In this document: positions 1 through 31,297 of the stretch, one piece after another
How the letters are laid out: each line of letters opens with the position of its first letter
Position numbering within the stretch: the stretch's first letter is position 1
IMG/VR virus record: IMGVR_UViG_3300042197_003845
Coordinates: 1 to 31,297 of that record
Source: a virus
Strand: one strand, 5' to 3'
Length of the DNA stretch: 31,297 bases
The notes under the pieces: model-generated
The model's input: the letters and a program-made list of their open reading frames with translations, nothing else
Told to the model about the DNA's origin: nothing
Database searches by the model: none
Made by a program: the position numbers and the translations under genes

Positions 1-736
1 GAAGGTCTTGATTGCACTCCATATTGTACTCATAGGAGCAGACCACATTATTTGAACCGGGAGCGGCGTTCCAAGTAAGTGTGAGTTCGCCTGTGGTGGT
101 ATTGAGGCTACCAGCAGTACACTTAGGCGAAGGAGAGCCGATATCGCTGAATGCGAAAACGCCAGCAGCGGAAACTGTGAAGGTCTGGATAGCTGTTCCA
201 CCATCATAGATGGTTCCTGTCATTGTTCCTGCGAGAACAGGAGTGTGTTCAAGAGGAGAGAAGACAGATGTGAGGCCAGCGCCAGCGTCTGTGCTAGAAG
301 TTTCGTTCTGCACGAACTGGCTGGTGTAGAAGATGTCGAGGTTGGCAGTACCATCGGCTTTCTGCATGAGTGAGTTGGCATCATCACCGGGGAATCCACC
401 ATTGTTGTCAGCGCCACGGATAGCACCCTTGTTGGATGAGTATCGGAAGCGGAGATAGTAGACCAAGCCTGTTGGGCCGAGAAGTGGCTGAACAGACACG
501 ATCTTGTTGGCGATAAGCTGGGGATAGATACGACGAACAAGGGGAATTGAAATCCTCTTGAACTGAGCGACATCGCCAGTATCGGTTGAGACTTCATTCA
601 TAAGTCTCTGGTTTTCGAGCAGAACTGCGGTAGCGGAGCGGACATAGCGATCTTGAATGCCTTCAAGGAGTCCGGTCTGCTTCCAACGAGTTTCTAGCTC
701 CCTAGCCTCGTTCAAAAATCTAGAATTAGCGTTCAT
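1..736 (-). CDS. 23: Major capsid protein, T4 gp23-like (3' part outside window)
   Basis: This is the shell protein of the phage head. The reading frame starts at ATG 736 and runs off the left edge, so about 245 N-terminal residues are visible. It matches the gp23 family in two places: RSATAVLLENQ near residues 32-42, and VQPLLGPTGLVYYLRFRY near residues 83-100, the family's most conserved stretch. The preceding VRRIYPQLIANKIV also fits. An AGGAAAAC sequence precedes the start. It lies 30 bases downstream of the scaffold gene on the same strand, the T4 order 21-22-23. Codons are richer in G and C than in neighbouring accessory genes, consistent with a highly expressed protein. Early LLE and LMNE sequences could be prohead-protease sites, but that is inference. 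Confidence 0.93.
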   Translation of the reverse strand, partial: MNANSRFLNEARELETRWKQTGLLEGIQDRYVRSATAVLLENQRLMNEVSTDTGDVAQFKRISIPLVRRIYPQLIANKIVSVQPLLGPTGLVYYLRFRYSSNKGAIRGADNNGGFPGDDANSLMQKADGTANLDIFYTSQFVQNETSSTDAGAGLTSVFSPLEHTPVLAGTMTGTIYDGGTAIQTFTVSAAGVFAFSDIGSPSPKCTAGSLNTTTGELTLTWNAAPGSNNVVCSYEYNMECNQDL

Positions 737-766
737 ATGTTTTCCTATTCTTTAAGCTAAAAGGAG

Positions 767-1669
767 TTACTTGGTTTGTTTCAGACCCGACAGGATCAAC
801 AATTGATCCATGTCAGAATTTCCTGCGGTTGCATTGTTATGTTCCGAAATAACAACATTATCGCTGGACAAATTACCTCTCCCCGATACATTCTTCGCTT
901 TCTGCGCTCTTTCATTCTGTTCTGTAAGGACATTTGCCTTTCTTTCTTTTGATACAACTCTACGGCTTTCTGTGATAAGGTCTTGTGCTTGGCGAACAGC
1001 CTCATTCAGCTTTGTGTTTTCGGTGCTGATTCGGATGTTCCTAGCTTCAAGGATTCTCATCTGGCCCTTGATTGCTTCAAGTTCACGGGTGGTTTCTTCA
1101 AGTCTTTCATTGTTAACGCCACCGAAGTCATCGTCTGACATATAGCCTGAAGCGATGTTGACGATCTTGTCGAGTGCCACCTTGTGTTCTGCAAGTCTTG
1201 GGTCTGAGAGAACATCACGACGAGCTTGCTCGTAGATTTCGTGTCCCTTGAGTTGGAGGAATTGATCGACTTTGTCAACGATGTATTCCTTCATCTCAGC
1301 GAGTTTCTGGTCGTATTCTTCGTACATTTCAACTTCGATATTTTCATTCTTGGCTCTTTCGGCCTTGAGCATCTGGTATGCTTCTTCGTAACCTTCTTCA
1401 AGAGCGTCCTTGTATTCTTGGCCTTGTATTTCAAGGCGATTGCGAAGGTCACCGATGATTGCATAGGCTTCTTCGTAGCCTTGTTCTGCAATCTTTTCGG
1501 CTTCAGCCAATTCGCCTGTTAGTTCGGCGTAGGCTTCTTCTAGTTTTTGGTTGTATTCTGATTCAAGCCTATCTTTGGCTTGTTCAAGAATTTCGCCAAC
1601 GGCGTTAGCGACTTCATTAACTTCATTCTCCGGTAGGAGATTCTTCAATGCTTCAACAATCTTATCCAT
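767..1669 (-). CDS. 22: Prohead core scaffolding protein, gp22-like
   Basis: Probable internal scaffold on which the capsid assembles, later degraded by the prohead protease. The 300-residue product is highly charged and almost wholly predicted coiled coil. It has Glu/Lys/Ala-rich heptads through residues 25-130 and again 180-250, and imperfect internal repeats of the type YEEAY. The start MDKIVEALKNLL at 1669 is chosen because its ATG shares one base with the stop of the protease gene (TAATG) and is preceded by GAGG. A longer in-frame start at 1726 would overlap that gene. T4 gp22 is 269 residues, so length and position between protease and capsid genes fit. Assignment rests on position and coiled-coil character more than on sequence identity. 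Confidence 0.85.
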   Translation of the reverse strand: MDKIVEALKNLLPENEVNEVANAVGEILEQAKDRLESEYNQKLEEAYAELTGELAEAEKIAEQGYEEAYAIIGDLRNRLEIQGQEYKDALEEGYEEAYQMLKAERAKNENIEVEMYEEYDQKLAEMKEYIVDKVDQFLQLKGHEIYEQARRDVLSDPRLAEHKVALDKIVNIASGYMSDDDFGGVNNERLEETTRELEAIKGQMRILEARNIRISTENTKLNEAVRQAQDLITESRRVVSKERKANVLTEQNERAQKAKNVSGRGNLSSDNVVISEHNNATAGNSDMDQLLILSGLKQTK

Positions 1670-2355
1670 TAGCCTAACCTCGCTGTAATGTTTCTTGTTT
1701 TCTGATCGATGATGCCGCCTAAGCAAGCCAATAATGCATCTTTTCTGACTTTATGTATGCTCCTGCTTTCATTTTTAGGAGTATTTTTAGAAATTTCTGC
1801 ATTGTTGGCAGTTGGCAAATAACTTTCTTTCTTTCCACTCGACACTTTCTCCTGAAATGCAGAGTGTGTGCTTGGGTCAGCAACAGCATCAAAGGTGATG
1901 AGTTTGTAGCTTTCGCCAATCACAAGGATTCCATTCTCGTCGCTTCTTCCGTTTCCTACTCCACGGCTAGAGATGCCCACACGGACACCATCATTAATTA
2001 GTGCTTTGAGAATTTTTCCATGAGGTGTGTTGAGTATTTCACCTTCTCCCATGAGGTTGTTGCCTTCCCACCATAGTTTTGTCACTATGTGCGAGCATTT
2101 CTCAAAGTGGATGATTGAGTCTGTGGGGTGGTCAAGTTCACCGATCAGACCACGATTTTGGATAATAGGCATTAGTTTCTTGACATTTTCATCAAGAACA
2201 GAATGAGGATAAATTCTTTTGTTTTTATTGACTGCTTCTGCTTCTTGGAATTTGCCTCTGAACTTGGTCAGTCCCCTGTCGGAGACTGACTCATTGAGGT
2301 TCATAGCAAATCCTCCATTGTTGCAGCAATCAACTAAGAGGAACTGGTTTTCCAT
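1669..2355 (-). CDS. 21: Prohead core protease, gp21-like
   Basis: Serine-type maturation protease that sits in the prohead core and cleaves scaffold and capsid proteins before DNA packaging. The 228-residue product carries the family motifs: GELDHP (about 72-77) with the likely catalytic His76, GISSRGVG (about 128-135) with the likely nucleophile in Ser129/130, and FDAVADPST (about 155-163). T4 gp21 is 212 residues. The start at 2355 has AAAGGAG at good spacing. The C-terminal 60 residues are polar and basic, compatible with self-cleavage, though that is inferred. It lies 13 bases after the 595-residue core-like gene and overlaps the scaffold gene by one base, so the three are probably translated from one transcript. 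Confidence 0.93.
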   Translation of the reverse strand: MENQFLLVDCCNNGGFAMNLNESVSDRGLTKFRGKFQEAEAVNKNKRIYPHSVLDENVKKLMPIIQNRGLIGELDHPTDSIIHFEKCSHIVTKLWWEGNNLMGEGEILNTPHGKILKALINDGVRVGISSRGVGNGRSDENGILVIGESYKLITFDAVADPSTHSAFQEKVSSGKKESYLPTANNAEISKNTPKNESRSIHKVRKDALLACLGGIIDQKTRNITARLG

Positions 2356-2368
2356 TTATACTCCTTTA

Positions 2369-4156
2369 TTACTTAACTGGTTTTGGCAAAATGGGTTTTG
2401 GTGCCATTGGGTTGCTAAGATTTGGCCAAGTGTCCTTTTGCAAAGTTGCGAGTCCGTCTTCGTCAACAACAGACTTTTCCTTCATCTTGGGGAATATTGA
2501 CTTGGGATGAATTGGGTTGTTGATATTTGGCCAAGTGTTTTTGCCGTGATTTGCGAGTGCATTGTGTCCCATTTCATCGGAGTGTCCGTGATATGACTTG
2601 CCATCGCTAACTGGTGCTGCGTCCTTCCATCCTCCGAGGTTGTTGGAGGGAATGCCTGATTGTTTTGCATTCCACTTGGTCATTGGGTGGTCACCGAGTT
2701 CGTCAACTTCCACTCCATGATCCCATCCCTTGTCAGAGTGTTCTGAATCATCTGATTCAAGAAGGTCTGAGAGATAATTGGCTATTGATTCTGCAAGTTC
2801 CATATCTGGTAGTCTTGCTGAGTTGATGATTGCGTAGCATTCACGCATCATGTCTGCAACTTCGATCCTAGTTCCTTCATCTCCTGTGTGTTCAGCAATC
2901 TTGTAAACGCTGTGAAGGGCGTTGTATAGGTCACCGAATATGCGGACTTCAAGTTCATTGTTTTCATCTAGCTTGTTGAAAAGGTCTGCTGAAACAACTG
3001 AAAACTCACGATATGCGTCTTCGCAATCAGAAGATTCTGCTGTTACATCAGAAGTTGCTCCAGCGAGGCTTGCAATTTTGCGAACCTTGTCTGTGTACGC
3101 ATTGTGGGCTGTTCTGAGAATTGCTTCTGCCATGAATGTGCAAGTGTCATTGTCATAGTTGCCGACATTTGCTGTGGACAATGCAATGTTGATTTGCTGT
3201 GCCAGTTCTTCTTCTGTTACGAATAGAATGTCTGGCCAGTATGAAACGATTGCCTCTAGTGATTCTTCAAGAGAAGAGTTGTCGCTGACATTGTTATATC
3301 TCTTGAGATCGGCCATAGCCTTGATGAATGTTTGATCTTCGCTTACATTCTTCATGTTTCCACGAATGACCTTTAGTTCTGTATCCATGGTCTTGAATCC
3401 CATGGTAAGAACTTTTCCTTGTTTCTTTGCCTTGCTTGTTGGCATTGCAACTGCTGAAACATCGCCATGATCGTCTGTTTTTACTGCTGTTTCATTGATA
3501 ACAGAGCCATTATTGAGGAAATTAGCGTATCCAAGAACATTTTCGCATACCTGTGACCATTCTTTCATGGCCTTTGGCATCATCTTAGACTGGTAGAACT
3601 TTGCCTTGTTCTTGTTTTTCTTGCGTCCGAGTTTTTTTCTGTCTGTTGGTGTCATCTTGGAAATGGCAAGGTCTCTAGCACGGGTTCTCTTTGCAATTGC
3701 TGCTGGGCTTTGTTTGCGACCCTTGAGAGGAGACTTTTTCTTTGATCCATGATCAGTTGCTTCATTGAAACTGATTCCACGCCTAACAGAAGGAAGGCTC
3801 ATGTAGGACTCGAAAAGTTCTTCTGCTGATGAATTGTCATTTTCAAGAAGGCTGTCGATCATGTTGCTGATTTTTTCTCTTGCAGACAGCTTTTCGCTGT
3901 CTTCATCAACGATAAGTTCTTGTATGTCTTCAAGAATGACTTGGTTGTCTGTTACTGTGTATGTTGCGTGAATGAAGTTATCATCTGGTGTTTTGTATGT
4001 AACATCAGATTCACTAAAAGTAAAAAGTTCCAAGCCATCAACATCGAGGGCTGCTGCAAGCACATCTTCCGCTTCAATTAGTTCTTGCTCAACTGTAGAA
4101 AGCGATCTTTCCTGAAGCGTGTTGAAAAGATCATAAGAAATAAGTTTTCTCTTCAT
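2369..4156 (-). CDS. Probable prohead core or internal head protein (595 aa)
   Basis: Unnamed head-module protein in the place held by small core genes 67 and 68 in T4, directly upstream of the protease. The start MKRKLISYDLFNTL at 4156 has GGAG ten bases before the ATG; the in-frame start at 4192 lacks a comparable site. The N-terminal 130 residues are acidic with an LxEAEDVLAAAL helix. Residues of about 135-205 are strongly basic (KKKSPLKGRKQSP, then KKLGRKKNKNKAK). A helical acidic middle follows. The C-terminus has two copies of a TWPN-x(2)-NP-x(2)-PK motif. I recall similar N-termini in other T4-like phages at the same locus, but the function is inferred from position only. A TATAAATA sequence lies 67 bases upstream. 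Confidence 0.8.
   Translation of the reverse strand: MKRKLISYDLFNTLQERSLSTVEQELIEAEDVLAAALDVDGLELFTFSESDVTYKTPDDNFIHATYTVTDNQVILEDIQELIVDEDSEKLSAREKISNMIDSLLENDNSSAEELFESYMSLPSVRRGISFNEATDHGSKKKSPLKGRKQSPAAIAKRTRARDLAISKMTPTDRKKLGRKKNKNKAKFYQSKMMPKAMKEWSQVCENVLGYANFLNNGSVINETAVKTDDHGDVSAVAMPTSKAKKQGKVLTMGFKTMDTELKVIRGNMKNVSEDQTFIKAMADLKRYNNVSDNSSLEESLEAIVSYWPDILFVTEEELAQQINIALSTANVGNYDNDTCTFMAEAILRTAHNAYTDKVRKIASLAGATSDVTAESSDCEDAYREFSVVSADLFNKLDENNELEVRIFGDLYNALHSVYKIAEHTGDEGTRIEVADMMRECYAIINSARLPDMELAESIANYLSDLLESDDSEHSDKGWDHGVEVDELGDHPMTKWNAKQSGIPSNNLGGWKDAAPVSDGKSYHGHSDEMGHNALANHGKNTWPNINNPIHPKSIFPKMKEKSVVDEDGLATLQKDTWPNLSNPMAPKPILPKPVK
2372..2552 (-). repeat. Two-copy TWPN/PK repeat at the C-terminus of the core-like protein
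   Basis: Two related coding segments end the 595-residue protein: NTWPNINNPIHPKSIFPK and DTWPNLSNPMAPKPILPK, separated by about 20 residues. On the plus strand both show the shared string tttggccaagtgt. The Pro- and Trp-rich unit looks like a short binding motif rather than a folded domain. Confidence 0.75.
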
Positions 4157-4222
4157 AATCAAGTGACTCCCTCTGTTATAAGGTTCTAACATTTCATGCG
4201 GTTCTGTGCTTGCTAATGACAG

Positions 4223-4230
4223 TATTTATA
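4223..4230 (-). promoter_or_regulatory. Candidate late promoter TATAAATA
   Basis: Read on the minus strand the sequence is TATAAATA, an exact match to the T4 late-promoter core recognised by the gp55 sigma factor. It lies 67 bases upstream of the 595-residue head gene and points into the block core-protease-scaffold-capsid. No transcription data are available here. Confidence 0.6.
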
Positions 4231-4279
4231 CTTCAAGCCAATATTTCACGCCGCACAATTGTTTTTTATTTACGCTCAA

Positions 4280-4289
4280 TATATAAGTA
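4280..4289 (+). promoter_or_regulatory. Candidate promoter TATATAAGTA
   Basis: A TATATAAGTA string sits 30 bases before the plus-strand gene at 4319. TATAAGTA within it differs from the T4 late core by one base. It is paired back to back with the minus-strand TATAAATA about 50 bases away, as expected for a divergent promoter region. The 4157-4318 gap holds nothing else I can identify. Confidence 0.45.
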
Positions 4290-4318
4290 TGCAACAAATT
4301 GTAAAAATGGAAATATAA

Positions 4319-4684
4319 ATGAAAACATTTCACCAATATTTAAATTTGAAGGAATTGGCATCATATGATCATGAACCAATTCATAACAAAAAAGATGATA
4401 TGGATTCAAAGTCTGCTAGTGCAATTGAGGTTGTGAAAAAAGCAATCAGGAAGATGATAGAGGTAAAGCCACAAGAGGTTGTTGCTTTTTTGAATCAGCA
4501 TAGAACAGAGCCTGAAATAAAGGAAATTTTGAATGATTATAAGTTGGACTCATTTCAAAATATAGGTAGAAAGCATCATGGTGGAATGAATGATGACGAG
4601 GGATTGGGAGGTCTTGATGGAAGAAAGCCTATTGATGACGAAGAGTTATATCCTAATTCTGCTGATGGTTACACATCAAATTAA
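4319..4684 (+). CDS. Small protein with capsid-targeting-like N-terminus
   Basis: I do not recognise a family for this 121-residue protein. Its start MKTFHQYLNLKE strongly resembles the T4 capsid-targeting sequence MKTYQEFIAE found on internal proteins that are packed into the prohead and trimmed by gp21 after a (L/I)xE triplet; here LKE is followed by LAS. The middle (about 28-75) is helical and Lys/Glu-rich. The C-terminal 40 residues are acidic and Gly/Asp-rich (GGMNDDEGLGGLDGRK). It sits inside the head gene block but on the opposite strand, eight bases before the permuted papain-like gene. An internal head protein is a reasonable inference. GGAAA precedes the ATG. Confidence 0.7.
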   Translation: MKTFHQYLNLKELASYDHEPIHNKKDDMDSKSASAIEVVKKAIRKMIEVKPQEVVAFLNQHRTEPEIKEILNDYKLDSFQNIGRKHHGGMNDDEGLGGLDGRKPIDDEELYPNSADGYTSN

Positions 4685-4692
4685 GGATTCAA

Positions 4693-5343
4693 ATGATAAA
4701 GTTAGGACCATTATATGAAAAAAGAAAAGAAATAGTAAGTGTATTGAAGTCTCTTCCTGTTAAAACAGGAGACATTGTTTATAATTCAGCAGATGTTCCC
4801 GGCCCTTTTGGCATACCATTTTCAAAGTTGATTCAATACTTCACAAATTCTCCATATTCACATGGAACTTGTTTGTTGGTAGAGGATGAAGATATTTACG
4901 CAATAGATGTTTCTGATTGGGGAACAAGGAAGTTGCGTTTGATAGATTGGTTTGATGATTGGAAAATGACAGAATTTTGTGTTTATCGTTTGAAAAACAG
5001 AACAGAAAAAGATGATTGTTGTTTTAAGAAAAGCATATATGAATTTTTGGATTCTGATCCAAGTTATGACTTTAATTTCAATGATTCATCAAAATTTTAT
5101 TGTACTGAATCTGTAAAGTGGATATATGGAAAATGTGGATATGATCTTGGTGGTTCATATTTGTTGAAAGATATTGTTCCAACTTGGTTTTATTATATGA
5201 TTTTGGGTGGAAACTTTTTCACAAAGATGTTTTCAGGAGCTTCATTGCCAACAGATGTTCCTATTTCGATTGTGGGCAATGAGTCAAAGGGCATGAGGTC
5301 AAGTGTTTTGACTGAAACTATTTTGAAATATCCTGTTATTTAG
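4693..5343 (+). CDS. YiiX/YaeF-type permuted papain-like hydrolase
   Basis: A 216-residue protein of the circularly permuted NlpC/P60 (papain-like) fold, whose members hydrolyse amide or ester bonds in cell-envelope components. The permuted order is visible: GDIVY (about 26-30), then the His of SPYSHGTCLL (His57) before the Cys of FYCTESVKWIYG (Cys137, with Glu139). An aromatic segment WFYYMILGG (about 165-175) could lie against a membrane. There is no signal peptide. AAGGA precedes the ATG, and the gene follows the 4319 gene by eight bases, so they are probably cotranscribed. The substrate is unknown; a role in lysis or entry, or in modifying host lipids, would fit the fold. Confidence 0.75.
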   Translation: MIKLGPLYEKRKEIVSVLKSLPVKTGDIVYNSADVPGPFGIPFSKLIQYFTNSPYSHGTCLLVEDEDIYAIDVSDWGTRKLRLIDWFDDWKMTEFCVYRLKNRTEKDDCCFKKSIYEFLDSDPSYDFNFNDSSKFYCTESVKWIYGKCGYDLGGSYLLKDIVPTWFYYMILGGNFFTKMFSGASLPTDVPISIVGNESKGMRSSVLTETILKYPVI

Positions 5344-5344
5344 T

Positions 5345-5599
5345 TTATTTCTTTTTGAACCAATAGTTGTGGGCAGATTCAAGAGACTTTTCATTGAGTT
5401 CGTAGCCTGACTTATCGGCTATAATGGCATCAACATGGCAATAAGGGCATATGCAGGTTTTTTGGTTATCTGTGTATTCAACTATTTCTTTTGACTCATA
5501 AATTTTGCCACAATACATACATCCAACTTTAAGTGAACTTTGCACTAGTTCACGATTTCTCATTGCAATATTAGCAAGTTGTGATATTGCTACTTTCAT
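5345..5599 (-). CDS. Small zinc-ribbon protein
   Basis: An 84-residue protein with two CxxC knuckles, CMYC (about 27-30) and CPYC (about 51-54), 20 residues apart, in a CMYCGKIYESKEI ... CICPYCHVDAII context. This is a zinc-ribbon arrangement likely to bind Zn2+ and possibly nucleic acid or protein. Its ATG overlaps the stop of the portal gene by four bases (ATGA), so it is translationally coupled to the portal. In T4 the gene after 20 is 67, but nothing here resembles gp67. Its stop lies two bases from that of the convergent plus-strand gene. The function is unknown. Confidence 0.75.
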   Translation of the reverse strand: MKVAISQLANIAMRNRELVQSSLKVGCMYCGKIYESKEIVEYTDNQKTCICPYCHVDAIIADKSGYELNEKSLESAHNYWFKKK

Positions 5600-8500
5600 T
5601 TATCACCAACGCTATAATCTATGTCTTCAATATCAGATTCATAGTCATAATTTTGTAGTTCTAGGTCATACTTCTTTATTTCATCTTCAGTTGGATCGGG
5701 AATGTTGGCAGGTTGTTCTCCCTCTGTTTTTGCTGCTGCTCCTCCTGTTGGCATTGGCATTTCGGGGCTTGGGCCAGAAGGTGGTTGTCCACCCGGTTCT
5801 GGCATAGCACTTGGGCCTCCTGCTGTCGCTCCTAGTTCCTGACCTTCCTGACCTTCTTCTTGTCCCGGTATTCCAACTCCAAGAAGTTGTGGGTTTTGTG
5901 CGAGAACTTGTAGCTTTAGGTCTTCAAGCTTTTGAATCTTGAGCCTTGCAAGCATTTCCTCTGCCTCGTCCTCATGATACTTGAGAATTTTCGTGTAAAT
6001 GTCATAATCTGACATAAGTTGTCCAGACTTGAGAGTTCCTGCATTTCCGTATCTAGCGTTCACAACTTCTGCACGGGAAAGTTCTCTCCAATCGCTTGGC
6101 GGTGTCATCTTGATTCTTAGATCACGATAATGTTCTTGAGGATACCCTCTCAGGGCAAGATGTCTTTCTGCTAATTCAAGAAGTCCGTCCTCAAAGTTGC
6201 TTTGCAGTCTTTCAATCATTCTTGCAAATTTTACATCTTGTGAAGACAATGTAATTCTTGTTGCGTTTGCATCTTCATTATTGAAATAATTCTTGGGGAA
6301 ATTGAGTGCTGTAAGAAGTTTGTTTCTGAAGTAGACTGCATCATCAATTTCGCCAAGATTTTCAGCGCCGGGAAGTGTGTCTATTCTTGTTCCGCTATTG
6401 GGCCTGATTGGCAACCAATAGTCTTCGTCTTGCGCTGGTGGCATCCATCTTTCATCAACTTGGTTTGCTCCTGTGCTTCCGCTATTGTTTGCTATCTTTC
6501 TTTTCCTGAATTGATCCTTCAAACGATCCATGAATGCTTCAGCCTTAAAAGGAGGTAATTGCCCTACATCTATATAAAATACCCGCCTCTCAGGCGCTCT
6601 CGTGTTATGCGAGCAGGTGCCATTTACCACAAAATTATGGGGTTTTCCGTCAGCTACTGTGATGTCATAAACCCTTTCAACACCATCTGGTTTTACTGAC
6701 CAAATATTTTCATATTGTGGTAATTCACGATGACTTATTGTAACATTCCAACTTTCTGTTGGTTTCATTTTTCTTGTTGGTGTTATGTTGTGTCCACCTT
6801 TTCTTTTTCTGTTTCCGATCTTTCCGCTACAAAGTCCAATGCTGTGCCATATTTCTTTTATGTCTTCTACAAGATTTTTGTTGCAAAGTTCGATTGTTGA
6901 GAACCACAGTCCAGACTTAGTGTGTCTTTCGCATCCATCAGCGTCTGAAATACCTTCTACTAGTGCTTTTCTGATTGATTTATCAGCATTGAAAGCCCAA
7001 CTTGGTATTCTCTTCTTATACTTGTTTGGAATATAACCAAGAGCTAAAAATACTTGACAAGCGATTTTGGATGAAACCATCCATTTTCCAACTACTGGAT
7101 TTTGGTTTCTTTTGTCTTTATGGAATGATACTTTTCCGAAGTATTTTTTAAGTAGATTTTTATAATATAGATTAAGCTGTTCATCGGTAGATGATGCAAA
7201 CCCTATTTGATTTCCGTGAACGAGCAATCCATCTCCAAGAAGGAATCCAAACAATCTTGCAAAGTCCTCATCGACTATTGATGGAAGGTTGATTCTTTCT
7301 GGATTAATTTCGCATTTATTGCAAATAATTATATCTTCATCAGAAAGATTGTAATTATTTTTGAATATATGGATGTCATTTTCAGAAATGGTTTTCCCAA
7401 GTTGTTTTTCATTTTTGTTGATTTTTTCTTTTCCAGATTCTGTTAGTGTGTAGCGTATTTCGCCAAAAATTCTTGGAATTTCTACTGGTACTGATTGATT
7501 ATTGATTACATTGACAAATTGGTCGCCATTTTTGATATCTTGGAGGTCAACATATTGAACTATGCCTTTTCTGTTAATGAGCATTGGGTGTGTTTTTGTG
7601 CCACGAATTTCAATATGTTGTGATTGTGCTTTGAGGATTTCCTGTTCTCCGTTATCAATCCAATCTGTAACAGAAGTTTCGCTTTGTTGTCCACCGGGAA
7701 GAACGCAGTAAACATTATCATTTACCTTGATGTCCTTGATATATTTGTAACCTTCTGTCGTTCTTACTCTGCTTTCTCCTGTTAAGCAAAGACGATAAAC
7801 AACCATAGCATCTTCTAGCAATCTAAGGCTATGTGCTGGGCCACGGGCTGGTTCTACTAGGCTTTGGCCGTATGGGTAGAATGTTTTTCTATCATCTCCA
7901 ATTCTGAAGTGAACTACTTGGCTTGGGGCGAATCTTATAGCTGTTGTTTGGTTGAGTTCTGTGTCAGTAAGTTCAGATGGAGAGCCTCTTACTATTGCTT
8001 GATAATCGGGGCCTTCTTTGGATTGTTGGAATTCAACTACTCTTCCTTTTACTGTTTCGATTCTGTACATAGTTTCAACAGGAAGTGGAAGGCAGCGATA
8101 GATTCCTTCTTTTGGATTTTCTGGATTGATGACAATTTCGACAAAGTGGTCTCCAAAAATGCAAAGATTTTTGAACCAAGTCCATCCATGTCTATTGAGG
8201 TTGAGCATTTTCCTGTTGAGGAAAAGAAATTCTATTTCTTCCTTGATTTCTGAGTTTTCTGTTGAAACCTTGAATATGTTGCCGTTTTCATCTTTTTGGC
8301 AGTTGTGGAGTATTACTGATTCTGTGGCGAAGCATTTGTGTTTTTCTACTGATAGGTCATAAACATCTTGTTCGGATGCGGGATATGCTCCCACAACTCT
8401 TCTTGTGTCTCCTAGTCCATGAAGTCTTTTAATTTCCCTGTATGCGAAACCTTCTTTGTGTAGGCGATCTTCAATAGTGTGCCAATCTAGTTCTATTTGT

Positions 8501-9288
8501 TCTGAAATTTGTCGTGTTGTGAGTCCGCCACCTATCATTCGACAGGCACGATTCACGATTTGATATTCAAGTGATGTTTTACCTGTTTTCCAGTCTTCGA
8601 TGAATTGTTTTTCGTGCATCCATCCTTTGTTGAATGATAATATTCTTGGGTATTGTGAGTGTTTTAGTTTATTTATATTTGTTTGTGCAGGAACTCTATA
8701 GAATGGCATGAGTTCGTCACCAAACTTTAGTTTTCCTGTTTCTGTCCAAGTTCCATTTTTTAGAAGAACACGATGGTCTTCAGTAGCTGTGTATGTTGTG
8801 CCATTGTCGAGTGTTATTTTGATTGTTGGTGCCTTTTTGACAATTCTGGGGTCAAAGGCCCAACCTAGGGTGAAGTCTTTTTTTTCAAAGTCGTAGCAGT
8901 AAACGAGAAATCTTTCATCTTTCTTGGTTTCGGCAAGTTCTTTGATGGTGATGAATCCGAAAGGTGTGGCTATTTTGGTGTCACCTGAAATGCAAGATTC
9001 GTCTGCATAAACTGTCATGGCCATTTCTATTTCTGGCACATTTCTGAGTCTTTCATACTCTTTGTAACGCATGGCACGATTAGACAGGGTAGTTGTGTCT
9101 ATCATGTCATTGGTTTGTCGATAGCTTGACATACCTCCGCTTACTTGTCCGTTGTTGATATCGGCACCAAGAGCTTCTGGTTGGCTGATTCCAGCGGAAG
9201 TGAATTGTCTAGGGTCTTTGCGACTAGACAAAGGGTCTGGTTCAGATGAGTAGCTGAAAAGTTTGAAAAAGTCAGACCAAATTGGCAT
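5596..9288 (-). CDS. 20: Portal vertex protein, gp20-like, containing two inteins
   Basis: Dodecameric portal through which DNA enters and leaves the head. The 1230-residue precursor consists of three exteins (1-98, 330-500, 896-1230) and two inteins (99-329 and 501-895). Removing the inteins leaves 604 residues, near the 524 of T4 gp20. Extein matches to the family include RLRNVPEIEMAMTVYADES before intein 1, and VVYRL joined to TRAPERRVFYIDVGQLPP across intein 2, then YFRNKLLTALNFPKNYF. The tail (about 1120-1200) is rich in Gly, Pro and Glu. Both inteins sit at highly conserved portal positions, so splicing is needed for infectivity. The start has AAGGG eight bases upstream. Intein DNA is more AT-rich than the flanking portal DNA, which suggests later acquisition. 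Confidence 0.95.
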   Translation of the reverse strand: MPIWSDFFKLFSYSSEPDPLSSRKDPRQFTSAGISQPEALGADINNGQVSGGMSSYRQTNDMIDTTTLSNRAMRYKEYERLRNVPEIEMAMTVYADESCISGDTKIATPFGFITIKELAETKKDERFLVYCYDFEKKDFTLGWAFDPRIVKKAPTIKITLDNGTTYTATEDHRVLLKNGTWTETGKLKFGDELMPFYRVPAQTNINKLKHSQYPRILSFNKGWMHEKQFIEDWKTGKTSLEYQIVNRACRMIGGGLTTRQISEQIELDWHTIEDRLHKEGFAYREIKRLHGLGDTRRVVGAYPASEQDVYDLSVEKHKCFATESVILHNCQKDENGNIFKVSTENSEIKEEIEFLFLNRKMLNLNRHGWTWFKNLCIFGDHFVEIVINPENPKEGIYRCLPLPVETMYRIETVKGRVVEFQQSKEGPDYQAIVRGSPSELTDTELNQTTAIRFAPSQVVHFRIGDDRKTFYPYGQSLVEPARGPAHSLRLLEDAMVVYRLCLTGESRVRTTEGYKYIKDIKVNDNVYCVLPGGQQSETSVTDWIDNGEQEILKAQSQHIEIRGTKTHPMLINRKGIVQYVDLQDIKNGDQFVNVINNQSVPVEIPRIFGEIRYTLTESGKEKINKNEKQLGKTISENDIHIFKNNYNLSDEDIIICNKCEINPERINLPSIVDEDFARLFGFLLGDGLLVHGNQIGFASSTDEQLNLYYKNLLKKYFGKVSFHKDKRNQNPVVGKWMVSSKIACQVFLALGYIPNKYKKRIPSWAFNADKSIRKALVEGISDADGCERHTKSGLWFSTIELCNKNLVEDIKEIWHSIGLCSGKIGNRKRKGGHNITPTRKMKPTESWNVTISHRELPQYENIWSVKPDGVERVYDITVADGKPHNFVVNGTCSHNTRAPERRVFYIDVGQLPPFKAEAFMDRLKDQFRKRKIANNSGSTGANQVDERWMPPAQDEDYWLPIRPNSGTRIDTLPGAENLGEIDDAVYFRNKLLTALNFPKNYFNNEDANATRITLSSQDVKFARMIERLQSNFEDGLLELAERHLALRGYPQEHYRDLRIKMTPPSDWRELSRAEVVNARYGNAGTLKSGQLMSDYDIYTKILKYHEDEAEEMLARLKIQKLEDLKLQVLAQNPQLLGVGIPGQEEGQEGQELGATAGGPSAMPEPGGQPPSGPSPEMPMPTGGAAAKTEGEQPANIPDPTEDEIKKYDLELQNYDYESDIEDIDYSVGDK
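6604..7788 (-). other. Portal intein 2 (395 aa) with LAGLIDADG homing endonuclease
   Basis: Protein-splicing element at portal residues 501-895. Block A is CLTGESRVRTTEG with Cys1. Block B is GTKTHPML (intein residues about 63-70). The two endonuclease helices are LFGFLLGDGL (about 179-188) and LVEGISDADG (about 276-285), each with its acidic residue. Block F is RVYDITVADGKPHNF (about 372-386), and block G ends TCSHN, followed by Thr896 as +1 nucleophile. A bipartite LAGLIDADG enzyme would cut intein-less portal alleles and drive copying of the intein. Both active-site Asp residues are intact, so the endonuclease may still work. Confidence 0.95.
8302..8994 (-). other. Portal intein 1 (231 aa), no LAGLIDADG endonuclease
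   Basis: Protein-splicing element at portal residues 99-329. Block A is CISGDTKIATPFG with Cys1. Block B is TATEDHRVLL (intein residues about 69-78). Block F is VYDLSVEKHKCFAT (about 211-224), and block G ends SVILHN with the penultimate His and terminal Asn. The +1 extein residue is Cys330. No LAGLIDADG, HNH or GIY-YIG motif is visible. Instead residues of about 157-185 (LTTRQISEQIELDWHTIEDR) look like a helix-turn-helix. It could be a reduced intein keeping a DNA-binding remnant. All splice residues needed for standard class 1 splicing are present, so it should be active. Confidence 0.92.
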
Positions 9289-9351
9289 ACTGTTTACCCT
9301 TAACTCTAATATGAATAGTTAGATTTGCTGGAGAATTTTCTTTAGGCCACC

Positions 9352-9963
9352 ATGAAAAAAGTTTTGTTTTTATGTACTCATTTGGGATCGGGATCACAAG
9401 CATTATATGATGTCTTGAATAAAAACAGTCGTATACAAGGATATAAATCAGAAAATTCTAATGTATATTATACAAATTTTAATTTAATTAATTTATTATC
9501 ATGCAAGCATAAGTTGAGGGGATCATCAGCGATATACATGGATGAGATAAATTATAATTTTCAAATAAATTATAAAAATTTGTCAAAAAGTTGTAAGTTT
9601 GTATTTTATGTAAGAAGTCCTATTGATTCCATAAGTGATATAGTAAGGAATCATGGTTATAAGCCATTTAATGCTTACAGGTATTATTCATTTAGGTTGA
9701 GGCGATTGTGTGAGATGTCGAACTTTTTGTCTAATTCTGTTTTATTGACGCATGAGGACTTTGTGCTTGGAAAGGGGCTTGATTTGATTGAAAAGCATTT
9801 GGAATTGAAGTTGCCATTGGAATTTAGTTTAGATGAATTGAGTAAGTACAATAAAAAGTCTAATACTGACTTGCTGGCACCTTTTCTTCGGGATCAGGTT
9901 TCTGATTGTTATGAGCGATACCTGTATTTTTTGAGAAGTCGATTTCATTATCAGATACGATAA
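9352..9963 (+). CDS. Sulfotransferase-like P-loop protein
   Basis: A 203-residue protein probably in the sulfotransferase superfamily, which transfers sulfate from PAPS to hydroxyl or amine groups. The N-terminal strand and loop KKVLFLCTHLGSGSQALYD fit the 5'-phosphosulfate loop. FVFYVRSPIDSISDIVRNHG (about 84-102) fits the 3'-phosphate site, with Arg88 and Ser95. These are family patterns and not proof; small phage members are poorly characterised, and the target is unknown. DNA is extremely AT-rich (9541-9600 has 9 G/C in 60), unlike the adjoining portal gene, which suggests transfer. A TATGAATA string lies about 35 bases upstream. Its last 104 bases overlap the convergent carboxypeptidase gene. 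Confidence 0.6.
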   Translation: MKKVLFLCTHLGSGSQALYDVLNKNSRIQGYKSENSNVYYTNFNLINLLSCKHKLRGSSAIYMDEINYNFQINYKNLSKSCKFVFYVRSPIDSISDIVRNHGYKPFNAYRYYSFRLRRLCEMSNFLSNSVLLTHEDFVLGKGLDLIEKHLELKLPLEFSLDELSKYNKKSNTDLLAPFLRDQVSDCYERYLYFLRSRFHYQIR

Positions 9964-10909
9964 TTGAAACAAGTGGAGCTTCTTTGATGAAAAGGTTAAT
10001 GGCATCTTTTGTTATTTTGAATTCTTTGTAAATTTCCTCTTGTGTTGGTTTGTCTTGGTGTGAGCCGAATTCAATAACAACGGCCATTGATCCATTTCTG
10101 TAGAACCAGTCTACTTCTGTTCCTGATATAGGTCTGCTGTATAGTTCGGCGCAGGGTATTTTTTTATAGCCACATATTTCGGCCATTCTTCCTACTATTC
10201 TGACATAATCTTTGTCATGTTGTGATAGTCCGTAGTTGTCACCGAATGGTGTTAGAAGAAGTTTTCCAAAAGTGTGTCCAGATATAACGGCTTTTGGTCT
10301 AATTTTCCAATAGAAGTCAATAAGTGCTTCAACGCTTGGGCTACTTTTGTGTTGTGGAAATTTGGGGCTTGAGAAGTCACGATTGGGATCAACGCCATCA
10401 ACAAATCTTGATATAGGATAGCTATCAGGAGAAACAACTGGAATGAAGTAAAGGTCTCTTGAGTTGATGATTTCAGTTATTTCATTATTTTTGTTATATC
10501 CATCTAGAAGTGTTCCTATGTATGCCATTGTTATTCCTGCTGCTAAAGGTTCATTTCCATGAATGCAGGAAGTATAAAGAACAGTTGGTTTGTTTTTGAT
10601 ATCTTTTTGGTTAATTCTGATGTAGTATAGGTCTGTTCCGCTTTTTGTTTTTCCGTAAACTCCTACTTCTACAATATCTGGTGCTTCTTCTTTCCACTTT
10701 TTTAGATGTTCTATTGTTTGTGGGTAAGAGAGGTGATCTGGTACTTTGTTTGAAATATCATATGTTTTGAGATATTGTTTTTGTTCTACTTTTTTGACAA
10801 GAAGTTTTTTGGGTTCTTCTGTTTTTGATTTTATTTTTTGGTTGTAGACAAAAAGGGTTATAGCTGCCAGTATTGCAATTGTTGCTAACTTTATGATATT
10901 ATTTTTCAT
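9860..10909 (-). CDS. Membrane-anchored M14 zinc carboxypeptidase
   Basis: A 349-residue metallocarboxypeptidase expected to remove C-terminal residues from peptides or peptidoglycan stems. The start MKNNIIKL at 10909 has AAGGAG four bases before the ATG. Residues of about 5-24 (IIKLATIAILAAITLFVYNQ) form an uncleaved signal or membrane anchor, placing the enzyme outside the cytoplasm. Zinc ligands are His117 and Glu120 in CIHGNEPLA and His212 in SGHTFGK. PNRDF (about 175-179) supplies substrate-binding Asn/Arg, and Glu280 in VVIEFGSHQDKP is the catalytic base. A Lys-rich linker (about 30-45) follows the anchor. The 3' end overlaps the sulfotransferase-like gene by 104 bases in antisense. All active-site residues are present. 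Confidence 0.88.
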   Translation of the reverse strand: MKNNIIKLATIAILAAITLFVYNQKIKSKTEEPKKLLVKKVEQKQYLKTYDISNKVPDHLSYPQTIEHLKKWKEEAPDIVEVGVYGKTKSGTDLYYIRINQKDIKNKPTVLYTSCIHGNEPLAAGITMAYIGTLLDGYNKNNEITEIINSRDLYFIPVVSPDSYPISRFVDGVDPNRDFSSPKFPQHKSSPSVEALIDFYWKIRPKAVISGHTFGKLLLTPFGDNYGLSQHDKDYVRIVGRMAEICGYKKIPCAELYSRPISGTEVDWFYRNGSMAVVIEFGSHQDKPTQEEIYKEFKITKDAINLFIKEAPLVSIIVSDNEIDFSKNTGIAHNNQKPDPEEKVPASQY

Positions 10910-10934
10910 AACACTCCTTGTCATAAAAAACCCT

Positions 10935-10952
10935 TGCAATCTATATATTGCA
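10935..10952. promoter_or_regulatory. Inverted repeat around CTATAT in a divergent gap
   Basis: TGCAAT (10935-10940) and ATTGCA (10947-10952) are perfect inverted arms around CTATAT. The element lies between the carboxypeptidase start (10909) and the small plus-strand gene (10954). Read on the minus strand it includes AATATATAG, about 30 bases before the carboxypeptidase ATG. It could be a promoter with an overlapping operator. Confidence 0.45.
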
Positions 10953-10953
10953 T

Positions 10954-11157
10954 ATGGTTAAATCTTTTTCAGAGTGGTTGATAAAAAGGGAAAATTATGG
11001 TGGTATGACAGGGTCGCCATCATTTGCCAGTCCCGGCCCTGATGGATTTGGGTCAAGTGTTCCAGTTACTGCAATTAACACTTATATTTCTGATGAAAAA
11101 CCACCGACTAATTATCATAAAAAGAGGAAATTAAAGCATAATCGTAAAAGGAAGTGA
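10954..11157 (+). CDS. Small basic protein with MVKSFSEWLIKRE N-terminus
   Basis: A 67-residue protein I cannot place in a family. The ATG at 10954 is preferred over a TTG at 10948. No Shine-Dalgarno sequence is visible, and an AT-rich CTATATATT string directly precedes it. Its N-terminus MVKSFSEWLIKRE resembles capsid-targeting leaders of T4 internal proteins. The middle is Gly/Ser/Pro-rich (SPSFASPGPDGFGSS), and the last 16 residues are a Lys/Arg/His cluster (YHKKRKLKHNRKRK) suited to DNA binding. The stop overlaps the methyltransferase start (TGATG), so the two are coupled. A packaged DNA-binding peptide is a plausible but unproven role. Confidence 0.65.
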   Translation: MVKSFSEWLIKRENYGGMTGSPSFASPGPDGFGSSVPVTAINTYISDEKPPTNYHKKRKLKHNRKRK

Positions 11158-11834
11158 TGTTTTTCCATGCGGGAATAATTGATGGCAAAAATCACTTTGA
11201 ATTTTTTGAAAGCCATAAGCATGGCCCAATTCAAAAAGATGAAGCCTTTTTTTTGTATAGTATTGTGAAAATGACAAGGCCATCAACTATAGTTGAATTT
11301 GGCTTGCAAACAGGAATATCTGCATATAATTTTTGTGTGGCAAAAGACGAAGATTGTTTTTACTTTGGCTTAGATAAAGATTATAATTGTGTTGAAAAAA
11401 CAAAAATCATATGCAATAAATTTAAAAATACTTTTTTCATATATGACGATTGCTTGAATTTTAATTTGTCTATGATTGAAAATAAAAAAATAGATTTGTT
11501 TTTTTTAGACTGTTCTCATGACTTTGAGTTGAACAAAATATGCCTTGATAAAATTACACCAAATCTTTCAAAAAATGGTATAATTATAATTCATGATACA
11601 GGTAATTATTCAAAAGAGGGTTTTGAAAAGTCTCCTGAAAAATATAAAAATCAAAATAAAATATTAGGCGATAAAATTAAAAAAATGGGCAGAACACCAG
11701 TAATAAAAGCAGAGCAAAATACAGTTAATTGGTTTATGCAAAAACATAAAGACTTTGGCACTATTCATTTTAACACAGAAAAAATTATGCGTAATGGTAT
11801 GACATTGATGCAAAAAAAATCATATTTAATCTAA
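11157..11834 (+). CDS. Class I SAM-dependent methyltransferase
   Basis: A 225-residue methyltransferase of the Methyltransf_24/CmcI type. The SAM-binding glycine loop is VEFGLQTGISAYNF (about 46-59). YFGLDKDY (about 69-76) ends strand 2 with the acidic residue that binds the ribose. IDLFFLDCSHDFE (about 116-128) and GIIIIHDTG follow as strands 4 and 5 with a possible metal-binding His/Asp pair. The substrate is unknown; relatives act on sugars or small molecules, and no DNA-recognition domain is seen. ATG 11157 overlaps the upstream stop and has AAAAGGAAG before it; a GTG three bases earlier is also possible. The stop overlaps that of the convergent peptidase by four bases. The DNA is very AT-rich. 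Confidence 0.78.
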   Translation: MFFHAGIIDGKNHFEFFESHKHGPIQKDEAFFLYSIVKMTRPSTIVEFGLQTGISAYNFCVAKDEDCFYFGLDKDYNCVEKTKIICNKFKNTFFIYDDCLNFNLSMIENKKIDLFFLDCSHDFELNKICLDKITPNLSKNGIIIIHDTGNYSKEGFEKSPEKYKNQNKILGDKIKKMGRTPVIKAEQNTVNWFMQKHKDFGTIHFNTEKIMRNGMTLMQKKSYLI

Positions 11835-12559
11835 TTTTTTGCTGGTTGTAGAATGTATTCTTTGTCGTAAATGCCTTGTTGGCTATTTCTGTCTATGATT
11901 ACTAGATTTGGTATTTGAGGTGCGTATTTGAATGGAATTATGTCATTATCAGCGTAAATTGCTGAAACCCATCCTTCAAATCTTTTGTTAAATTCTGCCA
12001 TAGTCCAAGTTCTTATTGCGAGTGATCTGTCGGAGTTGTTGAAGTATTTGACTATTCCTTTTTTTTCATCATAGTGTACGAGAACCATTGCGTGGTTTGG
12101 AACACAAAACATACAGCCTCTTCTATCTTGAACAACGGATTTTATGATGAGCGATCTGTCTTTTGGGTTTGTTGTTGTTTTGTATTTGACACCTCTTTCT
12201 TTCATTTTTCTTGAGAAAGAATATTCATTTGCGAAACTTTTGCATTCTGGATCATCTGTGAGATTGATTAGTTTTGGTTCTTCTGCGTATCTGCCTAGTG
12301 CCTCTGTTGATGCCCAAACGCATTGTATTCCTGTTCTGTTGAATACTCTGTCTCTCATTGGTATGGGAACCATAAGTTCAGAAAGGTCTTCATCAACAAA
12401 TCCGTCATAAGCAACTGTTGGATTTGTATCAACAGCCAAGTAAACAGAAGGAAACTGTCTTATGCTTGGTTTTTGTGGGAAATTTATTTCTGGTGCTTGT
12501 TGCGATAATACTTGAAAGTTGATGACCAAGAGTATAAAAGTAGCTAGAATTCTTGTCAT
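11831..12559 (-). CDS. Secreted C39-like papain-fold cysteine peptidase
   Basis: A 242-residue protein with a clear signal peptide (MTRILATFILLVINFQVLSQ, cleavage near 20). The catalytic domain has Cys80 in TGIQCVWASTEALGR, His156 in PNHAMVLVHYDEKKG and Asn174 in IVKYFNNSD. These are the Cys-His-Asn triad and spacing of papain-like C39-type peptidases. It should act in the periplasm or outside the cell. AAGAGG precedes the ATG. A CTATATATT promoter candidate lies 20 bases upstream, just after the terminator of the acidic-protein gene, so it forms its own unit. Its substrate could be host envelope protein or another phage product; the sequence does not say which. Confidence 0.78.
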   Translation of the reverse strand: MTRILATFILLVINFQVLSQQAPEINFPQKPSIRQFPSVYLAVDTNPTVAYDGFVDEDLSELMVPIPMRDRVFNRTGIQCVWASTEALGRYAEEPKLINLTDDPECKSFANEYSFSRKMKERGVKYKTTTNPKDRSLIIKSVVQDRRGCMFCVPNHAMVLVHYDEKKGIVKYFNNSDRSLAIRTWTMAEFNKRFEGWVSAIYADNDIIPFKYAPQIPNLVIIDRNSQQGIYDKEYILQPAKN

Positions 12560-12578
12560 AAAACCTCTTGTAATATGG

Positions 12579-12588
12579 AAATATATAG
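12579..12588 (-). promoter_or_regulatory. Candidate promoter CTATATATTT
   Basis: On the minus strand CTATATATTT lies 20 bases upstream of the C39-like peptidase start and immediately after a terminator hairpin. The same core recurs in other divergent gaps of this window. Confidence 0.5.
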
Positions 12589-12591
12589 TGT

Positions 12592-12631
12592 TTAAAAAAC
12601 AAAATGAGCCTAGGAAATCCTAGGCTCATTT
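12592..12631 (-). terminator. Rho-independent terminator after the acidic-protein gene
   Basis: A perfect 13-base-pair stem, AAATGAGCCTAGG (12602-12614) with CCTAGGCTCATTT (12619-12631), closes a four-base loop. On the minus strand it is followed by a T-rich run (TTGTTTTTT). It lies 22 bases past the stop of the acidic protein and before the next gene's promoter. The plus-strand side is also T-rich further on (CTTTTTTT), so weak bidirectional action is possible. Confidence 0.88.
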
Positions 12632-12652
12632 ATAACTTTTTTTAGATTTTAG

Positions 12653-12952
12653 TTAGTAGTTATCTTCTTCGTCTTCGTCTTCTTCGTCATCGTCCCAATC
12701 ATCTTCTTCATCTTCATCGTCTGACCATTCATCTTCATCATCTTCATCGTCTGACCATTCATCTTCATCATCTTCATCGTCTGACCATTCGTCTTCTTCC
12801 CAAATATCGTCATCGTCATCATCATCGTCGTCATCGTCGTCATCATCATTTTTCCAACCTTCATCTTCATCTTCGTCATCGTCATATGTTTTGGCAGCAA
12901 AAACAGTATTTTCCAAAAGTTTTTCAAATAATTGGTCAAGTTCATGACTCAT
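12653..12952 (-). CDS. Extremely acidic repeat protein (99 aa), gp67-like or DNA-mimic candidate
   Basis: I cannot assign a family by identity. The start MSHELDQLFEKLLEN at 12952 has GAGGAG upstream; longer starts would enter a different context. Residues 1-22 form an amphipathic helix. The rest is almost only Asp, Glu and Trp: a 14-Asp run (about 37-50), then three tandem units of the type EDEWSDDEDD, then more acid. Net charge is strongly negative. The layout, a short helix plus acidic tail, resembles T4 gp67, a small acidic prohead core protein whose fragment stays in the head. DNA mimicry is an alternative. It has its own strong terminator and diverges from the lipoprotein gene. Confidence 0.75.
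   Translation of the reverse strand: MSHELDQLFEKLLENTVFAAKTYDDDEDEDEGWKNDDDDDDDDDDDDDDIWEEDEWSDDEDDEDEWSDDEDDEDEWSDDEDEEDDWDDDEEDEDEEDNY
12701..12796 (-). repeat. 30-bp tandem repeats coding acidic decapeptides
   Basis: Two identical 30-base units occupy 12721-12750 and 12751-12780, with partial copies on each side (12701-12720 and 12781-12796). Each codes one acidic decapeptide (DEWSDDEDDE register). Unit length is a multiple of three, so copy-number changes keep the frame. A separate Asp-codon run follows at about 12808-12849. Confidence 0.88.
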
Positions 12953-13004
12953 GATCAACTCCTCAGAATATGTGCTAGTATTATAACTATCATAGGAGGA
13001 ATTT

Positions 13005-13424
13005 GTGAAAAAAATTATTTTATTTTTGTGTTTTTTTGTTTTTGGGTGTTCTGTGGCACCATTTGTTGTGAGTCCTATTGTTACTGGCGTTATTATGTGG
13101 AAGCAAGGAGAGGCCAAAAAATATTACAATGAAGAAATAGATGTGATCTATCGCTCAGTAAAACATTCCTTGGTAGACTTGGAATATAAGATATTGAAAG
13201 ATGAAAAGGTCAGGGATGGATACTTTATAACATCTGGAGAAAAAGATAAATTTAAGATTAAAATAAGGATGGTCAAAGCTAAAATCACAGAGGTAAGCAT
13301 TCGCATCAATATGATGGGTGACAAGCCATATGCTGAACTTTTATACAATCATATTGATGCGAACACAAACACAATTTATTTTAATGATAAAGGATTGCCT
13401 GTCAAATTAACAGACCTTCCTTGA
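13005..13424 (+). CDS. Small predicted lipoprotein, DUF3568-like
   Basis: A 139-residue protein starting at GTG 13005 behind a near-perfect AGGAGG. The signal sequence MKKIILFLCFFVFGC ends in a lipobox-like VFGC with Cys15 as lipidation site. The mature part has SPIVTGVIMWKQGEAKKYYN (about 23-42), then a small alpha/beta domain with ITEVSIRINMMGDKPYAELLY (within about 94-116). The pattern resembles the DUF3568 lipoprotein group, from memory. It would sit in the host membrane facing the periplasm. Phage lipoproteins often block superinfection or receptors, but nothing in the sequence proves this. Its last 18 bases overlap the convergent metallopeptidase gene. TATTATAACTAT upstream may be the promoter. 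Confidence 0.75.
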   Translation: MKKIILFLCFFVFGCSVAPFVVSPIVTGVIMWKQGEAKKYYNEEIDVIYRSVKHSLVDLEYKILKDEKVRDGYFITSGEKDKFKIKIRMVKAKITEVSIRINMMGDKPYAELLYNHIDANTNTIYFNDKGLPVKLTDLP

Positions 13425-15119
13425 AATCCTGCTTCCAACTGTTATAGCTGATTTGTTGCATGACTTTATGGAAGTGTAGCATCCTAGTTTTGGTGGTGCT
13501 GGAGGACTTGGGTTTTCGCAATCGCAAGACCTTGGTTGGCAGTTTTTATTGTGGCATTTAACACATCCTGCATTGTTTTTTGGTTTCCATGGTTTTTGAT
13601 ATTCTGGTGAACCGGGAATGCAATAATTTGGTTTGTTGCATCCGCAAGATGCTATTTTAGTTCTTAACAGTTTATTTTCAACTAGTTCAAATTGTGATTT
13701 ATCTGTGTCTCCAAGAAGATTTTTTCTTTGAATTATGTTAAGGCAATTCAAAGCCGAGTCCATTGCTTCAGAGTCAGAGGTTTCAATCGCATCTTGTAGA
13801 ATAAAGTTTTCATCAAAATAGTAAGATGATTGTGATGCAACTTCTATTTCTGCTGTCATGAGTGGGTTCATGCTTTGTGCAAGAATTCCATGATATTCAG
13901 AAAGTTTTATTGTTTTTGTTGTTCCTACTTTAAGAACTTTGATTGATCCATGGTCAGCATATTCAAAGTTTGAATTTAGATTTTTTATAAATTCTGCATA
14001 GCTTATTTGATTGAGTATTTTGATTGCTGGATCGAGTATTTTCCATGATACAAAGTTTTTATAAAGAATTGTTTGTAGTTTGCCACCAGTTTTTTTATCA
14101 TAGGTTAGCATTTCTTGGCAAACAGATTTAAAGAATCTTGGGTTTGCTGGTGCAGCTATTGTGGCATTGATAATGTTCAATGTCATGATGTCTCTGGCCT
14201 TAACAAGCGCAGATTTCAAAGTAAGTTTTTCACTTGAAACATAAAAATTTGCTACATCGATAAGAATTTTGTAAAACATTCCTGAAAAAACACGGCTAAA
14301 ACTATGTGACTCATTGATGAGAATATTGTCAGGGCCATCTTTCGGCAAAGAAGATGGATTGACATATTCAAACTTGATTGATAAGTCACGAAGGCAATCT
14401 TTTAGTTCTCCTCCACTTCCTCCTGTTATGTTATAAAGTCCTATTCCCATATCGACTGCAAACTTTGTCAATACATTTGATTTTTTAAGATCATCTGTTT
14501 GTTTAAGTGCGACATCTATAATTTGTTGATATTGAAGGTTGTTTAGTACGGCAACAATATCTGCAAATGCTTCATGAAATGCCCAAACTTCATCTGCCAT
14601 TATGTTCCACAAGTCAGGTCTGATAATATCAAGGAATGCGTGTCCAAATTCATGTGAAACAACAACTCTTGAATCGCAGGCGTATACTGTTTTTTTGCGA
14701 CTTGCGTCGGGAAAATAAAAAAATCTCAATGCTTTTCTGTCATAGTATGCATTAATGTCACGGCCTGCTCTTGCTTGTAAATTGAGGTTTGTTGTACTTG
14801 CCCACTTAGTGATTTTTTTGCTTGTTTTGCTACTCATGTAAACAAGAGCTTCATTAACTATTTGCTTGAGTCCTGCTGCCTGTTGTTGAGATGTTCCGAG
14901 AGGATAACCACCTCCAGATTCACCACTTGCAGTCATGGGAAGATAAGTGTTTGTTGGTATTGCTGATTCGATTGTTAGTTCGGGCCTTGTTGCGTCAATT
15001 AGATAAGTTTTGTTTAAGTTGGATTGACTTGGCTTTGCTTGTGATTCTACAACTTTTTGATTATTGGGGAAAATAAAGAGAATATTGCGTCTGAACCAAT
15101 TTTTAATTCCGTTAATCAT
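13407..15119 (-). CDS. Thermolysin-like (gluzincin) metallopeptidase with Cys-rich tail
   Basis: A 570-residue zinc peptidase. The start MINGIKNWF at 15119 has AGAGGAG upstream; the start 54 bases earlier lacks one. The active site is HEFGH (156-160) with His156, Glu157 and His160, and HEAFADI (about 182-188) supplies Glu183 as the third ligand, the gluzincin pattern of M4/M36 peptidases. The N-terminus WFRRNILFIF is basic and hydrophobic but not a clear signal peptide. The middle is helical. The C-terminal 80 residues have about eleven Cys (CGCNKPNYC, CVKCHNKNC, SCDC) around a Pro-rich linker, perhaps a disulfide- or metal-bound module. It overlaps the lipoprotein gene end by 18 bases and diverges from the 15176 gene. 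Confidence 0.82.
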   Translation of the reverse strand: MINGIKNWFRRNILFIFPNNQKVVESQAKPSQSNLNKTYLIDATRPELTIESAIPTNTYLPMTASGESGGGYPLGTSQQQAAGLKQIVNEALVYMSSKTSKKITKWASTTNLNLQARAGRDINAYYDRKALRFFYFPDASRKKTVYACDSRVVVSHEFGHAFLDIIRPDLWNIMADEVWAFHEAFADIVAVLNNLQYQQIIDVALKQTDDLKKSNVLTKFAVDMGIGLYNITGGSGGELKDCLRDLSIKFEYVNPSSLPKDGPDNILINESHSFSRVFSGMFYKILIDVANFYVSSEKLTLKSALVKARDIMTLNIINATIAAPANPRFFKSVCQEMLTYDKKTGGKLQTILYKNFVSWKILDPAIKILNQISYAEFIKNLNSNFEYADHGSIKVLKVGTTKTIKLSEYHGILAQSMNPLMTAEIEVASQSSYYFDENFILQDAIETSDSEAMDSALNCLNIIQRKNLLGDTDKSQFELVENKLLRTKIASCGCNKPNYCIPGSPEYQKPWKPKNNAGCVKCHNKNCQPRSCDCENPSPPAPPKLGCYTSIKSCNKSAITVGSRISRKVC

Positions 15120-15148
15120 AATGACTCCTCTAGGTTGGTTGTGACATT

Positions 15149-15157
15149 GATATATAG
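15149..15157. promoter_or_regulatory. TATATA promoter core between divergent genes
   Basis: GATATATAG (plus) or CTATATATC (minus) lies 19 bases before the 15176 start and 30 bases before the metallopeptidase start. On each side a Shine-Dalgarno sequence forms near-mirror arms (GACTCCTCT and AGAGGACTC). It may drive both genes. Confidence 0.45.
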
Positions 15158-15175
15158 TGGTCAGAGGACTCAAAC

Positions 15176-15700
15176 ATGAATCGTGAACAGATGATCCGTG
15201 AAGCCAGAACTATAGAGGCCATGCGTAAAGGCTATATGGGCATGGAGGGAAAGTTCTCACTAATTGCAAAGAAATTGGGTAATCCTATAATTCATCAAGG
15301 CAGTCGTTCATTTGATCAGACTTTTCTTGATGATCCTTATGTTTTGGAAGAAGAAGAAGAAAAAATGCCAACATTAGATGAGGACGATCAAAGTTATGAG
15401 ATCGGTTCTCACTTTGATGGTTTGAGTCGTGGCATCAATATGTCGATATATCTTTATTTTCATCATCGTGAGATAATAGTTGAATATCATGGATTTAAAG
15501 TTTATAAGGAAACAGGAGGAGAATTAGAAGCCTATGTACCTCATGTAAATTGGGAAAATGAGTTAGAGAGAATTTACGAAATAGCGAAGAAAGTTGAAAA
15601 GAAGCAAAAGCCACAAGAAAGAAAGAAATTGATAGAAGCTGCGAACAAGAAAAGGCAAGAATTGCTGGATGAATTCCGAAACAAATGGGGCTTAACTTAA
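15176..15700 (+). CDS. Conserved-looking phage protein of unknown function (174 aa)
   Basis: I do not recognise a named family. The product is soluble, with no signal or membrane segment. Residues 1-35 are helical and basic. Residues of about 55-72 form an acidic stretch (LEEEEEKMPTLDEDD). Residues of about 85-125 look like a beta-rich core (MSIYLYFHHREIIVEYHGFKVYKE). Residues of about 130-174 are a long charged helix ending in KWGLT. CAGAGGA is placed correctly before the ATG. It is followed four bases later by the next small-gene region on the same strand, so the two or three genes up to the terminator at 16733 probably form one transcript. Confidence 0.7.
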   Translation: MNREQMIREARTIEAMRKGYMGMEGKFSLIAKKLGNPIIHQGSRSFDQTFLDDPYVLEEEEEKMPTLDEDDQSYEIGSHFDGLSRGINMSIYLYFHHREIIVEYHGFKVYKETGGELEAYVPHVNWENELERIYEIAKKVEKKQKPQERKKLIEAANKKRQELLDEFRNKWGLT

Positions 15701-15715
15701 TGGATGGGGTGTAAA

Positions 15716-16075
15716 ATGAGCGAAGACTTAAAAAACATCATGTTGAGCGGATTCACGATATTTCCAAGTAATGGAAAGTTTGTTCTAAAAAAACAATCTG
15801 TGCCAGAAAGTAATTTTTCTATAGATAACAAAGAATTTAATTCATATGAAGATGCAATGGAATTTGCAATAAAAATGCTAAAAGAACCTAGGATTTTTAA
15901 TTGGTCTGCGATTATAAGATATAATCGTGGATTGGGAATTGAATATAAAAATTTACAACTTTTACAAGCCGAAAGCTATGATATTGCATATGAATTGGCT
16001 CAAAAACAAGTTGATGCTTTATTCTTTAGGAAAAAAGTTGTTGTTTCAGAGATAAAAGTAAGAAAAGAAATTTGA
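15716..16075 (+). CDS. Unknown small protein (119 aa)
   Basis: No family recognised. ATG 15716 is chosen because GGGGTG lies just upstream; an in-frame ATG at 15704 would add four residues and is possible. The protein appears to have two alpha/beta halves: residues of about 10-55 with FTIFPSNGKFVLKK and a helix (YEDAMEFAIKML), and residues of about 60-119 with a strand, a helix (ESYDIAYELAQKQVDALF) and a basic final strand (KVVVSEIKVRKE). It is soluble, with no export signal. It lies between two unknown genes on the same strand. Confidence 0.65.
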   Translation: MSEDLKNIMLSGFTIFPSNGKFVLKKQSVPESNFSIDNKEFNSYEDAMEFAIKMLKEPRIFNWSAIIRYNRGLGIEYKNLQLLQAESYDIAYELAQKQVDALFFRKKVVVSEIKVRKEI

Positions 16076-16125
16076 TTTGAGAAGGATAAATACAAGTGTC
16101 AACTCTTTAAAAAAAAGGGGTAATT

Positions 16126-16680
16126 ATGGATGAGATTAAAGTTGAAAAATGGACTCTTGAAGATGGTCGCAGGGCCGAGAAAAGAGTTACTGAACACAAG
16201 GATGTGAATGGCGAATGTGAAAAAATCATTGAATTGTTGGTCGAAGATGAAAGACCACTTAAATTGCAACAAAGAGTTGTTGAGAAGTGCAAGCCAATTC
16301 TTTATGAAAGAAAATTAGAAACAATAGACCCAAAAACAGGTGCTGTTGTTGAGCAAAAAGTAGAATGTCTTGAGCCAAAAACTCCCATGCAAGTTGTTGA
16401 ACACATTGGAGTTGCATCATCAAACTTTTCTGATGATGCCAACAAACCAGTAACAAAGCAGGAAATGATTGATGCTATTGTTGCCGCCATAAAGGCAAAT
16501 CGTGAGTTGTCATTAGCTGCACATTCTGAAAAGAAGTGTGTTAAAGCTCAAGGTTTGGCAGAAGAAATTCAAAAGCTTCATGTTCCACAAAAAGATGGTA
16601 TGTCCTTGATGGACAAGCTTTTGATTGTTGTTATTGGCGTTCAGGTTATTGGTCTTGGTTATATTCTTTTCTTTATGTGA
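16126..16680 (+). CDS. Unknown protein with C-terminal membrane anchor (184 aa)
   Basis: No family recognised. AAGGGG precedes the ATG at good spacing. The first 90 residues are charged and probably beta-rich (KVEKWTLEDGRRAEKRVTEH). Residues of about 110-150 are helical. Residues 162-184 (DKLLIVVIGVQVIGLGYILF and the last residues) form one membrane helix ending at the C-terminus, so the bulk should face the cytoplasm as a tail-anchored protein. It is the last gene before the strong terminator at 16733. A role at the host membrane is implied by the anchor only. Confidence 0.72.
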   Translation: MDEIKVEKWTLEDGRRAEKRVTEHKDVNGECEKIIELLVEDERPLKLQQRVVEKCKPILYERKLETIDPKTGAVVEQKVECLEPKTPMQVVEHIGVASSNFSDDANKPVTKQEMIDAIVAAIKANRELSLAAHSEKKCVKAQGLAEEIQKLHVPQKDGMSLMDKLLIVVIGVQVIGLGYILFFM

Positions 16681-16732
16681 TGTGAGGCAACATGACCAGC
16701 GATGGCTGGCGATCACTAATGAATGAGGAATG

Positions 16733-16765
16733 GGCAGGTTGTGTTTTGCACAATCTGCCTTTTTT
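16733..16765 (+). terminator. Rho-independent terminator
   Basis: The stem GGCAGGTTGTG (16733-16743) pairs with CACAATCTGCC (16749-16759), 11 pairs including one G-T, around a five-base loop. A run of six T follows. It ends the 15176-16680 transcript. The rest of the 16681-16859 gap shows no convincing gene. Confidence 0.88.
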
Positions 16766-16859
16766 GTTTCATAAACAAGAAAAGAAATTAAATATAAGTT
16801 TGAGTGGAAAAAGCGATTCTGCTTCTAATTGGAATTACTTTGACTTTCAGGAAAAAATG

Positions 16860-17864
16860 TCAAGGGTGAAGAATATCAGAAGCACTTAGAACATATGGCA
16901 CTTCAGTAATAGTGATGGGTGTTGTCAATACTCCAGAGTATGTATAAAGTGTTTTCTTTCCTAGCATACCAGCAGTTGCTCCTGTTGCGTATGTGATTTG
17001 TTTTGTGATTCTTCCCGATCCATCAAGAGTATTGATGATAAATGTGAATGATTCACATCTTCCTTTGAGATGATCGTAGTCTGTGAGAAGAGAACTGTAA
17101 TCAACTCCAAGATCAGATAGAATATCATATTCTTTTTGAGTGAAAAATTCAGCAAATGTTCCAGATGTTGTTACATTGACAGGTATTGTAAATGTGTTGA
17201 GTCCAGTTACAGTTACTACTCTTGCCCCATTAAGAGTTGGTGTGCTGTTGCTATTTGCTATGTAAATGGTATCTCCATTTGAAAGACCATGTGAATTACA
17301 AGTGCAAACTGTTGGATTTGCAGCGGTATTTGCAGTTATAACTTTACCGAGCCTGATAAGTGTGTTGTTTGCAGTATCAGTTGCAAACCTATTTTCAATA
17401 GTATCTTTGTCAAAGTAGGAAGGGATATCACCGACCCCAATTTTCTTATTGAATTTAAGTGAAAGTTCTGCGCTACTATTTGAAAAGTAAGTCCTAAAAG
17501 ACGATGCTGGTCTTTTTTGTTTAATGCCAATTTGATTAGTATTGTAAATACTAGCTGTATACCAGTCAGCAAAATTAGAATTTGAATTTAAAGTTGACAC
17601 AATTTCATGAGCAGTTGTTGCTGAAGGTATGGCTCCTGCTATGTTTACGGAAAAAGTAGACCAATTTTTATATGCAGGATCAAATGCATAGTTCAAGGTC
17701 AAAACATTATTTGTGGAAAGGTCATATGGGCCTGAATTCCAGCAAATGAAGAACTCGCCCATATTCTTGTTGGCTGGAACCTTAAAAGTAAGCTTGTAGC
17801 TTGATGAGTCTCCTACTGTGTAATATCCAAAGTAATCATGGAAAGGGTTCAAATAAAAGGACAT
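16860..17864 (-). CDS. Probable virion (tail or fibre-associated) protein with FCCH-like domain
   Basis: A 334-residue protein rich in Ser, Thr, Asn and Gly with beta-strand character. Residues of about 173-235 contain SHGLSNGDTIYIAN, LNGARVVTV and NTFTIPV, the pattern of the small beta domain that resembles the ubiquitin-activating-enzyme FCCH fold and recurs in phage tail and baseplate proteins. The start at 17864 has GGGG nine bases upstream. The C-terminal part (about 240-334) has another beta-rich segment. Its position in the virion is unknown. It is transcribed after the terminator of the 100-residue gene, so it needs its own promoter; I see none in the short gap. Confidence 0.7.
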   Translation of the reverse strand: MSFYLNPFHDYFGYYTVGDSSSYKLTFKVPANKNMGEFFICWNSGPYDLSTNNVLTLNYAFDPAYKNWSTFSVNIAGAIPSATTAHEIVSTLNSNSNFADWYTASIYNTNQIGIKQKRPASSFRTYFSNSSAELSLKFNKKIGVGDIPSYFDKDTIENRFATDTANNTLIRLGKVITANTAANPTVCTCNSHGLSNGDTIYIANSNSTPTLNGARVVTVTGLNTFTIPVNVTTSGTFAEFFTQKEYDILSDLGVDYSSLLTDYDHLKGRCESFTFIINTLDGSGRITKQITYATGATAGMLGKKTLYTYSGVLTTPITITEVPYVLSASDILHP

Positions 17865-17881
17865 TTCTGTTTCCCCTACTT

Positions 17882-17914
17882 AAAAAAAAAGACACTACTG
17901 TATTTAGTAGTGTC
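17882..17914 (-). terminator. Rho-independent terminator after the 17939-18241 gene
   Basis: GACACTAC (17891-17898) pairs with GTAGTGTC (17907-17914) around an eight-base loop. On the minus strand a run of nine T follows directly. It lies 25 bases past the stop of the basic 100-residue gene. Confidence 0.9.
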
Positions 17915-17938
17915 TAGAGACATTTAATTAAAATTAAG

Positions 17939-18241
17939 TCAAATTCCGCTTTCAATAAGGTCTAGAAGTGGCTTTCTAACAAGGGTTGACTTTGTTGTTC
18001 TGTTATTTCTAAGTGGATTGCTATTCCTAAGATTGCTTGTCTTGGCAATCTTTGATCGCATAAATGTCTTAACAGGAGCATACTTTGCTGGTCTGACCTT
18101 GCTTCCTTCACGAAGTTCATAGCCAGTAATTGAATCCTTATCTTGTGTTGTGACAAGAATGGTTCTGCGAACAGGATGGCTATGATTGCCTTTGTACCAG
18201 AAACGAGCAACTGGAAGTGTTGGAACAATATTATATTTCAT
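17939..18241 (-). CDS. Small basic protein of unknown function (100 aa)
   Basis: No family recognised. Residues 1-50 look like a small beta domain (VARFWYKGNHSHPVRRTILV, then SITGYELREGSKVRP). The second half is highly basic with many Arg, Lys and Asn (RSKIAKTSNLRNSNPLRNNR). There is no signal or membrane segment. Charge suggests nucleic-acid binding, but this is inference. GAGGGAAAACA precedes the ATG. CTTATAATTC and CTATATTTT strings in the 56-base gap upstream could give a promoter. A strong terminator follows, so it is a single-gene unit or the end of the M28-ferritin transcript. Confidence 0.65.
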   Translation of the reverse strand: MKYNIVPTLPVARFWYKGNHSHPVRRTILVTTQDKDSITGYELREGSKVRPAKYAPVKTFMRSKIAKTSNLRNSNPLRNNRTTKSTLVRKPLLDLIESGI

Positions 18242-18297
18242 TGTTTTCCCTCTATGTTTGACAATGAATTATAAGATTTGTAAAAAATATAGTCAAG

Positions 18298-18726
18298 TCA
18301 TAGGCCACGAAGAATTTGTCTGAAGTGGTCAACATCTTCCCTGCTATGTTCTACTTGTTTTTCCAAGAATATTTCAAGCCATTGTCCATCGACTCCACCT
18401 AAGTCTTGTGCCTGCTTAATTCTTTCCACATAATTTTTTACAACTTGTGATTCAATTTCAAGGGCGTATTGAATAATTTCCTTTGGTTCTGAAAATTTGA
18501 AAAAATCATTGGATTCTTCTGTTGGGCTACCTCCCAATCCAATGATAACATCAGAAAATTCGGTAATATGTTTCATTTCGCTAGAGGCGTGTGCTAGTAG
18601 AAGTTCTTTATATTCGTGACAATGAAGGCCGACCACTTGGCTTGCATGAAAAAGGTAAAATCTTAGGTGCATCCATTCATTGTTTAAGTCTTCGTTTAGA
18701 AGATTAATCATTTCATTTTTAGTCAT
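18298..18726 (-). CDS. Ferritin-like diiron protein (bacterioferritin type)
   Basis: A 142-residue four-helix protein. Candidate metal ligands appear at ferritin spacing: Glu17 in NEWMHLRFY, Glu50 and His53 in SSEMKH, Glu92 in ALEIESQV, and Glu122/Glu126/His127 in FLEKQVEHSRED. Such proteins oxidise and store iron or protect DNA from oxidative damage. The length is a little below full bacterioferritin (about 158), and no clear haem-binding Met is apparent. GAGGAAAAG precedes the ATG, which overlaps the stop of the aminopeptidase gene (ATGA), so the two are translationally coupled. Whether it forms a cage cannot be told from sequence. Confidence 0.82.
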   Translation of the reverse strand: MTKNEMINLLNEDLNNEWMHLRFYLFHASQVVGLHCHEYKELLLAHASSEMKHITEFSDVIIGLGGSPTEESNDFFKFSEPKEIIQYALEIESQVVKNYVERIKQAQDLGGVDGQWLEIFLEKQVEHSREDVDHFRQILRGL

Positions 18727-19859
18727 GGCTTTTCCTCAAAGAGTGTGTCTTTTTGTCCGTGGTCATGATCCAAGTTCATTTCCTTAAATGAACTTAAATT
18801 AAACTCAACCTTTTCAACTGCGTTGCACACATTCCACGCAAGTTCAAAGCCGTACTTGGATATTTTTTCAAGACCATCATAATTGATCCTGTCAGAAGTA
18901 TCTTTTGGTGTGTGGTAATATTCATGCAATCCAGTATGCAAGAAGGCCACAGGTACTTTCTTATTATAGAAAGGAGCATGGTCACTTCCACCTGAACCTC
19001 TCAAAGTTATATTTTTTGCAAAAGAATACTTTTCACTTAATTGTTTGATTATAAAAGCTATGTCAGGAGAACTTGTTCCATCGCTCATGGCAAGAGTTTT
19101 TGTTTTTCCAAGATAACCAATCATGTCCATATTGAGCATGAAAATATGTTTATTGATATCAGGATTTCCTTTTGGAAACTTCGGATTATTGACATAATGC
19201 AAACTACCTTTAAGTCCCATTTCTTCTGCCGAAAAAGCCATGAAAACAATAGTTCTTTTGTTTTGTCCTTTGAGGACTGTAAAGGCTTCTGCTATTTCCA
19301 ACAAGGCAACAGAGCCACTTGCATTGTCATCCGCTCCATTATGGATTCTTCCACCTCCAAATCTGCTGTAGGTGGGGCCATATCCAATGTGATCCATATG
19401 AGCGCCAACAACAATAACTTCATCTTTTAGAGCAGGATCATTGCCTTCAATCCATGCGTATATGTTGTTTGTGAAATCATCTCCTATTTCATTTTTTGGG
19501 CCGGGATTAATTCTTTTTATGTTAAATTTATCATATTCGGTTTGAAGGCCATAGCTTTCAAACTTCTTTTTAAGGTATTCTGCTGCTAGTTTATTGCCTT
19601 TTTTTCCAGACATCCTTCCTTCTAACTGATTTGATGCAAGGTATTCAAGGTTTTCCCTCAAATCAATTCTGTCAATTTTCGAGAGAGCATCGGTTACAGT
19701 AAGTTTTGGAACTTCAGGCTTGGATTCTGGTTTTTTTTCCAACTTTTCTTCAAAAGGACTTTCAGGATGTTTTTCAATATCAGAAATTTTTGATTTTGAT
19801 GATAATAATATAACAATTATGATTCCAAGAGTTAGTATCAATATGTGTAGCTTTTTCAT
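18723..19859 (-). CDS. Membrane-anchored M28 zinc aminopeptidase
   Basis: A 378-residue di-zinc aminopeptidase. The start MKKLHILIL at 19859 has AAGAGGCG upstream. Residues of about 3-21 (LHILILTLGIIIVILLSS) form a signal anchor, followed by a Lys/Glu/Pro-rich linker to about 55, so the catalytic domain should be periplasmic. Metal and catalytic residues are complete: His154 and Asp156 in GAHMDH, Asp177 in NGADDNASG, Glu212/213 in AEEMGLKGS, Asp245 in LNMDMIG, and His316 in YYHTPKDT. It is coupled to the ferritin-like gene downstream and diverges from the terminase gene. Confidence 0.9.
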   Translation of the reverse strand: MKKLHILILTLGIIIVILLSSKSKISDIEKHPESPFEEKLEKKPESKPEVPKLTVTDALSKIDRIDLRENLEYLASNQLEGRMSGKKGNKLAAEYLKKKFESYGLQTEYDKFNIKRINPGPKNEIGDDFTNNIYAWIEGNDPALKDEVIVVGAHMDHIGYGPTYSRFGGGRIHNGADDNASGSVALLEIAEAFTVLKGQNKRTIVFMAFSAEEMGLKGSLHYVNNPKFPKGNPDINKHIFMLNMDMIGYLGKTKTLAMSDGTSSPDIAFIIKQLSEKYSFAKNITLRGSGGSDHAPFYNKKVPVAFLHTGLHEYYHTPKDTSDRINYDGLEKISKYGFELAWNVCNAVEKVEFNLSSFKEMNLDHDHGQKDTLFEEKP

Positions 19860-19882
19860 GATCGCCTCTTTTTGCTGATAAT

Positions 19883-19911
19883 CCAAACTATATATTATTA
19901 TGCTAGTTTGG
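19883..19911. promoter_or_regulatory. Inverted repeat around TATATA between M28 and terminase genes
   Basis: CCAAACTA (19883-19890) and TAGTTTGG (19904-19911) are perfect eight-base inverted arms with a 13-base AT-only-like spacer holding the end of CTATATATT. The element lies 24 bases before the M28 start and 29 before the terminase start. It could be a shared promoter-operator or a hairpin in the terminase leader. Confidence 0.5.
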
Positions 19912-19939
19912 TTTACATAAAACTAATATTCGGAACTAA

Positions 19940-21796
19940 ATGGAAGAAAACACTTACTTTAAAAATGAAAAAGAATCCATATGGAGAGGTAAATTCAAGA
20001 CCTTGGAGGACTTCTATCGCTCTGGTGGTTTAATTGATTCTGATAGCAATAGGTTGCAGTACGATCCCAAGTATTACAGTTTTGACAAATATGAGTTGCA
20101 GATTGATCCTGATGAACCTATGGAAAACATAGAAAAGTATGATGTTGCTCGTCGTAAAAAGGAAATGATCAAGTGTTCAAACAGTTTTGCATACTTTTGT
20201 CACAAGTATGTTAAAATTTTGCATCCTATGCGTGGCTTGATACCTTTTGTTTTGTTTAAATATCAAAGAAAAACAATTGATGATTATGAAAATCATCGTT
20301 TCAATATTATTTCCAAGTTTCGTCAGGGCGGTTTGACAACTGTGACTTTGCTTTGGGGTTTGTGGAGATGTATGTTTCAGCTTGATCAGCAGATCATGTT
20401 AATTTCCAAAACAGATCGTGAAGCTACTGACATAGGCATGATGGCAGATCGTGCTTGTGAAAACCTTCCTGAATGGTTGAAGCCAAAAAAGGATGGAAAG
20501 TGGAATGACCACCTAAAGCAATTTACTGATACTGGTTCTGCACTAAAGTTTTATTCTCCAGAAGCTGCCCGTGGTAAGTCAGTCACATTTCTAATTGTTG
20601 ACGAATGTGCGTTCATTGATGACATGGAGAAGCATTGGAAGGCTATGTGGCCCATTCTATCAACAGGTGGTTCATGCACATTGATTTCGACTGTAAATGG
20701 TCTTGGGAACTGGTATGAGCAGACTTATCGTGAAGCTAAGGATGGAACAAATAAGTTTCATGTTATAGACTTAGATTATTGGGAACATCCTGATTACAAT
20801 GATGAAAATTGGGTTGCAGAGCAAAAAGCTCAGTTGGGGGAAAAGGGTTTTCGTCAGGAAGTTTTGCGTGAGTTTCAGGGTTCTGGCGAAACATATTTTA
20901 GTGCCAAAATAATTACAAGCCTAACAGAGCAAACTAGAAGTAATTATCCAAGCAGAAAGTTATTCCCAAAGTGGGCAAATTCAGTTGGAAGAATTGCTCA
21001 AATTGAGGGAGACCAAAACAAAGGTGCTATGTGGATTTGGAAAGAGCCTGTTGAAGGACACGAATACATTCTTGCTGCTGACTGTGCAGAAGGACAAGGC
21101 GAAAACAATGACAGTAGCGTTTTTCAAATTATTGATACATCAACTCTTGAGCAAGTAGTGGAATTTTATTCAAATATAATTATTCCTCACGAATATGCAC
21201 AAGTAATTAATGAGGTCGCTACATTTTACAATAATGCTTTGGTTGTTGTTGAGAATATGGGGCCGGGAGGAGCGGTTTTAAGCGCACTTCAGCATACATT
21301 ATTTTATGATAATTTGTACTATGAAAACACTAAGTCTGCCAATGCCAAGCCCGGCATTAAAATGAGCCAAACCAACAGACCTTTATACTTGGAAGCATTA
21401 CAAAACAGGTTGACTAATCAAACTGTGAGAATAAACAGCATGAGATTTGTATGTGAGCTACAAACATTTGAATACAACAAAGTTACCAGAAAGGCACAAG
21501 CTCAAAAAGGAAAACATGATGATGCAATAATGTCTATGTGCATAGCACTATACACTAGAGACAGTCTTCTTCGTGACTTACCCATGGGAGCAGAGAGGCC
21601 CAAAGAGTCAGTACAAGTTATAAAAAATCAAGTATACGAGGACATCAAAAAACAGTTGTTAGAAGGCAGTCCAGAGGATTTGTTAGCAGACGAAGAAATT
21701 GATCTTCTTGCTCCTGAAACGGAAAACTATCAAGGTGGGTATACTTATATTCCAGAAAGAAAGTACGATAGATTACTTAGAGAGTTTGGATTTTAA
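19940..21796 (+). CDS. 17: Terminase large subunit, gp17-like
   Basis: The packaging motor, which pumps DNA through the portal with ATP and cuts genome ends. The 618-residue product has an N-terminal ATPase with a variant Walker A, SKFRQGGLTT (125-134), and Walker B LIVDE (218-222). The C-terminal nuclease of RNase H fold has Asp381 in AADCAEG, Glu439 in VVENMGPGG and Asp527/528 in KHDDAIMS. T4 gp17 is 610 residues. No intein is present, although gp17 genes of other phages often carry one. The ribosome site is weak (CGGA). The stop is three bases before the next gene, so the operon runs on to 24088. Confidence 0.95.
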   Translation: MEENTYFKNEKESIWRGKFKTLEDFYRSGGLIDSDSNRLQYDPKYYSFDKYELQIDPDEPMENIEKYDVARRKKEMIKCSNSFAYFCHKYVKILHPMRGLIPFVLFKYQRKTIDDYENHRFNIISKFRQGGLTTVTLLWGLWRCMFQLDQQIMLISKTDREATDIGMMADRACENLPEWLKPKKDGKWNDHLKQFTDTGSALKFYSPEAARGKSVTFLIVDECAFIDDMEKHWKAMWPILSTGGSCTLISTVNGLGNWYEQTYREAKDGTNKFHVIDLDYWEHPDYNDENWVAEQKAQLGEKGFRQEVLREFQGSGETYFSAKIITSLTEQTRSNYPSRKLFPKWANSVGRIAQIEGDQNKGAMWIWKEPVEGHEYILAADCAEGQGENNDSSVFQIIDTSTLEQVVEFYSNIIIPHEYAQVINEVATFYNNALVVVENMGPGGAVLSALQHTLFYDNLYYENTKSANAKPGIKMSQTNRPLYLEALQNRLTNQTVRINSMRFVCELQTFEYNKVTRKAQAQKGKHDDAIMSMCIALYTRDSLLRDLPMGAERPKESVQVIKNQVYEDIKKQLLEGSPEDLLADEEIDLLAPETENYQGGYTYIPERKYDRLLREFGF

Positions 21797-21798
21797 TT

Positions 21799-22770
21799 AT
21801 GTTTACAAAATACAAACAATACATTGAGCAAAAGATTGGATGTAGGCCAAAAATTGAAATTTCAATTGATGATTACAAACAAAAACTTATTTCTCAAGTT
21901 TCTGGTTTGGTTTTAAAAAGTTCTGCGAGTAATTCTTGTTTGAAAGAATCACTTAACTGTTCGGAATTAAAGTATAAACTTGAAAACTTGAATTATCCTT
22001 ACATTGAATCATTTATTCTTTCTTTGCAAGGTGGTAATTTGCAAAATATGCATGAACAAATGAACAAAGTAGAAAGATGGTTATATTACAATTGTGATGA
22101 TGACTCTGTTTTCAAAATGATAGAATCATATGTTTGTTCTTATCAGTCAAACATAAACAGAAAAAGTTTGTTTCCAGAAGATGTTGATCAAATTGTTGAA
22201 TCATTGTCAACAAAAACAAAGGATGTTTTAAGTGAAATGGCATCAAATATAGAAAGAATAGCATTGCAGATTGGCTGGAATAATCACCCTATTTTTATAA
22301 GTTCAATATATGATGGTGATCGTGTTTCTAATGTTGCCAATGTGTTTATAGGCGAAAATTATCATATGTGTTTTGATTACAAAAAAATAGATACTGGTTT
22401 TGTAGTTGAAAATGTTGTTTTTAGCGAAATGCCAAGTGCCATGAGGTCTCAAATTGACGCTTTGCTTCAAAGAATCAAAGAAAGTCCCAAAATCAAGAAA
22501 ATGGTAACTTTGTACATGAGCAAGCCCCAATCAGAAAGAAATTTGTTTGAGAGAAAGAAAAGAGAAATCGCTCTTGGCATGAAAACAACTTTGCCCAAAA
22601 ACACAGTCCTGATGAATATGCCCATAGATGAAAACAATGACATATGGAAAGTAAGAATGAGAGAAGAAAAACTGTCAAGAATACTTCAAGAAGGCGATTT
22701 TGAACAGTATCAGATTATGGATGAAGTTGATTTGATTTGGATTAGTAAGGTGAAAAACAATGAAAAATAA
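21799..22770 (+). CDS. Unknown protein in the terminase operon (323 aa)
   Basis: No family recognised. The protein is soluble and mostly helical in the first 165 residues. A short beta-rich section follows (about 165-215, with IFISSIYDGDRVSNVANVF and CFDYKKIDTGFVVENVVF). A charged helical C-terminus follows, Lys/Arg/Glu-rich (about 225-290). It has several Cys but no CxxC pair. It starts three bases after the terminase stop and overlaps the next gene by 11 bases, so it is part of the operon and probably made with the terminase. A packaging or structural role would be guesswork. Confidence 0.72.
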   Translation: MFTKYKQYIEQKIGCRPKIEISIDDYKQKLISQVSGLVLKSSASNSCLKESLNCSELKYKLENLNYPYIESFILSLQGGNLQNMHEQMNKVERWLYYNCDDDSVFKMIESYVCSYQSNINRKSLFPEDVDQIVESLSTKTKDVLSEMASNIERIALQIGWNNHPIFISSIYDGDRVSNVANVFIGENYHMCFDYKKIDTGFVVENVVFSEMPSAMRSQIDALLQRIKESPKIKKMVTLYMSKPQSERNLFERKKREIALGMKTTLPKNTVLMNMPIDENNDIWKVRMREEKLSRILQEGDFEQYQIMDEVDLIWISKVKNNEK

Positions 22771-23089
22771 CACAAATTCAACTAAAAGTTTTTTGCGACA
22801 GGCTTTGATGAACGCACCTGATGACTTTTCTTTGCAAGAAGTCAAGGTTCTAATTGTAAAGGCCATGGACATTATTGAGGAAGTTGAAAAGAAAAGAGAA
22901 AAAAGAGAAGATAAATATCAAAAAAGAAAAACAAGCAACTTAGAAAATTTGACATATAACAATCTTGTTGCAATTGAAAGGGAAATCAAGCAAGAAAAAG
23001 ATAGGTTGGAAGAAATTGTCTCCAAGAAAAAATCAAATAAAAATTCATCAGACTTTGATAATGAAGAGAACCAGAATGTATTTGGATAA
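22760..23089 (+). CDS. Small coiled-coil protein (109 aa)
   Basis: No family recognised. Residues of about 25-90 are a highly charged predicted coiled coil (DIIEEVEKKREKREDKYQKR, then VAIEREIKQEKDRLEEIVSK). The N-terminus is Asn/Ser/Thr-rich and the last 20 residues are Asn/Asp/Glu-rich. The ATG at 22760 has AAGGTG upstream and overlaps the previous gene by 11 bases. Small coiled-coil proteins next to gp17 in other phages include the terminase small subunit gp16, which also oligomerises through coiled coils, but the order here differs and I see no sequence match. Confidence 0.68.
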   Translation: MKNNTNSTKSFLRQALMNAPDDFSLQEVKVLIVKAMDIIEEVEKKREKREDKYQKRKTSNLENLTYNNLVAIEREIKQEKDRLEEIVSKKKSNKNSSDFDNEENQNVFG

Positions 23090-23582
23090 GTCATATATTC
23101 TGGCAGAAATAAAAGATAATATTGCAGACGAGATAGTGTCATGGTCATATGACAATATAGAGTCTGAATACATTTATAATGATTCGTGCTACGGAATTGT
23201 TCATGATGTTCATGTTACTATTTTAAGTGATATTATTGACAAAAAAATAAATAACATTCAAATGGCAATCGAATCCGAAACCAAATTTGAGTGCATATTT
23301 GGCGAAATGAGATTGTTTTTGACAAATAGCAAGTTTGATGTTTTGTATGTTCCAGTTGTAAATGAAGAAATATATAAAGTGAATAAAAATTTATCAAATT
23401 GTATTGAACACAATAAATTTTATTCTGAGTATATTCCTCATGTTACATTATGTTACTTGCAAAAAGGTTATGGACAAAAGTTTCTGAAAAATAATTATTT
23501 TAATGAAAAGGGATTTTTTGTAAATGAATTAATTTATTCTACACCGAATAATAAATCTACTTTTAGATTGGGGATAAAATGA
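23076..23582 (+). CDS. 2H phosphoesterase-like protein (RNA ligase/cyclic nucleotide hydrolase fold)
   Basis: A 168-residue member of the 2H phosphoesterase superfamily. Two catalytic HxT motifs are seen, HVT at 46-48 and HVT at 122-124, each in a strand (VHDVHVTIL and IPHVTLCYL). Between them runs EMRLFLTNSKFDVLYVPV, the usual central strands. Family members hydrolyse 2',3'- or other cyclic phosphates. T4 Acb1 (57B), which destroys CBASS signal nucleotides, is of this fold and has HxT motifs at similar spacing and a similar length. The ATG at 23076 is preferred because GAAGAG precedes it; 23061 is an alternative. It overlaps its neighbours on both sides and is in the terminase operon. Confidence 0.75.
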   Translation: MYLDKSYILAEIKDNIADEIVSWSYDNIESEYIYNDSCYGIVHDVHVTILSDIIDKKINNIQMAIESETKFECIFGEMRLFLTNSKFDVLYVPVVNEEIYKVNKNLSNCIEHNKFYSEYIPHVTLCYLQKGYGQKFLKNNYFNEKGFFVNELIYSTPNNKSTFRLGIK

Positions 23583-24088
23583 ACAAAGATTGGCGTGGCA
23601 TTCTTAAAATAAATACCTTGAGTCAAATAAGGAACGGAAAAGTAATTTACTCTGAGAACAACATACTGAATGTTCTTCACCAATTGGGAGAATCATTTTT
23701 GTTAAGTGTTTGTTTTTCAAATGATGGTAGTTTACTGCCATCCAACTATTACTTTGGTCTTGATAATAGAAGCACAGTTAACATCAATGATACAATTTCA
23801 TCTTTGTATGAGGAGCCTACTTCTGGCGGTTACATAAGGCAACCTGTTAGTTCAAATACTGGATTTACAATTTCATCTGTTAGCGGTATTTTCAGAGCAA
23901 CTAGTCCAACATTAGTTTTTACTGCAACAGGAGCGGGATTTGGGCCTGTTAAAAACTTGTTTATGACAACATCAAATGACAATACAGGCTATTTAATATC
24001 ATCTGCTCCATTGAGCAATAATGTCACTCTTGCTTCTGGAGACACTTTGAATCTGACAATGTCTTTGCAACTGCATGATTGTCCTTAA
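23579..24088 (+). CDS. Probable virion structural protein (169 aa)
   Basis: A 169-residue, beta-rich protein with the pattern NNILNVLHQLGESFLL (about 27-42), YYFGLDNRST (about 57-66), GGYIRQPVSSNTGFT, GFGPVKNLFMTT and a C-terminal LNLTMSLQLHDC. I recall this layout from uncharacterised structural proteins in many tailed phages. Its role in the virion is not known. The ATG overlaps the 2H gene stop by four bases (ATGA), and it is the last gene of the terminase operon. Its stop overlaps that of the convergent minus-strand gene (TTAA). Confidence 0.68.
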   Translation: MNKDWRGILKINTLSQIRNGKVIYSENNILNVLHQLGESFLLSVCFSNDGSLLPSNYYFGLDNRSTVNINDTISSLYEEPTSGGYIRQPVSSNTGFTISSVSGIFRATSPTLVFTATGAGFGPVKNLFMTTSNDNTGYLISSAPLSNNVTLASGDTLNLTMSLQLHDCP

Positions 24089-24531
24089 TTCAAGGTATCA
24101 TTCAAAGTTTCTATTGGCTTTATTTCAAAGAAATGAACTAAATGATTCATTGATTCATTGACTTGCAGTTTTTGCAAAATTTTAAATTCACAATTTGAGT
24201 ATCCTCCGTCTTTTGGCTCAAGCAAACACTCGCTTGTTCCTATTTTCTTTTGCATGACTTTTTTTGTTTGTTGATTTGCAAGTTCTTCTTCTGCAATTAA
24301 AGATGGCAAATATACATCAAAGCCTTCTTCTGTTTGCTTTACATTCGCACCTGTTCTTGGATTTTTAATTATATATTTACAAAAATATTCTTGTGCAGGT
24401 TCTGTTGTATTTCCTTTTTCAAACCAAACTGGGATGCAAACTCCTATTGCATTTACATCCTTGCCTTCATTTAGTTTATATCTTTCTTCTTTTGTTAAAT
24501 ATAAATGATGTGAAATAGTCAATGTTGCCAT
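24085..24531 (-). CDS. Unknown protein (148 aa)
   Basis: No family recognised. The protein is soluble and looks alpha/beta: MATLTISHHLYLTKEERYK, then IGVCIPVWFEKG, CKYIIKNPRTG, a central Glu/Gln/Lys helix (IAEEELANQQTKKVMQKK), then CEFKILQKLQVNESMNHLVH. An ideal AGGAGG with six-base spacing precedes the start at 24531. A TATATA core lies 18 bases further up, shared with the divergent trypsin-like gene. It is a single-gene unit facing the end of the terminase operon. Confidence 0.68.
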   Translation of the reverse strand: MATLTISHHLYLTKEERYKLNEGKDVNAIGVCIPVWFEKGNTTEPAQEYFCKYIIKNPRTGANVKQTEEGFDVYLPSLIAEEELANQQTKKVMQKKIGTSECLLEPKDGGYSNCEFKILQKLQVNESMNHLVHFFEIKPIETLNDTLN

Positions 24532-24548
24532 GTTTGCCTCCTAATCCT

Positions 24549-24557
24549 CTATATATT
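24549..24557. promoter_or_regulatory. TATATA promoter core between divergent genes
   Basis: CTATATATT on the plus strand (AATATATAG on the minus) lies 25 bases before the protease start at 24583 and 17 before the start at 24531. A second CATATATG palindrome follows at about 24565-24572. Confidence 0.5.
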
Positions 24558-24582
24558 TTAAGCTCATATATGTGGAGTAACA

Positions 24583-25479
24583 ATGATTAAAAGAATGTTT
24601 TATGCATTATTGTCTCTTTTAATTGTAATCAATCCAATTAATTCATCCCAAGATGTCCCCAAATTTAAGTATATTGATCCTTTTGACAATATGCCAATAT
24701 TGGAGCCTGATCATTTTGGAAATGATAATCCTGTTCCCATCGAAAAGAGAGGACTAGAATATAGAAAATATCTTGCACCTTCTGTGAAAATACTAGTTCC
24801 TATGGCATCTGGTTCTGGAACAATTATACATCATGATAAAAACAAAAATATAGCTTATGTTGCAACTTGTGGTCACTTATGGACAGAAGGCATCATGGGA
24901 GTAGAAGAAGGCAAAAAAAGAAATATCAAATGCAAAATTATTGTCTGGTATCATAATGACAGAAAACTAGATTCTCCTAAATCATATGACGCAAATCTTA
25001 TATTTTATAGTCATTTGGAAGGACAAGATACTGGACTTGTGACATTTGTGCCTGATTGGGAACCCAATGTTTTTCCAATAGGGCCAAAAGAATATAAATA
25101 CAACAAAGGTCAATTTGCTCATTCTGTTGGATGTGATAGGGGAACAGAAGTGGCTCATTATGATGTGGAGATGATTGGAATTGAAGGAGATAATTTAATT
25201 ACAAAAAGAAATTCTCCTAGGCCGGGGAGAAGCGGTGGTGGACTTATGGATGATAATGGATTTTACATAGGAACTTGTTGGGCAACTCAGTATCCTGATG
25301 GTACAGGTAAAGGTTTTTTTACTCCTCTCTTCATCATTCATAAATTTTGGTCTAAGCAAAAAGGATATGAATTTTTGTTAGAACAAAAAGATGTAATTGG
25401 AACAGCTAAAGAAATTAAAATCAAAGATAGAACAAATTCCAATGAGGCATTTAAGCCCGATTATATTTTGTTGCCCTAA
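24583..25479 (+). CDS. Secreted trypsin-like serine protease
   Basis: A 298-residue protein with a signal peptide (MIKRMFYALLSLLIVINPIN, cleavage near 21) and a chymotrypsin-fold domain. The triad is His98 in VATCGHLW, Asp149 in GQDTGLVTF and Ser217 in RPGRSGGGLMDD, all in the right order and context, with GSGTIIH (about 77-83) as the usual strand before His. It should act outside the cytoplasm. GGAG precedes the ATG. A TATATA core lies upstream. The stop overlaps that of the convergent nuclease gene (CTAA). The target is unknown. Confidence 0.85.
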   Translation: MIKRMFYALLSLLIVINPINSSQDVPKFKYIDPFDNMPILEPDHFGNDNPVPIEKRGLEYRKYLAPSVKILVPMASGSGTIIHHDKNKNIAYVATCGHLWTEGIMGVEEGKKRNIKCKIIVWYHNDRKLDSPKSYDANLIFYSHLEGQDTGLVTFVPDWEPNVFPIGPKEYKYNKGQFAHSVGCDRGTEVAHYDVEMIGIEGDNLITKRNSPRPGRSGGGLMDDNGFYIGTCWATQYPDGTGKGFFTPLFIIHKFWSKQKGYEFLLEQKDVIGTAKEIKIKDRTNSNEAFKPDYILLP

Positions 25480-26258
25480 GTTGTTCTAAAAGCTGGACAA
25501 ACCTTTCTCCAGTCACATCTTCTGCAATGATCGCCAACTCTTCCATAAGTATCATCTGGACTTGTTCCTATAATGTGCTTATAGGTATTATGCAATTCTT
25601 CTTCTGCGCTCATAATTGATTCTTCAGTAAATCGAGTTGATATCAATTCTCCTATTCCACCATCAATGTAATATAAAGCAGCCCTGATGTTTTCGGCTTT
25701 TGCTCCAAAGTGTTTGTTGACAACTCTTGCATAACAACGAAGTTGTAAATCTTTGCCAATATTTCCAGAGTTTTTGCGCCATTTGCCTTTTTTTGTTGTT
25801 TTGTAATCAAGTATGAAATACTTATCATCACGAATAATAAGTCTGTCTATAACGCCAGTAATCATATGATTATCAGGAGGTTGCATATCATACTTGAAAA
25901 GCCATTCAAGATGGCCATCAAAACCAATTTTGTCGCTTATGTATTTGATGTTCCTGATATGATCTGGAAGTTTTTTCTTATATTCTGCGTCAAGAATAAA
26001 AGGAGGTTTGCCTTCTTCTACAACAATTTCACCCTTGAGGCATTGGGATGCTATTTCTTCTATTGGTTTTTGACCTTGTTCTTGAACATAGATTTCTGCT
26101 ATTTTGTGAATAAGTTTACCATATCCGAAGTATGGTTGAACTGGTTCATTAGAAACAAGTTTTAGGTGGTAGCGGTATTTATATGACAGTTGACATAAGT
26201 CCCATGTTTGCTTCCGTGAGACAGAAATGTGTTCGCAAATCAGTTTGTCTTTTTCCAT
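25476..26258 (-). CDS. PD-(D/E)XK nuclease with iron-sulfur cysteines (RecB/Cas4/AddB-like)
   Basis: A 260-residue DNA nuclease of the RecB-like superfamily. Catalytic residues are His51 in YGKLIHKIAEIY, Asp138 in GVIDRL, Asp151 and Lys153 in ILDYKTTK, and the QxxxY-type motif at Gln172-Tyr176 in LQLRCYA. Cys22 near the N-terminus and Cys245, Cys248 and Cys254 near the C-terminus (HCRRCDWRKVC) match the four-cysteine 4Fe-4S staple of AddB and Cas4. Such enzymes process DNA ends during recombination or replication. No Shine-Dalgarno is visible at the start. It diverges from the primase gene 44 bases away. Confidence 0.85.
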   Translation of the reverse strand: MEKDKLICEHISVSRKQTWDLCQLSYKYRYHLKLVSNEPVQPYFGYGKLIHKIAEIYVQEQGQKPIEEIASQCLKGEIVVEEGKPPFILDAEYKKKLPDHIRNIKYISDKIGFDGHLEWLFKYDMQPPDNHMITGVIDRLIIRDDKYFILDYKTTKKGKWRKNSGNIGKDLQLRCYARVVNKHFGAKAENIRAALYYIDGGIGELISTRFTEESIMSAEEELHNTYKHIIGTSPDDTYGRVGDHCRRCDWRKVCPAFRTT

Positions 26259-26302
26259 AATAATCTATTTTAGAATAAAAACACTCAAAAGGAAACTAAG
26301 AA

Positions 26303-27376
26303 ATGGGAGTATCATTCAAACATTTTGAGAAATGGGCCAAAGATAGGTTTGGCGATGAAAATGTATTGGTAAGACCTCCTGAAATTCGTATCAACTCTAT
26401 TTTTGAAAAAGATGATGATGGACACCATCTTTGGTGTAATCCAGATGGAGGCAAGTATAAACGCAAATATGGTTCATATAATTGCTTCAAAACACTTAGC
26501 AAAGGTAGTTTGGTTAAACTGGTAATGTTAGTTGATTCTTGTGACAGAGAAACTGCTCTTTTGCGCTTAAATGGAATGACAACAGTAAGAGAGATTGAAA
26601 AACAGTTAGATCAAATGTTTTCGGCAGAAGAAGGTCTACAAGAACTTATTGACAGTCAATACAAAAAAGAAAGTGGTTTAAAAATACCAAATGGTTGTTA
26701 TTTGATTTCTAGTTTGGGATTGAATAATAAATGGAGAATAAAAGCAGAGCAATATTTGAGTGGCAGAAAGATACCAATTGATGGTTTGTATATTGGTACT
26801 GATGATCGTTATAAAAACAGAATACTTATTCCATATTATGATAAAAACATGAATTTAATTTATTATAATGGTCGTGCCATTCATGAATCAAAGTGCAAAT
26901 ATCTTGGCCCTTCTAAAGAATTGGGTGTTGGAAAAGAAGATGTCATTTTTATGGCAGGAGCATGGCCAGAAGAAAATTGTTTAGTTTATATTTGTGAAGG
27001 TGAATTCAACGCTCTTAGTCTCAAACAAGCAGAATTAAATGCTTGTGCTTGTGGTGGAAAAAATATGGGAGAAAAACAAGCACTTCTTTTAAGTCCATAT
27101 AGAGTTGTGCTTTGTTTGGACAGAGATAAAGCTGGCAAGTCTGGAACACTCAAAATGAGTTCAATTATTTCTGCAATAGAAACCGCTAAAAATACAACCG
27201 AAAAGATTCTTTATGTTATACCGCCAAGAGGATATAATGACTGGAATGAATTTTTAGTCAAAAACAATCCTGCTATGTTGCATCACTATATTACAAAAAA
27301 CCAAAGACCACTTGACTACTCTGGGCCAAGTGGTACTGTTGGAGACTTTTTTGCATTTAGCGATATTTGGCGATAA
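26303..27376 (+). CDS. DNA primase with TOPRIM domain
   Basis: A 357-residue DnaG-type primase that makes RNA primers for lagging-strand synthesis. The N-terminus has a possible incomplete zinc-binding region (HHLWCNPDGG at about 41-50, YNCFK at about 59-63; only two Cys). The TOPRIM domain has Glu232/Glu234 in YICEGEFNAL and Asp273/Asp275 in VLCLDRDKAGK. IPYYDKNMNLIYYNGRAI (about 176-193) is the usual strand pair before TOPRIM. T4 gp61 has 342 residues. No helicase domain is present. AAAGGAAA precedes the ATG. Its last 20 bases overlap the convergent gene's 3' end. Confidence 0.85.
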   Translation: MGVSFKHFEKWAKDRFGDENVLVRPPEIRINSIFEKDDDGHHLWCNPDGGKYKRKYGSYNCFKTLSKGSLVKLVMLVDSCDRETALLRLNGMTTVREIEKQLDQMFSAEEGLQELIDSQYKKESGLKIPNGCYLISSLGLNNKWRIKAEQYLSGRKIPIDGLYIGTDDRYKNRILIPYYDKNMNLIYYNGRAIHESKCKYLGPSKELGVGKEDVIFMAGAWPEENCLVYICEGEFNALSLKQAELNACACGGKNMGEKQALLLSPYRVVLCLDRDKAGKSGTLKMSSIISAIETAKNTTEKILYVIPPRGYNDWNEFLVKNNPAMLHHYITKNQRPLDYSGPSGTVGDFFAFSDIWR

Positions 27377-27758
27377 GCCATTCCGAGAAAGTTGGAAAGC
27401 CATTCATATTTTCGTGTTTTTTCTTTTTTTTCTTTTTCTTGGGTTCTTCTATATGTGATTCATAGCCTTTATTTTTCATGCTCCAAGCCAATGCCCAAGG
27501 ATTGTCAATATCCTTATGCTTTTTCATAGCTTTTACAGTACCTTCCCAACCAGCGGGAGCTACTTCATTACGCATATAACCATCATTTTTCAATTCTCTT
27601 CTTTCACGATCCTTGCGTCTTTTGTCTCTTTTGTCTTTGTGAACGCCTTGGCCACTAAACCTAGGCAAAGCTCCTCTTGAAATTTTTGTTTGATCTACTT
27701 GTCCGTGTATTTCCTGATCGTCATCTTTTGGAGACTGGTTTTGTTTAATTTGTTTCAT
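27357..27758 (-). CDS. Small basic protein with NPWALAWSMKNKGY motif and FSEWL C-terminus
   Basis: A 133-residue, Lys/Arg-rich protein. ATG 27758 is chosen for AAGGAAG at good spacing; a GTG six bases earlier is in frame. Residues of about 43-60 are a basic cluster (HKDKRDKRRKDRERRELK). GWEGTVKAMKKH followed by NPWALAWSMKNKGYESH (about 70-103) is a motif I recall from many phage proteins, often linked to heads, but without known function. A run of eight Lys follows, then the C-terminus NGFPTFSEWLIAKYR. FSEWLI also occurs at the N-terminus of the 10954 protein. The 3' end overlaps the primase gene by 20 bases. Confidence 0.7.
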   Translation of the reverse strand: MKQIKQNQSPKDDDQEIHGQVDQTKISRGALPRFSGQGVHKDKRDKRRKDRERRELKNDGYMRNEVAPAGWEGTVKAMKKHKDIDNPWALAWSMKNKGYESHIEEPKKKKKKKKHENMNGFPTFSEWLIAKYR

Positions 27759-27798
27759 GGTCACTTCCTTAATTATTTAGGGCTACTATAATTATTTT

Positions 27799-28371
27799 AT
27801 GGATAAATTTTACGAACAAATACAAATCACAGACAAATTGACTATTGATTCTTTGGACAAAATAATCAATACAATCAACTATGACACTAGCAAGGTTATC
27901 AATCAACTATACAAACCAGAAACAACAAAAGAATATGCTCTTTCAAGAGTTTCTCTTCAGGCTTTGGATGAAATCAGAACTAAAGATAGAGAAGTTGCAA
28001 CATTGGATTGCAATCTTTTAAAGTTTGATAATATAAACTTTGAATTTTTGAATAAAGTTATTGCACAACATATCAGAGATAAAAAAGTTACTGCCATGGG
28101 AATTAGTGGCAGGATTTGGTATCCAGTAAATGGTTTTATGGGATGGCATACTAACAGTAATAGTGAGGGTTTAAGGCTGTATTGCAGCTATGCTAGAGAA
28201 GCAAATAAGTCCTTTTTTAGATATTGTGATCCTGAAACAAATGAAATTATAACATCATGGGATGATAGTGGTTGGAATTTTAGAATTTTCAAGATTAGCA
28301 AGAAGCATTTATGGCATAGTGTTTATTCAGACACAGATCGTTTTAGCATAGGATACACATTGAAATTATGA
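27799..28371 (+). CDS. 2OG-Fe(II)-oxygenase-like (double-stranded beta-helix) protein
   Basis: A 190-residue protein. The C-terminal half looks like a jelly-roll: FMGWHTNSNSEGLRLYCSYA (about 114-133), SFFRY, then LWHSVYSDTDRFSIGYTL (about 171-188). The first His (HTN), the second His (WHS) and the late Arg fit the iron- and 2-oxoglutarate-binding pattern, but the usual HxD/E is HxN here. That could mean an altered or lost metal site. The N-terminal 80 residues are helical and not recognised. No Shine-Dalgarno is obvious; CTATAATTATTTT directly precedes the ATG. It overlaps the next gene by four bases (ATGA). Confidence 0.6.
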   Translation: MDKFYEQIQITDKLTIDSLDKIINTINYDTSKVINQLYKPETTKEYALSRVSLQALDEIRTKDREVATLDCNLLKFDNINFEFLNKVIAQHIRDKKVTAMGISGRIWYPVNGFMGWHTNSNSEGLRLYCSYAREANKSFFRYCDPETNEIITSWDDSGWNFRIFKISKKHLWHSVYSDTDRFSIGYTLKL

Positions 28372-28790
28372 AAATTACATCAATAAAAAAAATGCAAGAA
28401 ACATTTGTTGGTAAAGTATGCACAGTTCTGACTGTTGGAGTTGGAAAAAACAACTTTCAAGATCAACAATTCGCAGACTTTTTTACTGGAATAGTTGATT
28501 CAATAGATGAGGATGGAATTTTTACAAGACATAGTTTGACTGGATGTAAAAACTTTTATGCTATGAACCATATTGTTGGAATAATGGAAGAGCAAGTCAT
28601 ATGCGAAGACAATCCTGAATATCAAAATATTGTCAATGAAGTTAAAAATGCTCCTGAACAAAAAAAACCTATGGTATTAGGTGTTGACCCAAAAGCATCA
28701 CCCTATATTGATCCAGTTTTACTGGCACAATTGTCAAAACAAGCACAAGACTTCAATAAAAAAATGGTTGGTAAAAATCATTCATCATAA
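28368..28790 (+). CDS. Unknown protein with small beta domain (140 aa)
   Basis: No named family. Residues of about 10-80 look like a compact beta barrel (FVGKVCTVLTVGVGKNNF, then FADFFTGIVDSIDEDGIFTR, HIVGIMEEQVI), somewhat like SH3 or Sm folds. The C-terminal 55 residues are polar with EQKKPMVLGVDP and a helix (DPVLLAQLSKQAQDFNKKM). It is translated from the same transcript as the oxygenase-like gene (ATGA overlap). Its last 13 bases overlap the convergent 488-residue gene. Confidence 0.68.
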   Translation: MKITSIKKMQETFVGKVCTVLTVGVGKNNFQDQQFADFFTGIVDSIDEDGIFTRHSLTGCKNFYAMNHIVGIMEEQVICEDNPEYQNIVNEVKNAPEQKKPMVLGVDPKASPYIDPVLLAQLSKQAQDFNKKMVGKNHSS

Positions 28791-30244
28791 AGTTTATGAA
28801 TAATTTTGCCTAGTAAATTTGCCATATCCCTGAAATTTTCAATTCCCGAATATTCTTCAGTATATTTTTCTCTAAATCTTTCTGGAATATTTTCTATTGA
28901 TGTTTTTGTTAAATTATTGATCATTTCACGAAACTGAGGAAAACTTTCCGGTAAACCATCATAAGCATTTTTTATATTATCTGTCAATAATTCATGGGCT
29001 TCTAAATATCCAATTAATTTTTTTGCAGTTTTAATATCTTTTTCAGATGAATTTTTAACTTCTTGTGGCTGTAAATCTGGTTTTCTTGTCTCTGAATCTG
29101 GTTTTCTTGTCTCTGAATCTGGTTTTCTTGTCTCTGAATCTGGTTTTCTTGTCTCTGAAGGAGTAATACTTGGACTTGGCGATTTCTTTTTCTTCTCATG
29201 AAAACTTCTAATTCTACTATCCAAATCATCTTTTGACTGAATTGGATTATTTTGCAACTCGACCCTTCCTTGATCTAACAAATAATCGAAAGAACTTTTA
29301 TTTTTGTTTTTTTGATTTGGCAAAATTCTTTTTAAAATATCTCTTCTTGGATCGCCTATTCGTAATATTTGTGGATAAGCAACACCATGAAGTGCTGCCA
29401 TTGAACCAGTTCTAAGATTTCTCGGAGATATACCACCACCATATTTATTCCAAGCATCCTTTTCATCATCAGACAAGTCATCCCATTTTTTATCTTCAGT
29501 AGGAGGTGTTGTATAACTAAATTCTTTTGGTCTGATATTTGTTGATTTTTTTTCTGGGAGCGTTTCAGGTTCTTCTGAAGGTTCTACTTTAGGTTCTTCT
29601 TTTGCAATAGGAGGTGTTTCTGTTTTAATCTCTGGTTTTGCAGAACCGCATATTTTGGCTTTATCCTCAGGAGAAAGGCTATAACAAAGTTCTGGCATTT
29701 TGAACTTTTCTGTATGTTGAATAAGTATTTTTTTTAGATTTGATTTTAGTTCTTCAGCATGTCTATTTATTATTTGAAACAATCTTAAATTTGATTGATT
29801 ATCTTCATTTAAATTGCATTCAAGATGATCGAACATTTCCCTAAGAATTTTATAGTCCTTGAGCGTAAAGTTCATTTCATTTTTGGAGGGCATTAAATAG
29901 GGTTTTACTGTTGTTTTTTCAGGTGACTCATCTTTGTCTGATGGCATGAGATTTGGCTTATTGCTTTTTTTCTGAGAATATTCTTCTTGTTGACCTAAGC
30001 CATAACCATATTTGTTGATAAAATAATATGGATTCCTAGGATCATTGTGGCCATACCAAACATTTGAAAGAAAATTTTTGAATCTGTCCCACAATCCTCT
30101 ATTGCTGGTAACAGTACCTGTCATAATTTCTTTTTGTAATGATGCAATCCAATCATCAACAGTTTTGTCAACCAAACTTGTAATTTGGTTTTTCATGTTG
30201 GAATCAACATTTTCAATTAATGTCGCTTTATATCTTATAAGCAT
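28778..30244 (-). CDS. Low-complexity unknown protein with SETRKPD repeats (488 aa)
   Basis: No family recognised. Residues 1-60 are helical with GLWDRFKNFLSNVWYG. Residues of about 75-120 hold two NLMPS/YLMPS units. Residues of about 195-260 are Pro/Glu/Lys-rich (KEEPKVEPSEEPETLPEKK). Residues of about 262-310 (WDDLSDDEKDAWNKYGGG) look folded. Four perfect SETRKPD units follow (about 367-394), then a helical C-terminus. It reads as several small domains joined by flexible linkers, as in internal or surface virion proteins. The start at 30244 lacks a Shine-Dalgarno and has AATATATAAT directly upstream; Met17 is an alternative. Confidence 0.65.
   Translation of the reverse strand: MLIRYKATLIENVDSNMKNQITSLVDKTVDDWIASLQKEIMTGTVTSNRGLWDRFKNFLSNVWYGHNDPRNPYYFINKYGYGLGQQEEYSQKKSNKPNLMPSDKDESPEKTTVKPYLMPSKNEMNFTLKDYKILREMFDHLECNLNEDNQSNLRLFQIINRHAEELKSNLKKILIQHTEKFKMPELCYSLSPEDKAKICGSAKPEIKTETPPIAKEEPKVEPSEEPETLPEKKSTNIRPKEFSYTTPPTEDKKWDDLSDDEKDAWNKYGGGISPRNLRTGSMAALHGVAYPQILRIGDPRRDILKRILPNQKNKNKSSFDYLLDQGRVELQNNPIQSKDDLDSRIRSFHEKKKKSPSPSITPSETRKPDSETRKPDSETRKPDSETRKPDLQPQEVKNSSEKDIKTAKKLIGYLEAHELLTDNIKNAYDGLPESFPQFREMINNLTKTSIENIPERFREKYTEEYSGIENFRDMANLLGKIIHKLYDE
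29074..29157 (-). repeat. Four perfect 21-bp tandem repeats
   Basis: Four identical 21-base units occupy 29074-29094, 29095-29115, 29116-29136 and 29137-29157. Each codes SETRKPD on the minus strand. The copies have no base differences, so the array is recent or kept uniform, and its length may vary between isolates. Confidence 0.95.
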
Positions 30245-30262
30245 ACATTATATATTATCTTA

Positions 30263-30721
30263 TCAAGATTGTTCGCTGATATATTCGCCAATTTTTTTCA
30301 ATGACATAAGACAAGAATCAAATCTATGGAAATCACTACTAATGTATTCTAATGCAATATCATCAAACTTATCTGCTGCTCCTTCTTCAACTTCAAAGTA
30401 AATTGCCTTTCCTCTTTTCCCAACTACTTTGTATTTGTGCATAAGAATATAAGCTGCTGCTCCCAAATCAGTTACAAACCTGTAAAGTGATGGATTAAAA
30501 TTGTACTCGCCAATTTTCTTGAGGCTCATAATGCAAGCATCGAAACGATGAAATTCGCTTGATAGATAGTCTAGTGTTAATTGGTCAAATTGATTTTCAT
30601 TATGTTTGGGATCAAGAACAAAGTAGATGTCCTTGCCTCTTCTTCCGATAACTTTCAAATCATGCATGAGCAAATAAGCGGCAGCGCCCAAATCGCTAAC
30701 ACACTTTTGATTGTACTTCAT
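30263..30721 (-). CDS. Protein made of two copies of a small domain (DUF5659-like)
   Basis: A 152-residue protein formed by an internal duplication. Copy 1 (about 8-73) and copy 2 (about 82-147) share DLGAAAYxLMH, the K-x(2)-GxIYF-type strand region (GRRGKDIYF and GKRGKAIYF), a variable acidic loop, and FHRFD-x-C-x-MSLKKIGEY. The pattern resembles the DUF5659 group seen in phages, from memory. Each domain looks like a helix, a beta-hairpin and a helix. AAAGGC precedes the ATG. It lies between the actin-like gene and the 488-residue gene on the same strand. Function unknown. Confidence 0.75.
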   Translation of the reverse strand: MKYNQKCVSDLGAAAYLLMHDLKVIGRRGKDIYFVLDPKHNENQFDQLTLDYLSSEFHRFDACIMSLKKIGEYNFNPSLYRFVTDLGAAAYILMHKYKVVGKRGKAIYFEVEEGAADKFDDIALEYISSDFHRFDSCLMSLKKIGEYISEQS

Positions 30722-30740
30722 TCTATGCCTTTCATTCTTT

Positions 30741-31297
30741 TTACTTTGATGTTTCCGCTGCTATGAGACATCCTCTTGCAACGCTGTAAAGAGGATCGGA
30801 TGGCTTGAAGATATTGCCAACTTTGATTGGCAATTCAACCTTGCCAATAGTGTCCTTGAATAATTCTGTAAATCCATTTGGAGAACTGGTTCCACCAGCT
30901 ATCACGACATCAATTTCACCATCAGTTCTTACTGTTTTATTGAAATCGCTGAATCCTTTTTTCAAACCATTCACAGTATGTTCAATCATAAGTTGATATT
31001 GAGTGTGAATAGCTCTTTCCACAAGATTGGTTGCAGGCTTTGCCAAATTAATTTTTGTTTTTTCTTTGTTAATGAAACTAATGCTTTCACCAGTTGCTTT
31101 TGCCGCTTGTCTATCAATCCAGTCTCCTGAATTGACAATAGCAAATGTGAATACAGGAGAACCATACATTGCATAACAAATGTTTACCATTCCCGCACCG
31201 CAATTATGAATAGTAAGTTGTGGCCCACTAAAACTATGATCTTCTTCTACTTGTAAATCATAAACAATTCCTTGATACTCATCATGTTCAATTTTTT
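30741..31297 (-). CDS. Actin-like ATPase (C-terminal part) interrupted by an intein; 5' part outside window
   Basis: The frame is open to the right edge. From 31202 to the stop the product is an actin/HSP70-fold C-terminal part: CGAGMVNICYAMYGSP with the second phosphate loop, VNSGDWIDRQAAKATGE, then VVIAGGTSSPNGFTELF as the adenosine motif, and a final helix SVARGCLIAAE. Phage actin-like proteins build filaments for DNA segregation or positioning. Before 31202 the frame reads as the end of an intein. A Met at 31190 would give a 149-residue fragment, but that is not the true start. The exact family (ParM, MreB or other) cannot be told from this part. Confidence 0.82.
   Translation of the reverse strand, partial: KIEHDEYQGIVYDLQVEEDHSFSGPQLTIHNCGAGMVNICYAMYGSPVFTFAIVNSGDWIDRQAAKATGESISFINKEKTKINLAKPATNLVERAIHTQYQLMIEHTVNGLKKGFSDFNKTVRTDGEIDVVIAGGTSSPNGFTELFKDTIGKVELPIKVGNIFKPSDPLYSVARGCLIAAETSK
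31203..31297 (-). other. C-terminal end of a third intein, in the actin-like gene
   Basis: The translated segment contains GIVYDLQVEEDHSF, a textbook intein block F, and ends QLTIHN, a block G with penultimate His and terminal Asn, directly followed by Cys as +1 nucleophile. The intein's N-terminal part and any endonuclease lie outside the window. It interrupts the conserved phosphate-binding loop of the actin-like protein. Confidence 0.9.

Follow-up and report, generated by a model that had tools for sequence, protein, structure and literature searches.

Nuclease-less inteins, accessory domains in inteins and inteins in phage genes have each been described in other systems. The DnaB gene of Mycolicibacterium smegmatis (PMC6195587) is an essential gene that carries a nuclease-less intein (DnaBi1) and a nuclease-bearing one (DnaBi2) at different conserved sites, which resembles the phage portal gene analysed here. 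DnaBi1, however, is a class 3 mini-intein, whereas the nuclease-less intein of the portal gene (intein 1) is class 1 by its residues, is 231 aa long, has an extra HTH-like domain and resides in a phage virion protein. The archaeal VMA/Pol inteins TliVMA and PI-TkoII (PMC8966425) carry an HTH-like accessory domain on a Hint fold, as intein 1 does, but they keep LAGLIDADG, whereas the accessory-type domain of intein 1 stands alone, without a recognised nuclease. TliVMA splicing depends on the inserted nuclease domain (PMC8966425), and 'mutualism' between the Hint and an accessory domain has been described for the TliVMA and MvuTFIIB inteins. The haloarchaeal pol-IIa mini-inteins (PMC4071816) are likewise widespread and mostly vertically inherited, often with the nuclease lost; large, mini and empty states coexist there, whereas at the intein 1 site (site 1) of the portal clade we found neither empty nor shrunken nor nuclease-bearing states.

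Among phages, inteins in the portal gene are known from mycobacteriophage cluster C1 (PMC5050341), a different phage group in which they are sporadic, and one packaging gene with two inteins is known from crAss-like phages (TerL; PMC7886860), where the gene is a terminase and the inteins are of the Hint-Hop type. The accessible parts of these two papers report no fixed clade-wide intein for cluster C1 and no fixed/mobile contrast for the crAss-like case. Our literature search returned portal inteins and double-intein genes, and no fixed portal intein like intein 1; inteins go unmentioned in the main text of the huge-phage paper.

Two inteins in a T4-type portal gene

The window is a stretch of viral DNA of 31,297 nucleotides (IMG/VR record IMGVR_UViG_3300042197_003845). 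The features of its portal gene are listed below, in order of transcription.

5596..9288 (-): T4 gp20-like portal gene, a single ORF encoding a 1230-aa precursor; 604 aa predicted after splicing
8995..9288 (-): N-extein, 98 aa, ending ...YADES (outgroup alignment)
8302..8994 (-): intein 1, 231 aa, class 1, nuclease-less, fixed in the clade (Cys1, TxDH, His-Asn, +1 Cys)
8689..8994 (-): N-terminal portion of the intein 1 Hint, residues 1-102 (AlphaFold model and VIA-align)
8404..8688 (-): middle domain of intein 1 (residues 103-197), a conserved beta-hairpin and helix followed by variable HTH-like helices
8302..8403 (-): C-terminal portion of the intein 1 Hint, residues 198-231, ending VILHN
7789..8301 (-): middle extein, 171 aa, CQKD...VVYRL (outgroup alignment)
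6604..7788 (-): intein 2 (class 1, 395 aa), carrying a LAGLIDADG endonuclease; sporadic distribution in the clade
7228..7263 (-): LAGLIDADG-type motif 1 of intein 2, FARLFGFLLGDG (sequence reading; conserved in 8 relatives)
6934..6975 (-): LAGLIDADG-type motif 2 of intein 2, IRKALVEGISDADG (sequence reading; conserved in 8 relatives)
5599..6603 (-): C-extein, 335 aa, beginning TRAPERR

The ORF matches Pfam Portal_T4 (PF07230; E-value 1.3e-68) in two segments, interrupted where the inserts lie, and it also matches phrog_213 (4.7e-67). Together with the similarity of the spliced sequence to the solved T4 gp20 structure (3ja7, E-value 5.9e-34), the Portal_T4 profile identifies it as a T4-type portal (gp20), and the adjoining genes encode a gp21-like protease and a gp23-like capsid protein. 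The range 6604-8994 comprises intein 2, the middle extein (7789-8301) and intein 1.

Intein 1 corresponds to precursor residues 99-329 (junctions ADES/C...LHN/CQKD). It matches Pfam Intein_splicing above the cut-off (2.9e-12) as well as TIGR01445, and its Hint fold is predicted by AlphaFold with a pLDDT of 96.5; the model aligns with the SspDnaB and MtuRecA mini-inteins (1mi8, 3ifj) with a VIA-align Z-score of 21.8. Cys1, T71, D73, H74, H230 and N231 are invariant across 99 distinct intein 1 sequences, and the +1 Cys at the C-terminal junction is found in 74 of 74 portals. The splice residues, the Hint fold and an in-frame insertion with empty homologues place this element in class 1. At 228-235 aa, it is longer than a mini-intein understood as a Hint domain alone (about 130-160 aa), but it agrees with the definition by lack of a homing endonuclease domain as far as nucleases are recognised: homing-nuclease families were absent from the 25 most-matched Pfam families when 25 members were searched at E-values up to 1. 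Intein 1 also aligns over its full length (1-231 vs model positions 78-310, E-value 9e-13) with the NCBIfam model NF052663 (RtcB_rel_intein2), whose host is an RtcB-family protein rather than a portal; no RtcB genes with an NF052663 intein were found among 299 genomes of a single phylum.

Intein 2 corresponds to precursor residues 501-895 (junctions VVYRL/C...SHN/TRAP). For the window copy the Intein_splicing match (3.2e-7) is under the curated cut-off, with the best relative reaching 1.2e-13, and LAGLIDADG_3 scores 23.8 bits (cut-off 22.5), with seven of eight members matching; TIGR01443 matches too. C1, T64..H67 and H394-N395 are invariant in the eight members, and all 12 carriers have T or S at +1. 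With two motifs between the splicing blocks and class-1 splice residues, it has the architecture of a LAGLIDADG homing intein.

Two complete inteins at ADES/CQKD and VVYRL/TRAP had been proposed in a sequence-only reading of this DNA, and the single ORF, the profile matches and the splice residues confirm them. The difference in architecture (231 aa without a recognised nuclease vs 395 aa with LAGLIDADG) is upheld, and the 604-residue spliced length agrees with the product that we computed from the junctions. The comparison with intein profiles and portal alignments suggested there gave intein profile matches, and outgroup portals are empty at both insertion sites (e.g. ADES/TLKN at site 1). 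From these sequence features we infer that two class-1 inteins splice in cis to mature the portal precursor, which supports the earlier proposal that the portal would depend on two splicing events. The same reading held two inteins in a portal to be uncommon; the portal here is outdone by relatives, which carry three (L110 and LR756508.1), and a two-intein phage TerL has been published (PMC7886860).

Opposite histories of the two inteins

Intein 1 is an old element that descends vertically and is fixed in the clade, and only intein 2 has been gained and lost; this contrast between fixed and sporadic, not the presence of two inteins in one gene, is what makes the locus noteworthy. Intein 1 was found in 75 of 75 site-readable loci (using scans based on the extein, not the intein). 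A scan of 2.9 million viral contigs with shared upstream codons gave 102 occupied vs 0 empty sites, a pattern that needs particular flanking codons, so that a diverged empty allele would escape it. All 94 complete copies are 228-235 aa long, and in the relatives of 527 and 533 kb no intein other than intein 1 could be detected. Its distances are correlated with those of the extein (r=0.84), and among the carriers of intein 2 the correlation with the extein is 0.90 for intein 1 vs 0.47 for intein 2. The one bacterial occurrence is on a MAG contig, where both inteins lie in the gene for a phage portal. Very likely, then, intein 1 invaded the ancestor of this huge-phage clade (relatives' contigs are about 530-600 kb), where it would have entered ADE[SA]/C, reached fixation and was afterwards inherited vertically as an immobile element. 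Fixation by itself is expected for any mini-intein without precise deletion, and a special role is not required for it.

Intein 2 is present in 12 of the 74 distinct portals; the portal tree requires at least 10 gains or losses of it, and there are close pairs that differ in having it. This distribution makes it very likely that intein 2 is mobile and has been gained and lost between lineages; it would be a mobile homing intein of the ordinary LAGLIDADG kind, inserted at the near-invariant motif R(L)/TRAPERR. No co-conversion tracts flanking site 2 were seen in close carrier/non-carrier pairs.

Base composition had also been offered as a sign of later entry. The underlying counts are exact (17 G/C of 60 in intein 2 and 29 of 60 in the extein), but the inference from them is weak because intein 2 as a whole (35.2% GC) is near the window mean (36%) and the part with the higher GC content is the portal extein (40-43.5%). 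GC3 of intein 1 equals that of the neighbouring exteins, and we rejected composition as a sign of recent entry. We also rejected the 136-aa intein of L110 as a shrunken site-1 intein, since it lies four codons upstream (Y/SDET), at a different site.

The middle domain of intein 1

In the homing-cycle model, the non-splicing parts of a fixed intein lose their purpose and decay. The middle domain of intein 1 (~95 aa) is under purifying selection, and part of it is more conserved than the splicing fold. Pooled dN/dS values for this domain were 0.084 and 0.110, compared with 0.089 for the Hint parts and 0.06 for the extein (19 overlapping pairs, simple counting method, pooled across short regions). 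Column entropy is 1.17 bits for the hairpin and 0.87 for the helix vs 1.33 for Hint-N, and 2.3 for the HTH helices; the hairpin-helix motif reads Q-[FY]-P-R...G-W..E-[RK]-Q-F..[DE].W. Structural neighbours of the domain are HTH-like, of the AraC/NarL type, and weak (Foldseek E-value 0.16 or worse, VIA Z-score at most 5.9). Pfam HTH families match some intein 1 members only, mostly marginally, and searches of the domain sequence against PDB and NCBIfam gave nothing convincing.

The domain is probably retained because splicing depends on it. The beta-hairpin and helix would now form a structural part of the splicing unit, so that without the domain splicing, and with it the essential portal, would be lost, and the variable HTH may be a relic or a weak DNA-binding arm. 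By analogy with Hint-accessory-domain mutualism, we tentatively regard this as the most likely mechanism, though it may well be wrong. The chain as a whole (a mobile intein 2, and an ancient, immobile intein 1 whose middle domain is kept by selection, most likely for splicing) is somewhat more secure, and we consider it probable.

Alternatively, intein 1 could be an ordinary fixed mini-intein, with a middle domain that is unselected beyond the need for a linker and that survives because deletions are rarely precise and empty alleles are no longer available for recombination. The variable HTH helices would suit this account, and the homing-cycle model predicts fixation, and purifying selection on splicing, after saturation (PMC8966425, PMC4071816). 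We nevertheless consider it unlikely, as the middle domain has the same dN/dS as the Hint parts, conservation of the hairpin-helix exceeds that of the Hint, and the length is locked in all 94 copies where a free linker should drift and shrink; moreover, inteins of ~130-136 aa without such a domain exist in the related portals L110 and LR756508.1.

It is likewise unlikely that the HTH middle domain is a domesticated regulator that binds DNA, as precursor or as excised intein, and gates portal splicing to genome replication or packaging, or regulates transcription. The HTH-like fold with its mean net charge of +7.6, the purifying selection and the universal retention of the domain are consistent with such a role, and in M. 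smegmatis DnaB (PMC6195587) a nuclease-less intein that neighbours a nuclease-bearing one is known to splice conditionally. However, the putative recognition helix (2.28 bits) is among the least conserved parts, which argues against one shared DNA target, and no DNA site was found. The resulting picture of intein 1 as a domesticated obligate element whose HTH-like domain couples the maturation of the portal, or gene expression, to phage DNA is quite doubtful; if true, the coupling would make splicing a checkpoint in huge-phage head assembly.

Continued homing of intein 1, by an unrecognised or degenerate HNH-type module or by a nuclease in trans, is very unlikely. An alignment with the HNH-intein profile spans Hint-N through residue 139 (intein 1 QFPRI..GWihERQFvDdW vs HNH inteins YeQI..W..vHRMV..yF), and only 2 of 150 shuffles reach so far; with the Hint included, this is suggestive of an HNH remnant in the middle domain. 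The alignment score, however, is not significant against column shuffles (it is reached by 10 of 150), all aligned copies lack the HNH core (HH.D.N..NN...NL), H127 is not invariant, and no vacant target for homing was found. When the middle domain alone was compared with profiles locally, nothing pointed to an HNH remnant, and few further HNH inteins were found in phages, plasmids and 299 genomes, the HNH profile matching only intein 1 in the genomes. Finally, that the inserts are normal portal sequence or assembly artefacts can be dismissed given the intein profiles, the Hint fold, the recurrence of the intein-bearing portal structure across independent assemblies, and the continuity at site 1 of 54 of the 55 readable distant T4-like portals (the exception, L110, is itself an intein carrier).

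Implications for intein evolution and portal annotation

One gene of one phage clade provides an internal control, in which a mobile nuclease intein sits beside a fixed nuclease-less intein that has kept its domain under selection, and whether an intein can come to benefit its host, or to be inseparable from it, can thereby be tested directly. The T4-type portal is an intein hot spot in huge phages. For annotation, this means that a portal of about 600 aa after splicing may be encoded by a gene of up to ~1700 codons.

Two inteins in one portal gene

The sequence-only reading had placed two inteins in one portal gene at 6604-8994, and this was confirmed: the gene is a single ORF matching Pfam Portal_T4 at E 1.3e-68 (profile search), both inserts break that alignment, and joining the exteins (the flanking portal sequence) gives a 604-aa portal, which matches the T4 gp20 structure 3ja7 at E 5.9e-34.

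Portal gene, its inserts and neighbouring genes in the window
5596-9288, minus strand: portal gene, T4 gp20-type, 1230 aa
8302-8994, minus strand: intein 1, 231 aa, in-frame, ADES/C...VILHN/CQKD (site 1)
6604-7788, minus strand: intein 2, 395 aa, in-frame, VVYRL/C...CSHN/TRAP (site 2)
1669-2355: gp21-like protease gene
2-736: gp23-like capsid gene

Portal alignments at the two insertion sites bear this out, as distant portals are continuous there: those of Microcystis phage Mel-JY01, Vibrio phage Bakedbeans and Flavobacterium immuto phage are uninterrupted at both sites, and site 1 is uninterrupted in 54 of the 55 distant viral contigs where it could be read. The window, a fragment of 31 kb from IMG/VR, carries a portal of a huge-phage clade; relatives are found on contigs 527 and 533 kb long and in LR756511.1 (595 kb).

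M. smegmatis DnaB likewise combines a nuclease-less and a nuclease-bearing intein in one gene (PMC6195587); widespread mini-inteins (PMC4071816), and HTH accessory domains and Hint-nuclease mutualism in inteins (PMC8966425), are also known. Portal inteins and two inteins in one phage packaging gene are on record as well (PMC5050341 and PMC7886860, respectively). The surprise lies in intein 1, which is fixed, nuclease-less and still has its extra domain, rather than in the count of two; in the part of the literature searched, we found no description of a phage clade in which a nuclease-less intein is fixed and has kept a selected accessory-type domain.

Intein 1 and its middle domain

On sequence comparison, intein 1 is old and vertically inherited within the clade, because it occupies site 1 in all readable loci, occupied sites outnumber empty ones 102 to 0, and its distances track those of the portal (r=0.84). 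It is present in 75/75 extein-based loci with readable site 1, found in scans that used portal peptides alone as queries. The empty-site pattern (MTV, any residue, one of A/S/T/P, DE, a small residue, any residue, Q...), which would miss an empty allele flanked by different codons, matched no stretch in viral_contigs (a viral contig collection); in the 102 stretches there, these upstream codons lead into the start of the intein, 94 of them complete (228-235 aa), 7 cut by contig ends and 1 frameshifted. In the 527- and 533-kb relatives, intein 1 is the only Intein_splicing match. Within intein-2 carriers, the correlation with portal distance is 0.90 for intein 1 versus 0.47 for intein 2.

AlphaFold (52 sequences, pLDDT 96.5) models intein 1 as a Hint fold; its nearest structural matches are the SspDnaB and MtuRecA mini-inteins, at Z 21.8 and rmsd 1.3-1.5 over 131-136 residues. 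Between the Hint halves, the predicted structure places a middle domain of ~95 residues, consisting of a beta-hairpin, a helix and further HTH-like helices (pLDDT 92.6 when modelled alone). Its PDB neighbours are, weakly, HTH DNA-binding domains (Z 5.9 at best), some members match scattered HTH profiles, and net charge averages +7.6. No nuclease family was recognised in intein 1 among the 25 Pfam families matched most often by 25 members (E up to 1).

Pooled over 19 close pairs, dN/dS is 0.084 for residues 103-140 and 0.110 for residues 141-195, whereas the two Hint parts each have 0.089 and the extein has 0.063. Over 99 intein 1 sequences, entropy is 1.17 bits in the hairpin and 0.87 bits in the next helix (invariant G124, W125, E128 and W135), versus 1.33 in Hint-N; the HTH helices are variable (2.3 bits). 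The conserved part lies outside the putative DNA-recognition helix. This favours a structural role in the intein rather than binding to a single DNA target common to all copies, and the explanations are ranked accordingly. Neither the selection nor the locked length would be expected of a relic in decay.

A profile alignment with HNH inteins (SP-15, LR756501.1, LR756508.1 and loci L110 and L076) runs from Hint-N to residue 139, about where the HNH core would begin; 2 of 150 column shuffles extend as far and 10 of 150 match the alignment score. An HNH-intein ancestor whose core was later lost is suggested, no more.

The non-catalytic Cys33 (window 8896-8898) is conserved in 69 of 74 copies and is a possible redox partner of Cys1. 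Intein 1 also matches NCBIfam NF052663 (intein-containing RtcB-family protein) end to end (E 9e-13); the intein of that family seems to be equally long.

Sporadic distribution of intein 2

Intein 2 has Hint blocks and two LAGLIDADG motifs, FARLFGFLLGDG and IRKALVEGISDADG, and its LAGLIDADG_3 match exceeds the cut-off. It appears to be a normal mobile intein, whose homing we infer from its distribution. Site 2 is occupied in 12 of 74 distinct portals, requiring at least 10 changes on the portal tree (9 forced by well-supported branches); carriers are not significantly clustered (61/500 shuffles as low), and the nearest relatives of the window portal are without intein 2. Near-identical portals differ in occupancy at extein dS 0.18 (loci L090/L207 with, L209 without) and 0.39 (L063/L067 with, L016 without), and no co-conversion tract was seen around site 2 in close carrier/non-carrier pairs.

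The +1 residue at site 2 is Thr or Ser in every carrier and Val in 12 of 62 intein-2-free portals. Val is unable to act as the +1 nucleophile in intein splicing, and at this position would prevent an incoming intein from splicing; such portals are possible resistant alleles, for which resistant mcm alleles offer a comparison (PMC10643990).

Other inteins in portals and in the window

The portal is an intein hot spot. The L110 portal (L110:1705-6792) has three inteins:
Y/SDET, four codons upstream of site 1: 136 aa
site 2: LAGLIDADG
LPGG/SNLGE: HNH, 499 aa

The portal of LR756508.1 (484 kb; L084:2030-6190) also has three, at other sites, and among these six positions only the second of L110 is shared with the window portal, as its site 2. 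The L076 portal has an HNH intein at LPGA/SNLGE.

Both inteins occur in a 1259-aa portal gene (L240/L421) on RXKI01000042.1, a 77-kb contig of a Neisseriaceae MAG; the contig is a phage binned in error, or else it points to a host. In LR756511.1, a 1304-aa frame (444492-447146) of a gene other than the portal has two more intein matches.

Further features of the window
31203-31295, minus strand: third intein, C-terminal end only, cut off by the window end, ...LTIHN/CGAGMVN
30741-31202: its host gene, actin-like (Pfam Volactin)
9860-10939: M14 zinc carboxypeptidase gene
18298-18726: ferritin-like gene
18723-19886: M28 aminopeptidase gene
24583-25479: trypsin-like gene

Relatives are mostly intein-free at this site in the actin-like gene (GISFGAGM or GISCGAGM); intein ends are found there in L299 (same phage type as L300), L306 and L311.

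Follow-up and report, generated by a model that had tools for sequence, protein, structure and literature searches.

A class-1 intein in the phosphate-2 loop of a phage volactin-family actin gene

Introduction

Does a phage record that breaks off at the end of an intein, directly in front of an actin-like sequence, mark a true insertion in an actin gene, and if so, how would the element have reached that site? The window (the whole stretch of DNA that was analysed, an IMG/VR record of 31,297 bp classed as linear) encodes T4-like head genes, namely a gp20-type portal, a head maturation protease and the large terminase, and its right edge lies within the frame in question. Inteins inserted in the ATP-binding motifs of phage proteins are well known (PMC5050341). 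We conclude here that a class-1 homing intein almost certainly interrupts a phage volactin-family actin gene, and that the feature at the window's edge is its C-terminal end.

Results

The intein end and its missing half

On the minus strand, the frame from 31295 to 30741 reads KIEHDEYQGIVYDLQVEEDHSFSGPQLTIHN^CGAGMVNICYAMYG, followed by 139 further residues and a stop at 30741 (Table 1). Block F at the window end is VYDLQVEEDHSFSG and block G is HN. The Pfam model Intein_splicing matches this fragment of the intein weakly. The C-extein matches the Pfam family Volactin (PF25216) with E = 1.7e-30 and 107 bits over profile positions 173-321 of 321, and it therefore corresponds exactly to the C-terminal half of the actin. 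The earlier note on this DNA had proposed a block F/G intein end followed by Cys in front of an actin C-terminal half, and both the frame and the Pfam match bear this out, with correct coordinates. An actin start just before 31202, which would have spoken against its reading, was not found: intein-free relatives extend about 180 residues further upstream, and the ATG at 31190, considered as such a start, was rejected as internal for the same reason. Rfam and tRNA scans of the window gave no matches. Elsewhere in the record, tandem short repeats encoding SETRKPD lie at 29067-29157 on the minus strand, within a 488-aa ORF (28778-30244), and a 154-aa ORF at 12649-13117 (minus strand) is extremely rich in Asp and Glu and of low complexity.

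Table 1. Features of the window discussed in the text, with positions, strand and supporting evidence.
Feature	Position	Strand	Evidence
Portal intein 2: 395 aa with LAGLIDADG, ends HN^Thr, portal ORF aa 501-895	6604..7788	-	LAGLIDADG_3 + TIGR01443
Portal intein 1: 231-aa mini-intein without LAGLIDADG, portal ORF aa 99-329	8302..8994	-	TIGR01445 intein N-terminal region
152-aa gene immediately following the actin; one domain, present twice in tandem	30263..30721	-	conserved operon partner
C-extein: C-terminal half of Volactin-family actin, 153 aa + stop	30741..31202	-	Pfam PF25216
Cys+1 codon TGC, first C-extein residue, second splice nucleophile	31200..31202	-	sequence
Exact overlap with contig L073	31171..31297	.	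127/127 bases identical
Intein C-terminal 31 codons (31203-31295; blocks F + G, ends ...TIHN)	31203..31297	-	reading frame; rest of intein in L073

Taken alone, the window has neither block A nor the endonuclease part of the intein. An exact pattern search with its terminal bases retrieved a single other contig, L073 (IMGVR_UViG_3300042197_004283, 7,034 bp), and the join rests on a 127-bp exact overlap between these two contigs rather than on a single contig. The minus-strand frame 3-1679 of L073 holds, without a break in frame, the actin N-terminal half, the whole intein and the first residues of the C-terminal half. The N-terminal half comprises 182 residues (MASHGFDCGTYN...YTGIAVS), matches Volactin PF25216 with 91.9 bits over profile positions 3-172, and runs directly into CLCPGTKIYT, which is block A. 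The intein is complete in L073 at 367 aa, the part beyond the window end being L073:33-1133 on the minus strand. The earlier note had advised reading the adjoining sequence for Cys1 with block A and for a homing endonuclease, and had treated a missing N-terminal intein block as grounds for dropping its claim; all of these elements are present in L073. Family searches assigned no known function to the L073 genes upstream of the actin.

Both contigs end at the same spot. A de Bruijn assembler run with k = 127 would, we infer, leave neighbouring contigs sharing exactly 127 bases at a branch, which suggests a common assembly for the window and L073 and the presence of related variants side by side in the sample.

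Architecture of the intein

A Pfam search of the joined precursor finds Volactin, LAGLIDADG_3 and Intein_splicing. LAGLIDADG_3 (PF14528) matches in two stretches (E = 7.7e-12), and Intein_splicing scores 33.0 bits, just under its cut-off of 35.8. The two LAGLIDADG motifs of L073, RLIGYFLADGS and LLAGLIRGDG, both carry the expected acidic residue. Twelve distinct complete intein-bearing versions of the gene were extracted from the scans described below, and every one of these inteins keeps Cys1, the block B His, two LAGLIDADG motifs with Asp, and blocks F and G. The Cys1 found in L073 and in 12/12 extracted inteins is that of class 1, as is the in-frame insertion with intein-free alleles colinear on both sides. 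Block B reads FVDNHE[LI]YV in all members, with the His kept and Val in place of the usual Thr of TxxH, and blocks F and G read VYDLQVEEDHSFSGPQLTIHN^C in the window, that is, His-Asn and then Cys+1, a pattern shared by all members. A Hint domain of a kind other than an intein was also considered; it was rejected in view of the complete block set, the Cys+1 and the colinear empty alleles.

Protein splicing by the window intein is probable from these motifs, and the motifs together with gene-tree discordance point to LAGLIDADG nuclease activity. The AF2 model of the intein, built from four sequences, was poor (pLDDT 58.6) and was not used. Among solved structures, the intein profile matches only the intein endonuclease PI-PkoII (PDB code 2cw7; E = 1.3e-5), over the endonuclease part through to the C-terminus; PI-PkoII differs in host gene and organism and is a distant relative only. 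More generally, the element resembles the LAGLIDADG inteins of mycobacteriophage TerL and portal proteins in that a Hint splicing domain is combined with a two-motif LAGLIDADG nuclease, the insertion lies in a nucleotide-binding motif, and the inteins occur sporadically and spread between phages (PMC5050341). It differs from the TerL and portal inteins in its host, an actin-superfamily ATPase rather than a P-loop ATPase.

The interrupted actin and the insertion site

Among intein-free alleles L002 is the closest, sharing 92.8% identity with the joined extein of the window and L073. It matches Volactin PF25216 with 219.7 bits (E = 9e-65; Pfam gathering cut-off 35 bits) over profile positions 3-321, and the NCBIfam models for MamK and MreB gave 33.6 bits (cut-off 400) and 18.4 bits (cut-off 293), too low for membership. 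The window actin is thus a Volactin-family protein, so that the actin-like gene of the earlier note stands, refined by Pfam to a family that is neither ParM nor MreB. Archaeal volactin-like proteins from Natrinema and Haloarcula plasmids are 33-34% identical to the phage actin over 99% of the length.

Because the actin profile returned only weak actin matches among solved structures by sequence, we turned to fold comparison. An AF2 model of L002 (29 sequences) reached a pLDDT of 88.5 and a pTM of 0.87, and its alignment with VIA-align gave Z = 28.2 for MamK over 294 residues (r.m.s.d. = 3.2), followed by BeeR (Z = 26.5), MreB (Z of about 25) and crenactin (Z = 24.9). We are confident, on the strength of this model, that the L002 actin is predicted to adopt the actin fold.

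When the insertion site is aligned with E. coli MreB, the window's IAVS^CGAGMVN falls on MVVDIGGGTTE, the phosphate-2 motif, in agreement with the earlier placement of the intein in the nucleotide-binding loop. A Ser replaces the phosphate-2 Asp of MreB in both phage and haloarchaeal volactins (L002:7443-8447, S182; L180:2498-3529; L181:2495-3520), and this exchange may point to a change in ATP hydrolysis. The Natrinema and Haloarcula proteins share the unusual SFGAGM phosphate-2 motif, with Ser for the usual Asp, and volactin of Haloferax volcanii (VolA, HVO_2015) and its haloarchaeal plasmid homologues belong to the same Pfam family PF25216 over their full length. Dynamic filaments of the H. 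volcanii protein have been observed in vivo (PMC10869688). The phage proteins differ from these in being phage-encoded, in having a conserved small partner gene downstream and in carrying an intein in some cases, and a filament role for them is putative.

Occupied and empty alleles

Scanned with the C-extein, IMG/VR yielded 70 loci, nearly all of them intein-free. Wherever sequence in front of the site was available, the locus ran into the actin N-terminal half, with the exception of L060, L061, L067 and L071, which carry a full in-frame intein; the intein-free alleles are otherwise colinear with the interrupted ones. Scanning with the intein gave 16 loci. In 15 of them (some being contigs found before) this intein again interrupts a volactin-family actin; the remaining one, L089, matches weakly and only in part, in a different, IMP-dehydrogenase-like protein. 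On this 310-kb virus contig, the insert at L089:4473-5318 is another one, whose intein N-terminal part is distantly similar, and it starts inside the IMP-dehydrogenase-like gene. In all twelve complete versions the insertion lies at the same codon boundary, Ser^Cys. The rarity of inteins in phage actin-like genes, as the earlier note had it, thus holds among close relatives, but across divergent phage volactins the intein forms a recurrent allelic family.

How the intein came to be distributed in this way was judged from extein and intein identities and from a maximum-likelihood tree of 61 exteins. On this tree, the intein state needs seven changes, possibly a mix of gains and losses, of which at least six are forced by well-supported branches. 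The inteins of L078 and L082 are 52-58% identical to the rest and their exteins only 32-39%; L085 compared with L060 and L067 shows 75% identity for the intein and 62% for the extein. That inteins are closer to each other than their exteins, together with at least six forced gains or losses, indicates, as far as sequence can tell, repeated homing of the intein into the same site of phage volactins. It could alternatively be an old, vertically inherited resident of these genes that was lost many times and whose endonuclease is no longer active, an explanation that we consider unlikely. Such a history would accommodate the L060/L067/L079 clade, in which the inteins are about as similar as the exteins (about 70-79%), and likewise L090, which of the intein-bearing relatives stands nearest to the window intein (72% for the intein, 73% for the extein). 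It would also accommodate the comparison of the window lineage with L002, in which no co-conversion gradient is visible around the site. It does not explain why the inteins of divergent actins (L078, L082, L085) are clearly closer than their exteins, or why nuclease motifs and frames are intact in all members, which would be unexpected after long inactivity; moreover, the window allele and intein-free L002 are sisters on the extein tree, at 93% identity.

Cys+1 occurs in 12/12 intein-bearing alleles and in 8/47 of the intein-free ones, among which Phe dominates, so the gain of the intein in the window lineage most likely also changed the +1 codon.

L090 was the only full-length match in a search of genome contigs. 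A cellular (bacterial) home of the gene was considered on this account and is not supported, since L090 also encodes a phage portal in an uninterrupted 1259-aa frame and is therefore a phage contig. In 39 of 40 other sampled genomes of L090's order there was no Volactin match, and the remaining one gave a sub-threshold FtsA-like protein. A Neisseriaceae metagenome-assembled genome has L090 (RXKI01000042.1), with its volactin and portal inteins, among its binned contigs, which says little about the host.

The downstream partner gene and the portal inteins

A homologue of the 152-aa gene lies on the same strand a median of 28 bp downstream of the actin in 47 of the 49 distinct actin loci. Family searches with it in Pfam, PHROGs and NCBIfam gave no informative match. 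As a guess by analogy, it could be a candidate filament adaptor: according to the abstract of PMC4446434, AlpC of the Corynebacterium prophage CGP3 is an actin with a partner, AlpA, and its filaments help phage DNA replication. The likeness, which serves as a working analogy only, is that an actin-like protein is encoded by a phage together with a co-transcribed partner; the system differs in that an intein is absent from the abstract's account (PMC4446434).

The earlier count of three inteins within 31 kb is correct, as both portal inteins are real (Table 1). Among 80 portal relatives (L092-L171), the ...HNC C-terminal junction of portal intein 1 is present in every one that covers it, and about 10 of the 80 are interrupted at the site of portal intein 2. 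Portal intein 1 looks fixed in the relatives, unlike the other two, which are sporadic; the three inteins of the record have different histories. G004 and G050 combine actin inteins with doubly interrupted portals, the latter judged by length, and G003 has an actin intein and only the mini-intein in its portal. Portal intein 1 contains a helix-turn-helix-like stretch, and it is unusual for a virion protein to carry a mini-intein that is fixed.

Discussion

The presence and completeness of the actin intein, its precise site, its intact motifs, the empty alleles and the gene-tree discordance can all be read from the DNA, and they are consistent with the following course of events. A single precursor would be translated, made up of the actin N-terminal half, the 367-aa intein and the actin C-terminal half. 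To excise itself, the intein would use Cys1, the His residues of blocks B and F, its terminal His-Asn and Cys+1; Ser182 would thereby be ligated to Cys183, giving back an actin of 335 aa. As the insertion splits the phosphate-2 loop of the ATP site, the precursor is unlikely to be active before splicing and would presumably neither bind ATP nor polymerise. In a co-infection, the two-motif LAGLIDADG nuclease would cut other phages' volactin genes, where these lack the intein, at the conserved site, and repair of the cut gene would copy the intein in, a cycle that the distribution of the family suggests to have been repeated.

An insertion in the ATP site of a filament protein is also where splicing would gate activity, and the element might have been domesticated, with conditional splicing timing actin assembly during infection as a post-translational switch. 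Conditional splicing is described for other inteins (for example PMC5790916, PMC6195587, PMC7360933), and several Cys of this intein, including Cys1, Cys3 and a CC pair, show conservation in a four-sequence alignment, although Cys3 is not found in all twelve. We nevertheless regard such a switch as improbable to a marked degree: nearly all close relatives with the same gene have no intein, so the phage lineage does not need regulation by splicing. If true, it would amount to post-translational control of a viral cytoskeleton. That the window end is an assembly chimera, with the intein end of another gene joined to the actin C-terminal half, would fit the shared contig ends and the inferred k = 127 branch point but is scarcely credible, since at least 11 other loci show the same arrangement in uninterrupted frames, many of them mid-contig (40-235 kb), and for the intein-in-actin family as a whole these uninterrupted contigs refute it.

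The homing intein thus favoured is a canonical one in an apparently new host protein, of the actin superfamily. We found no intein in an actin-superfamily gene in the open-access literature searched, and two jumbo-phage reviews mention neither actin nor inteins as whole words. With this case, the actin superfamily apparently joins the ATP-binding proteins invaded by inteins. The same-site allelic series extends across very divergent phage actins and lends itself, as a natural system, to studies of how inteins home between large phages and to tests of whether splicing gates filament assembly. Volactin, known from haloarchaea as an actin of cell shape, is also represented by a large, conserved branch among uncultivated large T4-like phages, accompanied by a nearly fixed partner gene, which makes the role of volactin in phages directly testable.
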